DNA from: Lachnospiraceae bacterium
GTDB taxonomy: Bacteria; Bacillota; Clostridia; Lachnospirales; Lachnospiraceae
Reading direction: 5' to 3'
Length of the DNA stretch: 45,973 bases
Assembly (NCBI GenBank): GCA_016281275.1
Contig: JAEEIH010000152.1
Location: forward strand, 1 to 45,973
Position numbers and translations under genes: made by a program. Within the stretch, counting starts at the first letter, position 1. The number at the start of each line of letters is the position of its first letter. The notes below the pieces were generated by a model, which was not told the DNA's origin, did not search any database, and saw only the letters and a list, made by a program, of their open reading frames with translations. This document shows positions 1 to 45,973 of the stretch, one piece after another.

Positions 1-423
1 ACCGGTATGGTTTGTCCTCTTGCAAAGATGTACACACTCGGCAGCAGCTTCATTCCTTCGGCCAACCACGCAGGCGGCCTCCGTTACCACGGCATGAGCT
101 CTGTTCTTTCAGAGCTCTACGATCAGAAGCTCATCGAGGCTACATCCGTTGAGCAGACAGCAGTATTCGAGGCAGCTGAGCAGTTTGCAAGGATCGAAGG
201 CATCCTTCCCGCTCCCGAGAGCAGCCATGCTATCCGCGTAGCCATCGACGAGGCTCTTAAGTGCAAGGAGACAGGTGAGGCAAAGAACATCGTATTCGGT
301 CTTACCGGAACAGGTTATTTTGACCTTTACGCATATGCATCATACAATGACAAGACCATGTCAGACTACATCCCCACGGATGCAGAGATCGCTGCAAGCC
401 TTGCAAAGACACCCAAGTTTTAA
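1..423 (+). CDS. TrpB-like (TrpB2-type) PLP-dependent enzyme, C-terminal fragment (5' truncated by window edge)
   Basis: Reading frame open from base 1; GGLRYHG...EGILPAPESSHAIRVAIDEAL...GTGYFDLYAY matches the C-terminus of TrpB2-type tryptophan synthase beta chains. Confidence 0.85.
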   Translation, partial: TGMVCPLAKMYTLGSSFIPSANHAGGLRYHGMSSVLSELYDQKLIEATSVEQTAVFEAAEQFARIEGILPAPESSHAIRVAIDEALKCKETGEAKNIVFGLTGTGYFDLYAYASYNDKTMSDYIPTDAEIAASLAKTPKF

Positions 424-464
424 TGTATAGAAAAACGTTTCATATGAATTAAATAATGGATATG

Positions 465-499
465 GAAGAAGGACGAAGTTTCATGCTTCGTCCTTCTTC
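465..499. terminator. Bidirectional rho-independent-like hairpin between convergent genes
   Basis: Perfect 14-bp stem gaagaaggacgaag (465-478) / cttcgtccttcttc (486-499), 7-nt loop, between the + TrpB-like gene and the - SBP gene. Confidence 0.75.
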
Positions 500-560
500 T
501 TATAAACGGATTGCGGGTTTCTTCGTGGTCATGTAAACGAAAATCCCCACTTAGATAGTC

Positions 561-1388
561 TCAATCATACATGTAGATCATTGAATCGGTCAGATTATAT
601 TTATCGCCGAGGCTTTTCGCTTCATCCGTGCCGAAAAATTCCTTAAGGAAGGTATTGACTTCCTTTGTGAGGGGAGATGTTTTTCTGAATCCAACGACGA
701 ACTGTTCCGAACTTAAGGGATAATCAAAGCTGAGTTCCTCGAATTCGTTGCCTTCTCCGACAAGAGATTCGGCCATGATGTTGTCGATGATCGCGGCATC
801 ACATCGACCTTCGCTGACGCTTTTTATGGCATCTTTTTGAGTGGTACACAGGATTGTACGATATCCGTTGTCTTTGGCAACATCCTGTCCGGCAGAGCCG
901 ATTTCGACTCCAAAAAGAAGATGAACACATTTCTTGACAGAATCATACTTCTTGAATTGATCGGTCTTCATGACGATTACCTGCGAATTGGAGAGGTAAG
1001 GTGAAGAAAGCGATATTTGGTCATCAAGATCAGACGTTGCAGTCATCCCGTTCCAGAGGCAGTCAATCTTACCGTTCTCAAGATACTCTGTTTTTTTGTC
1101 CCATTCTATTTCGGTAAACTGGACGTTGACACCCATGTATTCTCCGAAACGAGAGGCAAGTTCGACATCAAACCCGGTACGGGTTCCGTCATCAAGCAGA
1201 TAGCTGAGCGGCTCATAGTCGGTGACACCGACAACAAGAGTGTGACTCATCATGAGCTTTCTGAGATCACCGTTCGTGGCCTGCGGATCGTCAGATTCCG
1301 CTTCGTTACCGCCGGAGCATCCGTACATTGCAGTAATAAGCACGATAATGCAAAAAACGGATAGTATTTTTCGAATAAAAGAGTTCAT
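561..1388 (-). CDS. Amino-acid-type ABC transporter/sensor extracytoplasmic solute-binding lipoprotein (SBP_bac_3 family)
   Basis: Lipobox-like ITAMYGCSGG; LVVGVTDYEPLSYLLDDGTRTGFDVELASRFGEYMG...VQFTEIEWDKK pattern of family 3 SBPs; GAGGAGG RBS upstream. Confidence 0.85.
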   Translation of the reverse strand: MNSFIRKILSVFCIIVLITAMYGCSGGNEAESDDPQATNGDLRKLMMSHTLVVGVTDYEPLSYLLDDGTRTGFDVELASRFGEYMGVNVQFTEIEWDKKTEYLENGKIDCLWNGMTATSDLDDQISLSSPYLSNSQVIVMKTDQFKKYDSVKKCVHLLFGVEIGSAGQDVAKDNGYRTILCTTQKDAIKSVSEGRCDAAIIDNIMAESLVGEGNEFEELSFDYPLSSEQFVVGFRKTSPLTKEVNTFLKEFFGTDEAKSLGDKYNLTDSMIYMYD

Positions 1389-1400
1389 AAGTACCTCCTC

Positions 1401-4076
1401 TTATTCATTTTTAGTCTTAAACAACAGGCCGAATGTACCCGGACCGCAGTTTACGGAAACGGAAGGAGAGGCCTTTTGACAATAGATGTTTTCAAAATGT
1501 ACCAGGTATCCTACTTCTTTCTTTACCCAGTCCAGATCTGAGTGCGACATGCTTGAATATGTGATAAAAAGCATGTGCGTATCGATGTTACGGGCTCCGT
1601 TCAATGCTGAGCGGATGTATTTCCTCCAAGCTTTTTGACGGGATCCGAAGAATATTTTCCCGATGGTCATCTTGCCGTTCTTCATCACGAGTGTAGGACG
1701 AAGCGTCAGAGTTTTGGTTATCCCGGCAATTTTCGGATTGACCTGTCCCATACGTGCAAGATAATCAAGATTATCAACTATGAAACTTGTTTTAACATGT
1801 TCCTTGACTGTCTCTATTGCTTTGCTTATCTCTTCTACCGTCTTACCTTGCGAAGCCATACGGCATGCTTCAAGAACAACAAGACCCTGACCGCTTGAAA
1901 GGTGACCGCTTTCAAGGACTGTGACATTGTTAAAGGATGCTGCTGCATCAAGCGCGGCAGCATATCCGCTGTTGGCGATATCCTTTGAAAGTGAAATATG
2001 TATGATGTTGTTGGCGTGAGCGAGACTGTCCGCGAAAAATGCTTCATGAGCCGCAACATCCGGAGCATGGGCTCTGACCTTCTTCGCATTGTTTGACATG
2101 TAGGAAATAAGTCCTCCGGTGTCGATATCGATCGAATCGCGGAATGCGCCCTCCTCGGTTATAACGGTATGCGGGATTTCTCTGATCTCATACTGGTCGA
2201 GCAGTTCGCGAGGCAGATCCGCTGTGCTCTCGGTAGTAATGCTGATAAGACGTTTGGTCTGCTCGGAGTTGATCCATGCCATGCTTTCCTCAAGAACGTC
2301 CGTATCATCCTCCGAAAGGTAGTGAACAAGTTCTCTCGGGAGATTCCTTGCAAGCTCGATCTCAAGCGATTTGCCGTCAACAGGCTTGATAAGGAAGCCG
2401 TCAAAGCCTTCGCGCTCGTAAAGGGCGCGACTTTCTGCATCGGCATTGGCCGTAAAGGAGATGATCTTCGATTCTTTGCATTTTCCTGCCTTTTGCGAAA
2501 GAATCCTTCGATGACACTCGATACCGTCCATCTGAGGCATCATATGATCCATGAAGATGACGTGGTAATAGTTGTCGACCGTGAGTCGAAGGGCATCCTC
2601 ACCCGAAGCTGCCGTATCAACCTGAACCTTTGTGTCTCTCAAAAGCTTGGTGCAGACGAGAAGGTTCGATGCATTATCATCAACAACGAGAACTTTTGCG
2701 TCGGGCGCCTCAAAACGTGATGTATATGCGTCACGGATCACTTTGTGCTTCTTTTCAAGGTTAAGATCGCCGACAGTTCCGTTTCCGGCAACAATCTGCG
2801 GAATGTCGATGACGAAGGTGGTTCCCTGTGTGTAGATACTGTTGACCGAAATATCCCCGCCCATAAGATCCACGAGCTGTTTAACGATCGAAAGACCGAG
2901 ACCGGTACCTTCGATATGTCGGTTTTTGTCCTCATCAACGCGCTTAAATGCGGTGAAGAGGTAAGGGAGGTTCTCTTTCTTTATGCCCATGCCTGTGTCG
3001 TTGACGGTGTAAAGAATGCTTTGTTTTCCGTCTTCAATCTTACCGCACTGGATGGAGAGACTGACCGAACCCTCGCGTGTGTATTTTACAGCGTTGTTGA
3101 GTACGTTTATGAGAATCTGCTTTACGCGGACATCATCGCCGATCACGGTTGCAGGCACATCCGGCGCAACATTTACATTGAATTCGAGACCTTTGTCACG
3201 GGCACGGATCCAGATCATGTTCACGAGTTCGGAAAGCATGTCGCCAATGTTATAGGAAACATTTGAAAGCTGCATGTTTCCGGACTCGAGCTTGCTCATG
3301 TCGAGAATGTCGTTTATAAGGTGAAGCAGCATCTTGCTGGCAGCGCGGATGTTGGCGGCGTCCTCTGCAACTTCGTCGGAAACGTTTTCCCTGAGGATCA
3401 TCTCGTTAAGACCTATGATAGTGTTGATGGGAGTACGGATTTCGTGGCTCATGCTTGAAAAGAATCTGTTCTGCGAGTCATTGAGTGCAGCGATCTCTTT
3501 TTTCTGTTTTTCATTCTTTTCGTTCTCGATTTTATAGATCAGTATTTCGATTCCGACCATTATGCAGATCGAAATGCTGATGAACGCAACCGATACATAG
3601 GAAGCTATGTAGGCTAAGAATGTCGAATTCTGCCTGATGAATTCGGGGTGCGTATATGAGACAATATAGCAAGCTGCGGAAACGGCAAGTTCCGATACCA
3701 AAAAGAAAATTTTGGTTTTTCCCGAAAGGATAAGGCTGACAAAGAGAGCCGAAAAAATGAACCATGAGGGAGGACCACCGTAAATGGCACCGCCTGTAAA
3801 AAAGGTATAGGGGAGCAGTATAAAGATCACAATCGTTGATATGACAGCTCCTCCAAGCTTCAGGCGCTTGCTTTTGAGTGTCCGATATATGGTAAAAGTC
3901 ATGAGCAGCGTGCCTATGGCAATCACAGCGATATCAATAACGGTAATCCCGGCCAAGGCGCTGGATACGAAGATAACGGCGAGCGAGAAAGCACTGGTTG
4001 CAATAGTGAGAACAAAAAGACGTTCCTCGAGTGATTTTTTATCCTCGGACAAAAGTTTTCGGATTGCTTTATTCAT
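1401..4076 (-). CDS. Multi-TM hybrid histidine kinase (HisKA-HATPase-REC) with C-terminal DegV domain
   Basis: FFSSMSHEIRTPINTIIG (HisKA), GTGLGLSIV (HATPase), VLVVDDN...VIFMDHMMPQMDG (REC), then a full DegV-like region ISITTESTADLPRELL...GQVNPKIAG...CGPGTFGLLF in one continuous ORF. Confidence 0.9.
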   Translation of the reverse strand: MNKAIRKLLSEDKKSLEERLFVLTIATSAFSLAVIFVSSALAGITVIDIAVIAIGTLLMTFTIYRTLKSKRLKLGGAVISTIVIFILLPYTFFTGGAIYGGPPSWFIFSALFVSLILSGKTKIFFLVSELAVSAACYIVSYTHPEFIRQNSTFLAYIASYVSVAFISISICIMVGIEILIYKIENEKNEKQKKEIAALNDSQNRFFSSMSHEIRTPINTIIGLNEMILRENVSDEVAEDAANIRAASKMLLHLINDILDMSKLESGNMQLSNVSYNIGDMLSELVNMIWIRARDKGLEFNVNVAPDVPATVIGDDVRVKQILINVLNNAVKYTREGSVSLSIQCGKIEDGKQSILYTVNDTGMGIKKENLPYLFTAFKRVDEDKNRHIEGTGLGLSIVKQLVDLMGGDISVNSIYTQGTTFVIDIPQIVAGNGTVGDLNLEKKHKVIRDAYTSRFEAPDAKVLVVDDNASNLLVCTKLLRDTKVQVDTAASGEDALRLTVDNYYHVIFMDHMMPQMDGIECHRRILSQKAGKCKESKIISFTANADAESRALYEREGFDGFLIKPVDGKSLEIELARNLPRELVHYLSEDDTDVLEESMAWINSEQTKRLISITTESTADLPRELLDQYEIREIPHTVITEEGAFRDSIDIDTGGLISYMSNNAKKVRAHAPDVAAHEAFFADSLAHANNIIHISLSKDIANSGYAAALDAAASFNNVTVLESGHLSSGQGLVVLEACRMASQGKTVEEISKAIETVKEHVKTSFIVDNLDYLARMGQVNPKIAGITKTLTLRPTLVMKNGKMTIGKIFFGSRQKAWRKYIRSALNGARNIDTHMLFITYSSMSHSDLDWVKKEVGYLVHFENIYCQKASPSVSVNCGPGTFGLLFKTKNE

Positions 4077-4077
4077 C

Positions 4078-6753
4078 TTACTTCTCCTCCTCTCCGTTCA
4101 TGTCTCCGGCGGGTCCGAATTCCAAAATATCTTCGTCCGGAGCTTCGCTTTCCGATGTACCGTCGTCATTCGCGGGCGTCGGTGAACTGCCTTCTTCGGA
4201 AGCGGGAACTCCGTCACCGAATGTATTCAGTATGGTATCGGTAAGCATTTTGTAATCATCCATAGCAGAACGGTGGCCTGCTTCCACCGTAGCTACATCG
4301 CCTGCCTTGGAAGCCTCTTCAAGTGCTTTGGCCTTCTCCGAAAGCCCTGTCGCACCGATCATCTTCGCTGTGCTCTTAAGTGCGTGCACTAGGATCGAAT
4401 AATCGGGGAGGTCACCGTTTTTATAAAATTTTTCAAGATTATGAAGCTTGTCGGCGGCCTCGGATGCGAACTGCAACAGAAGAGTACGATAGAATTCCTC
4501 GTCCTTTTGGCAGTAGAGCAGACCCTGACTTAAATCGACTCCGAGGTTGCGCAGAGGAGTATATTCATCGACAACCGAGTTGTCCGGAACCGGCGCGTTA
4601 TCCGTTACATCATTGAGGTCGATATAAGCGGAAGCCGATTCGGTTTCAAGCTTATGTTTTCTCGAGCTTTTGCGTGAGTGAGGTCTGTCTTCGAAAGTCA
4701 CAACTGTCTTGGGAAGAACGATTTTCAGGACGCGCTCGAGTTCAAGGATATCGATAGGTTTTGCAACAAAACCATCGAAGCCGGCAATACGGAAGGATTC
4801 ACGCGCAGTGCTGACTGCATTGGCGGTAAGTGCGACCATGGGAACAGATTTCCATGCGCCGAGTATGTCGGATCTGATGCGGCGCATCGCCTCGATACCG
4901 TCCATTCCCGGCATCATATGATCCATGAAGACGATATCAAATGTTTCGTGTGAACAAAGGTCGATCGCTTCCTGACCGGAGCTCGCTGTCGCAACGTTTA
5001 TGTCATAACGTCCGAGTATATCCCTCGCAACCGTGAGGTTAAGAGGCTCGTCATCGACCACCAGCGCGCGCACGCCGTGACAGTACATGTATTTATCGGT
5101 AAAATCTTCATCACTTGCCCTGTTGAGTACTTCGGCAGCGGGGAAGCAGTAAAAGGGCTTCTCCATGATGTGAACCTTTGATGATGCAGGAAGAACGAGC
5201 TCCGGTCCGGCGATGACGGAAACCGAAAAATTCTTGGCAAGCTCTTCGATATAAGAAGTGCTGCTCGCGTATTCCGCCTCGCTGACAAAGAGATGCGTCA
5301 TGCGGAGCGAAGTATTGAGCCTTTTGAGATTTTCTTCGGTGTCGACGCGGTGAAGCTGAACATTCAGTCCTTTAACGATGTTGAGAACCATGCTGTTATA
5401 GTAATCACGAACCATGGGACTGTAATGCTTTTCAAAATTGAAGAAGCCGCCGACCACAAGCTTTCCGGGATCACGTACGGAGATGCAGCCCGAAGGATCC
5501 ACAATCTCCTGGGGAACGGTAACTCTGACTGTTGTGCCTTCGCCGGGACGGCTTTCGATATGGACAAAGCCACCGAGGGCGGTAACATAACCGTTGACTA
5601 TCGCCATTCCGAGACCGAGACCGCTTGTGGAACGGGTATAGGCATTTTTACCCTGATAGTAGCCGTCAAATAGGCGATCGATTTCTTCATCCGTCATACC
5701 TTCGCCGGTATCGGATATCTCAATTATAAGATTGATGCCGTAATCTTCCTGTTGCGAGGTGAAACGAAGGTAAACGCCGCCTTCGCTTGTAAATTTGATC
5801 GCGTTGTTTACAAGATGCCAGATAATCTTTTTAAGCTTGCTCACGTCGGATCTCAACATGGCGGGTATGGAGGGATCGACATCGATGATCATCTCCACGC
5901 CCTTTTTCATGTAGGGTCTGACTTCCATGACAAGGTCGTGCAGAAGAGAGGCAAGCATGTATTCCTCGCGGTTCATGGCGAATTTTTGTCTGTCAATCTC
6001 AGAATAGTCGAGAATATCGCTGATCTGCTCGGCAACACGTTTACCGGCGCTTTGAATTGATTTGAGATTTGATACCTGATCTTTGTCCTGAGTCTGTTCG
6101 AGCGCAATGCTTGAAAGACCGAGTACCGCGTTTATGGGCGTTCTGATCTCGTGTGATACTTTGGTAAGAAATTCATTGAAACGACCGGTAGATTCGGTAA
6201 GCTGCTCAATCTCAGCCTTTGAATGGTCAAGGACCTGGGTCCAAAGGTCGATGAGAGCGCGCCCGAGCCAGCCGACCACGAACACTATGAGAGGATGATA
6301 AATGATGCGGCTGAACATAAGCGCATCAAGAAGCTCGGGAGTTTCACTGATGATAATGATCACATTGTAAAAGAATGATATACAAAACGTGATGACGCAC
6401 ACAGTGATGAGCTTCTTTACACCGGTCGTCGCACACAGAACGATTCCGATACAAGCCGTTACGGACAGGTCAAACGTACTTGTGGGATGGATCCCGTAGT
6501 AGAAGAGGAGACCCATCAGCACCATACAGAAGATTATAATTCTGTGTCTGTCCGAGAAATTTTGCTGCAAATGAATGACCCAACAGAAAATCACGGCAGC
6601 AAATATCGGAATCATCGGCCATTTTTCCCAATTAAGCAGGATACCGACAACCAGGAGAGCCGCCGAGGCCACAGTCATCGCTATCAGACACATCATGTGT
6701 GCTGTCTGAAAAAGTGTTTGATTGTCGCTTTGCTTGTTTTGCAATTCTTTCAT
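4078..6753 (-). CDS. Multi-TM hybrid histidine kinase: HisKA-HATPase-degenerate receiver-REC-HPt
   Basis: FLTKVSHEIRTPINAVLG; GLGLGMAIV; ALVVDDEP...VFMDHMMPGMDG; LVHALKSTAKMIGA HPt motif. Ends 1 nt before the start of the downstream kinase gene. Confidence 0.9.
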   Translation of the reverse strand: MKELQNKQSDNQTLFQTAHMMCLIAMTVASAALLVVGILLNWEKWPMIPIFAAVIFCWVIHLQQNFSDRHRIIIFCMVLMGLLFYYGIHPTSTFDLSVTACIGIVLCATTGVKKLITVCVITFCISFFYNVIIIISETPELLDALMFSRIIYHPLIVFVVGWLGRALIDLWTQVLDHSKAEIEQLTESTGRFNEFLTKVSHEIRTPINAVLGLSSIALEQTQDKDQVSNLKSIQSAGKRVAEQISDILDYSEIDRQKFAMNREEYMLASLLHDLVMEVRPYMKKGVEMIIDVDPSIPAMLRSDVSKLKKIIWHLVNNAIKFTSEGGVYLRFTSQQEDYGINLIIEISDTGEGMTDEEIDRLFDGYYQGKNAYTRSTSGLGLGMAIVNGYVTALGGFVHIESRPGEGTTVRVTVPQEIVDPSGCISVRDPGKLVVGGFFNFEKHYSPMVRDYYNSMVLNIVKGLNVQLHRVDTEENLKRLNTSLRMTHLFVSEAEYASSTSYIEELAKNFSVSVIAGPELVLPASSKVHIMEKPFYCFPAAEVLNRASDEDFTDKYMYCHGVRALVVDDEPLNLTVARDILGRYDINVATASSGQEAIDLCSHETFDIVFMDHMMPGMDGIEAMRRIRSDILGAWKSVPMVALTANAVSTARESFRIAGFDGFVAKPIDILELERVLKIVLPKTVVTFEDRPHSRKSSRKHKLETESASAYIDLNDVTDNAPVPDNSVVDEYTPLRNLGVDLSQGLLYCQKDEEFYRTLLLQFASEAADKLHNLEKFYKNGDLPDYSILVHALKSTAKMIGATGLSEKAKALEEASKAGDVATVEAGHRSAMDDYKMLTDTILNTFGDGVPASEEGSSPTPANDDGTSESEAPDEDILEFGPAGDMNGEEEK

Positions 6754-6834
6754 TATGTAATCCTTCTCTCATTGAAAGCAATCCTAAACCGTTTCGTTAC
6801 ACGCCCGACCCCATCAGGCTTGGCATTCGGGTCT

Positions 6835-7842
6835 TTATTGCTCTTTCATTTCGTAATTGATGTCTTCGTCGATCATGTGTATCATTATGTCTGCAAATCT
6901 GGGATCGAACTGGGTTCCCTTTCCTTTTTCAATCTCGGAGCGCACCACATCCTGGGGAAGAGGTGCACGGTAACTGCGGTGGCTGGTCATTGCGTCATAA
7001 GAGTCCGCTACCGCTATAATACGGGCTTCAATCGGTATATCCTCACCCTTCAGATTATCGGGATACCCACCGCCTCCGTATCGTTCATGATGCCATCGTG
7101 CACCGTTTGCGAGAGAAGGCATCTCCTTGATCGCTCCAAGGATCTTGGCACCGAGCACGGGGTGAGTCTTGATGACCTCAAACTCGTCCTCGTTAAGATT
7201 TGCCGGCTTGTTGATAACCGCATCGGGGATACCGATCTTGCCTACATCGTGAAGAAGACCCATCATGTAGATCGTGTTCTGCTGATCGTCATTGTATCCG
7301 ATCCTTCGTGATATTTCGCGCGCATAGGCGGCAACACGACCGGAGTGACCGTTTGTGTAATTATCCTTCGCGTCGATTGCCTTTGCAAGCGCTTCAACGA
7401 CATGCATGAAAAGCTTGCTGTTTTCCTGAGTCTTTTTATGTACCTCATGTGAAAGCTCACGCTGAAGATGACTCAGATCGATGATATGACGGACACGAAG
7501 TGTCAGAACGTCCGGAACAAAGGGCTTTTTGATGAAGTCCATTGCGCCGAGCGAAAGACCTTTCGTTTCGGATTCCTCGTTATCATCGGCTGTCAGAAAG
7601 ATAACCGGAATGTTTTCACAACCTTCGAGTTCCCTCAGAGAGGTCAGAGTTTCAAAACCATCCATTCCGGGCATTTTGATATCCAAAAGAATGAGGTCGG
7701 GCTTGCCGTTCGCTTCAACATAGTCGAGAAGCGACTGACCTGATTTCAGCGCAGTAACGCGCATGTTTGAACGGCTCAGGATATGCCCGGCCATCTTAAG
7801 ATTTGTGATATCGTCATCAACTACGATTACCCAATCTGCCAT
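6835..7842 (-). CDS. Response regulator with REC and HD-GYP (c-di-GMP phosphodiesterase-type) domains
   Basis: VIVVDDD...LILLDIKMPGMDG; HSGRVAAYAREI...MMGLLHDVGKIGIPDAVINKP...HPVLGAKIL...HHERYGGGGYP. Confidence 0.93.
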   Translation of the reverse strand: MADWVIVVDDDITNLKMAGHILSRSNMRVTALKSGQSLLDYVEANGKPDLILLDIKMPGMDGFETLTSLRELEGCENIPVIFLTADDNEESETKGLSLGAMDFIKKPFVPDVLTLRVRHIIDLSHLQRELSHEVHKKTQENSKLFMHVVEALAKAIDAKDNYTNGHSGRVAAYAREISRRIGYNDDQQNTIYMMGLLHDVGKIGIPDAVINKPANLNEDEFEVIKTHPVLGAKILGAIKEMPSLANGARWHHERYGGGGYPDNLKGEDIPIEARIIAVADSYDAMTSHRSYRAPLPQDVVRSEIEKGKGTQFDPRFADIMIHMIDEDINYEMKEQ

Positions 7843-7880
7843 AAATCCTCCTATTTGGCGGCGCTTTGAACGCGCTGTAG

Positions 7881-10800
7881 CTATTTTATTGCAATGCTTA
7901 TGTCTGATGCGAGCTGTTTGTAGGTTTCCATGAATTTGTGATGATTTGCGTTGACAAATTCTGTGTTACCCTCACCCGAGGCTTCCTCGAGAGCTTTTGC
8001 AAGAGCAAACGCGCTTTCGGATCCGATCGTCTTTGATGAACTCTTGAGAGAGTGGATGAGGATCTGATAATCGGACCATTTTTCTTCTCTGAAATACTCC
8101 TCGAGTAACCCGCCTTTTGAATCCACACCGTTACGATAGTTGTCAAGCATCTCGATATAGAAGGATTCCTCTTTTCCGCAGAAACGGAGCCCTTCGTTTA
8201 TGTTGATCCCGGCTTTTTCAAGGAGATGTTTTGCTTCATCCGAAAGAGAGGTGGGAAGGACGATCGAGTCTTCGTCTTCCGAAGTGGGACCGAACTCCAT
8301 GATGTCTTCGTTTGTGGGACCGAATTCAAGAACATCGTCATCATCACTTCTACCGCTCGGAGCAAAATCAAATACTTCAGCGACGTCGGGTTGCTTGATG
8401 TCATCGGGTTGCTTGACGTCATCGGGTTGCTTGACATCGTCGGACTGCTTGACGTCGTCGCGCTGCTTGACGTCATCGGGTTGCTTGACATCGTCGGACT
8501 GCTTGACGTCGTCGCGCTGCTTGACGTCATCGGGTTGCTTGACATCATCGGGTTGCTTGACATCATCGGGTTGCTTGACGTCGTCGGACTGCTTGACGTC
8601 GTCACGCTGCTTGACGTCATCGGGTTGCTTGACATCATCGGGTTGCGTGATATCGTCGGACTGCTTGACGTCGTCGCGCTGCTTGACGTCATCGGGAATT
8701 GTGGTCGTGGGAGCAAAGCTCATGACAGTAGGATCATCGGTTTCTTCGCTGCTTTGTTGTCTCCACTCGAAGAGACCTTCGGGCAGATGTGCGGCAAGCT
8801 TTGCCTGCAGATCTTCCACCTCGATCGGTTTTGAGAGATAGTCGTCAAAACCTGAAGCAAGGTATTTCTCTTTGGCTCCGACAACCGCATTGGCTGTCAG
8901 TACGATCACACGGGTTCCTTCGGGAACAAGATTCTCATCCTTGAGGTGACCGAGAGTAACTATACCGTCCATTCCCGGCATCATATGATCCATAAGTACG
9001 ATATCATATCTGTTCTTTTTCATCAATTCAATGCATTCCTGACCCGATGAGGCAAGATCGGGCTTGATGTTTGAAAGCTTTAACAGATTGCGCGCCACTT
9101 TGAGATTCATGTCGTTGTCATCAACAACAAGGATACGAGCATTTTCTGCAAAGAGCGTTTTTGATGTGTCTTTTTGATTCTCGGCAGTAATCCTGAGACG
9201 TTCGGAATAATCCCCGATCGCTTCGTCGGAAAGGATCTGCTGTACGATCGTGAACGAGAATTCCGAGCCGACTCCGTAAATACTGTCGACATGAAGTTCG
9301 CTGTTCATCATGGAAAGGAGCTTGGTAACGATCGACATTCCGAGACCTGTACCTTCGATGTTTCTGTTTCGGATTTCTTCGATACGTTCAAACGATTCAA
9401 AAAGCTTCTTCATATCGGCCGATTTGATTCCGATGCCCGTATCTTTAACAGAAACAAAGAGCTTCAGGCTGTCGCCTTCGCGTCCGCCATCCTTTAGCGT
9501 GAGGGTTACCGCGCCTTCGTGTGTGTATTTTACCGCATTTGTCAGGAGATTTGTAATAACCTGGGCGATGCGGACATCATCTCCGAAAAGAACGGAAGGA
9601 AGAGTCGGATCGACATCCACATTGAAACGGAGTGACTTCGCTTTTGCTCTTTCATCGATGGAATTTACGAGATCGTTGACCAATGATGAAAGATCGTATT
9701 TGACGGGAAGTATCTCCATTTTGCCGTCCTCGATCTTTGAAAAATCAAGGATCGAGTTGATGAGCGAGAGAAGATTGCGACCTGAGGATTTGATGTTCAT
9801 CGAATAATCCCTGATCGTTTCGGAATCCGTTTCACGCAGGATCATCTCGTTCATGCCGAGCACCGCGTTGATGGGAGTCCTGATCTCGTGCGACATCTGC
9901 GCAAGAAATTGATTCTTTGCACGGTCGGCCGATATGGCTGCATCGGCGGCATCTTTCATCCTTGAATTGGTCATTTCCTGCCAGCGGATCATGTTGCCCA
10001 GCGTCCTGTAAACCAGGATGATGCAGACGATGAATGCGGCAAGGCAAATGAGGTCGTAGATAAGCATCGAGCCATAAACGGAAAGGAAATTCTTTACAAC
10101 ATATATGGCGAAATCGGTACTTTCACTTCTCGTAGCGATAAGAAGCTTCATTCCGGAGTCGTAATCCGTGATGAGCTCTATGCTGCTGGCATCCTCAAAA
10201 ATCCCGTTGTATGGAAGATCCGAGATGCTCGTGCGCGTTTCGGCCGTCATCTGATATTTCCCGTAAGGATGGTTGACGATATCACCCTCGGCATCCACCA
10301 GAAAGGCATATCCTGTGTCGGTATAGCTGTCGCCGAGGATGTTCACGAGCGAGTCCATATAGAAATCAATACCGAAGTTTCCGACAAATTCACCTGTTTT
10401 GCTGTCTAGAACTGTTTCCGCAACAGTAACACAGTAACCGCCTGTTTGCTGGTCGTAATAGGGCGTTGTAACGATCCAGCCCTCATCGCTTTGTGAGAGC
10501 GCGATGTACCAGGGACGGTCCTGTACCGGCTTGTCGGGATCTGGTTCCCACCCATTGTTCATGTAGACAGTATGGACACGCTCGGGATTGGTGATATATG
10601 ACGCCGAAATTTCGGGGTATTGTTCGGTGATCTTGTTCAGGAAGCTGACTGTTTCTTCATAGTTGTCAAGCATGGAGGGGTTGGTTGAGAAAAAGCTGCA
10701 AAACATGTCAAGCTTGCTCTTTTGTTCGGCAACCCAGCTGTCAAGTTTATCTTTGTACTCGCCGGCTTCGCCCTGCATGTTCGAGAAGCCGAGCTGATAG

Positions 10801-12038
10801 GTAGTGTATATGCTTGTGAAGAGTGTAATGCTCATAACCACGATCATGATTATGATGATCAGCGCGCGGAACTTGTTATTGATGCCAAATTTATGAAGAG
10901 AGAAAAGGCTTTTCTCTCTGTGGCTTTTTTCGGTGCGGAGTATATTTTTATAGGAAATGATCTGCCCGAGTTTTTCGTTAAGGCTGCGACCTGCCTCCTG
11001 GATTTTGGCAAATTCGACCGCAGACGATTCCTCGGCTGAAGTGCTTTCGTGCGCCGAAATCTCAAGGATCTTGTTTAGAGGGGCTTTGAGCTCTCCCGTG
11101 ATACCCGAAATAAACTCGTCTCTTGCGGAAAGCGCGCTTTCCGCACGTTTTCTGCTGCGTGTGGCGAGTACATAAAGTACAACGATAACGGTGAAAAGAG
11201 CAACCGAAAGGAAGATCGTGAGAGAAAGCTGAATGTAGGATTTACGGTAAAGCTCCCATTCACTTTCGCTGACGATCAGGTACCAACCGGTGCCGTTTCT
11301 TGTGGCAAAAAGGTTTTCGTGAAGCATTCCGTCCTTAATGCGACCCGTCACAACGCCGGTTTTGTTCTTGGCGAGCGCATAAATGCCCGCATAGTCGGGA
11401 AGCTCTTCGATAAGCTTTTTACCGATCTGTTCGGGATCGGTCGAACCCGCAATGATGCCTTCGTCCGTGACGATGACGGCGTTTGTGGATTCGGTACTGT
11501 GAAGCTTTTTGATGTGCGCCTGTATCGAATCGAGAGTGTAGTCGATCGCGATAACGGTCTCTTTGTCACCGAGCATTACCGAAACCGTGAAGCAGATTTC
11601 GTTGGTAAGCGCGTCAATGTACGGGGGACTCACATAAGGCTCTCCGTTGTTTTTGATGGCGCCCTTGTACCAGAGCCTTTCCTGTGCGACATAGCCGTCC
11701 GGTGCAACAAGGTCGGGAATGATATCCCAATCGGAGGCTGCCATATATACATTGTATCCGTTTTTGTTCTCGATAAGCTGGTTCTTCTTCCTACGGAGGA
11801 ATGATGCAACTTCTTCACGACTGTGGAGATGCTCACGCAATTCGATGGCCATCCCCATGGTCGTGTTGATAGCTTCGTTGAGTGTGGTTTCAAGAGCGCC
11901 GCTCACAGACTGAAGCTGATAGGAGCCTGAGGTACGGGTCTGCTCTCGTGTTATGCCGAAAACGACAAAAATGTCCATCGAAACAATTGTAATAAGTAAT
12001 ACTGCGATGACTGCAATGATCGCACTGTTCTTTTTCAC
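7881..12038 (-). CDS. Large hybrid histidine kinase: Cache-TM-degenerate HisKA-TM-Cache-TM-HisKA-HATPase-REC-(DDVKQ)n-HPt
   Basis: Two separate extracytoplasmic Cache-like regions; FISGITGELKAPLN (relic HisKA) and FLAQMSHEIRTPINAVLG (intact HisKA); GTGLGMSIV; VDDND...VLMDHMMPGMDG; IHSLKSSSKTIGS HPt. Confidence 0.88.
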   Translation of the reverse strand: MKKNSAIIAVIAVLLITIVSMDIFVVFGITREQTRTSGSYQLQSVSGALETTLNEAINTTMGMAIELREHLHSREEVASFLRRKKNQLIENKNGYNVYMAASDWDIIPDLVAPDGYVAQERLWYKGAIKNNGEPYVSPPYIDALTNEICFTVSVMLGDKETVIAIDYTLDSIQAHIKKLHSTESTNAVIVTDEGIIAGSTDPEQIGKKLIEELPDYAGIYALAKNKTGVVTGRIKDGMLHENLFATRNGTGWYLIVSESEWELYRKSYIQLSLTIFLSVALFTVIVVLYVLATRSRKRAESALSARDEFISGITGELKAPLNKILEISAHESTSAEESSAVEFAKIQEAGRSLNEKLGQIISYKNILRTEKSHREKSLFSLHKFGINNKFRALIIIIMIVVMSITLFTSIYTTYQLGFSNMQGEAGEYKDKLDSWVAEQKSKLDMFCSFFSTNPSMLDNYEETVSFLNKITEQYPEISASYITNPERVHTVYMNNGWEPDPDKPVQDRPWYIALSQSDEGWIVTTPYYDQQTGGYCVTVAETVLDSKTGEFVGNFGIDFYMDSLVNILGDSYTDTGYAFLVDAEGDIVNHPYGKYQMTAETRTSISDLPYNGIFEDASSIELITDYDSGMKLLIATRSESTDFAIYVVKNFLSVYGSMLIYDLICLAAFIVCIILVYRTLGNMIRWQEMTNSRMKDAADAAISADRAKNQFLAQMSHEIRTPINAVLGMNEMILRETDSETIRDYSMNIKSSGRNLLSLINSILDFSKIEDGKMEILPVKYDLSSLVNDLVNSIDERAKAKSLRFNVDVDPTLPSVLFGDDVRIAQVITNLLTNAVKYTHEGAVTLTLKDGGREGDSLKLFVSVKDTGIGIKSADMKKLFESFERIEEIRNRNIEGTGLGMSIVTKLLSMMNSELHVDSIYGVGSEFSFTIVQQILSDEAIGDYSERLRITAENQKDTSKTLFAENARILVVDDNDMNLKVARNLLKLSNIKPDLASSGQECIELMKKNRYDIVLMDHMMPGMDGIVTLGHLKDENLVPEGTRVIVLTANAVVGAKEKYLASGFDDYLSKPIEVEDLQAKLAAHLPEGLFEWRQQSSEETDDPTVMSFAPTTTIPDDVKQRDDVKQSDDITQPDDVKQPDDVKQRDDVKQSDDVKQPDDVKQPDDVKQPDDVKQRDDVKQSDDVKQPDDVKQRDDVKQSDDVKQPDDVKQPDDIKQPDVAEVFDFAPSGRSDDDDVLEFGPTNEDIMEFGPTSEDEDSIVLPTSLSDEAKHLLEKAGININEGLRFCGKEESFYIEMLDNYRNGVDSKGGLLEEYFREEKWSDYQILIHSLKSSSKTIGSESAFALAKALEEASGEGNTEFVNANHHKFMETYKQLASDISIAIK
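8382..8696 (-). repeat. In-frame 18-bp tandem repeat encoding [P/R/S]DDVKQ (about 17 units)
   Basis: Direct reading: PDDVKQ RDDVKQ SDDITQ PDDVKQ PDDVKQ RDDVKQ SDDVKQ ... PDDIKQ PDV in the linker between REC and HPt. Confidence 0.97.
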
Positions 12039-12095
12039 TTGTTTTCTCCTCGATATACTGTAAGTATTTATTCTTCACCCGTAGCAGGATGTGTT

Positions 12096-12461
12096 TCAGG
12101 CACCCCGTGTTTCCTCACGGATCAATCTGGCTGCTTCTCTTATGGAGTGCTCAAGCCAGCTGCCGTCTATAGGTTTTGTTATGAAATCGTAGATGTGCTC
12201 CCTCATGGCGTAGCCGGCGAAAAACGGATCATTGCTGATCCAGATGACACGCGTGTTCGGGAAGCGAAGAGTGTATTCACGCACAACTTCCATACCTTCG
12301 GCTCCGTCGAGAGCAATTATGGCAAGGTCATATACGATCTTATAGACTTTATGACCGTCAAGCTCGGCGCGCGAGCATGACTCGGATCCGGACGCCTTGT
12401 AGAGAAAGGTCTGAATCGATTCGAATTCGATGTCGTCGTGAGTGTAGATAACAGTGTTCAT
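12096..12461 (-). CDS. Stand-alone receiver-like protein with atypical phosphoacceptor region
   Basis: REC-like layout (THDD...YDLAIIALDGAEGMEVV...VIWIS...YDFITKPID), but no Asp at the ungapped phosphosite position. Confidence 0.65.
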   Translation of the reverse strand: MNTVIYTHDDIEFESIQTFLYKASGSESCSRAELDGHKVYKIVYDLAIIALDGAEGMEVVREYTLRFPNTRVIWISNDPFFAGYAMREHIYDFITKPIDGSWLEHSIREAARLIREETRGA

Positions 12462-12627
12462 AAATACCTCCGGATTTTGTCAAATCCTGTCCTTTGTCTG
12501 TATTTCCAATACTTGAAAGAAGTAAAGAAATGGTTTAAAGTATAATTCGGATTGCGTATAACGCGTACCGCATAACGTTCAAAACTCCCGAATCATAGGA
12601 TAGTGAAACGGGAGAAGTAAATCAACA

Positions 12628-12661
12628 GACTTGGTAAAATTCGCTTGCGACTTGGTAAAAT
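12628..12661 (+). promoter_or_regulatory. Candidate LytTR-type operator: 13-bp direct repeats with 21-bp period
   Basis: GACTTGGTAAAAT at 12628-12640 and 12649-12661, upstream of the LytTR regulator gene. Confidence 0.6.
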
Positions 12662-12749
12662 CGGCAAACCGGAAAACGGGCAACGATGGACGGTCGTGCC
12701 GCATCGACCGGGATAACAGGCGGAAAACCGAGTTCCATGAGGAAATTAC

Positions 12750-13508
12750 ATGAATATTGCTATTGTAGATGATGAGCAAAATGAGATCGAACGTCTTGAG
12801 AGTGTGATCAACGAATATGCACAGGTTAACAAGCTCGAGATATCCGTCTTCAGTTTTCACAGCGCCGAGGAGATACTCGGTTCGTACCATCCGTACGCTT
12901 ATACACTCATTTTTCTCGATATCTATATGCCGGGTGGCTCCGGAATCGATGCAGCGCGATCCATCATGGAGAATGATCCGGGGGCGATCATCATATTTCT
13001 GACATCGAGTGACGAGCATATGCCCGAAGCTTTTTCGCTTCACGTTTATGACTACATCAACAAGCCCGCAGGGCGTGAACGCCTTTTTAAAGTGCTTGAC
13101 GATGCACTCATGCGTACCACGAAGAAAAGTTCGGAACCGGTATTCACCTTCATCAGCAACAGACATACGATAGCGGTCAGATTCTCCGAAATCCTTCTCG
13201 TGCGCACAAACGGACGTAACCTTGAGATAGTCGATACCGACGGTGAGAGTTATGAGACCCGCATGACCATTTCGGAAGCGGAGCAGAAGCTTTCGACAGA
13301 TGCCCGTTTTTTGACACTCATGAAGGGGATCGTTGTGAATATGGATTTTATAAGGGACATTCGTGACGGTCTTTGCCACATGACAAACGGAGAGAGCGTC
13401 GGGGTGAACGTTAAAAATGCAAAATCGCTTGTGGCGACCTGGCAAAATTACAGAATAGGAAGTATTCGTGCCGAACGCAGGGAAAGGAGAAAAACATATA
13501 ATGCTTGA
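12750..13508 (+). CDS. LytTR-family response regulator (AgrA/LytR-like)
   Basis: MNIAIVDDEQNE...LIFLDIYMPGGSGIDAA...YDYINKPAG plus LytTR region (ILLVRTNGRNLEIVDTDG...FLTLMKGIVVNMDFI). Confidence 0.92.
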   Translation: MNIAIVDDEQNEIERLESVINEYAQVNKLEISVFSFHSAEEILGSYHPYAYTLIFLDIYMPGGSGIDAARSIMENDPGAIIIFLTSSDEHMPEAFSLHVYDYINKPAGRERLFKVLDDALMRTTKKSSEPVFTFISNRHTIAVRFSEILLVRTNGRNLEIVDTDGESYETRMTISEAEQKLSTDARFLTLMKGIVVNMDFIRDIRDGLCHMTNGESVGVNVKNAKSLVATWQNYRIGSIRAERRERRKTYNA

Positions 13509-14838
13509 GAATTATTATGTTATATTTCTCAATATTCTGTCTCAGTTTCCCGCGGGGATCCTCTGCTTTGTTCCGATGCGCGGAAAGATGCGCGGAAGCA
13601 TTAAGAAAACAATCCTGACGGTTTTTGTGCCGTATCTTGCATTTATCGCGATCTCGGCATTAGTGGCGACCGTATTTGATATACGGCCGTATTTTATCAG
13701 AATTCCGGTGATCCTCTTTTTCTTCCTTGTATATTATAAGAGTCTTGACATACATATCACAAAAGCTGTTTTTGTCTGCATTCATGTGTATTCCGTCGTT
13801 GTTATCCTGTACAGTCTGGCAAACGGATGCGACGCGCTTATACATCCGCAGCTCGGCGCCGGCAGTTACACATTGTCCGACTCGCTTCTGCAGCTCCTGT
13901 TTGTATCTGTTTATACATTACTTGTTTTTTGGCCCGTCAAAAAATACGGTTCCGAGCTCTTTGAAAAGCTTTCGAGCCCGAGAGTGTGGATCTCTGCTTC
14001 TTTGATACCCGGGATCGTTCTCGTCGTCAATCTGCTGATGAGAGTGGAAAAGTACGAATCGCTCTATGTCAACCGTGTTTTTCATGCGTTTTTTGCGATC
14101 CACATAGTCAGCTTTGTTATGATCATGGTACTCACGATATTCTTTTACTATGTGGTGTCGGGCATTTTACGTGAGACTCGGACACTTGAAGAACTGAAAA
14201 TACTTAAGCTTCAGGAGCGGTATTTCAAGGCGCAGCAGCAGTACATGAACGATACGGCGCGCGCACGCCATGATTTCAAGCATACCATTCACACGCTTGA
14301 ACGACTTGCAAGCGACGGGGATCTCTCGGAGATAAAAAACTATCTCAGTCGTTATTCCGATTCGATGCCTAAAAATGAAATATCGTATTATTGTGAGAAC
14401 ATGGCGGTCAACGCTCTGCTGAATTATTATATGGAACAGGCGAAGAAAGCGAAGACTTCGTTTACTCTTGAAGTTGATATGCCTCAGAAACTGCCGATAA
14501 CGGATGTGGAGATGTGCGCGGTTCTCGGCAACATTCTTGAAAACGCAATGATGGCAAGCATGGAGATCGCGACCGAGCTCAGGTATATCGATCTGGCGAT
14601 AAGGGTTGAGAATGATTCCCAACTCTACATAGTGGTACAGAATTCGTTTAACGGAATAGTTCGCGTTGAGGACGGAAAGTACTATACGACCCACTCGGGA
14701 AACGGGATCGGTCTCGGGTCAGTTATGACTGTTGCGCAAAGCTGCGGCGGAACCGCAAGGTTTTCGCATGAAGGTACGGACTTTTTTTCTGATGTTATCC
14801 TTCCGCTTAACAGCGCCGTTCGGACGGAATCTGTTTAA
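13501..14838 (+). CDS. Membrane GHKL-family sensor histidine kinase (AgrC-like)
   Basis: Multiple TMs; ARHDFKHTIHTLERL; LGNILENAMMAS; HSGNGIGLGSV. Start ATG 13501 overlaps the stop of the regulator. Confidence 0.88.
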   Translation: MLENYYVIFLNILSQFPAGILCFVPMRGKMRGSIKKTILTVFVPYLAFIAISALVATVFDIRPYFIRIPVILFFFLVYYKSLDIHITKAVFVCIHVYSVVVILYSLANGCDALIHPQLGAGSYTLSDSLLQLLFVSVYTLLVFWPVKKYGSELFEKLSSPRVWISASLIPGIVLVVNLLMRVEKYESLYVNRVFHAFFAIHIVSFVMIMVLTIFFYYVVSGILRETRTLEELKILKLQERYFKAQQQYMNDTARARHDFKHTIHTLERLASDGDLSEIKNYLSRYSDSMPKNEISYYCENMAVNALLNYYMEQAKKAKTSFTLEVDMPQKLPITDVEMCAVLGNILENAMMASMEIATELRYIDLAIRVENDSQLYIVVQNSFNGIVRVEDGKYYTTHSGNGIGLGSVMTVAQSCGGTARFSHEGTDFFSDVILPLNSAVRTESV

Positions 14839-15054
14839 TCTTCCGTATTGCGCAACGCGGTCCGGATTTGATATAATGTGACATGAGTTACGGAGTTGTT
14901 TCGCGTAATCAGAAACCGCTTTTGAACTTAGTTCAAGGGTTTGTGTTATAACGGTACCTGATACTTTGATCCGTTATAATATGTTAATATGTACACAACA
15001 AAATCGTCAGCCGGACGCTTTGGATGCACCCGGCGGGAAACGGAGGAATGATCA

Positions 15055-15594
15055 ATGGCAGGCAAGTATGAAGGAACACAGACACAGAAGAATCTTGAGG
15101 CTGCATTCGCGGGTGAGAGCCAGGCTCGCAACAAGTACACCTACTTCGCCTCAAAGGCAAGAAAAGAAGGCTTTGAACAAATAGCGGAGCTTTTCGAACT
15201 TACGGCAAACAATGAGAAAGAGCATGCTAAGCTTTGGTTCAAGGAACTCGGCGGAATCGGAACCACGGCGGAAAACCTTCTTGCAGCGGCAGAGGGTGAG
15301 AACCATGAGTGGACCGATATGTATGAAGGTTTTGCAAAGACCGCCGAGGAAGAAGGCTTCAAGGCGCTCGCAGCCAAATTCAGGGGCGTTGCCGCAATAG
15401 AGAAGAGACATGAGGAAAGGTATCGTGCGCTTCTTCATAACATAGAGGCGCAGGAAGTGTTCAAAAAGAGTGAGGTAAAGGTTTGGGAGTGCCGCAATTG
15501 CGGACACATCGTTGTCGGAACCGCAGCTCCCGCGGCATGTCCCGTTTGCGCTCATCCTCAGAGCTACTTCGAGATCAGCAGCGAGAATTACTGA
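15055..15594 (+). CDS. Rubrerythrin
   Basis: [33 protein letters not shown]...[14 protein letters not shown]...[10 protein letters not shown]...[12 protein letters not shown]. Confidence 0.97.
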
Positions 15595-15630
15595 TATTAT
15601 ATTAAAAATCGATCGCTCAATTAATTTGGT

Positions 15631-15660
15631 CCGGAAGCTTAGGCTTCCGGGCTTTTATTA
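15631..15660 (+). terminator. Rho-independent terminator after rubrerythrin
   Basis: ccggaagc TTAG gcttccgg (15631-15650) followed by gcttttatta. Confidence 0.8.
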
Positions 15661-15832
15661 TTTTGGATGAAACCGATACGTCGGATCGCAAATAACCGGA
15701 CTTATGACGTTTGCTCTCTTGATATCTGATTGTAAAAACAAGGATACTATACGGTTGATTCGTGTATATCGTGAATAATACAATCACAATAAGCGAATAA
15801 TAATAATAAATACGCAAAAACAAATATACAGC

Positions 15833-15860
15833 TTGACAAATATTACAAATATGATACACT
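15833..15860 (+). promoter_or_regulatory. Sigma-A-like promoter of the TetR gene
   Basis: TTGACA (15833-15838), 16 nt, TACACT (15855-15860). Confidence 0.6.
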
Positions 15861-15918
15861 ATGTATGTGTTTACTTAACAGCAATACATTTTTTGCGTAT
15901 TTTCAGGAGGATTATCAG

Positions 15919-16506
15919 ATGAACAAGAAAGAACTCCAAAGACAAGAGAGTAATAAACGTATCGTGGAGGCGGCGCTTGTTGAATTTTCAAAAAACAATT
16001 ATCAGGTTGCGACCCTCACAGATATCGCGGTCAGGGCCGATGTCTCCAAAGGTCTTGTCACACTCCGTTTCGGGAGTAAAGCGGGTCTCTTCCTGGAACT
16101 TATGAAGGTTGTCTGTGAAAGGGAACTTGTTTTGCCCGAGAAAAGGGTAAACAACTTTGATGATGCGATACTCGCGGTAGTTGCGTACAGCAAATATCTT
16201 GCCAAAGAAAAGCCTCTTATAGCAAAATTCGTGTACAGATTCCTTGACTGTATCGATTTTATTCCCGAGGACAGCCGCGAAATGATGAAAGAACATGTGA
16301 TGAACAATAAGAGTATGGCATATTTTGAAAAGGCCGCAAAAGAAGGTAAGCTCAACAAGCACTTTGACGCGTACGGTGCGCTTTGTCTCTTTGTGACGAA
16401 CTGCCTGAGCCTTTCAATCTCGACCGTTAATGCGGAAGTTGATTTCCTTGATGACAAGGACTACCTTTTCATGCTTCCCCTTATCCTGGCTCCGAAGAAA
16501 CAGTAA
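15919..16506 (+). CDS. TetR/AcrR-family transcriptional regulator
   Basis: KRIVEAALVEFSKNNYQVATLTDIAVRADVSKGLVTLRFGSKAGLFLELM HTH; AGGAGG RBS before ATG 15919. Confidence 0.9.
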   Translation: MNKKELQRQESNKRIVEAALVEFSKNNYQVATLTDIAVRADVSKGLVTLRFGSKAGLFLELMKVVCERELVLPEKRVNNFDDAILAVVAYSKYLAKEKPLIAKFVYRFLDCIDFIPEDSREMMKEHVMNNKSMAYFEKAAKEGKLNKHFDAYGALCLFVTNCLSLSISTVNAEVDFLDDKDYLFMLPLILAPKKQ

Positions 16507-16533
16507 ACCATAAGCAAAAAAATGCTTGCAAGG

Positions 16534-16585
16534 GCAGGTTTTCCCGATCGCGGTTTTACGCCGTGAAACGGAAAACCTGCTTTTT
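16534..16585 (+). terminator. Rho-independent terminator after the TetR gene
   Basis: 11-bp stem gcaggttttcc (16534-16544) / ggaaaacctgc (16570-16580) followed by TTTTT. Confidence 0.8.
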
Positions 16586-16677
16586 GTAACGAGCGGAGAA
16601 ACTTGCTTTTTTGCGTCATGGGGTTGTATACTGAAATATGCCGCTGCCGGCAAAACGCAGCAAAAGAGGAGGCGCCC

Positions 16678-18429
16678 GTGTTGAACCGTTTTGTCAAAGT
16701 GCTCAACAAAATATCCATCAGACGCAAGCTTTACCTGATGCTTGTGCTTTGTGTGTTCCTTCCTTTGCTTCTTACGGATTTTCTTTTCGCCACCATTGTT
16801 ATCAGCACCGAAATGAATGAGGATGAGCGGATCATGAACAATATCGCGGATTCGGTCAAGTTCACTCTCAATGACTACTGCGATTCGGCATATGTTTTTC
16901 TCAACAGTCTTGCTTCCGACAGGACCATCGACCAGTTTATCACTTCCGAATATAATTCTCCGCTCAGCTTTTATGAAGAACGCTACCCTCTTGTGAACCG
17001 CACGCCTTTTTCGAATGACCGTTTCTCGGCAACGATATACTCGATAAAAAAAGGGATCGTCAGCGGAGGAAGCTTTCAGGAGCTTTCGAAATTTAAGGAT
17101 TCGGAGTGGTACAGGGAGTATATGAACGCAACGAAGGATTATGTCCTTCACATCGGATATGACAGGCTTTACTGGCGCAGTCAGAGAGTCATAAGCGTAG
17201 TGAGCGTTTTTGATTTTTTTCATAAGAGTGACAGAAGGGAGGAAAAACCGCTGATAAAAGTGGACATGAGTTACAGTGACATCCAGCAGGTGATAGACAA
17301 TTCGAATTACTCAAACATCATCTATGTATGTCTCGGGGACACGATCGTTTTCTCGAATGACCAGAAGGGAGGCGTAACGACGCCTTTTTCGACGGTTAGC
17401 GACGATATAAAAAACGACGCGGCTTTTATTTCGACTTTTTCGATGATGGATAAAACTTTTGACGTTTACGTGATGGGGAATGAGAATATCATGGCGAGGG
17501 CTTTAAGGGAAAATGCAAAGCTCTTCGCATTGCTCCTATTAATGAACATTATTATTCCGGTGACACTTTACAGACTTTTCATAAGATCGTTCGTGGACAG
17601 GCTCAGGACGCTTACCGACTTTATCGAGACAAACGATGCCGCCGCACTCGGCATGCTCGGTCAGAACGAGGAGGGAGACGAGATAAGCAGGCTGACTCAA
17701 GCGTATAATGACATGACCGTGAGAATCAACAGTCTGATCGACAATGAGTATAAGGAAAGATTGCGGCGCCAGGATATGGACCTTGCCCGTCAGAGGGCGG
17801 AGCTTCATGCGCTCCACTCGCAGATCAATCCGCACTTCCTATTTAACGCGCTCGAGAGCATCAGAATGCATTCACTCCTCAAAAAGGAAAACGAAACGGC
17901 GAGAATGGTCGAGAAGCTGGCAATCATTCAGAGGCAGAACGTTGAGTGGAACGAGGACAGTGTAAAGGTCAGTGATGAGATAAGATTTGTCGAGGCTTAT
18001 CTTGAACTTCAGAAGTACCGGTTCGGCAACAAGCTCATGTACGAGATTTCGGTTGATGAAGAATGTGAGGATGTCAGACTTCCCAAGATCACGCTTGTTA
18101 CATTCGTTGAAAATGCATGCATTCACGGAATGGAAAACAAAACATCGTCGTGTTATGTCTTTGTTCGTGTTACAATAGAAGACAATGAGCTTGTCCTTGA
18201 AGTGGAAGATACGGGAACGGGCATTCCCGAGGACGAGTGCAGAACACTTCTCGAGGACATTGAAAATGTCACGATGAGTACGATAGAGGACAGAAAGAGT
18301 ATCGGAATCCTTAATGCCGCGCTGAGACTTAAAATGTACACGGGCGGAAAGGTTAAATTCGAAATTGAAAGTGAACGCGGTGTCGGAACGATCGTTACTA
18401 TCCGTCTGCCGCTCGGTGAGGAGGCATAA
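16678..18429 (+). CDS. YesM-type sensor histidine kinase (His_kinase + HATPase)
   Basis: ALHSQINPHFLFNALESIRMHSLLKKENETARMVEKLA; TGTGIPEDE; GIGLLN-like SIGILNAALRLKMYTGG; AGAGGAGG RBS before GTG 16678/TTG 16681. Confidence 0.92.
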   Translation: MLNRFVKVLNKISIRRKLYLMLVLCVFLPLLLTDFLFATIVISTEMNEDERIMNNIADSVKFTLNDYCDSAYVFLNSLASDRTIDQFITSEYNSPLSFYEERYPLVNRTPFSNDRFSATIYSIKKGIVSGGSFQELSKFKDSEWYREYMNATKDYVLHIGYDRLYWRSQRVISVVSVFDFFHKSDRREEKPLIKVDMSYSDIQQVIDNSNYSNIIYVCLGDTIVFSNDQKGGVTTPFSTVSDDIKNDAAFISTFSMMDKTFDVYVMGNENIMARALRENAKLFALLLLMNIIIPVTLYRLFIRSFVDRLRTLTDFIETNDAAALGMLGQNEEGDEISRLTQAYNDMTVRINSLIDNEYKERLRRQDMDLARQRAELHALHSQINPHFLFNALESIRMHSLLKKENETARMVEKLAIIQRQNVEWNEDSVKVSDEIRFVEAYLELQKYRFGNKLMYEISVDEECEDVRLPKITLVTFVENACIHGMENKTSSCYVFVRVTIEDNELVLEVEDTGTGIPEDECRTLLEDIENVTMSTIEDRKSIGILNAALRLKMYTGGKVKFEIESERGVGTIVTIRLPLGEEA

Positions 18430-20018
18430 TGCTTAAAGTATTGCTTGTTGACGATGAGCCGGTTATCCTCGAAGGTCTCTCCATGATGATAGACTGGGAA
18501 CAGGAAGGACTTAAGGTTGTGGGAACCGCTCCCGACGGAATGGAAGCTCTCCGTATGATCAGGCAGCTGTCGCCCGATATTGTCATCACGGACATTAAGA
18601 TGCCGAGAATGACCGGACTTGAGCTTCTTGAAAGAGTGAGGGAAAAAGAGAAAGAGCAGATCAGCTTTATAGTCCTGACAGGCTTCGATGATTTCTCTTA
18701 TGCGAGAAGAGCCCTAAAACTCGAGGCTGTTGATTATCTCCTTAAACCGGTTGAGAAGAAAGAACTGCTTACCGCCCTTAAAAAGGCATCCCTTATCTGC
18801 GAGGCAATTGACAGATCGAAGAAGACGGACACCGATCTTCAAAAAGAAGTTCTCTTCCATAATATAATATCTCTTATTAACGGAAAGAGCGACAGTGCAT
18901 CTCTCAACAGTATCAAACAGTATCTGGGAAGACTCACCGGAGTCAGGTATATCTCGATCGAACTGAATGAGAACAATGAGGTGATAGCGAAGGCTAAGGT
19001 CGAGGAAAAAAGAAGAATGCAGAAGCTGATGTATTCGGCTTGTCTCGACAATACGGAGGATGAGTACAGAGTCCTTTTTGATGTGTCGCTCAGAGGATCG
19101 AATTATGATGTCGGTTTTATCTACAGCGACGAGCTGCTTCATGACGGTATTTCGGAGAAGGAATATTTTGCACAACTACGAAAATCCATTGATGAAAGGC
19201 TGGGATTTCCGGTCGTTTTTATTCCGGGAAGGAAAGTCGATTCCCTTGCCGACATAGCGGTATCGTGTAAGTCGGTCGCCATGGCCGATTCTCTTCGTGA
19301 GTGGAGCGCGTATGAAGATGCGGACGAGGCGAAGCTTGCAGGCTTCATAAACAGTGGTCTCGCGGTTGACAAAAACCAGGTTGATGAACTTGTAAAATCT
19401 GTTACCCGAAACAGGAAAGAAGATATTTTAAGGCAGGCGGCTTCACTTGTCGACACGTTCCAGGGGATGGAGAACAGGTTCATATCCATGGTTATAGACT
19501 ACCTGATCTTCGGACTTATCGGCACGGCAAAAGAGCTCGACAGTCAGATCGATCAGGAAGAGGTGCTTCGTTACATCAGCGATTCGGTATACGAAGAAAT
19601 AGAACTCAAGAGCGACAGCGAAAACCTGTCGAAGATACTTGTGGATTACGCCGAATATCTTGACGAGCTTCGTTCGAGCAATTCTGCGGGAATACTGAAA
19701 AACATAGAAGACGATATCCGTGAAAACTATCGTGAGAACCTGACGTTAAAGGAACTCGGAGCCAAATATTATATAAATGCGTCGTACCTCGGACAGCTCT
19801 TTAAGGCAAAATACGGGACTACATTCAAGTCCTTTTTGCATCACATAAGAATAGAAAAGGCGGAAGATCTTCTTATAAACAGTGATATGAAGATGTACAG
19901 CATCGCCGAGGCAGTCGGATATAAAGACACGGATTATTTTATCGATCACTTTATTGCCGAAAAAGGATGCACACCGAGCAAGTACAGAAAAGAGATAAAC
20001 AAAAACAAGAAAATATAA
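18429..20018 (+). CDS. YesN-type response regulator, REC plus AraC-family HTH
   Basis: VLLVDDEPVILEGL...DIVITDIKMPRMTGLEL; C-terminal AraC HTH YINASYLGQLFKAKYGTTFKSFLHHIRIEKAEDLL...YKDTDYFIDHF. TAATG overlap with the kinase. Confidence 0.95.
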   Translation: MLKVLLVDDEPVILEGLSMMIDWEQEGLKVVGTAPDGMEALRMIRQLSPDIVITDIKMPRMTGLELLERVREKEKEQISFIVLTGFDDFSYARRALKLEAVDYLLKPVEKKELLTALKKASLICEAIDRSKKTDTDLQKEVLFHNIISLINGKSDSASLNSIKQYLGRLTGVRYISIELNENNEVIAKAKVEEKRRMQKLMYSACLDNTEDEYRVLFDVSLRGSNYDVGFIYSDELLHDGISEKEYFAQLRKSIDERLGFPVVFIPGRKVDSLADIAVSCKSVAMADSLREWSAYEDADEAKLAGFINSGLAVDKNQVDELVKSVTRNRKEDILRQAASLVDTFQGMENRFISMVIDYLIFGLIGTAKELDSQIDQEEVLRYISDSVYEEIELKSDSENLSKILVDYAEYLDELRSSNSAGILKNIEDDIRENYRENLTLKELGAKYYINASYLGQLFKAKYGTTFKSFLHHIRIEKAEDLLINSDMKMYSIAEAVGYKDTDYFIDHFIAEKGCTPSKYRKEINKNKKI

Positions 20019-20052
20019 CTAAAAATACAAAAATCACGTTTTGACAACAGAA

Positions 20053-20080
20053 TTAGAATTCTAAGTGTATTCTTAAGAAT
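20053..20080 (+). promoter_or_regulatory. Candidate operator: two 12-bp palindromes / ATTCT(T)AAG direct repeats
   Basis: TTAGAATTCTAA (20053-20064) and ATTCTTAAGAAT (20069-20080), both perfect palindromes, 16 bp centre to centre, upstream of the sugar SBP gene. Confidence 0.45.
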
Positions 20081-20182
20081 TTTCCCCGTTTTTTTTTGGA
20101 ATTTGTACTGTATATCCAAAAAAAGGTTATGTTAGAATAATGAAAGTAGTGCAAAACTACTAAAAATTTAGAGGAGGCAACT

Positions 20183-21958
20183 ATGAAAAAGTTAGTAGCA
20201 TTATTACTCGTTCTTGCTATGGCTCTTGCTTGTCTTACAGCATGTGGTAAGTCGGAAGAGCCCGCAGCTGAAACTACTCCCGCAACTACAGAGAGCAAGC
20301 CCGCTGAGACAGCAACAAACGACACCAAGCCTGCTGAGACAGCAGCACCCGCACCCGCAGCTGACACAACTGAGGAAGCTGCTCCCGCAGTGGAAGAGAC
20401 ACCCGCTGAGGTTACAAACTTCACAATGTTCATCACAATGCCCGGCAACGAGATCAACTCCGATAACGAAATCGCTGATATGATCGCTCAGAAGTGGGGC
20501 GTTAAGGTTAAGGAGACCTGGCTTACAGGTCAGACCGCTTCAGAAGCTACAGGTACAATCCTTGCTTCAGGTCAGTACCCTGACTTCATCGATTCCGATG
20601 AAATGAACATGCTCGTTGATGCTGACGCTCTTATAGCTCTTGATGACTACATCGATCAGTATCCCGAGTTTAGAGACACATGGTTCACACCCGATGAGTG
20701 GGAGAAGTTCCGTCAGCCCGATGGACATATCTACTGGATCAACCCCTTCGGCAACACCATGGGCAAGTCTAAGGCTACAACACACAATGACGAAGCATTC
20801 TGGATTCAGGTAAGAGTACTTGAGTGGGCAGGATACCCTCAGATCAAGACTATGGATCAGTACTTCGACGTTCTCGAGCGTTACATGGCAGCTAACCCCA
20901 CAATGGATGACGGAACACCTAACATGGCATACACCATCCTTTGCGAGGACTGGAGATACTTCTGTCTTGAGAACGCAGGTCAGTTCCTTGCAGGATATCC
21001 CAATGATGGTTCTGTAATCGTCAACAAGGAAACAATGACAATCGAAGATTACAACACATCAGCTGATACAAAGGCATACTTCAAGAAGCTCAACGAAGAG
21101 TACCAGAAGGGCTTCGTCGATCCCGAGAGCTTCACACAGACATATGATGAGTACATCGCTAAGCTTTCAACCGGTCGCGTTCTCGGCATGGTTGATCAGT
21201 GGTGGGATTTCGCATACACTGTAAATGATGTATTCAAGACACAGGGTCTTGACCTTAAGGGATGCAACTATGTTCCTCTCGGACTTACAACAACCGAAGG
21301 CATGATTAACAGATGGCATACATATGATGATACTGTAAACCAGGCATCAGGTATCGCAATCACAACATCTTGTGCTGATCCTGACAAGGCATTCAAGTTC
21401 ATCGTTGACTGCGCTATGGATCAGGAACTTCATGATCTCAGATACTGGGGCGTAAAGGGCGTTGACTACGAAGTAGATGCAGACGGCCTCTTCTACAGAA
21501 CAGATGCTCAGAGACAGCAGTGGGCTGACACTTCTTACCAGGCAGCTCATCGTTGCCAGTACACCTATTTCCCTCAGTGGCATGGAACAAGCCGCGATGG
21601 CAAGAATGCTAACAAGCCCGAAGAGCAGCCTTCAGAGTTCCAGAACGACATGGCTGAGCCTCTTGTTAAGTGCTTCGCAGCATACGGCGCAGGAAACTAT
21701 CCTGATATGATCGGTTCTATCCAGGAGACGAACGGACCTTGGTTCCCGATGTACAGCTATTCTAACAACTTTACAACAGAGACACCCGGCGGTCTTGCTT
21801 GGGCTCTTATGGGCGAGACAAAGCATGAGTGGCTTCCTAAGGTTGTTATGGCACCTGACTTCGAAGCAACATGGGCTGATTACATGAACGTTTACAACGC
21901 ATGCAATCCTCAGGACTTCCTTGCTGAGATGCAGGCAATCCTTGATACATTCAAATAA
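20183..21958 (+). CDS. Extracellular sugar-binding lipoprotein of CUT1-type ABC transporter
   Basis: Lipoprotein signal LLVLAMALACLTACGKSEE, low-complexity A/P/T/E linker, then family 1-type SBP; followed by LplB/YtcP-like permeases. Confidence 0.9.
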   Translation: MKKLVALLLVLAMALACLTACGKSEEPAAETTPATTESKPAETATNDTKPAETAAPAPAADTTEEAAPAVEETPAEVTNFTMFITMPGNEINSDNEIADMIAQKWGVKVKETWLTGQTASEATGTILASGQYPDFIDSDEMNMLVDADALIALDDYIDQYPEFRDTWFTPDEWEKFRQPDGHIYWINPFGNTMGKSKATTHNDEAFWIQVRVLEWAGYPQIKTMDQYFDVLERYMAANPTMDDGTPNMAYTILCEDWRYFCLENAGQFLAGYPNDGSVIVNKETMTIEDYNTSADTKAYFKKLNEEYQKGFVDPESFTQTYDEYIAKLSTGRVLGMVDQWWDFAYTVNDVFKTQGLDLKGCNYVPLGLTTTEGMINRWHTYDDTVNQASGIAITTSCADPDKAFKFIVDCAMDQELHDLRYWGVKGVDYEVDADGLFYRTDAQRQQWADTSYQAAHRCQYTYFPQWHGTSRDGKNANKPEEQPSEFQNDMAEPLVKCFAAYGAGNYPDMIGSIQETNGPWFPMYSYSNNFTTETPGGLAWALMGETKHEWLPKVVMAPDFEATWADYMNVYNACNPQDFLAEMQAILDTFK

Positions 21959-21993
21959 TGTATTTGAGAAAGCTTATCTGATTTAAAATCCAC

Positions 21994-22039
21994 GGGAGTG
22001 GCACAGAGTTTCCGATACCGGAAATCCGGTGCCACTCCC
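21994..22039 (+). terminator. Intra-operonic composite stem-loop (partial terminator / mRNA stabiliser)
   Basis: gggagtggcac (21994-22004) / gtgccactccc (22029-22039) with an inner tttccg-atac-cggaaa hairpin, followed by tttt. Confidence 0.7.
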
Positions 22040-22064
22040 TTTTGTTTAAGATAGGAGAGGCCAC

Positions 22065-23021
22065 ATGGCTAAATCTGCAGCAATGATCAATGCTCCGCGC
22101 AAGGATCGTAAATTCACATGGAAAGAAATTAAGAGACAAAAAGTTCTCTTGATCATAGCGCTTGCTGTATTTGTTTACGGTATAGTATTCTATTATCTTC
22201 CTCTTTTCGGCTGGGCTACGGCGTTTATTCAATATAAGCCCAAGGGAGGAATCTTCGGATCCGCATATATCGGATTCGACAAATTTAAGTTCCTTTTTAC
22301 AAACGAAAATATCGGATTTTGGCGTGTTATGCGTAACACGTTCTGTATGGGCGCCCTGAACCTGATCACATCCACGTTCATGGCTGTTTTCTTTGCTATT
22401 TTGCTTAACGAGATCAAGCCGACGATCATCAAGAAACCCATTCAGACAGTATCTTATCTACCTCACTTCCTTTCATGGATCATTGTTGTAGGTATCCTTC
22501 ACAGTGCTCTTTCAAGCACGGGTATCGTCAATGATGTCCTCATTAAATTGGGAGTGGTTGATCAGGCAATCAACTTCTTTGCATTTCCTGAATACTTCTG
22601 GGGTATCGTGGCTTTTGCAAACGTCTGGAAGGAAACGGGATGGAATGCGATCATCTACCTTTCGGCGATCACTTCGATCGATCCTACTCTTTACGAGGCG
22701 GCCTCTATCGACGGCGCAGGCAGATGGGCGAAGATCAAATATATTACATTACCCGGTATCAAACCTACTTTCATGATCCTGCTTCTTATCAATGTCGGTA
22801 ACGTTCTTAATGCAGGATTCGAAGTTCAGTACCTTCTCGGTAACGGTCTTGTTAAGAAGGTTTCGGAGACCATCGATATCTTTGTTCTTAAATGGGGTAT
22901 CAGCCAGAACGATTTCTCGCTCGGTACAGCGGCCGGTATCTTTAAGAGTGCAATTAGTATTCTCCTCATCGTTCTTTGTAATGCTTGGGCTAAGCATGCG
23001 GGCGAAGAGAGACTGTTTTGA
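22065..23021 (+). CDS. Sugar ABC transporter permease (LplB-like)
   Basis: KVLLIIALAVFVYGIVFYYLPLFGWATAFIQYKP; EAASIDGAGRWAKIKYITLPGIKPT (EAA loop). Confidence 0.93.
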   Translation: MAKSAAMINAPRKDRKFTWKEIKRQKVLLIIALAVFVYGIVFYYLPLFGWATAFIQYKPKGGIFGSAYIGFDKFKFLFTNENIGFWRVMRNTFCMGALNLITSTFMAVFFAILLNEIKPTIIKKPIQTVSYLPHFLSWIIVVGILHSALSSTGIVNDVLIKLGVVDQAINFFAFPEYFWGIVAFANVWKETGWNAIIYLSAITSIDPTLYEAASIDGAGRWAKIKYITLPGIKPTFMILLLINVGNVLNAGFEVQYLLGNGLVKKVSETIDIFVLKWGISQNDFSLGTAAGIFKSAISILLIVLCNAWAKHAGEERLF

Positions 23022-23039
23022 TGAGGAGGCTGAGAAAGT

Positions 23040-23948
23040 ATGGAAACTAAGAATAAACATAAAAAACCGATCAACGGTTGGAACATTGCATTTAAGGTTT
23101 TCCTTGTGATCTTCATGGTTATTTTCCTTGTTGCAACGCTCTATCCCGTTATCAATACGATAGCTCTTTCGTTTAATGACGGTACGGACGCAGTAAGAGG
23201 CGGCATTTATCTTTGGCCGAGAGTGTTCTCGACAAAGAGTTATAAGACGGTTTTCGCCATGGAAAACCTTCTTACCGGATTCAAGATCTCCGTTTTAAGA
23301 ACTGTCATCGGTACGCTTTCGTCGCTCGCCATTAACGCTCTCCTTGCGTTTGTTCTCAGCAGAAAGCGTTTCCTGTTCTCCACGCAGCTTTCGTTCTTCT
23401 ACGTAATTACGATGTATGTCAACGGCGGTCTTATCCCGACATTCATCCTTTACAAGAACCTCGGCCTCATGAACAGCTTCAATGTTTATTGGGTAACCGG
23501 CCTCGTCAGCGCATGGAACATGCTTGTCCTTCGTACATACATGAAGGGTCTTCCGGAATCACTCGAGGAGTCGGCACAGCTCGACGGAGCGGGATATTTT
23601 ACGATCTTTACAAGGATCATTTCACCTCTTTGCAAACCTGTTTATGCGACCATCGCTCTTTTCGTTGCCGTATGGCAGTGGAACAACTGGTTCGATGCGA
23701 TGATCTACAACAGACTTGCCACGGAATACACGGTTCTTCAGTACGAGCTCATGAAACTTCTTTCGTCTGTTATGAACCAGAGCGGTAGCGCGGAAACTGC
23801 AAAGGATGCCGGAGGTGCGAACACGATCACACCCATCACGGTTCGATCGGCTGCTTCGGTTATCACGATGTTACCTATCATCTGCGTATATCCTTTCCTT
23901 CAGAGGTATTTTGTTACCGGTCTTACGATCGGTGGTGTAAAAGAGTGA
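23040..23948 (+). CDS. Sugar ABC transporter permease (YtcP-like)
   Basis: LYPVINTIALSFND; ESAQLDGAGYFTIFTRIISPLCKPVYATIALF (EAA loop). Confidence 0.94.
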   Translation: METKNKHKKPINGWNIAFKVFLVIFMVIFLVATLYPVINTIALSFNDGTDAVRGGIYLWPRVFSTKSYKTVFAMENLLTGFKISVLRTVIGTLSSLAINALLAFVLSRKRFLFSTQLSFFYVITMYVNGGLIPTFILYKNLGLMNSFNVYWVTGLVSAWNMLVLRTYMKGLPESLEESAQLDGAGYFTIFTRIISPLCKPVYATIALFVAVWQWNNWFDAMIYNRLATEYTVLQYELMKLLSSVMNQSGSAETAKDAGGANTITPITVRSAASVITMLPIICVYPFLQRYFVTGLTIGGVKE

Positions 23949-23971
23949 GATCTTGCTAATACATTAAAAAA

Positions 23972-24001
23972 GGCTCGTGGCCGTAAGGTCGCGAGTCTTT
24001 T
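23972..24001 (+). terminator. Rho-independent terminator after sugar ABC operon
   Basis: ggctcgtggcc GTAA ggtcgcgagtc (23972-23997), with G-T wobbles, followed by tttttg. Confidence 0.75.
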
Positions 24002-24016
24002 TGTGCGATAAACGAA

Positions 24017-24231
24017 AGCCGTCTGTTGCAAGCTTGCTTGTGAACAGACGGCTGAGTGAACGGACATCGAGCGGATTTGTACGCGAGATGTCCCGTCGAA
24101 TCGAGTAGGAGTCAGCCTACTCGATTTATGGTTGTGGGAGATTCCGGATCTTTCAATCGTGATGACCGGTTGTCGCAGTTCGATTTTGTGATAGCGTGTA
24201 GTTTTATGGTCATCCCCTAAAGATCCGAAAT
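24017..24231. ncRNA. Candidate structured RNA / multi-hairpin intergenic element (strand unknown)
   Basis: Stems: 24017-24027/24043-24053 (11 bp), 24062-24068/24087-24093 (7 bp), 24099-24109/24116-24126 (11 bp), and 24141-24153/24219-24231 (12 of 13 bp) enclosing 24161-24167/24208-24214 (7 bp). Confidence 0.4.
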
Positions 24232-24270
24232 AAATTTAGTAAAAGCGCAGGTGAAGCACTTGCTCTCTAA

Positions 24271-25854
24271 TTATTTAATAAGAAGCTTGCTGTACGCTTC
24301 AAGTGCTCCGGAACATTCGCCGTTCAGAACTCTTGTTGCAAGAACCTTTCCGAGCTGAACGCCTTCCTGATCGAAGCTGTTGAGGTTCCATGCGAAGCCT
24401 TGGAACATGATCTTGTTCTCGAAATGTGAAAGAAGGGATCCGAGTGCTTCGGGAGTGAATTTCTCGCCGTAGATGAGAGAAGAGGGACGACCGCCGTCAA
24501 AGCGCTTGTTGGGGTTCTCGTCATCCTTTCCGCAGGCAAAAGCGACGATCTGTGCAGCGAGGTTTGCACACAGTTTTGCACGTGAGGTGCTTCCTTTTAC
24601 ATCAAAGTCGAGTGTTCCCTGGTTGTTTGCGAATCCGACAAACTGGAGAGGAACGATGTCAGTACCCTGATGAAGGAGCTGATAGAAGGAGTGCTGACCG
24701 TTTGTTCCGGGCTCGCCGAAGAGGACGGGACCTGTTTTATAGTTTACGGGTTCGCCAAATCTGTTGACCGACTTGCCGTTGGATTCCATGTCGGCTTGCT
24801 GAAGATGCGCAGGAAAACGTGACAACCCCTGAGCATAAGGCAAAACGGCTGTTGTTGCATAACCGAGAATGTTACGCTCCCAAATACCGATGAGTGCATC
24901 GAGCATGGAAGGATTCTTTAAGATGTCACGCTCTTTGGACTGCGAATCCTGTGATGCTGCACCCTGAAGGAATCTGTCAAAGAGAAATCCGCCGAAAGCG
25001 AGAGAAAGAACCGCGCCGCCGACTGCCGATGTTGAGGAATAACGTCCTCCGATATAATCGTCAATATAGAACGAATCAAGGTAATCCTTGCTGTTTGCGA
25101 GGGGAGAGGTCTTGCTTGTCACGGCGATCATGTGTTTAGCAGGATCGAGCTTCGCGTTTTTCAACATATTCCTGACGAGGGTCTCGTTTGTGAGGGTTTC
25201 GAGTGTTGTTCCCGATTTTGAAACGAGAACGAAAAGCGTTTCCGAAAGATTAAGCCCGGAGAGAACGCTGTACGCGTCGTCGGGATCGACATTGCTGATG
25301 AAGTACGCTCTCATGCGGAGCATGTCCTTCTGGCGGGCATAATTCTCAAGCGCGAGATATATAGCGCGCGGACCGAGGTCGCTGCCGCCGATGCCGATCT
25401 GTACAACATTCTTAAAAGCGCCGTTCTCACCCCCGATTTCTCCGCTGTGAACTTTCTTTGAGAACTGAATGATACGGTTCTGCTGCTCGAGATAAAAAGC
25501 ACGCTTGTCTTCGCCGTCTGCGATAACTCTTTCGCCGAGAAGACCGCGTGTGAGGTGATGCAGAACAAGTCTTTTCTCACCGGTGTTTATCACTTCGCCG
25601 TTATAGAGAGCTGCATATTTATCGATAAGCTGAGCTTCATCGGCAAGCTCTTGAAGTACTTCAAGAACATCGTCATTAACCTGCTTGGCGGCAAAGTTGT
25701 ATGTAAGTCCCGTTGCCATGGGAACGGAGTATTTTGCAACACGCTTGGCTCCGTCTTCCCCGCTCAGCATTTGCTTAAGAGGGGATACACTGTCCTTAAG
25801 CTTCTCAAGCTTTTTAAATGAACTGAGCTTATCAAGATTTGTCCAATTGATCAT
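24271..25854 (-). CDS. pgi: Glucose-6-phosphate isomerase
   Basis: VVQIGIGGSDLGPRAIYLAL, LVSKSGTTLETLTNETLVR, GGRYSSTSAVGG, GEPGTNGQHSFYQLLHQGT. Confidence 0.96.
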   Translation of the reverse strand: MINWTNLDKLSSFKKLEKLKDSVSPLKQMLSGEDGAKRVAKYSVPMATGLTYNFAAKQVNDDVLEVLQELADEAQLIDKYAALYNGEVINTGEKRLVLHHLTRGLLGERVIADGEDKRAFYLEQQNRIIQFSKKVHSGEIGGENGAFKNVVQIGIGGSDLGPRAIYLALENYARQKDMLRMRAYFISNVDPDDAYSVLSGLNLSETLFVLVSKSGTTLETLTNETLVRNMLKNAKLDPAKHMIAVTSKTSPLANSKDYLDSFYIDDYIGGRYSSTSAVGGAVLSLAFGGFLFDRFLQGAASQDSQSKERDILKNPSMLDALIGIWERNILGYATTAVLPYAQGLSRFPAHLQQADMESNGKSVNRFGEPVNYKTGPVLFGEPGTNGQHSFYQLLHQGTDIVPLQFVGFANNQGTLDFDVKGSTSRAKLCANLAAQIVAFACGKDDENPNKRFDGGRPSSLIYGEKFTPEALGSLLSHFENKIMFQGFAWNLNSFDQEGVQLGKVLATRVLNGECSGALEAYSKLLIK

Positions 25855-25886
25855 AGATTACCTCCGGATTGTTTGACGTATCATAG

Positions 25887-25915
25887 ATTATACTTTACTG
25901 CGCTTTTTATATCAA
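25887..25915 (-). promoter_or_regulatory. Sigma-A-like promoter of pgi
   Basis: On the minus strand: TTGATA, 17 nt, TATAAT. Confidence 0.6.
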
Positions 25916-25939
25916 GTGCGAACCGGAGACTGTGCGGTT

Positions 25940-27028
25940 TCAGCCGAGAGCTTCCTTCAGTACTTCAAGATTGTTCTGCATGATGGAAAGGTAATTTGCT
26001 CCGCCCTCGATATCTTTTGCCGTGACTGATTGAAGCGAATCAAGGGCAAGGATCTTTCGGTCCTTTGATCCGGAGTTGTCTATGATGGTCTTTGCAATTT
26101 TTTGATCGGATTTTTCGATCGTAAGAACAGTGCCGAGTGAAAGCTCATCTACCTTTCCGGCAAGGAATGAGATCGTTTCGAAGCTGGCTTCGGTTTCTGC
26201 CGAGCATCCGACGAACGCCGCATAATAATCCAGTCCGTAGTCGTCAACAAGGTAACGGAACGGGAAACGGTCGCCAAAAAGAAGAGTCTTTACGGAAGCG
26301 CCTTCAACGGCTTTTTTGTAATCATCGTCAAGCTTTTCAAGTTTTTCGGAATATGCGTCGGCATTCTTTTTATATACTGAAGCGTTTGAAGGATCAAGCT
26401 TCTGAAGAGACTCGGAAATAGCGTTCACAAGTGTTTTTGCATTCCTGAGCGAGAGCCATACATGTTCGTCGTACTCTATCTCGCCTTCCTCATGATGATG
26501 CTCGTGTTCGTGGTCGTGATCCGCGTCCTCATGGTCGTGCTCGTGATCCGCGTCCTCATGGTCGTGATCTACGTCCTCGTGGTCATGGTCGTGATCGTGG
26601 TCGTGTTCGGACTCCTGCATTCCTTCAACTGTTTCTTCCTTTTTTACCGAGTCTCCGAGGACATCGAGCAGATCGATGATCTGCATGTTTTTGTTTTCTG
26701 CACCTTTGAGAGCGTCGCTGACCCATTTGTCGGATTCGCCGCCGACATAGATAAACAGGTCGCAGGTCGAAATTTTCAGGATGTCGTTCGCTGTCGGCTG
26801 ATAACTGTGAAGATCAACGCCACTGTCGAGCAGAAGGGTAACATCCGCCTTTGCGGGGGTGTCTCCGAGTATGTTCTTAACCCAGTCGTATTCGGGGAAG
26901 ATGGTGGTGATTATTTTCAGATCGTTTTTGTCCGTCCCCGCAGCCGTGCCTGCGGTACATCCGGACAAGCATCCCATAATATAGATGAGTGTTACAAAAG
27001 AAATAAGTGTTTTTTTAAGTTTTGACAT
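25940..27028 (-). CDS. Zinc/metal ABC transporter substrate-binding lipoprotein (ZnuA/AdcA-like) with His/Asp-rich loop
   Basis: MGCLSGCTAG lipobox; TIFPEYDWVKNILGD; LLDSGVDLHSYQPTANDILKI; HDHDHDHDHEDVDHDHED... loop; YDEHVWLSLRNAK. ATG 27028 with RBS preferred over the longer ORF. Confidence 0.93.
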   Translation of the reverse strand: MSKLKKTLISFVTLIYIMGCLSGCTAGTAAGTDKNDLKIITTIFPEYDWVKNILGDTPAKADVTLLLDSGVDLHSYQPTANDILKISTCDLFIYVGGESDKWVSDALKGAENKNMQIIDLLDVLGDSVKKEETVEGMQESEHDHDHDHDHEDVDHDHEDADHEHDHEDADHDHEHEHHHEEGEIEYDEHVWLSLRNAKTLVNAISESLQKLDPSNASVYKKNADAYSEKLEKLDDDYKKAVEGASVKTLLFGDRFPFRYLVDDYGLDYYAAFVGCSAETEASFETISFLAGKVDELSLGTVLTIEKSDQKIAKTIIDNSGSKDRKILALDSLQSVTAKDIEGGANYLSIMQNNLEVLKEALG

Positions 27029-27080
27029 TATAAACTCCTCTTTATCCTCTTTAGCAGCTGTCTTTTGCTGCCGATTTCTT

Positions 27081-27114
27081 GCCTGTTGCAATTCCCGAAG
27101 GGAATGCAACAGGC
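27081..27114 (-). promoter_or_regulatory. Leader hairpin in 5' UTR of the metal-binding lipoprotein gene
   Basis: gcctgttgca-a-ttccc-gaa-gggaa-tgcaacaggc: 15 paired bases with a single bulged base and a triloop. Confidence 0.6.
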
Positions 27115-27179
27115 ATTTGGGTCTAACACAAGACTGTGTATCAGGCATTAAAAATGTATTTGCTCGCGAACAATTTTAC

Positions 27180-27240
27180 ATTATATGCTCGGTTTTTTAT
27201 TTGTCAAGCAATTTGCAACAGAATTGCAAATCATTTGCAA
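27180..27240 (-). promoter_or_regulatory. Consensus promoter with Fur-family (Zur-like) palindrome upstream
   Basis: Minus strand: TTGCAAATgATTTGCAA (27224-27240), a further TTGCAAAT half-site, then TTGACA (27202-27207), 16 nt, TATAAT (27180-27185). Confidence 0.65.
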
Positions 27241-27273
27241 GAATAATTGTTTTCAAGTACGTATATAAAGTGG

Positions 27274-27279
27274 TATAAT
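27274..27279 (+). promoter_or_regulatory. Candidate -10 element (TATAAT) of divergent DUF2156 gene
   Basis: TATAAT at 27274-27279 with a TTTTCA-like -35 18 nt upstream. Confidence 0.4.
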
Positions 27280-27356
27280 AAACAATGATTAGGGTTCTTA
27301 CGATTTTGTAATATATTACGGGTGAAGAATCAGAGTCGGAAATTCAGGGGGGGACA

Positions 27357-28304
27357 ATGAAAGAATTTAATACGGCTAAGGAATTCAGGTGGGTTACGCC
27401 TGAGGACAGAACAACGATTGACAGTTTTATGATGAAGTACGGGGGAGGTTCGTGTCAGCATTCATTTATTGCAATGTACGGGATGAGAGGCAAGTACGGG
27501 GACAAATATCTTATCGATGAAGACGTTCTTTATGTGCTGCGAACCGGTCTTTCGTCCGAAAAGGAAACGGCGTTTCTTATACCGATGGGTGAGTCGTGCT
27601 TGAGCGATGACGGACTTAAGGACGCAGTCGAAAAAACCGCATCTTATGCTCATAAAACCGGAACAAAGCTTGTTTTTAACACACTTGAAGAAAAAGCAAT
27701 GAAGAGGATAACGGATCTTTTTCCGGGACGTTTTTCCGTGGAAGAGGTCAGGGACAGCTTCGAGTACATTCACACCTATGAGGGTCTTGTAAATATGGAA
27801 GGCTCCAAATATGCGCGTCGCAGACAGGATATGAATTCGTTTAACAAGAATTACGGTGATGCGACACGGATAAAGATCATCGACGAGGGAGACATAGAGG
27901 AACTCAAAAGCTTCCAGACAGCCTGGAATGATGATTTCAGAGAATATTGCAAGGCAACCGGAAAGAAGATTATCGATCATGAGCACGAGGGGATTATGAA
28001 CACCTTCGCTCACTACGGTGAGCTACCGCTCAGTGGGATTGTGCTCAGGATAAACGGTGAGATCAAAGGCTACGCGTACGGTACGGTTATCTCGGACAAT
28101 GTGTATGATGTCCTTATAGAAAAAGGCGACAGAAATATCAAGGACATTTACCGTCCGCTTAACCGTGAACTTGTGAGGATGTGCGCGGTCGGACACAAAT
28201 ATATCAACAGAGAAGAGGATTGCGGCGACCCGGGGTTAAGAGCTTCAAAAATGTCGCTTGTACCTGAATTTTTCTTAAAGAAATATGTGGTGAGAGAGGT
28301 TTAA
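27357..28304 (+). CDS. DUF2156-family (phosphatidylglycerol lysyltransferase C-terminal-like/GNAT fold) protein
   Basis: F..ITPEDR-like start, DFREYCKATGKKIIDHEHEGI..., SGIVLRINGEIKGYAYGTVISDNVYDVLIEKGDRNIKDIYRPLNRELV. Confidence 0.8.
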   Translation: MKEFNTAKEFRWVTPEDRTTIDSFMMKYGGGSCQHSFIAMYGMRGKYGDKYLIDEDVLYVLRTGLSSEKETAFLIPMGESCLSDDGLKDAVEKTASYAHKTGTKLVFNTLEEKAMKRITDLFPGRFSVEEVRDSFEYIHTYEGLVNMEGSKYARRRQDMNSFNKNYGDATRIKIIDEGDIEELKSFQTAWNDDFREYCKATGKKIIDHEHEGIMNTFAHYGELPLSGIVLRINGEIKGYAYGTVISDNVYDVLIEKGDRNIKDIYRPLNRELVRMCAVGHKYINREEDCGDPGLRASKMSLVPEFFLKKYVVREV

Positions 28305-28307
28305 GAG

Positions 28308-29252
28308 TTGAACAAGATCGAGGCAAGAATCCTTCTTGTGATAATCACATTTTTTGCATCGGTTCAGTATGCATTTATCGGGGCAATCGGGGAAGAATAT
28401 TCGCCGTTTGGTTTTTCATGCCTGTCAAATTTAATCGGGCTCTTTTTGATGTGTTTTGTTTTCGGAAGTACCATAATAAGTGAATTTTACAGATACACGA
28501 AGAAAGTCTTGCTGCAGAGCCTTTTGCTCGCGGTTGAGCTTACGGGCTTTAATGTTTTTATGCTTATCGGTGCTTCGGATGAAGCTCCGACTGTCAGTGC
28601 AGGCATTCTTTCGTCGTTCTTCATATTTATTCCGGTTGTTACGTTCTTTATCAGATTTGAGAAACCGAAAATCAATATCATAATCGCTTCTGTCGTAGCG
28701 ATTTTGGGAGTTCTCCTCGTAAGCGAATTTGATGTGACGGAGCCGTGGAGCATGAGTACCCTGGCACTTATAGCGGCGGATATATGCTTCGCCCTCTATA
28801 CAGTCACCGTCGGCAAGCTTTCTACAGGTGTGAGTCCGACATTCCTTGCGATAGGTCAGCTTTTCTGGTGCGTATTGCTGACGGGAGTGCTGTGGGTCGG
28901 CGAAGTGTCGTTTCTCGGCGGATCCTTTGAGATACCTGACAGTCCGGCGTTTGTCATCGCCGTGTGCTTTGTGGGAATATTCCTTAAGGGAATATACACA
29001 TTATCACAGATAAATGCCCAACGTTTTGTTACGCCGATAGAAACTTCTTTGATATTTGCGTCTGAAATACTTATGACGATGTTTGTCTCACCGTTTCTTA
29101 GTTTGTTCATGGGCACGCAGCCCGAGGTGATATCGCTTAAAAGAGTGGCGGGAGCTTTGCTCGTCATCGTTGGGATACTTGCGGCAGATGACAATCTGTA
29201 CAATAAACTGAAAAGAAATATAAAAAGGGTAAAAGGAGGAAGAACATCATGA
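28308..29252 (+). CDS. EamA/DMT-superfamily membrane transporter
   Basis: About 10 TM segments, VVAILGVLLVSEF and VAGALLVIVGILAAD repeats of EamA; TTG start. Confidence 0.85.
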   Translation: MNKIEARILLVIITFFASVQYAFIGAIGEEYSPFGFSCLSNLIGLFLMCFVFGSTIISEFYRYTKKVLLQSLLLAVELTGFNVFMLIGASDEAPTVSAGILSSFFIFIPVVTFFIRFEKPKINIIIASVVAILGVLLVSEFDVTEPWSMSTLALIAADICFALYTVTVGKLSTGVSPTFLAIGQLFWCVLLTGVLWVGEVSFLGGSFEIPDSPAFVIAVCFVGIFLKGIYTLSQINAQRFVTPIETSLIFASEILMTMFVSPFLSLFMGTQPEVISLKRVAGALLVIVGILAADDNLYNKLKRNIKRVKGGRTS

Positions 29253-30148
29253 GAAACGGAGTAAGGGTGCTTGCCATCATCGGTGTATGTATGCTAGCAT
29301 TCGTTGTACTTGATCTGCCTGTACGTTTTTCTAATTTCGTGGATGTTGCGCCTTATCTGGGAATTAAAAATGCGGTTGCGCCGGCAACGGGGCTTCTTAT
29401 GGGACCGTGGGGTGTTGTTGGCTCGATACTCGGCGCGTTTGTTTGCGGATTGATCGGAAGAGTCGAGATCGGGCTGATCGTGTTCGAAGTGATCTCGATG
29501 CTGATCGAGGGTGTGGCGATGTGGTTTTTATGGCATTTGTTTACGCCGAATCACAAGGTGCGTTTCAAGAAAGTATCGGATCTGCTTAGGTATTGTGTGA
29601 TCGTTGTTGTTGTCTCTGCCGCAAGTGGAGCGCTCAGCTTTGCGTTTATTGACGGAGGTGCGTTTGTCTCCGTATTCCTGATGCATTGTATTTCTGCTAT
29701 ACTCTTAGGCATTCCGACCGTGATCATATACAGCGGTATCATGTGTCAGCCGCCGATCATTCCCGCATGGTATACGAGACTTCATGACATTGAGGCTGAT
29801 GTGGATCCGTCTGACGAAAGTTTTCTTGAGCTTAACGACAGGGTAGAAGAACTCACAAGCAGTCTGGGTCTTTCGAAGAAGAGAAATTTTGAAATCCTTA
29901 ATACGATAGAAGAAGTCTACCTGCGCATCAGAACGCATGAACCGGAGGCAATCGTGCACATCATCATTGATGTTGAGGAGGCTTTGTCAATAACCTTCAT
30001 ATACAAAGGAGAAAAGTGCAATCCGCTCAGGATACTTGCGGAAGAAGATCTGGTTGCTCTTATCGGACTTAAGCTCATTGAGCACAGGGCTATAAGAACC
30101 GGATATAAATATGTTGCTCAGACCAATCAGGTACTTATTGTTCTTTGA
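29249..30148 (+). CDS. Polytopic membrane protein with C-terminal degenerate RsbW/HATPase_c_2-like domain
   Basis: About 6 N-terminal TMs, then FEILNTIEEVYLRI...IIIDVEEALSITFIYKGEKCNPL...LIGLKLIEHRAIRTGYKYVAQTNQVLIVL, which follows the RsbW-like layout without canonical N/D residues. ATGA overlap with the upstream gene. Confidence 0.6.
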   Translation: MRNGVRVLAIIGVCMLAFVVLDLPVRFSNFVDVAPYLGIKNAVAPATGLLMGPWGVVGSILGAFVCGLIGRVEIGLIVFEVISMLIEGVAMWFLWHLFTPNHKVRFKKVSDLLRYCVIVVVVSAASGALSFAFIDGGAFVSVFLMHCISAILLGIPTVIIYSGIMCQPPIIPAWYTRLHDIEADVDPSDESFLELNDRVEELTSSLGLSKKRNFEILNTIEEVYLRIRTHEPEAIVHIIIDVEEALSITFIYKGEKCNPLRILAEEDLVALIGLKLIEHRAIRTGYKYVAQTNQVLIVL

Positions 30149-30195
30149 TGATATCATGATCATTACACAGGTGATGCTTTGGGCAAGGAGGAATT

Positions 30196-32238
30196 GTGAA
30201 ACCGAAAAGAACATCGATAAAGAAACAAATCAGACGTCTTATCATATTTACCGCTGTATCTGCTCTCATATTTACGAGTGTGAGCGGTATTTTAAGCATG
30301 TATTCCATCAAGGAGGACAGTGCCACATCGCTGACCGACCAGCTCAGAGAGACTGTCGACAGTGTTGTTGACGGTAAGGCGAGCCTTGCGGATTCCAGGC
30401 TCGGCGTCTATGCCGATTACATCACGACTCTTTCGGAAGTGATCACGGCCATGTATGACGATCCGGGGAATTATGTAGCCAGGGAAGTGCTTCCGCCCGA
30501 CGCGTCAAAAGAAAACATTTTGTCGATGCAGAGATATTTTACTTCGAAAAATGTCAAAAGGGATGATGTTCTCGAGGATCTGTGTCTGTTTGGAAACCTT
30601 GAAGAACTTTGGATTCCGATAATCTCAGAGCATGAGTCTGTCGTTACAAACATTTACCTTGCAACGGACGAGCTGATGGTCTGCTGTGACAGAAATGCAA
30701 ATCTCGCCGAACTCGATCCCGACGGGGAATCGTATTATGATTACCGTGAGATGGAATGGTACAAAAATGCCATGGAAGGCGACGGAAAAGCAAACTTCTT
30801 AAAGAGTTACCTGGATTCCTACGGACGCGGTCTCATGACAAGTTGCAGTGCCCCGTTTTACAAGGATGGGAAACGAATCGGCGTTATCAGCATGGATATT
30901 CTTACGAGCGACCTCAATGCCGGGATCATCGACGTAAGCCTCGGTGAGGGTTCGTATGCATTCCTTGTCGACGGTGACGGTGATATTATCGCTTCACCTT
31001 ACATGGACAGAAAATCGGACAAATTTGTGAATATCGTCAAAACAAGGCTTGTCGAAAGTGAGATTTCCGATAATATTCTCGGCGGAAAACGCGGTGTGGT
31101 TAGAGGTGCGGATGAGAAGTATTATGCATATGCACCGATCGAATCGACGGGATGGGAGCTTGTCATCAGCATTCCCGAATCGCAGATCCTCCAACCCATT
31201 AATCAGATGAACAATCAGATAAGATTTACGATCATTATCTTTATTGCGATCTTTATCATCGTGGGCATGGTAGTGATGATACTTGCTTCGCGTCTCTCCA
31301 ACCTTTTCACAGAGCCTATTATTGCGCTCGAGAAGGATGTGGAGGTTATATCGGGCGGAAATCTCCGGCATAAAGCGGTGGTACGTGCGAACAATGAACT
31401 CGGAGATCTTGCGCATTGCGTTAATTCCATGGCGGTTTCTCTTGACAATTACATTAACGATCTGACGAGGATCACCGCGGAAAAGGAAAGGATCGGTGCG
31501 GAACTTGATGTTGCGACACACATCCAGTCATCGATGCTTCCATGTATTTTCCCCGCTTTCCCCGATCGAAAAGAATTTGATGTGTTCGCCTCCATGACAC
31601 CCGCAAAGGAGGTTGGCGGCGATTTCTACGATTTCTTCATGGTTGATGATTCACACGTTGCTTTCGTTGTGGCTGACGTTTCCGGAAAAGGAGTTCCCGC
31701 AGCGCTGTTTATGGTCATCGGTAAAACTCTTATCAAAGACCACACGGTTCCCGGCGCGGATCTCGAGACTGTTTTCATGGAGGTAAACAATATCCTTTGC
31801 GAGAGCAACAGTGAAAATATGTTCATCACCGCATTTGAATGCGTACTCGACCTTGTAACGGGAGAGCTGCGTTTTATAAATGCAGGTCATGAGACACCGT
31901 TCATTTACAGGAAGGGCGGCAGATTTGAAGAATTCCGGGTTAAGTCGGGATTTGTCCTTGCCGGTATGGAGGACATGGTTTATAAGGGTGGCTCGCTCAT
32001 GCTCGAGCCCGGTGACAAGCTGTTCCAGTACACGGATGGCGTTACCGAGGCTACAAATGCGGAGAACGAGCTTTATGGTATGGAGCGTCTTGCAAATATT
32101 CTCGGTGAAGTCGGGGAGAAGAATCCCAACGAAATCCTGCCTGCCGTCAAGGCAGACATCGATGCGTTTGTTAAGGACGCGCCTCAGTTTGATGACATCA
32201 CCATGCTCTGCCTTGAATACAGAGAAAGAATGGTCTAG
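30196..32238 (+). CDS. Cache-HAMP-PP2C (SpoIIE/RsbU-type) serine phosphatase
   Basis: GTG start with AAGGAGG; extracytoplasmic Cache (WYKNAMEGDGKANFLKSYLDSYGRGLMTSCSAPFY); HAMP; VGGDFYDFFMVDDSHVAFVVADVSGKGVPAALFM; DDITMLCL. Confidence 0.92.
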   Translation: MKPKRTSIKKQIRRLIIFTAVSALIFTSVSGILSMYSIKEDSATSLTDQLRETVDSVVDGKASLADSRLGVYADYITTLSEVITAMYDDPGNYVAREVLPPDASKENILSMQRYFTSKNVKRDDVLEDLCLFGNLEELWIPIISEHESVVTNIYLATDELMVCCDRNANLAELDPDGESYYDYREMEWYKNAMEGDGKANFLKSYLDSYGRGLMTSCSAPFYKDGKRIGVISMDILTSDLNAGIIDVSLGEGSYAFLVDGDGDIIASPYMDRKSDKFVNIVKTRLVESEISDNILGGKRGVVRGADEKYYAYAPIESTGWELVISIPESQILQPINQMNNQIRFTIIIFIAIFIIVGMVVMILASRLSNLFTEPIIALEKDVEVISGGNLRHKAVVRANNELGDLAHCVNSMAVSLDNYINDLTRITAEKERIGAELDVATHIQSSMLPCIFPAFPDRKEFDVFASMTPAKEVGGDFYDFFMVDDSHVAFVVADVSGKGVPAALFMVIGKTLIKDHTVPGADLETVFMEVNNILCESNSENMFITAFECVLDLVTGELRFINAGHETPFIYRKGGRFEEFRVKSGFVLAGMEDMVYKGGSLMLEPGDKLFQYTDGVTEATNAENELYGMERLANILGEVGEKNPNEILPAVKADIDAFVKDAPQFDDITMLCLEYRERMV

Positions 32239-32268
32239 TACATTGATATGCTCAAAGGAGGTGCTGAT

Positions 32269-32829
32269 ATGTTTGTTTACATGCTTTTGTGTGATGGCTT
32301 TGAGGAGTCGGAAGCCGTTGTGACTGCCGATATTCTTGCAAGAGGAGGGATCAATGTTAAATTTGTTTCTCCTTATGATAAATTCAAGGCTGTCGGATCT
32401 CATGGTTTTGTCATTGATATAAATGACAGGTTCAACAACCCCGATTATTACGATCACCGTTTTGATGATGCGGATGCGGTAATTCTTCCCGGAGGAAAGA
32501 TCGGAACGGAAAATCTCAGACTGAGCATGGCTGTCAAGGCGATGGTAAGAGAGTATTGCGACTCCGGTAAGATTGTTGCGGCTATCTGCGCGGCTCCCAT
32601 AGTTCTCGGAGCGGCGGGCATTCTGCTCGGAAGGAAATACACATGCTACCCGGGATTCGAAAAGAGCATCAAAAATGCGGAATATACGGGAACTCCGTTT
32701 GAGATCGACGGTAATATCGTGACCGGTCGTTCGATGGGATGCTCGCTCGAATTCGGGCTTGCGCTTCTTGAAAAGCTTAAAGACAAGGAAACTGCCACCA
32801 ATGTTGAGATGGCGCTTGAAATGCCCTGA
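32269..32829 (+). CDS. DJ-1/PfpI-family protein
   Basis: MFVYMLLCDGFEESEAVVTADILARGGINVKFVS; AICAAPIVLGAAGIL nucleophile elbow; AAAGGAGG RBS before ATG 32269. Confidence 0.92.
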   Translation: MFVYMLLCDGFEESEAVVTADILARGGINVKFVSPYDKFKAVGSHGFVIDINDRFNNPDYYDHRFDDADAVILPGGKIGTENLRLSMAVKAMVREYCDSGKIVAAICAAPIVLGAAGILLGRKYTCYPGFEKSIKNAEYTGTPFEIDGNIVTGRSMGCSLEFGLALLEKLKDKETATNVEMALEMP

Positions 32830-32844
32830 TGATTTTTACTGCGC

Positions 32845-32895
32845 TTGACATCGGTCATACGGCATGATATACTTCAAGTCACGAACAGACGTTCG
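32845..32895 (+). promoter_or_regulatory. Promoter with LexA (Gram-positive SOS) box
   Basis: TTGACA (32845-32850), 17 nt, TATACT (32868-32873), then CGAACAGACGTTCG (32882-32895), matching CGAACNNNNGTTCG. Confidence 0.85.
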
Positions 32896-32932
32896 CGTCT
32901 TGTTTGAATTCATCATTTCCGGGTGTGAGCAG

Positions 32933-34597
32933 ATGTCAGAGCAGGATGAACGCGCAAGGATTTATGTCGCGATTGACCTTAAGTCTTTTTATGCTTCCGT
33001 CGAATGTGTCGACAGAGGTCTTGATCCGCTTGCGGTAAATCTTGTTGTTGCAGATCCGGAACGTACGGAAAAGACGATATGTCTCGCCGTGTCGCCCTCA
33101 CTGAAGGCGTACGGTATTTCCGGAAGGGCGAGACTTTTTGAGGTTGTCGAAAAAGTAAAGATGATAAATGCCCGGCGTCGTGCGAATGCGCCCGACAAAA
33201 CTCTCAGGGGCAGCTCGGTCTTTGACGCGGAACTGAAAGCCGACGCGACGCTTGCGGTAGATTATATTGTCGCGCCTCCCAGAATGGGGAGATATGTTGA
33301 GATGAGCCGCGCTATCTGCGGCATTTATAGGCGGTTTATTTCGCCCGAGGACATACACGTCTATTCCGTGGACGAGATCTTTGCGGATGTGACGGATTAT
33401 CTTAAATTCTATGGGGTCACCGCGCGGGAACTTACCATGCGGATGATCCGGGCGGTCCTCAGTGAAACCGGTATCACGGCGACGGCGGGGATCGGTTCCA
33501 ACATGTTCCTTTGCAAGATTGCCATGGATATAGTTGCAAAGCACATGGAGCCGGACGCCGATGGCGTGCGGCTTGCGGAGCTTGATGAGATGAGCTTTCG
33601 AAGGACCCTTTGGACTCATAAGCCCATCACCGATTTTTGGATGATAGGGCACGGTATTGCGCGACGTCTCGAAAAGCTCGGAATTTACACAATGGGCGAC
33701 ATAGCGAGGTGTTCGATCGGAGCTCCCGGAGAATTCTACAACGAGGAGCTCCTTTACAAGACCTTCGGCGTTAACGCGCAGCTTCTGATAGATCACGCAT
33801 GGGGGTACGAACCATGCACCATCGCCGCAGTCAAGGCCTGCAAGCCGAAATCGAGGAGCTTAAGCTCCGGGCAGGTGCTTAAAGAGCCTTATCCTTTTGA
33901 AAAGGCAAGAACAGTCATGAGAGAGATGGCTGACAAGCTTGTGCTCGAGCTTGTTGAAAAAGGCTTTGAGACCGATAGGATGGTCATTGACATCGGTTAT
34001 GATACCGAGAATGTCACATCGCAAAGCGCGGGGTACAGAGGCGAACTTGTGAGAGACCATTACGGTCGTCTTACCCCGGCACCCTCGCACGGAACAGTTG
34101 CGCTCGGCTTTTATACATGCTCGTCGCGGTTAATTTGCGACGCAGTGATCGAACTGTTTGACAGGATCGCAAATAAATCTCTCACTGTACGCAGGATGAA
34201 CGTCTCAGCCGGTGACCTTCTTGAATTTTCGGCGGAAGCGAAGAATACGGCAAAATCCGAAGAAGATGATGAATCGCCGTATCCGGAAGGCACTGAAGAG
34301 CAGGGCGAAACCGTGGGCTCAAATGAGACGGAAGCGTCGCGAAAAAATAAGCCGCCGGACGGTTCCTACGAGCAAATGAGCTTTTTTGACATACTGATTG
34401 CGGATGATGAAAAAGCAAAACGGGAGGAAAATACCTGGCGGGAAAAGGAAGCGCGTGAGAGAGAATACAGCCTTGAGAAGGCTGTTGTGTGGCTTCGGAA
34501 GCGCTACGGCAAAAATGCGGTCCTTAAAGGAATGAACCTTGAGGAGGGAGCGACCGCCATCGAAAGAAACGGACAGATCGGCGGGCACAAGGCATAA
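32933..34597 (+). CDS. Y-family (UmuC/DinB-like) translesion DNA polymerase
   Basis: IYVAIDLKSFYASVECVDRGLDPLAVNLVVAD; YSVDEIFADVTDYL; ITATAGIGSNMFLCKIAMDIVAKHM. Confidence 0.93.
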   Translation: MSEQDERARIYVAIDLKSFYASVECVDRGLDPLAVNLVVADPERTEKTICLAVSPSLKAYGISGRARLFEVVEKVKMINARRRANAPDKTLRGSSVFDAELKADATLAVDYIVAPPRMGRYVEMSRAICGIYRRFISPEDIHVYSVDEIFADVTDYLKFYGVTARELTMRMIRAVLSETGITATAGIGSNMFLCKIAMDIVAKHMEPDADGVRLAELDEMSFRRTLWTHKPITDFWMIGHGIARRLEKLGIYTMGDIARCSIGAPGEFYNEELLYKTFGVNAQLLIDHAWGYEPCTIAAVKACKPKSRSLSSGQVLKEPYPFEKARTVMREMADKLVLELVEKGFETDRMVIDIGYDTENVTSQSAGYRGELVRDHYGRLTPAPSHGTVALGFYTCSSRLICDAVIELFDRIANKSLTVRRMNVSAGDLLEFSAEAKNTAKSEEDDESPYPEGTEEQGETVGSNETEASRKNKPPDGSYEQMSFFDILIADDEKAKREENTWREKEAREREYSLEKAVVWLRKRYGKNAVLKGMNLEEGATAIERNGQIGGHKA

Positions 34598-34857
34598 TGA
34601 TCCGGTTTTTTATGAAAGAAAAAGACCCACACGAATATGACGATATGCTGAATCTGCCATATCCTTATCCGAGTGCGCACAAAAGAATGGATCTTATTCA
34701 CAGGGCGAACCAGTTCGCCCCTTTTGCGGGTGTGGGTCATCTTGATTCGCATGACGGCATGGAGCTGTCCGAAACCGAAGTAAAAGAGAAACCCGATACA
34801 TGGTCATGTGTTGGGCGAGAAAACGGCAGTGCAGAAACGCTGCCCAAGAGGAGGTAA
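34597..34857 (+). CDS. YolD-like small protein
   Basis: YDDMLNLPYPYPSAHKRMDLIHRANQFAPFAGV follows the YolD-like N-terminal pattern; TAATG overlap with the polymerase gene. Confidence 0.7.
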   Translation: MIRFFMKEKDPHEYDDMLNLPYPYPSAHKRMDLIHRANQFAPFAGVGHLDSHDGMELSETEVKEKPDTWSCVGRENGSAETLPKRR

Positions 34858-34859
34858 TT

Positions 34860-36245
34860 ATGTTTCAGGATATGCTTGAAAAGAAAAGAGAGCTTTTTGC
34901 GGACGGTGTACAAACGGTCCTGAGGGGACACGGTAACCGCAACCGCAGGGTTGTTATCTTGAAAGGCAATATCGTGCAGAACACACGCAGCGAGAGCCGC
35001 GGTATCAGTGCGAGAGTGAACAATAAGGGAACATTCGGATTTGCTTCGGTTGCAGAGACAACTCCCGAAGCTGCAGAGAAGGTGCTTCGCGCGGCAACAC
35101 GAAATGCATCGCTTCTCGCTGAGCATGCGCGCAGGAGTATTGAACTTCCGCCTTCGCTCGGAGTTGGGAGCATGCCTCCCCACGGTGTGATCAACGATAC
35201 GGCGCAGAAAGAGATCATCGAGGCGTGTCAGACCGTTGATAACTACGTTTCGACAAAATATCCGGATCTTACCACGAGGACGATCGTTTACACCGAGGAT
35301 TCGCAAGACAGGACGCTTGTTACATCCGATGCTTTCAACGGGCATATGATCACGCCACGCTGCTATATTTACGTTTTTATCGGATCGGTAACCGACAGCG
35401 GCGTTCCCGTGGAACTTTTTAAAGCATTCGGCGGTTACGGAAGTTTTGCGGACAATTTTTCTGATGTTACAAAATATTATCCCGAGATAGATGAGCTTCA
35501 TAAAAGACTCATGGACAAGAAAGAAGGCGTTTATGCCCAGTCAGGCACAAAAACTGTTGTGCTTGGGGGCTTTATGGCAGGCATGCTCGCGCACGAGGCG
35601 GTCGGACATACCGTTGAAGCAGACCTTGTCAGGGGAGGCAGCGTAGCCGGAAAGAATCTTAACAAGCAGGTGGCGTCGGAACTCGTCAACATGGTTGATT
35701 TTGCGCACACCTACGACGGCAAGCCTGCGCCGCTTCCCGTTTATCTTGACGATGAAGGAACCCGTGCATGCGATGAAGTGCTCATTAAAGACGGCATACT
35801 TGTCGGGTATATGCATGACCGTGAGAGCGCGCAGCATTTCGGCATGAAGGCTTCAGGAAACGCGAGGGGCTGGGGATTTGCCGATGAGCCGCTCATCAGG
35901 ATGCGTAATACATGTATCCTTCCCGGGAAAAACACGCTTGACGAGATGATCTCATCCATCGACGACGGATATTATCTTATCAGTTCCGGTAACGGTCAGG
36001 CAGACCTTACGGGTGAATTCATGTTTGGCGTGACCTGCGGTTACGAGATTAAAAACGGCAAGCTTGGCAAAGGGCTTCTTGATACGACCGTTTCGGGAGT
36101 TGCTTTTGATATGCTCAAAACGGTTGACATGGTTTCGGATACGCTCGAGTGGTCGTCGAGCGGATTCTGCGGCAAGAAGCAGATGATGGCGGTTAGCATG
36201 GGCGGACCCTCAATGCGCTGCAAGATTACAATCGGCGGACGTTAA
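34860..36245 (+). CDS. tldD: TldD-family metalloprotease
   Basis: HEAVGHTVEADLVRGGSVAGK metal-binding motif; GTRACDEVLIKDGILVGYMHDRESA; GGPSMRCKITIGG. ATG 34860 with GAGGAGG. Confidence 0.93.
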   Translation: MFQDMLEKKRELFADGVQTVLRGHGNRNRRVVILKGNIVQNTRSESRGISARVNNKGTFGFASVAETTPEAAEKVLRAATRNASLLAEHARRSIELPPSLGVGSMPPHGVINDTAQKEIIEACQTVDNYVSTKYPDLTTRTIVYTEDSQDRTLVTSDAFNGHMITPRCYIYVFIGSVTDSGVPVELFKAFGGYGSFADNFSDVTKYYPEIDELHKRLMDKKEGVYAQSGTKTVVLGGFMAGMLAHEAVGHTVEADLVRGGSVAGKNLNKQVASELVNMVDFAHTYDGKPAPLPVYLDDEGTRACDEVLIKDGILVGYMHDRESAQHFGMKASGNARGWGFADEPLIRMRNTCILPGKNTLDEMISSIDDGYYLISSGNGQADLTGEFMFGVTCGYEIKNGKLGKGLLDTTVSGVAFDMLKTVDMVSDTLEWSSSGFCGKKQMMAVSMGGPSMRCKITIGGR

Positions 36246-36283
36246 AGGCGTTTGAACCTGATGACACAGAAAGGAATCGTACA

Positions 36284-37582
36284 ATGAGTGATCTTATAAA
36301 AATGGCTGATCGTTTTGACAACATAATAAAAAAGCACGAGCTTGCCAAATACACATATTCGTTATCGGAAAGTGAAAAGCAGGAATTCAACATAGAGCAT
36401 GGTGATTTTAAGCTCTTGCGAACGGTTTATTCAAACAATGCGTCCATAAAGGTGTTTCTGGGGGCGCGCATGGGTTCGGCAAACGGAACCGATGTGACGG
36501 ATGAGGGGCTTGAAGCTCTTATTGCGGATGCAACGGCTGCAGCGGAATCTTCTCCCGAGGATCCTGCGCACGATTTTGCCCCTGATCAGGGAAAGCATGA
36601 ACGGACGCAAGGGGCGGTTGAACCCGACCTTGACCGTTTTATCGAAAGAATCGAGGAATTTCTCGATACGGTGGCAAAGGAATATCCGAGGGTTCGCATC
36701 CTCAATCTCGGAGCCTCCCACGACAAATGGACCTGGTTGTCCCGTAACACAAACGGTACCGAATTCCTGGAAACGGCAGGATCGTACAGCTTTTCGATCG
36801 AGATCAGCGCAGCCGAGGGAGACGCAACGACCGGATTTGATTACACGGGTATTATTGCAAAGGATCTCGACACGCCCTTTATCGAACGCGGTGACATAAG
36901 GCGCTCCATCGAGAGCATTGATGCGAGTATTTATCCCGAAACTCTTGAAGGGGAATTCATGGGTTCGCTTGTTATCACACCGGCATGTACGGAAGACTTT
37001 GTTCAGATGCTCATCGGTAATTATGCGAGTAGCGGTGTTGTTATCGACGGTACCAGCCTTTGGCTTGACAAGGTCGGAGAACAGGTCTCGAGCGACAAGC
37101 TTACGGTCAGCCTTAAAAATGAAGACGATCGCATTGTGCTGAGCGATCTCGCTACAGGCGACGGATTCCTTGCAGAGAATGCAACGATCATCGAAAAAGG
37201 CGTGTTAAAGCAGCATTTTCTCGGTCTTTATGCTGCCAATAAGACAGGACGACCTGTGGTAAAGAATAACGGCGGCAATTATGTCCTTGAACCCGGAGAT
37301 ACGCCCTTGGACGATCTTATCGCAGGAATTGAAAAGGGACTTCTTCTCGGACGCTTTTCGGGAGGATCTCCCGGAACGAACGGTGATTTCTCGGGTGTTG
37401 CAAAGAACAGCTTTCTTATCGAGAACGGTAAGATAAAGTGTGCCGTTGCGGAGACGATGGTAAACGGCAATCTCGGCGACATGTTCAAAAATATTCGCGG
37501 CATTAGTAAGGAGCTTGTCTGCAACGGATCGAGCGTTATGCCGTACATCGCGGTCGATGGCATAAACATTTCGGGAAAATGA
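36284..37582 (+). CDS. pmbA: TldE/PmbA-family metalloprotease partner
   Basis: Directly downstream of tldD; SGVVIDGTSLWLDKVGEQVSSDKLTV; GGSPGTNGDFSGVAKNSFLIENGKI. Confidence 0.92.
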   Translation: MSDLIKMADRFDNIIKKHELAKYTYSLSESEKQEFNIEHGDFKLLRTVYSNNASIKVFLGARMGSANGTDVTDEGLEALIADATAAAESSPEDPAHDFAPDQGKHERTQGAVEPDLDRFIERIEEFLDTVAKEYPRVRILNLGASHDKWTWLSRNTNGTEFLETAGSYSFSIEISAAEGDATTGFDYTGIIAKDLDTPFIERGDIRRSIESIDASIYPETLEGEFMGSLVITPACTEDFVQMLIGNYASSGVVIDGTSLWLDKVGEQVSSDKLTVSLKNEDDRIVLSDLATGDGFLAENATIIEKGVLKQHFLGLYAANKTGRPVVKNNGGNYVLEPGDTPLDDLIAGIEKGLLLGRFSGGSPGTNGDFSGVAKNSFLIENGKIKCAVAETMVNGNLGDMFKNIRGISKELVCNGSSVMPYIAVDGINISGK

Positions 37583-37597
37583 CGGAAAGGAACAGTA

Positions 37598-38275
37598 ATG
37601 AGCGGGATCGACGGTGAATGGCTGGAGCAGCTGAAGGACCAGTTTTCAATGCCTTATTACAAGGATCTTTATAATTTTGTGGTTGATGAATATACGCATA
37701 ATACCGTATATCCTCCCTCGGAGGAGATCTTTAACGCATTTCATTACACTCCGTTCGAGAAAGTAAAATGCGTCATACTCGGGCAGGATCCTTATCATGA
37801 GCCCGGACAGGCACACGGGCTCTGCTTTTCGGTAAGACCCGGAGTACCCGCGCCTCCTTCGCTTCAGAACATTTATAAAGAACTTCGTGACGATCTTTCA
37901 TGCAAGATACCGAATAACGGGTATCTTGAAAAGTGGGCGCGGGAGGGTGTGCTCCTCTTAAACACGTGCCTCACTGTACGCGCACACATTGCCAATTCCC
38001 ACAACGGACACGGTTGGGAGATTTTCACGGATGCGGTTATAAAAGCGGTTGATAAGAAGCCTGAGCCGGTTGTGTTCATGCTTTGGGGATCATATGCCGG
38101 GAAAAAAAGCGAGCTTCTCACAAACAAGTCTCATCTTGTGCTTAAAGCTCCGCATCCGAGTCCGCTTTCTGTGTACAGAGGTTTTTTTGGATGCAGGCAT
38201 TTCAGCATGGCTAACAAATATCTTGAAGAGCACGGAGCAGAACCGATCGACTGGCAGATAGATGATATCCGGTAG
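37598..38275 (+). CDS. ung: Uracil-DNA glycosylase (family 1)
   Basis: VILGQDPYHEPGQAHGLCFSV; LLNTCLTVRA; APHPSPLSVYRGFFGCRHFSMANKYL. Confidence 0.97.
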   Translation: MSGIDGEWLEQLKDQFSMPYYKDLYNFVVDEYTHNTVYPPSEEIFNAFHYTPFEKVKCVILGQDPYHEPGQAHGLCFSVRPGVPAPPSLQNIYKELRDDLSCKIPNNGYLEKWAREGVLLLNTCLTVRAHIANSHNGHGWEIFTDAVIKAVDKKPEPVVFMLWGSYAGKKSELLTNKSHLVLKAPHPSPLSVYRGFFGCRHFSMANKYLEEHGAEPIDWQIDDIR

Positions 38276-38516
38276 ATCCTGTGAAAAACGAGGGATGATC
38301 CGGATTTTGAAAGCAAGTGAAATCACTTCTGAAATGTAGTATAATAAAACGGATGCGGTGCATCGTTTTGTTGTCGTGGGAACGCAGAAGACGTTTTCGG
38401 GATGACATTGGATAAATCAGATATCAGTATATAATGCGGCTGTAACGTGTTATTGACAAAAGGCGACATGGACAGTGCGCTGAAACATTATGGCACATGG
38501 CCCGAAAGGATTAAAA

Positions 38517-39614
38517 ATGGCAGGTTCTGTTTTTGGTAAATTTTTCACATGCACGGTTTGGGGTGATGCATATACAACAGGTATCGGCGCTGTTGTCGAC
38601 GGAGTTCCCGCAGGTCTTAAGATCACGGAGAATGACATACAGCAGTATCTCAACAGAAGAAGAGTTTGGGCTGCTTCTGTTCCGGCCAAAAGGCATGAAA
38701 GCGATTTTGTGACGATAGCATCGGGTCTTGAGAACGGGATCACGACAGGCGGTCCCGTATCGCTCACTATCATGAACAGCGCTCTTAAAGAAAAGAATTC
38801 GGAGACCGTTCCCGGTACGTTACGACCGGGACAGGGTGATTTGGCAATGGTTGCCAAATATGGCGCCACAACCGAAAAGATCTCTCTTTATCCTTCCCGT
38901 ATTCAGTCTGCGATCACAGCAGCAGGGGCGATCGCCGTTAAGATTCTCAGAGAGATAGGCGTCAGCTTCTGTACTTATGTGAGTTCTGTGGGACCTGTGT
39001 CCGTTTCGTATGCCAACTGTTCGATCGACGCGCTCAGAAAGAGCCCGCTTCTTATGCCCGATCTTAAGGCAAGCGCGGATGCGCTTGAATATGCAAAAGG
39101 AGTTGCAGCCGAACATGATTCGGCGGGAAGTACGGTCGAAGTAGTTGTTACAGGCATGCCGGCAGGCGTCGGTGAACCGTTGTTCGGATCCCTTTCGGCA
39201 GAGATCGCGGGCGCTGTCATGGCGATCGAGTCCGTTGCGGGAGTTGAATTCGGTGACGGTATCAGGTCAAGCACGAGAAAAGGAAGCGAGGACTGCGATT
39301 CTTTCGCATTCGGTGAGGAGATCAGGAAGCTTTCGAATCATTCCGGAGGTATCGAGGGAGGAATGAGCGACGGATCCGAGTTGGTCGTCAGGGCGTCGTT
39401 AAGACCCGACCCTTGGGCGGGACAGCAGCATGAGACCTTCAGCATTCACGGGACTCCCGTTTCTCTTGCGGCAAGGGAAGCGTACGATGTTGTTACGGCT
39501 CCGAGACTTTGCGTTGTTATTGAGTCGGTTGTCGCGATGGCGATCGTTGACAGGCTCTTTGAGAACATGAGTGCAAAGATCGAGAACGTAAAAAAATTCT
39601 ACGAGAAGGCATAA
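38517..39614 (+). CDS. aroC: Chorismate synthase
   Basis: GSVFGKFFTCTVWGDAYTTGIGAVVDGVPAGL; RPGQGDLAMVAKYG; GGMSDGSELVVRASLRPDP. Confidence 0.94.
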   Translation: MAGSVFGKFFTCTVWGDAYTTGIGAVVDGVPAGLKITENDIQQYLNRRRVWAASVPAKRHESDFVTIASGLENGITTGGPVSLTIMNSALKEKNSETVPGTLRPGQGDLAMVAKYGATTEKISLYPSRIQSAITAAGAIAVKILREIGVSFCTYVSSVGPVSVSYANCSIDALRKSPLLMPDLKASADALEYAKGVAAEHDSAGSTVEVVVTGMPAGVGEPLFGSLSAEIAGAVMAIESVAGVEFGDGIRSSTRKGSEDCDSFAFGEEIRKLSNHSGGIEGGMSDGSELVVRASLRPDPWAGQQHETFSIHGTPVSLAAREAYDVVTAPRLCVVIESVVAMAIVDRLFENMSAKIENVKKFYEKA

Positions 39615-39616
39615 TA

Positions 39617-41230
39617 ATGGGAAAGATCATCAACACTCTTCGATACGGCAAGACAAAGACCAAGACATTTGTTATTTCGGTCTTTGTTTTGATGACTGTG
39701 GCCATTGTGTTGGGAATTATAGGCATAAACGGGATGAACATCATCATGCTGGGTATTTCAATGGTGCTGTTCATCATCTGCATTTTTATGGTTTTTAAGC
39801 TTGAAGGAGCCGATAGAGATGTCGATCCTGACAATGAGACGGGAGACGGAAAGCGCGAAAGAGCAGCGGAAAAAGTCGCAGGGAGTTACAAAGGGGCAGC
39901 GGATGAAAGCACAAAGAGTTCTCAAAAGGCAGCGGATGAAGGCACAGGGAGCTCTATAAAGACAGCGGACGAAAGCGCAAGGGATTGGCGAAGGACTGCG
40001 GATGACAGTAGGAAATCCGGATTCGACGACAGCGAGAGAAGAAAGGCAGCGATCGAGGAGCTTAAAAAAGCTCTTAATAAAAAATCGATTGGTCCCAAAA
40101 CAAAAAGAACAATGATAGAGCAAAAGCTCCTGCTTGAGATAATCAAAGCCAACAGACGAAGCGCGGTTCTCGATAAAAAGGCATACCGAAAGCGCATGAA
40201 AGCAGCCGTGAAAAGACGCAGGAAAATCCTTGATGCGCTGAAACGTGACGGAGAGGTGGGATATTCCGAGCGAACTTCGGGCGATGTACCGGTAAAGAGA
40301 AATCAAAGCAGAGACGGAGAAGCACCAAAGAGAAACCAAAGCCGGGATGACGAAACACTAAAAAGAAACCAAAGCCGGGATGACGAAACACTAAAAAGAA
40401 ACCAAAGCCGGGACGACGAAACGCAAAAGAGAAATCTCACAGGCGTTGCCGATTCCGAAAGTGAGGAAATAAACCGCGGTGACGAACCGGCAACCGGCAG
40501 GAGAAACCGTGAAGATGAGAGGAGAAGCACGCGCGGAGTCGACGGGAAAACAGATTACAAGACTTACACTAAAAATGAGGTAAAAAAGCTTCGCAAGATA
40601 TATAAATTTCCGAAAAACGCGTGTCATATAATCATCGATTCCTGTAAGAGCCTTGCTGTCGATCATGCGCCGGCCTTGTTCTGGGAGAAAAAAGGCAGGA
40701 TATACCTACTCATTTTTGAGGAATCGGCGAGATGTGAAACTCTTCCGATGGCGAATATCAGTGTTTCGTATAAGAAGAATGTACGTGAAGACGAAATCAT
40801 CAAATATAATTCGATGAGAGAGATGGGAGTTTATAAAGAATTTGAGGACATGATGCCGAATTTCTCGGTTGTCGGCGGTACTGAATTCTTTAAGAATCTG
40901 TACGTACTCGGAAAGGATCTTGAGATCACACCGAGATCGCTGAAATGTCTTTTGACGCAATTTAATTTCGGCATCAGGATTTTTGACAGTCTCGGAATAA
41001 AGGGCGATCATTCCAAGTACTTTAAAAAAGCGTACGAGCAGCGTATTATGTGGACCGACGGTGTCATTTCACAGAATCAGTATCAAAACAATATACGCGA
41101 TATTTTGCAGTCAATGGTTGATGATGACACCATCATACGATATGATTTCATGGATGATCTCGCAAAAATGGTTCATCACCGTTTGATCACGGATGAATAT
41201 GCGGAATATTACAAGAATAAGCGGCTGTAA
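39617..41230 (+). CDS. Membrane protein of unknown function: two TMs, repetitive charged linker, unassigned C-terminal domain
   Basis: Two TMs at residues about 15-60; imperfect AADEST/KTADES repeats, then KRNQSRDDETL repeats; about 220-aa C-terminal region not recognised. Confidence 0.8.
   Translation: MGKIINTLRYGKTKTKTFVISVFVLMTVAIVLGIIGINGMNIIMLGISMVLFIICIFMVFKLEGADRDVDPDNETGDGKRERAAEKVAGSYKGAADESTKSSQKAADEGTGSSIKTADESARDWRRTADDSRKSGFDDSERRKAAIEELKKALNKKSIGPKTKRTMIEQKLLLEIIKANRRSAVLDKKAYRKRMKAAVKRRRKILDALKRDGEVGYSERTSGDVPVKRNQSRDGEAPKRNQSRDDETLKRNQSRDDETLKRNQSRDDETQKRNLTGVADSESEEINRGDEPATGRRNREDERRSTRGVDGKTDYKTYTKNEVKKLRKIYKFPKNACHIIIDSCKSLAVDHAPALFWEKKGRIYLLIFEESARCETLPMANISVSYKKNVREDEIIKYNSMREMGVYKEFEDMMPNFSVVGGTEFFKNLYVLGKDLEITPRSLKCLLTQFNFGIRIFDSLGIKGDHSKYFKKAYEQRIMWTDGVISQNQYQNNIRDILQSMVDDDTIIRYDFMDDLAKMVHHRLITDEYAEYYKNKRL
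40295..40426 (+). repeat. Four in-frame 33-bp tandem repeats encoding KRNQSRDDETL-type units
   Basis: aagagaaaccaaagccgggatgacgaaacacta repeated at 40295, 40328, 40361 and 40394; middle copies near-identical. Confidence 0.95.
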
Positions 41231-41233
41231 AAC

Positions 41234-41348
41234 CTGATTAATACGTTGGGATAACAATAATAAGTACTGTAAATAATCTGAGTGATACGGTGTGGTAACA
41301 GGAATAAGCGCTTGTGAATAATTTGAATTATACGGCGAGCTTGTTAAG
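41234..41348. repeat. Degenerate intergenic tandem repeat, about 45-bp period
   Basis: ctgattaatacg...ataaca..aataag...aataat (41234-41277), ctgagtgatacgg...gtaaca..aataag...aataat (41278-41322), partial ttgaattatacgg...(41323-41348). Confidence 0.55.
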
Positions 41349-41386
41349 TTCGAAAGATTCAGAAATACATATTAAGGGGTTTAGGA

Positions 41387-41677
41387 ATGGAAGACATAGA
41401 AAACATAGAAAACGTGGAAATAAGTGTTAAGGCGGAAGAAATCACGGATGAGACCGATCCGATGGAGATCCTTGACAGATTTCTCGATGCCCGCATGGCA
41501 AAGAAAAAGATGGAAATTCTGAGCGAGAATGCGGACAGAATTGATGAGAAGATGATAGGAAACATCGAGGCGTCGCTCGATTTGCCGGGAGGTAACGGCT
41601 CTCTCAGCGACAGAATAGACTACGTATTATACTGTCTGCGTACGAAGAGCCGTTTTGAAACAGACAGGCTCAGATGA
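41387..41677 (+). CDS. Small charged hypothetical protein
   Basis: 96-aa ORF preceded by an AGGGGT-type RBS, same strand as its neighbours; no family recognised. Confidence 0.6.
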   Translation: MEDIENIENVEISVKAEEITDETDPMEILDRFLDARMAKKKMEILSENADRIDEKMIGNIEASLDLPGGNGSLSDRIDYVLYCLRTKSRFETDRLR

Positions 41678-41743
41678 TGTCCGTTCTCAAAGGGGGACAG
41701 AATCATTGTCTCATGAAGTAGTTTTAAAGGGGAATTATACCTG

Positions 41744-43912
41744 ATGGTACTTACATGTAATAATATCAGCAAAGCTTACGGCACCGACGAAATACTGCGT
41801 GACGTGAGCTTCGTTCTTAACGAGAGGGAGAAGATGGCCGTCGTCGGCATTAACGGTGCCGGTAAATCAACACTTCTCAAGATCATAGCCGGTGAGCTTT
41901 CCGCAGACAGCGGACAAGTGATAAAGCCCAAAGACGTCACTATCGGCTATCTTTCACAGCAGCAGGGTCTCACGAGCGGAAATACGGTAAGGGACGAGGT
42001 TATGTCCGTCAAGGCGGATGTACTCGCGATAGAAAGAAACATGAGACGCTGTGAAGAGGAAATGAAAAATCTTGAGGGCGAAGAACTTGAAAAAATGCTC
42101 TCAACGTATAACAGACTCACTCACGAATTTGAAATGAAGAACGGCTACGCGCTTCGCAGCGAGATAAACGGAGTTCTTAAGGGACTCGGTTTTTCATGCG
42201 GTCGTGCGGACAGTATTTCGGACGGTGCGTCTTCCGGTTTATGTACAAACAGCGCTTCGGACGGCGATTCTTCAGAGTACCGCTCCGGCAGTGATTCATT
42301 TGATGATGTACGACGGAATAAGGCACAAGACCATAACACGGATGAATTTTCCGCGATAGTCGACACTCTTTCGGGTGGTCAAAAAACCAGAGTTGCGCTT
42401 TCAAAGCTGCTTCTTTCGAAGCCCGATATAATCATGCTCGACGAGCCGACGAACCATCTGGACATGAGGTCTGTCGAGTGGCTTGAATCATTCCTTGCGA
42501 ATTATAAAGGCGCGGTCATCATAGTTGCCCATGACAGGTACTTCCTCGACAGGATCGCGTGCAAGGTTCTCGAGATCGAAAACGGCAAGGGACGCGTCTA
42601 TACCGGCAATTTCAGCGAATATTCCGAAAAGAAAAAGGCGGTTCGCGCCGATGAACTTAAGGCTTATTTAAATCAGCAGAAAGACATCGAGCATCAGGAG
42701 AAGGTTATTGCGACTCTTAAGTCGTATAACCGTGAAAAGTCCATAAAAAGAGCGGAATCCCGCGAGAAGATGCTTGCAAAAATCGAGCGTCTGGAACGTC
42801 CGTCAGAGCTTGACGATAAGATGAACATACATTTTATGCCGTGTGTAGAGAGCGGCAATGATGTTCTTGACATAAAGGGGATCACAAAGGGCTTTGATGG
42901 CAATGTGCTCTTCTGCGACATCGATTTCCTGGTTAAAAAGGGTGACAGGGTCGGCATAATCGGAGACAACGGAACGGGTAAGACCACACTGCTTAAGATC
43001 ATATGCGGCAGGCTTGCACCGGATAGAGGGACGATAAGACTCGGAACGAACGTTAAGATTGGTTATTACGATCAGGAGCACCACGTCCTCGATCCCGACA
43101 ATACGATCTTTGAAGAAATAAGCGATGCTTACCCTGATATGGATAACACGAGGATCAGAAATCTTCTCGCTGCGTTTCTTTTTAAGGGGGATGACGCATT
43201 CAAGCTTATCCGTGATATCTCGGGCGGTGAAAAAGCAAGAGTATCACTCGCGAAGCTTATGCTTTCGGATGCAAATCTCCTCATCCTTGACGAGCCGACA
43301 AACCACCTTGATATCGTTTCGAAGGAAATCCTTGAGGAAGCAGTCAGCGGTTATGGGGGGACGGTCATATTTGTTTCTCATGACAGATATTTTATAAACA
43401 AAACAGCAACCCGGATCATGGAGATCACTTCCGACGGCGTAACGTCATTTGACGGTAGTTACGGGTATTACATCGAGAAACGCGATGAAGTCATTGCGGC
43501 CATGGGTGCGGGAAACGCTTATGTGCCCGGACGAAGCACTACGGTGGGTATGAAAGGAATCACGGGCAGTCAGGCAAACCTCGCCGGCGCGAAAGAAGCA
43601 ACAGGCGGGGTGGGTGCATCGCCTTCGTACAGCACAGGTCGTTCCGAGTGGGAAGAAAAGAAGCGACTCACAGGAGAACGACGCAAGCTCGAAAATGAAA
43701 TAGCCAGATGTGAGGATGAGATAAAGAAGCTTGAGGAACGAAACAGCGAGATCGACAGCCTTTTTGAGGACGCGGAAGTCGCAACGTCTCCCGGCAGGTT
43801 AAAGGAGCTCACCGAGGAAAAGGATGCCAATGAGGAAAAGATCATGACGCTCATGGAAAGCTGGGAGGAGCTAAATGAGAGACTTGATATCAATAATAGT
43901 GCCATGCTTTGA
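41744..43912 (+). CDS. ABC-F family ATPase (two NBDs) with Ser/Asp-rich insertion in NBD1
   Basis: GINGAGKSTLLKIIAGEL; TLSGGQKTRVALSKLLLSKPDIIMLDEPTNHLD; GDNGTGKTTLLKIICG; ISGGEKARVSLAKLMLSDANLLILDEPTNHLD. Confidence 0.94.
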   Translation: MVLTCNNISKAYGTDEILRDVSFVLNEREKMAVVGINGAGKSTLLKIIAGELSADSGQVIKPKDVTIGYLSQQQGLTSGNTVRDEVMSVKADVLAIERNMRRCEEEMKNLEGEELEKMLSTYNRLTHEFEMKNGYALRSEINGVLKGLGFSCGRADSISDGASSGLCTNSASDGDSSEYRSGSDSFDDVRRNKAQDHNTDEFSAIVDTLSGGQKTRVALSKLLLSKPDIIMLDEPTNHLDMRSVEWLESFLANYKGAVIIVAHDRYFLDRIACKVLEIENGKGRVYTGNFSEYSEKKKAVRADELKAYLNQQKDIEHQEKVIATLKSYNREKSIKRAESREKMLAKIERLERPSELDDKMNIHFMPCVESGNDVLDIKGITKGFDGNVLFCDIDFLVKKGDRVGIIGDNGTGKTTLLKIICGRLAPDRGTIRLGTNVKIGYYDQEHHVLDPDNTIFEEISDAYPDMDNTRIRNLLAAFLFKGDDAFKLIRDISGGEKARVSLAKLMLSDANLLILDEPTNHLDIVSKEILEEAVSGYGGTVIFVSHDRYFINKTATRIMEITSDGVTSFDGSYGYYIEKRDEVIAAMGAGNAYVPGRSTTVGMKGITGSQANLAGAKEATGGVGASPSYSTGRSEWEEKKRLTGERRKLENEIARCEDEIKKLEERNSEIDSLFEDAEVATSPGRLKELTEEKDANEEKIMTLMESWEELNERLDINNSAML

Positions 43913-44864
43913 TGAAGAAGAGGCACTTCCGATCTTTTTTATCGAACTTGAAAAGGAAAGAAAAATGCTTCCGTGTGACAGCGAAGTAATCCTTGTGGAT
44001 GACGGTTCGAAGGACAATACACCCGACATCATCAGGAAATTCGCCGAAAAATACACGGGAGTGCGTTATGTGCTCCTTTCGAGAAATTTCGGCAAGGAAG
44101 GCGCTATGCTTGCCGGTCTTAAGGAGGCCAAAGGTGACTACGCAGCGGTGATGGATGCCGATCTGCAGCATCCCCCTCGGATGCTTGCGGTCATGTATGA
44201 CGCACTTAAAAATCCTCCGGAGGGCGAACATCCCGAAAGCGCGGCGTGCTATAGGACGCGTAAAGGTGGGAAGCCATTGGGCTCACCTGTTTCAAGATTC
44301 ATCAGAAAGCGTTTTGCGAAACTTTCGGGGATAGATATCCCTGTCGGAGCCACAGACTTCAGGATGGTAAGCAGGCGGATGCTCGACATCTACCTTTCTC
44401 TTTCGGAAAGCAACAGATTTTCGAAAGGGCTTTTTAATTGGATCGGTTTTGAGACAAAGTGGATCCCCTACGAGGACGAGAAAAGGTGTGCGGGGAGATC
44501 GTCATGGTCGCGCTCGGGACTTTACGGTTACGGCTTTGAGGCGATACTTTCGTTCTCCGACAAGCCGCTTAAGTACGGTGCGGCTCTTGGGGCAATCTCG
44601 TGTACGCTCGCACTGATACTTGCGGTATGGGTGGTCATTAAAACGATCATCTGGGGCGATCCGGTTGCCGGTTTCCCCTCGCTTTTCTGCATGATACTTT
44701 TTATGGGAGGAAGCATACTGCTGTTCCTCGGGCTGATCGGACGATATATCTCGAAAATCTATTTGGAAACAAAGCACAGACCGCCGTTTGTGACTAAGGA
44801 GACGGGTGGAGGCGGTCTCGGTGAAAAACAGCAGATGTCGGATAGTGATGGCCGGTCTGTTTGA
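43875..44864 (+). CDS. Family 2 glycosyltransferase (DPM1/GtrB/ArnC-like) with C-terminal TMs
   Basis: ISIIVPCFDEEEALPIFF; VILVDDGSKDNTPDIIRKFA; YAAVMDADLQHPPRML; two C-terminal TMs. Confidence 0.93.
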   Translation: MRDLISIIVPCFDEEEALPIFFIELEKERKMLPCDSEVILVDDGSKDNTPDIIRKFAEKYTGVRYVLLSRNFGKEGAMLAGLKEAKGDYAAVMDADLQHPPRMLAVMYDALKNPPEGEHPESAACYRTRKGGKPLGSPVSRFIRKRFAKLSGIDIPVGATDFRMVSRRMLDIYLSLSESNRFSKGLFNWIGFETKWIPYEDEKRCAGRSSWSRSGLYGYGFEAILSFSDKPLKYGAALGAISCTLALILAVWVVIKTIIWGDPVAGFPSLFCMILFMGGSILLFLGLIGRYISKIYLETKHRPPFVTKETGGGGLGEKQQMSDSDGRSV

Positions 44865-45029
44865 AAAACGGAGAAAAAGATGTATGGATTAAAACAAAAT
44901 GAAACGGACCATGAAAAGAATCTGAACGGCGAAAAATAAGACGGGCAGGATTGAACCGGTGAAAAACGAGGAAGCCGACGGCTCGGATTAAGAATCGGAG
45001 GAGACGGGGAAAAACCCCGAGACAGGAAA

Positions 45030-45973
45030 ATGAATATGATGAACATTTCTTACAGGAGAACAGATGCACACGTCGATCTTGACGCGATAGCACACAACAT
45101 GCGTGAGGTAAGAAGGATCACCGAGCCTCATGCGAAGATAATGACGATCATAAAGGCAGATGCCTACGGCCACGGAGCGGTTAAGGTCTCCGGTCGGCTC
45201 GATGCCGAGAATCTGACGGACGCGTACGGTGTGGCGATTGTAGAGGAAGGTATCTCGCTGCGTATCGCGGGGATAACAAAGCCCATTTTGCTTCTCGGCT
45301 ACTCGGCTCCGGAGGTTTATCCGGAGGTTGTGGAATATGGTCTCACGCAGACAATCTTTTCGGAAGAGATGGCGGAGGCACTCTCAAACACTTGTGTGAA
45401 GATGGGAAAGCCTGCCGGCATAAACATTAAGCTTGATACAGGAATGGGCAGGATCGGATTCGCTCCGTGTGACGAAACCTTGAAGGTCATCGCGAGGATC
45501 GCGAAGCTTCCGGGACTGTCGATTACGGGCGTGTTCTCGCATCTTGCGTGTGCCGATGAGGCTGACAAGACGAGCGCCGAGAAGCAGTTTGAGATCTTTA
45601 CAACGTTCTGCGACAGGATCGAAAAAGAGGGTATAGAGATCCCCATGCGTCACATAGCGAACAGTGCGGCGATCATCGATCTCCCGCACATGCACCTCGA
45701 TATGGTGCGCTCGGGTATCATTACCTACGGCATGTACCCTTCGGATCAGGTTGACAAGAGCCGCATCGATCTTATCCCTGCGCTTTCATGGAAGACTCAC
45801 GTGTCATTCGTCAAGGATGTTCATGCGGGCGCAACCATCAGCTACGGTGCGACATTTACGGCGGATCACACGATGAGGGTCGCAACGATCCCGGTCGGCT
45901 ACGCAGACGGGTACCCGAGATCGCTTTCGGGAAAGGGACGCGTCCTTATCGCAGGACAGTCGGCACCGATCCT
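45030..45973 (+). CDS. alr: Alanine racemase, 3' truncated by window edge (absent from the ORF track because it has no stop)
   Basis: HVDLDAIAHNMREVRRITEPHAKIMTIIKADAYGHGAV (PLP Lys motif); KLDTGMGRIGF; PVGYADGYPRSLSGKGRVLIAG. Confidence 0.95.
   Translation, partial: MNMMNISYRRTDAHVDLDAIAHNMREVRRITEPHAKIMTIIKADAYGHGAVKVSGRLDAENLTDAYGVAIVEEGISLRIAGITKPILLLGYSAPEVYPEVVEYGLTQTIFSEEMAEALSNTCVKMGKPAGINIKLDTGMGRIGFAPCDETLKVIARIAKLPGLSITGVFSHLACADEADKTSAEKQFEIFTTFCDRIEKEGIEIPMRHIANSAAIIDLPHMHLDMVRSGIITYGMYPSDQVDKSRIDLIPALSWKTHVSFVKDVHAGATISYGATFTADHTMRVATIPVGYADGYPRSLSGKGRVLIAGQSAPI

Follow-up and report, generated by a model that had tools for sequence, protein, structure and literature searches.

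What is a complete DegV domain doing at the end of a histidine kinase? The question is raised by a gene on the minus strand of a 45,973-nucleotide stretch of Lachnospiraceae bacterium DNA (contig JAEEIH010000152.1; "the window" refers to this whole stretch). A first-pass annotation had read the gene, at positions 1401–4076(-), as one uninterrupted ORF of 891 amino acids in which membrane helices, HisKA, HATPase and receiver (REC) domains are followed by a DegV-like domain, and had proposed lipid-responsive signaling or phospho-gated lipid handling. Here, we describe the architecture of this gene, its distribution, the residues of its putative ligand site, and its gene context, and we weigh the possible roles of the DegV domain.

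Domain architecture of the fusion gene

The ORF runs from an ATG to a stop codon without interruption, and Pfam confirms the order of the domains. Six predicted membrane helices with no periplasmic domain (residues 16–185; 3522–4031(-)) precede a HisKA dimerization/phosphotransfer domain (residues 202–266; 3279–3473(-)), in which the phospho-acceptor, H211 (3444–3446(-)), lies in the motif SHEIRTP. A HATPase_c domain (residues 313–426; 2799–3140(-)) and a receiver of the Response_reg family (residues 462–572; 2361–2693(-)) follow, with the receiver acceptor, D510 (2547–2549(-)), in the motif FMDHMMP. The product therefore has the parts expected of a hybrid histidine kinase, i.e., a membrane region, the HisKA histidine, HATPase_c, and the receiver aspartate. 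An Hpt domain, which is optional in hybrid kinases, was not found in it by Pfam; the neighboring kinase gene at 4078–6753(-) carries one.

A linker (residues 573–610; 2247–2360(-)) connects the receiver to the DegV domain (residues 611–887; 1416–2246(-)), which is supported by Pfam, by a structural model, and by fold matching. The match to PF02645 covers profile positions 2–278 of 280 (E 1.9e-42), the NCBIfam model TIGR00762 scores well above its cutoff (158.8 vs 99.7 bits), and the DegV motifs lie where the first-pass annotation placed them. Modeled with AlphaFold, the C-terminal 314 residues form a complete, confidently predicted fold (mean pLDDT 88.7), with disorder limited to the first 27 of them. 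In a Foldseek comparison of the DegV model with the PDB, TM-scores normalized by target reach 0.87, and the leading matches are all fatty-acid-binding DegV/FakB proteins, the best being 1pzx, 2dt8, 4x9x, and 5uto. In a full-length model (mean pLDDT 79), about six membrane helices lead into the kinase helix, and the DegV domain is again confident, behind a low-confidence stretch of the linker (residues 588–607); the low pTM of this model (0.40) means that the relative placement of domains should not be read from it. An Rfam search of the whole window returned no match.

Conservation of the fusion in rumen and gut Clostridia

The source genome encodes a second copy of the fusion, of 901 amino acids, on another contig (G000:C38; L007:4185–6890), and within the genus the fusion is present in about two thirds of 24 genomes. 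We aligned these DegV domains and scanned public genomes with the alignment; from the 378 relatives obtained, we kept the 80 best loci. The set of 102 loci from rumen and gut Clostridia that we compared consists of the window, the second copy, and 100 others, some of which are one contig reached via two routes. All 103 DegV-bearing ORFs of these loci are hybrid kinases: 96 are HisKA-HATPase-REC-DegV, six have an Hpt domain after DegV, and one has its HisKA domain on a separate ORF. A complete DegV as the terminal module of a hybrid kinase, as read in the first-pass annotation, is a conserved arrangement. Phospho-acceptors are intact almost throughout, with the receiver aspartate present in 110/110 fusions and the H-box in 107/110, the three misses being short, truncated, or broken frames.

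The first-pass annotation had also raised the concern that a frameshift might have joined two genes artificially. Such a chimera is ruled out by the second genomic copy, by the 103/103 ORFs, and by two source records that, unlike most, are not labeled as metagenome-assembled genomes (MAGs), those of Ruminococcaceae bacterium YRB3002 and Lachnospiraceae bacterium G41. A close match was found in roughly 70–75 of 397 sampled genomes of the GTDB family; this count is approximate because the two types of DegV (see below) have E-value ranges that meet at 1e-67 to 1e-68. Outside the family, samples drawn more widely from the class and phylum gave few matches. One other family has the fusion (908–917 amino acids), and the remaining matches are mostly frames of DegV size.

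The domains of the fusion are not equally conserved. Purifying selection acts on the DegV part (dN/dS of 0.08–0.14 for the four pairs with usable dS), and the membrane region has a mean pairwise identity of 24%. Our literature searches, which covered sources other than subscription journals and preprints, found no paper that describes this architecture. The fusion represents a real, conserved, and apparently undescribed FakB-derived module within a phosphorelay.

Replacement of the fatty-acid head-group site

In Staphylococcus aureus FakB1, a Thr62-Ser95-Ser171-His270 network holds the fatty-acid carboxylate, and mutations in this network make the protein unstable. FakB1 Arg173 functions as a latch and in catalysis, and Arg205 functions in FakA binding and membrane docking (PMC8892158). 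We compared the equivalent positions in 112 signaling-type DegV domains and 63 FakB-type paralogues, using FakB2 numbering; the FakB2 sequence was taken from the 4x9x alignment and completed by its first few residues, and FakB1 and FakB2 positions were matched by alignment. Because the two types were assigned by the residue at position 266, the informative part of the comparison is the agreement of position 266 with the other residues, the tree, and the gene context.

FakB residues T61, S93, R170, R202, and H266 correspond to A669, A701, Q778, F810, and N876 in the product of 1401–4076(-). The carboxylate network (T61, S93, and H266) is therefore absent. N876 (1449–1451(-)) takes the place of the carboxylate-holding His266, a position that is Asn in 112/112 signaling-type and His in 63/63 FakB-type domains. 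F810 (1647–1649(-)) stands in place of Arg202, the residue for FakA/membrane docking, which is kept in one of the 112 signaling-type domains vs all 63 of the FakB type. The latch Arg170 is replaced by Q778 (1743–1745(-)), with Gln found in 90 and Arg in 10 of the 112. On these residues, we rejected membership of this DegV in the FakB group. Moreover, since His266 and Arg202 are lost from essentially the whole clade, signaling DegVs are unlikely to be loaded by, or phosphorylated with, FakA. A separate FakA-FakB-PlsX set is encoded elsewhere in the source genome; the FakA-like, FakB-like, and PlsX-like genes lie at the ends of two contigs (L008, 10039–12452; L009, 1–1486) that probably join, given that the half DegV frames at their ends overlap.

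Loss of the lipid-pocket residues was the observation that the first-pass annotation had named as telling against its fatty-acid reading, and at the head-group end this is largely what we found. The part of that reading that concerns the fold stands; the part that concerns FakB-like handling is weakened. Any binding of lipid by this DegV would have to be argued from its fold, the FakB head-group residues being gone. We consider it improbable that the domain is a true FakB-like module, with ordinary free fatty acid as its ligand, that links fatty-acid level to the kinase. The fold matches are consistent with such a module, as are the inhibition of the sensor kinase SaeS by free fatty acid (PMC5539427) and the retention of Arg/Lys170 and Ser93 in the earliest-branching signaling DegVs. 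However, the universal His266-to-Asn change and the loss of Arg202 in 111/112 domains affect the very residues that match the FakB1 carboxylate network and the FakA-binding Arg205 (PMC8892158).

The signaling type has conserved residues of its own: Asn266 (100%), Tyr211 (100%), His117 (85%), and Gln170 (80%). H725 (1902–1904(-)), in the motif GHLSSGQG, marks a site that is His in 95/112 signaling-type domains and in 0/63 of the FakB type. Strong conservation of the replacing residues, at or near the ligand end, suggests a site that was rebuilt rather than one that decayed. This conservation also bears on a further possibility, that DegV is a ligand-free structural or protein-docking module that assembles two hybrid kinases. 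A fixed partner kinase does travel with DegV (see below), and loss of the FakB head-group residues would be expected of such a module, but a rebuilt ligand end would not; we regard a purely structural role as very improbable.

A single clade with varied layouts

In a maximum-likelihood tree of 81 DegV domains, built by a quick method, all Asn266 sequences fall on one side of a branch with an SH-aLRT of 99, and position 266 changes state once, vs a mean of 26 changes in shuffles. Many inner forks of this tree are weak, and three of its branches are long. Next to the signaling clade on the tree are FakB-type paralogues from the same bacteria. Early branches of the Asn266 clade are four free-standing DegVs (L201, L202, L209, and L210), each with its own start site. 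All four adjoin a gene for a histidine kinase (HK) of the HK-REC-Hpt type, vs none of the 24 FakB-type loci whose flanks were inspected (Fisher p 5e-5, with related loci treated as independent). Four of the FakB-type DegVs (L224, L230, L236, and L237) have simple HK and response-regulator genes nearby; these loci lack HK-REC-Hpt and were scored as negative. The statement in the first-pass annotation that DegV proteins are usually stand-alone holds for the FakB type but not for the Asn266 clade, where fusion or linkage to a phosphorelay is the rule.

The clade uses the same parts in other layouts. In two loci (L203 and L204), HK-REC is followed by DegV-Hpt; in two others (L208 and L214), HK-REC is followed by a gene in which DegV is N-terminal to a further kinase, i.e., DegV-(Cache)-HK-(REC)-Hpt; and a further layout is HK-REC-DegV-Hpt. 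In gene order, where HK-REC is a separate gene, the DegV lies behind the receiver and before Hpt, meaning that fusion of neighbors would give HK-REC-DegV-Hpt. The order of fusion events that this suggests depends on a tree with the weak inner forks and long branches described above. One candidate for an unfused HK-REC and DegV pair, L200, was not counted as free-standing because its HK-REC frame ends inside an overlap with the DegV frame, and the locus reads as a frame-broken fusion.

The two-kinase cassette and its c-di-GMP regulators

Directly upstream of the fusion gene is a second hybrid kinase, HisKA-HATPase-REC-Hpt by Pfam and also 891 amino acids long (4078–6753(-)), whose stop codon is 1 bp before the fusion gene ATG. 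A gene of this type is the directly upstream, same-strand neighbor for 85/103 fusions; the first-pass annotation of the fusion had not noted this gene context. The other cases are contig edges (four), short or incomplete genes reading rec-hpt (four), hatp-rec-hpt (two), or HisKA alone (one), a REC-REC-HD gene (one), and an HK-REC or REC partner of the Hpt-bearing fusion type (six). Spacing between partner and fusion clusters near 0 bp (83 measured pairs, stop-to-stop frames). Those partner receivers that fail a strict motif all have the acceptor aspartate on inspection. Partner kinases, e.g., residues ~430–560 of the 4078–6753 product, also have a degenerate receiver-like region between HATPase and the true receiver.

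Next in the window is a REC-HD-GYP response regulator identified by Pfam (6835–7842(-)), a predicted c-di-GMP phosphodiesterase and the likely output of the cassette. We scored a c-di-GMP regulator as present if it lay no more than three genes upstream or two genes downstream of the fusion, leaving out 13 fusions at contig ends. A GGDEF and/or HD-GYP response regulator is near 75/90 assessable fusions (35 with both, 24 with HD-GYP, and 16 with GGDEF), and Pfam confirmed GGDEF and HD_5 domains on example regulators. The other 15 cassettes, including the second copy in the source genome, have no c-di-GMP enzyme within this range. Phosphate is predicted to pass from these kinases to the co-encoded REC-HD-GYP or REC-GGDEF regulator.

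The first gene of the same-strand run encodes a large sensor kinase with two Cache domains, HisKA-HATPase-REC, and an Hpt domain recognized by a local profile (7881–12038(-)). A degenerate HisKA-like stretch between its two Cache regions suggests internal duplication, and between its receiver and Hpt is an 18-bp tandem repeat of 17 copies with DDVKQP-type coding (8384–8696). At the other end of the run, 12 bp downstream of the fusion, is a gene for an SBP_bac_3 solute-binding lipoprotein (561–1388(-)); two relatives in the genus (L070 and L071) also have an SBP_bac_3 gene downstream of the fusion. A protein of this type adjoins the second copy as well (L007, 7045–9599), where genes for an ABC permease and ATPase flank it, which may point to an extracellular amino-acid input. 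Elsewhere in the window, a probable metal-binding lipoprotein (25940–27148) contains a His/Asp-rich repeat (26501–26599).

Possible roles of DegV in the phosphorelay

The position of DegV directly behind the receiver is that of a response-regulator effector. DegV could therefore be an output, with phosphorylation of the receiver opening or closing the pocket and gating the sequestration or delivery of lipid. DegV has a carrier fold, and FakB4 offers a precedent, being described as a DegV that holds acyl groups but does not supply phospholipid synthesis (PMC10138225). We nonetheless think an effector role unlikely. First, the clade includes DegVs that stand alone, that are joined to Hpt (DegV-Hpt), or that lie N-terminal to a kinase. 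Second, loss of the membrane-docking/FakA Arg in 111/112 domains argues against delivery. Third, most cassettes already have a dedicated GGDEF or HD-GYP output.

We lean toward a different role, in which the FakB-derived DegV senses a ligand and thereby gates a phosphorelay with control over c-di-GMP. The purifying selection on DegV, the variable membrane region, and the changes in layout favor a model in which DegV is the constant module, sensing a ligand or gating, and the input that varies is the membrane part. Counted against a sensor is the placement of DegV behind the receiver in the commonest form, the usual place of an output domain. The 15 of 90 assessable cassettes that have no c-di-GMP enzyme nearby also count against this reading. 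Under the sensor model, a fatty-acid-binding DegV of the FakB type would have been duplicated, would have lost the FakA-docking Arg and the carboxylate-binding His, and would have been built permanently into a membrane phosphorelay. In the 1401–4076(-) product, DegV would be the ligand-binding module of the hybrid kinase, and occupancy of its pocket would alter the activity of the receiver and kinase to which it is attached, or else phosphotransfer from REC to Hpt within the co-encoded HK-REC-Hpt partner. The partner would then pass phosphate to a c-di-GMP response regulator, in the window the REC-HD-GYP protein, and the presumptive output would be c-di-GMP turnover. We expect DegV to bind a hydrophobic ligand whose head group is not a free carboxylate.

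Rumen and gut Clostridia have probably taken a branch of DegV out of lipid metabolism and made it a sensor for a perhaps lipid-like molecule. More specifically, and more tentatively, Asn266 DegVs may be a dedicated class of intracellular receptor for a non-fatty-acid lipid (e.g., one with an uncharged head) or other hydrophobic metabolite, and may gate REC-to-Hpt transfer in a two-kinase phosphorelay that determines c-di-GMP levels in these bacteria; we hold this narrower proposal to be possible rather than probable. If DegV is a sensor, the sensory modules known from bacterial phosphorelays would gain a lipid-carrier fold, and c-di-GMP in abundant bacteria of the rumen and gut would be tied to a hydrophobic metabolite in a way that can be tested. 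Among the sequences compared, His or Asn at position 266 splits FakB-type from signaling DegVs, and this position could help to sort a large, mostly uncharacterized family whose members are often annotated merely as fatty-acid-binding. The clade still contains several arrangements of these modules, which makes it possible to trace how a stand-alone carrier became part of a kinase.

Comparison with known systems

Like other members of the FakB/DegV family (PF02645), such as S. aureus FakB1/FakB2 and Bacillus subtilis DegV, the signaling DegVs have a complete DegV fold. Unlike FakB, they have replacements at T61, S93, R170, R202, and H266, and they are fused or linked to a phosphorelay rather than encoded with FakA or PlsX. 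FakB4 of Streptococcus pyogenes is similar in being a DegV outside the route from FakA to phospholipid; in contrast to the fusion, it is stand-alone, and no signaling partner is reported for it (PMC10138225). The closest parallel in concept is S. aureus SaeRS, where a Fak-controlled intracellular pool of fatty acid tunes a membrane sensor kinase, although SaeS, the kinase on which free fatty acid acts there, contains no DegV domain (PMC5539427). With hybrid kinases and HK-REC-Hpt phosphorelays of the BarA, TorS, ArcB, and EvgS type, the fusion shares HisKA, HATPase_c, REC, and the phospho-acceptors, and its partner has Hpt. It differs from them in that two hybrid kinases are arranged in tandem, with DegV replacing Hpt or positioned between REC and Hpt.
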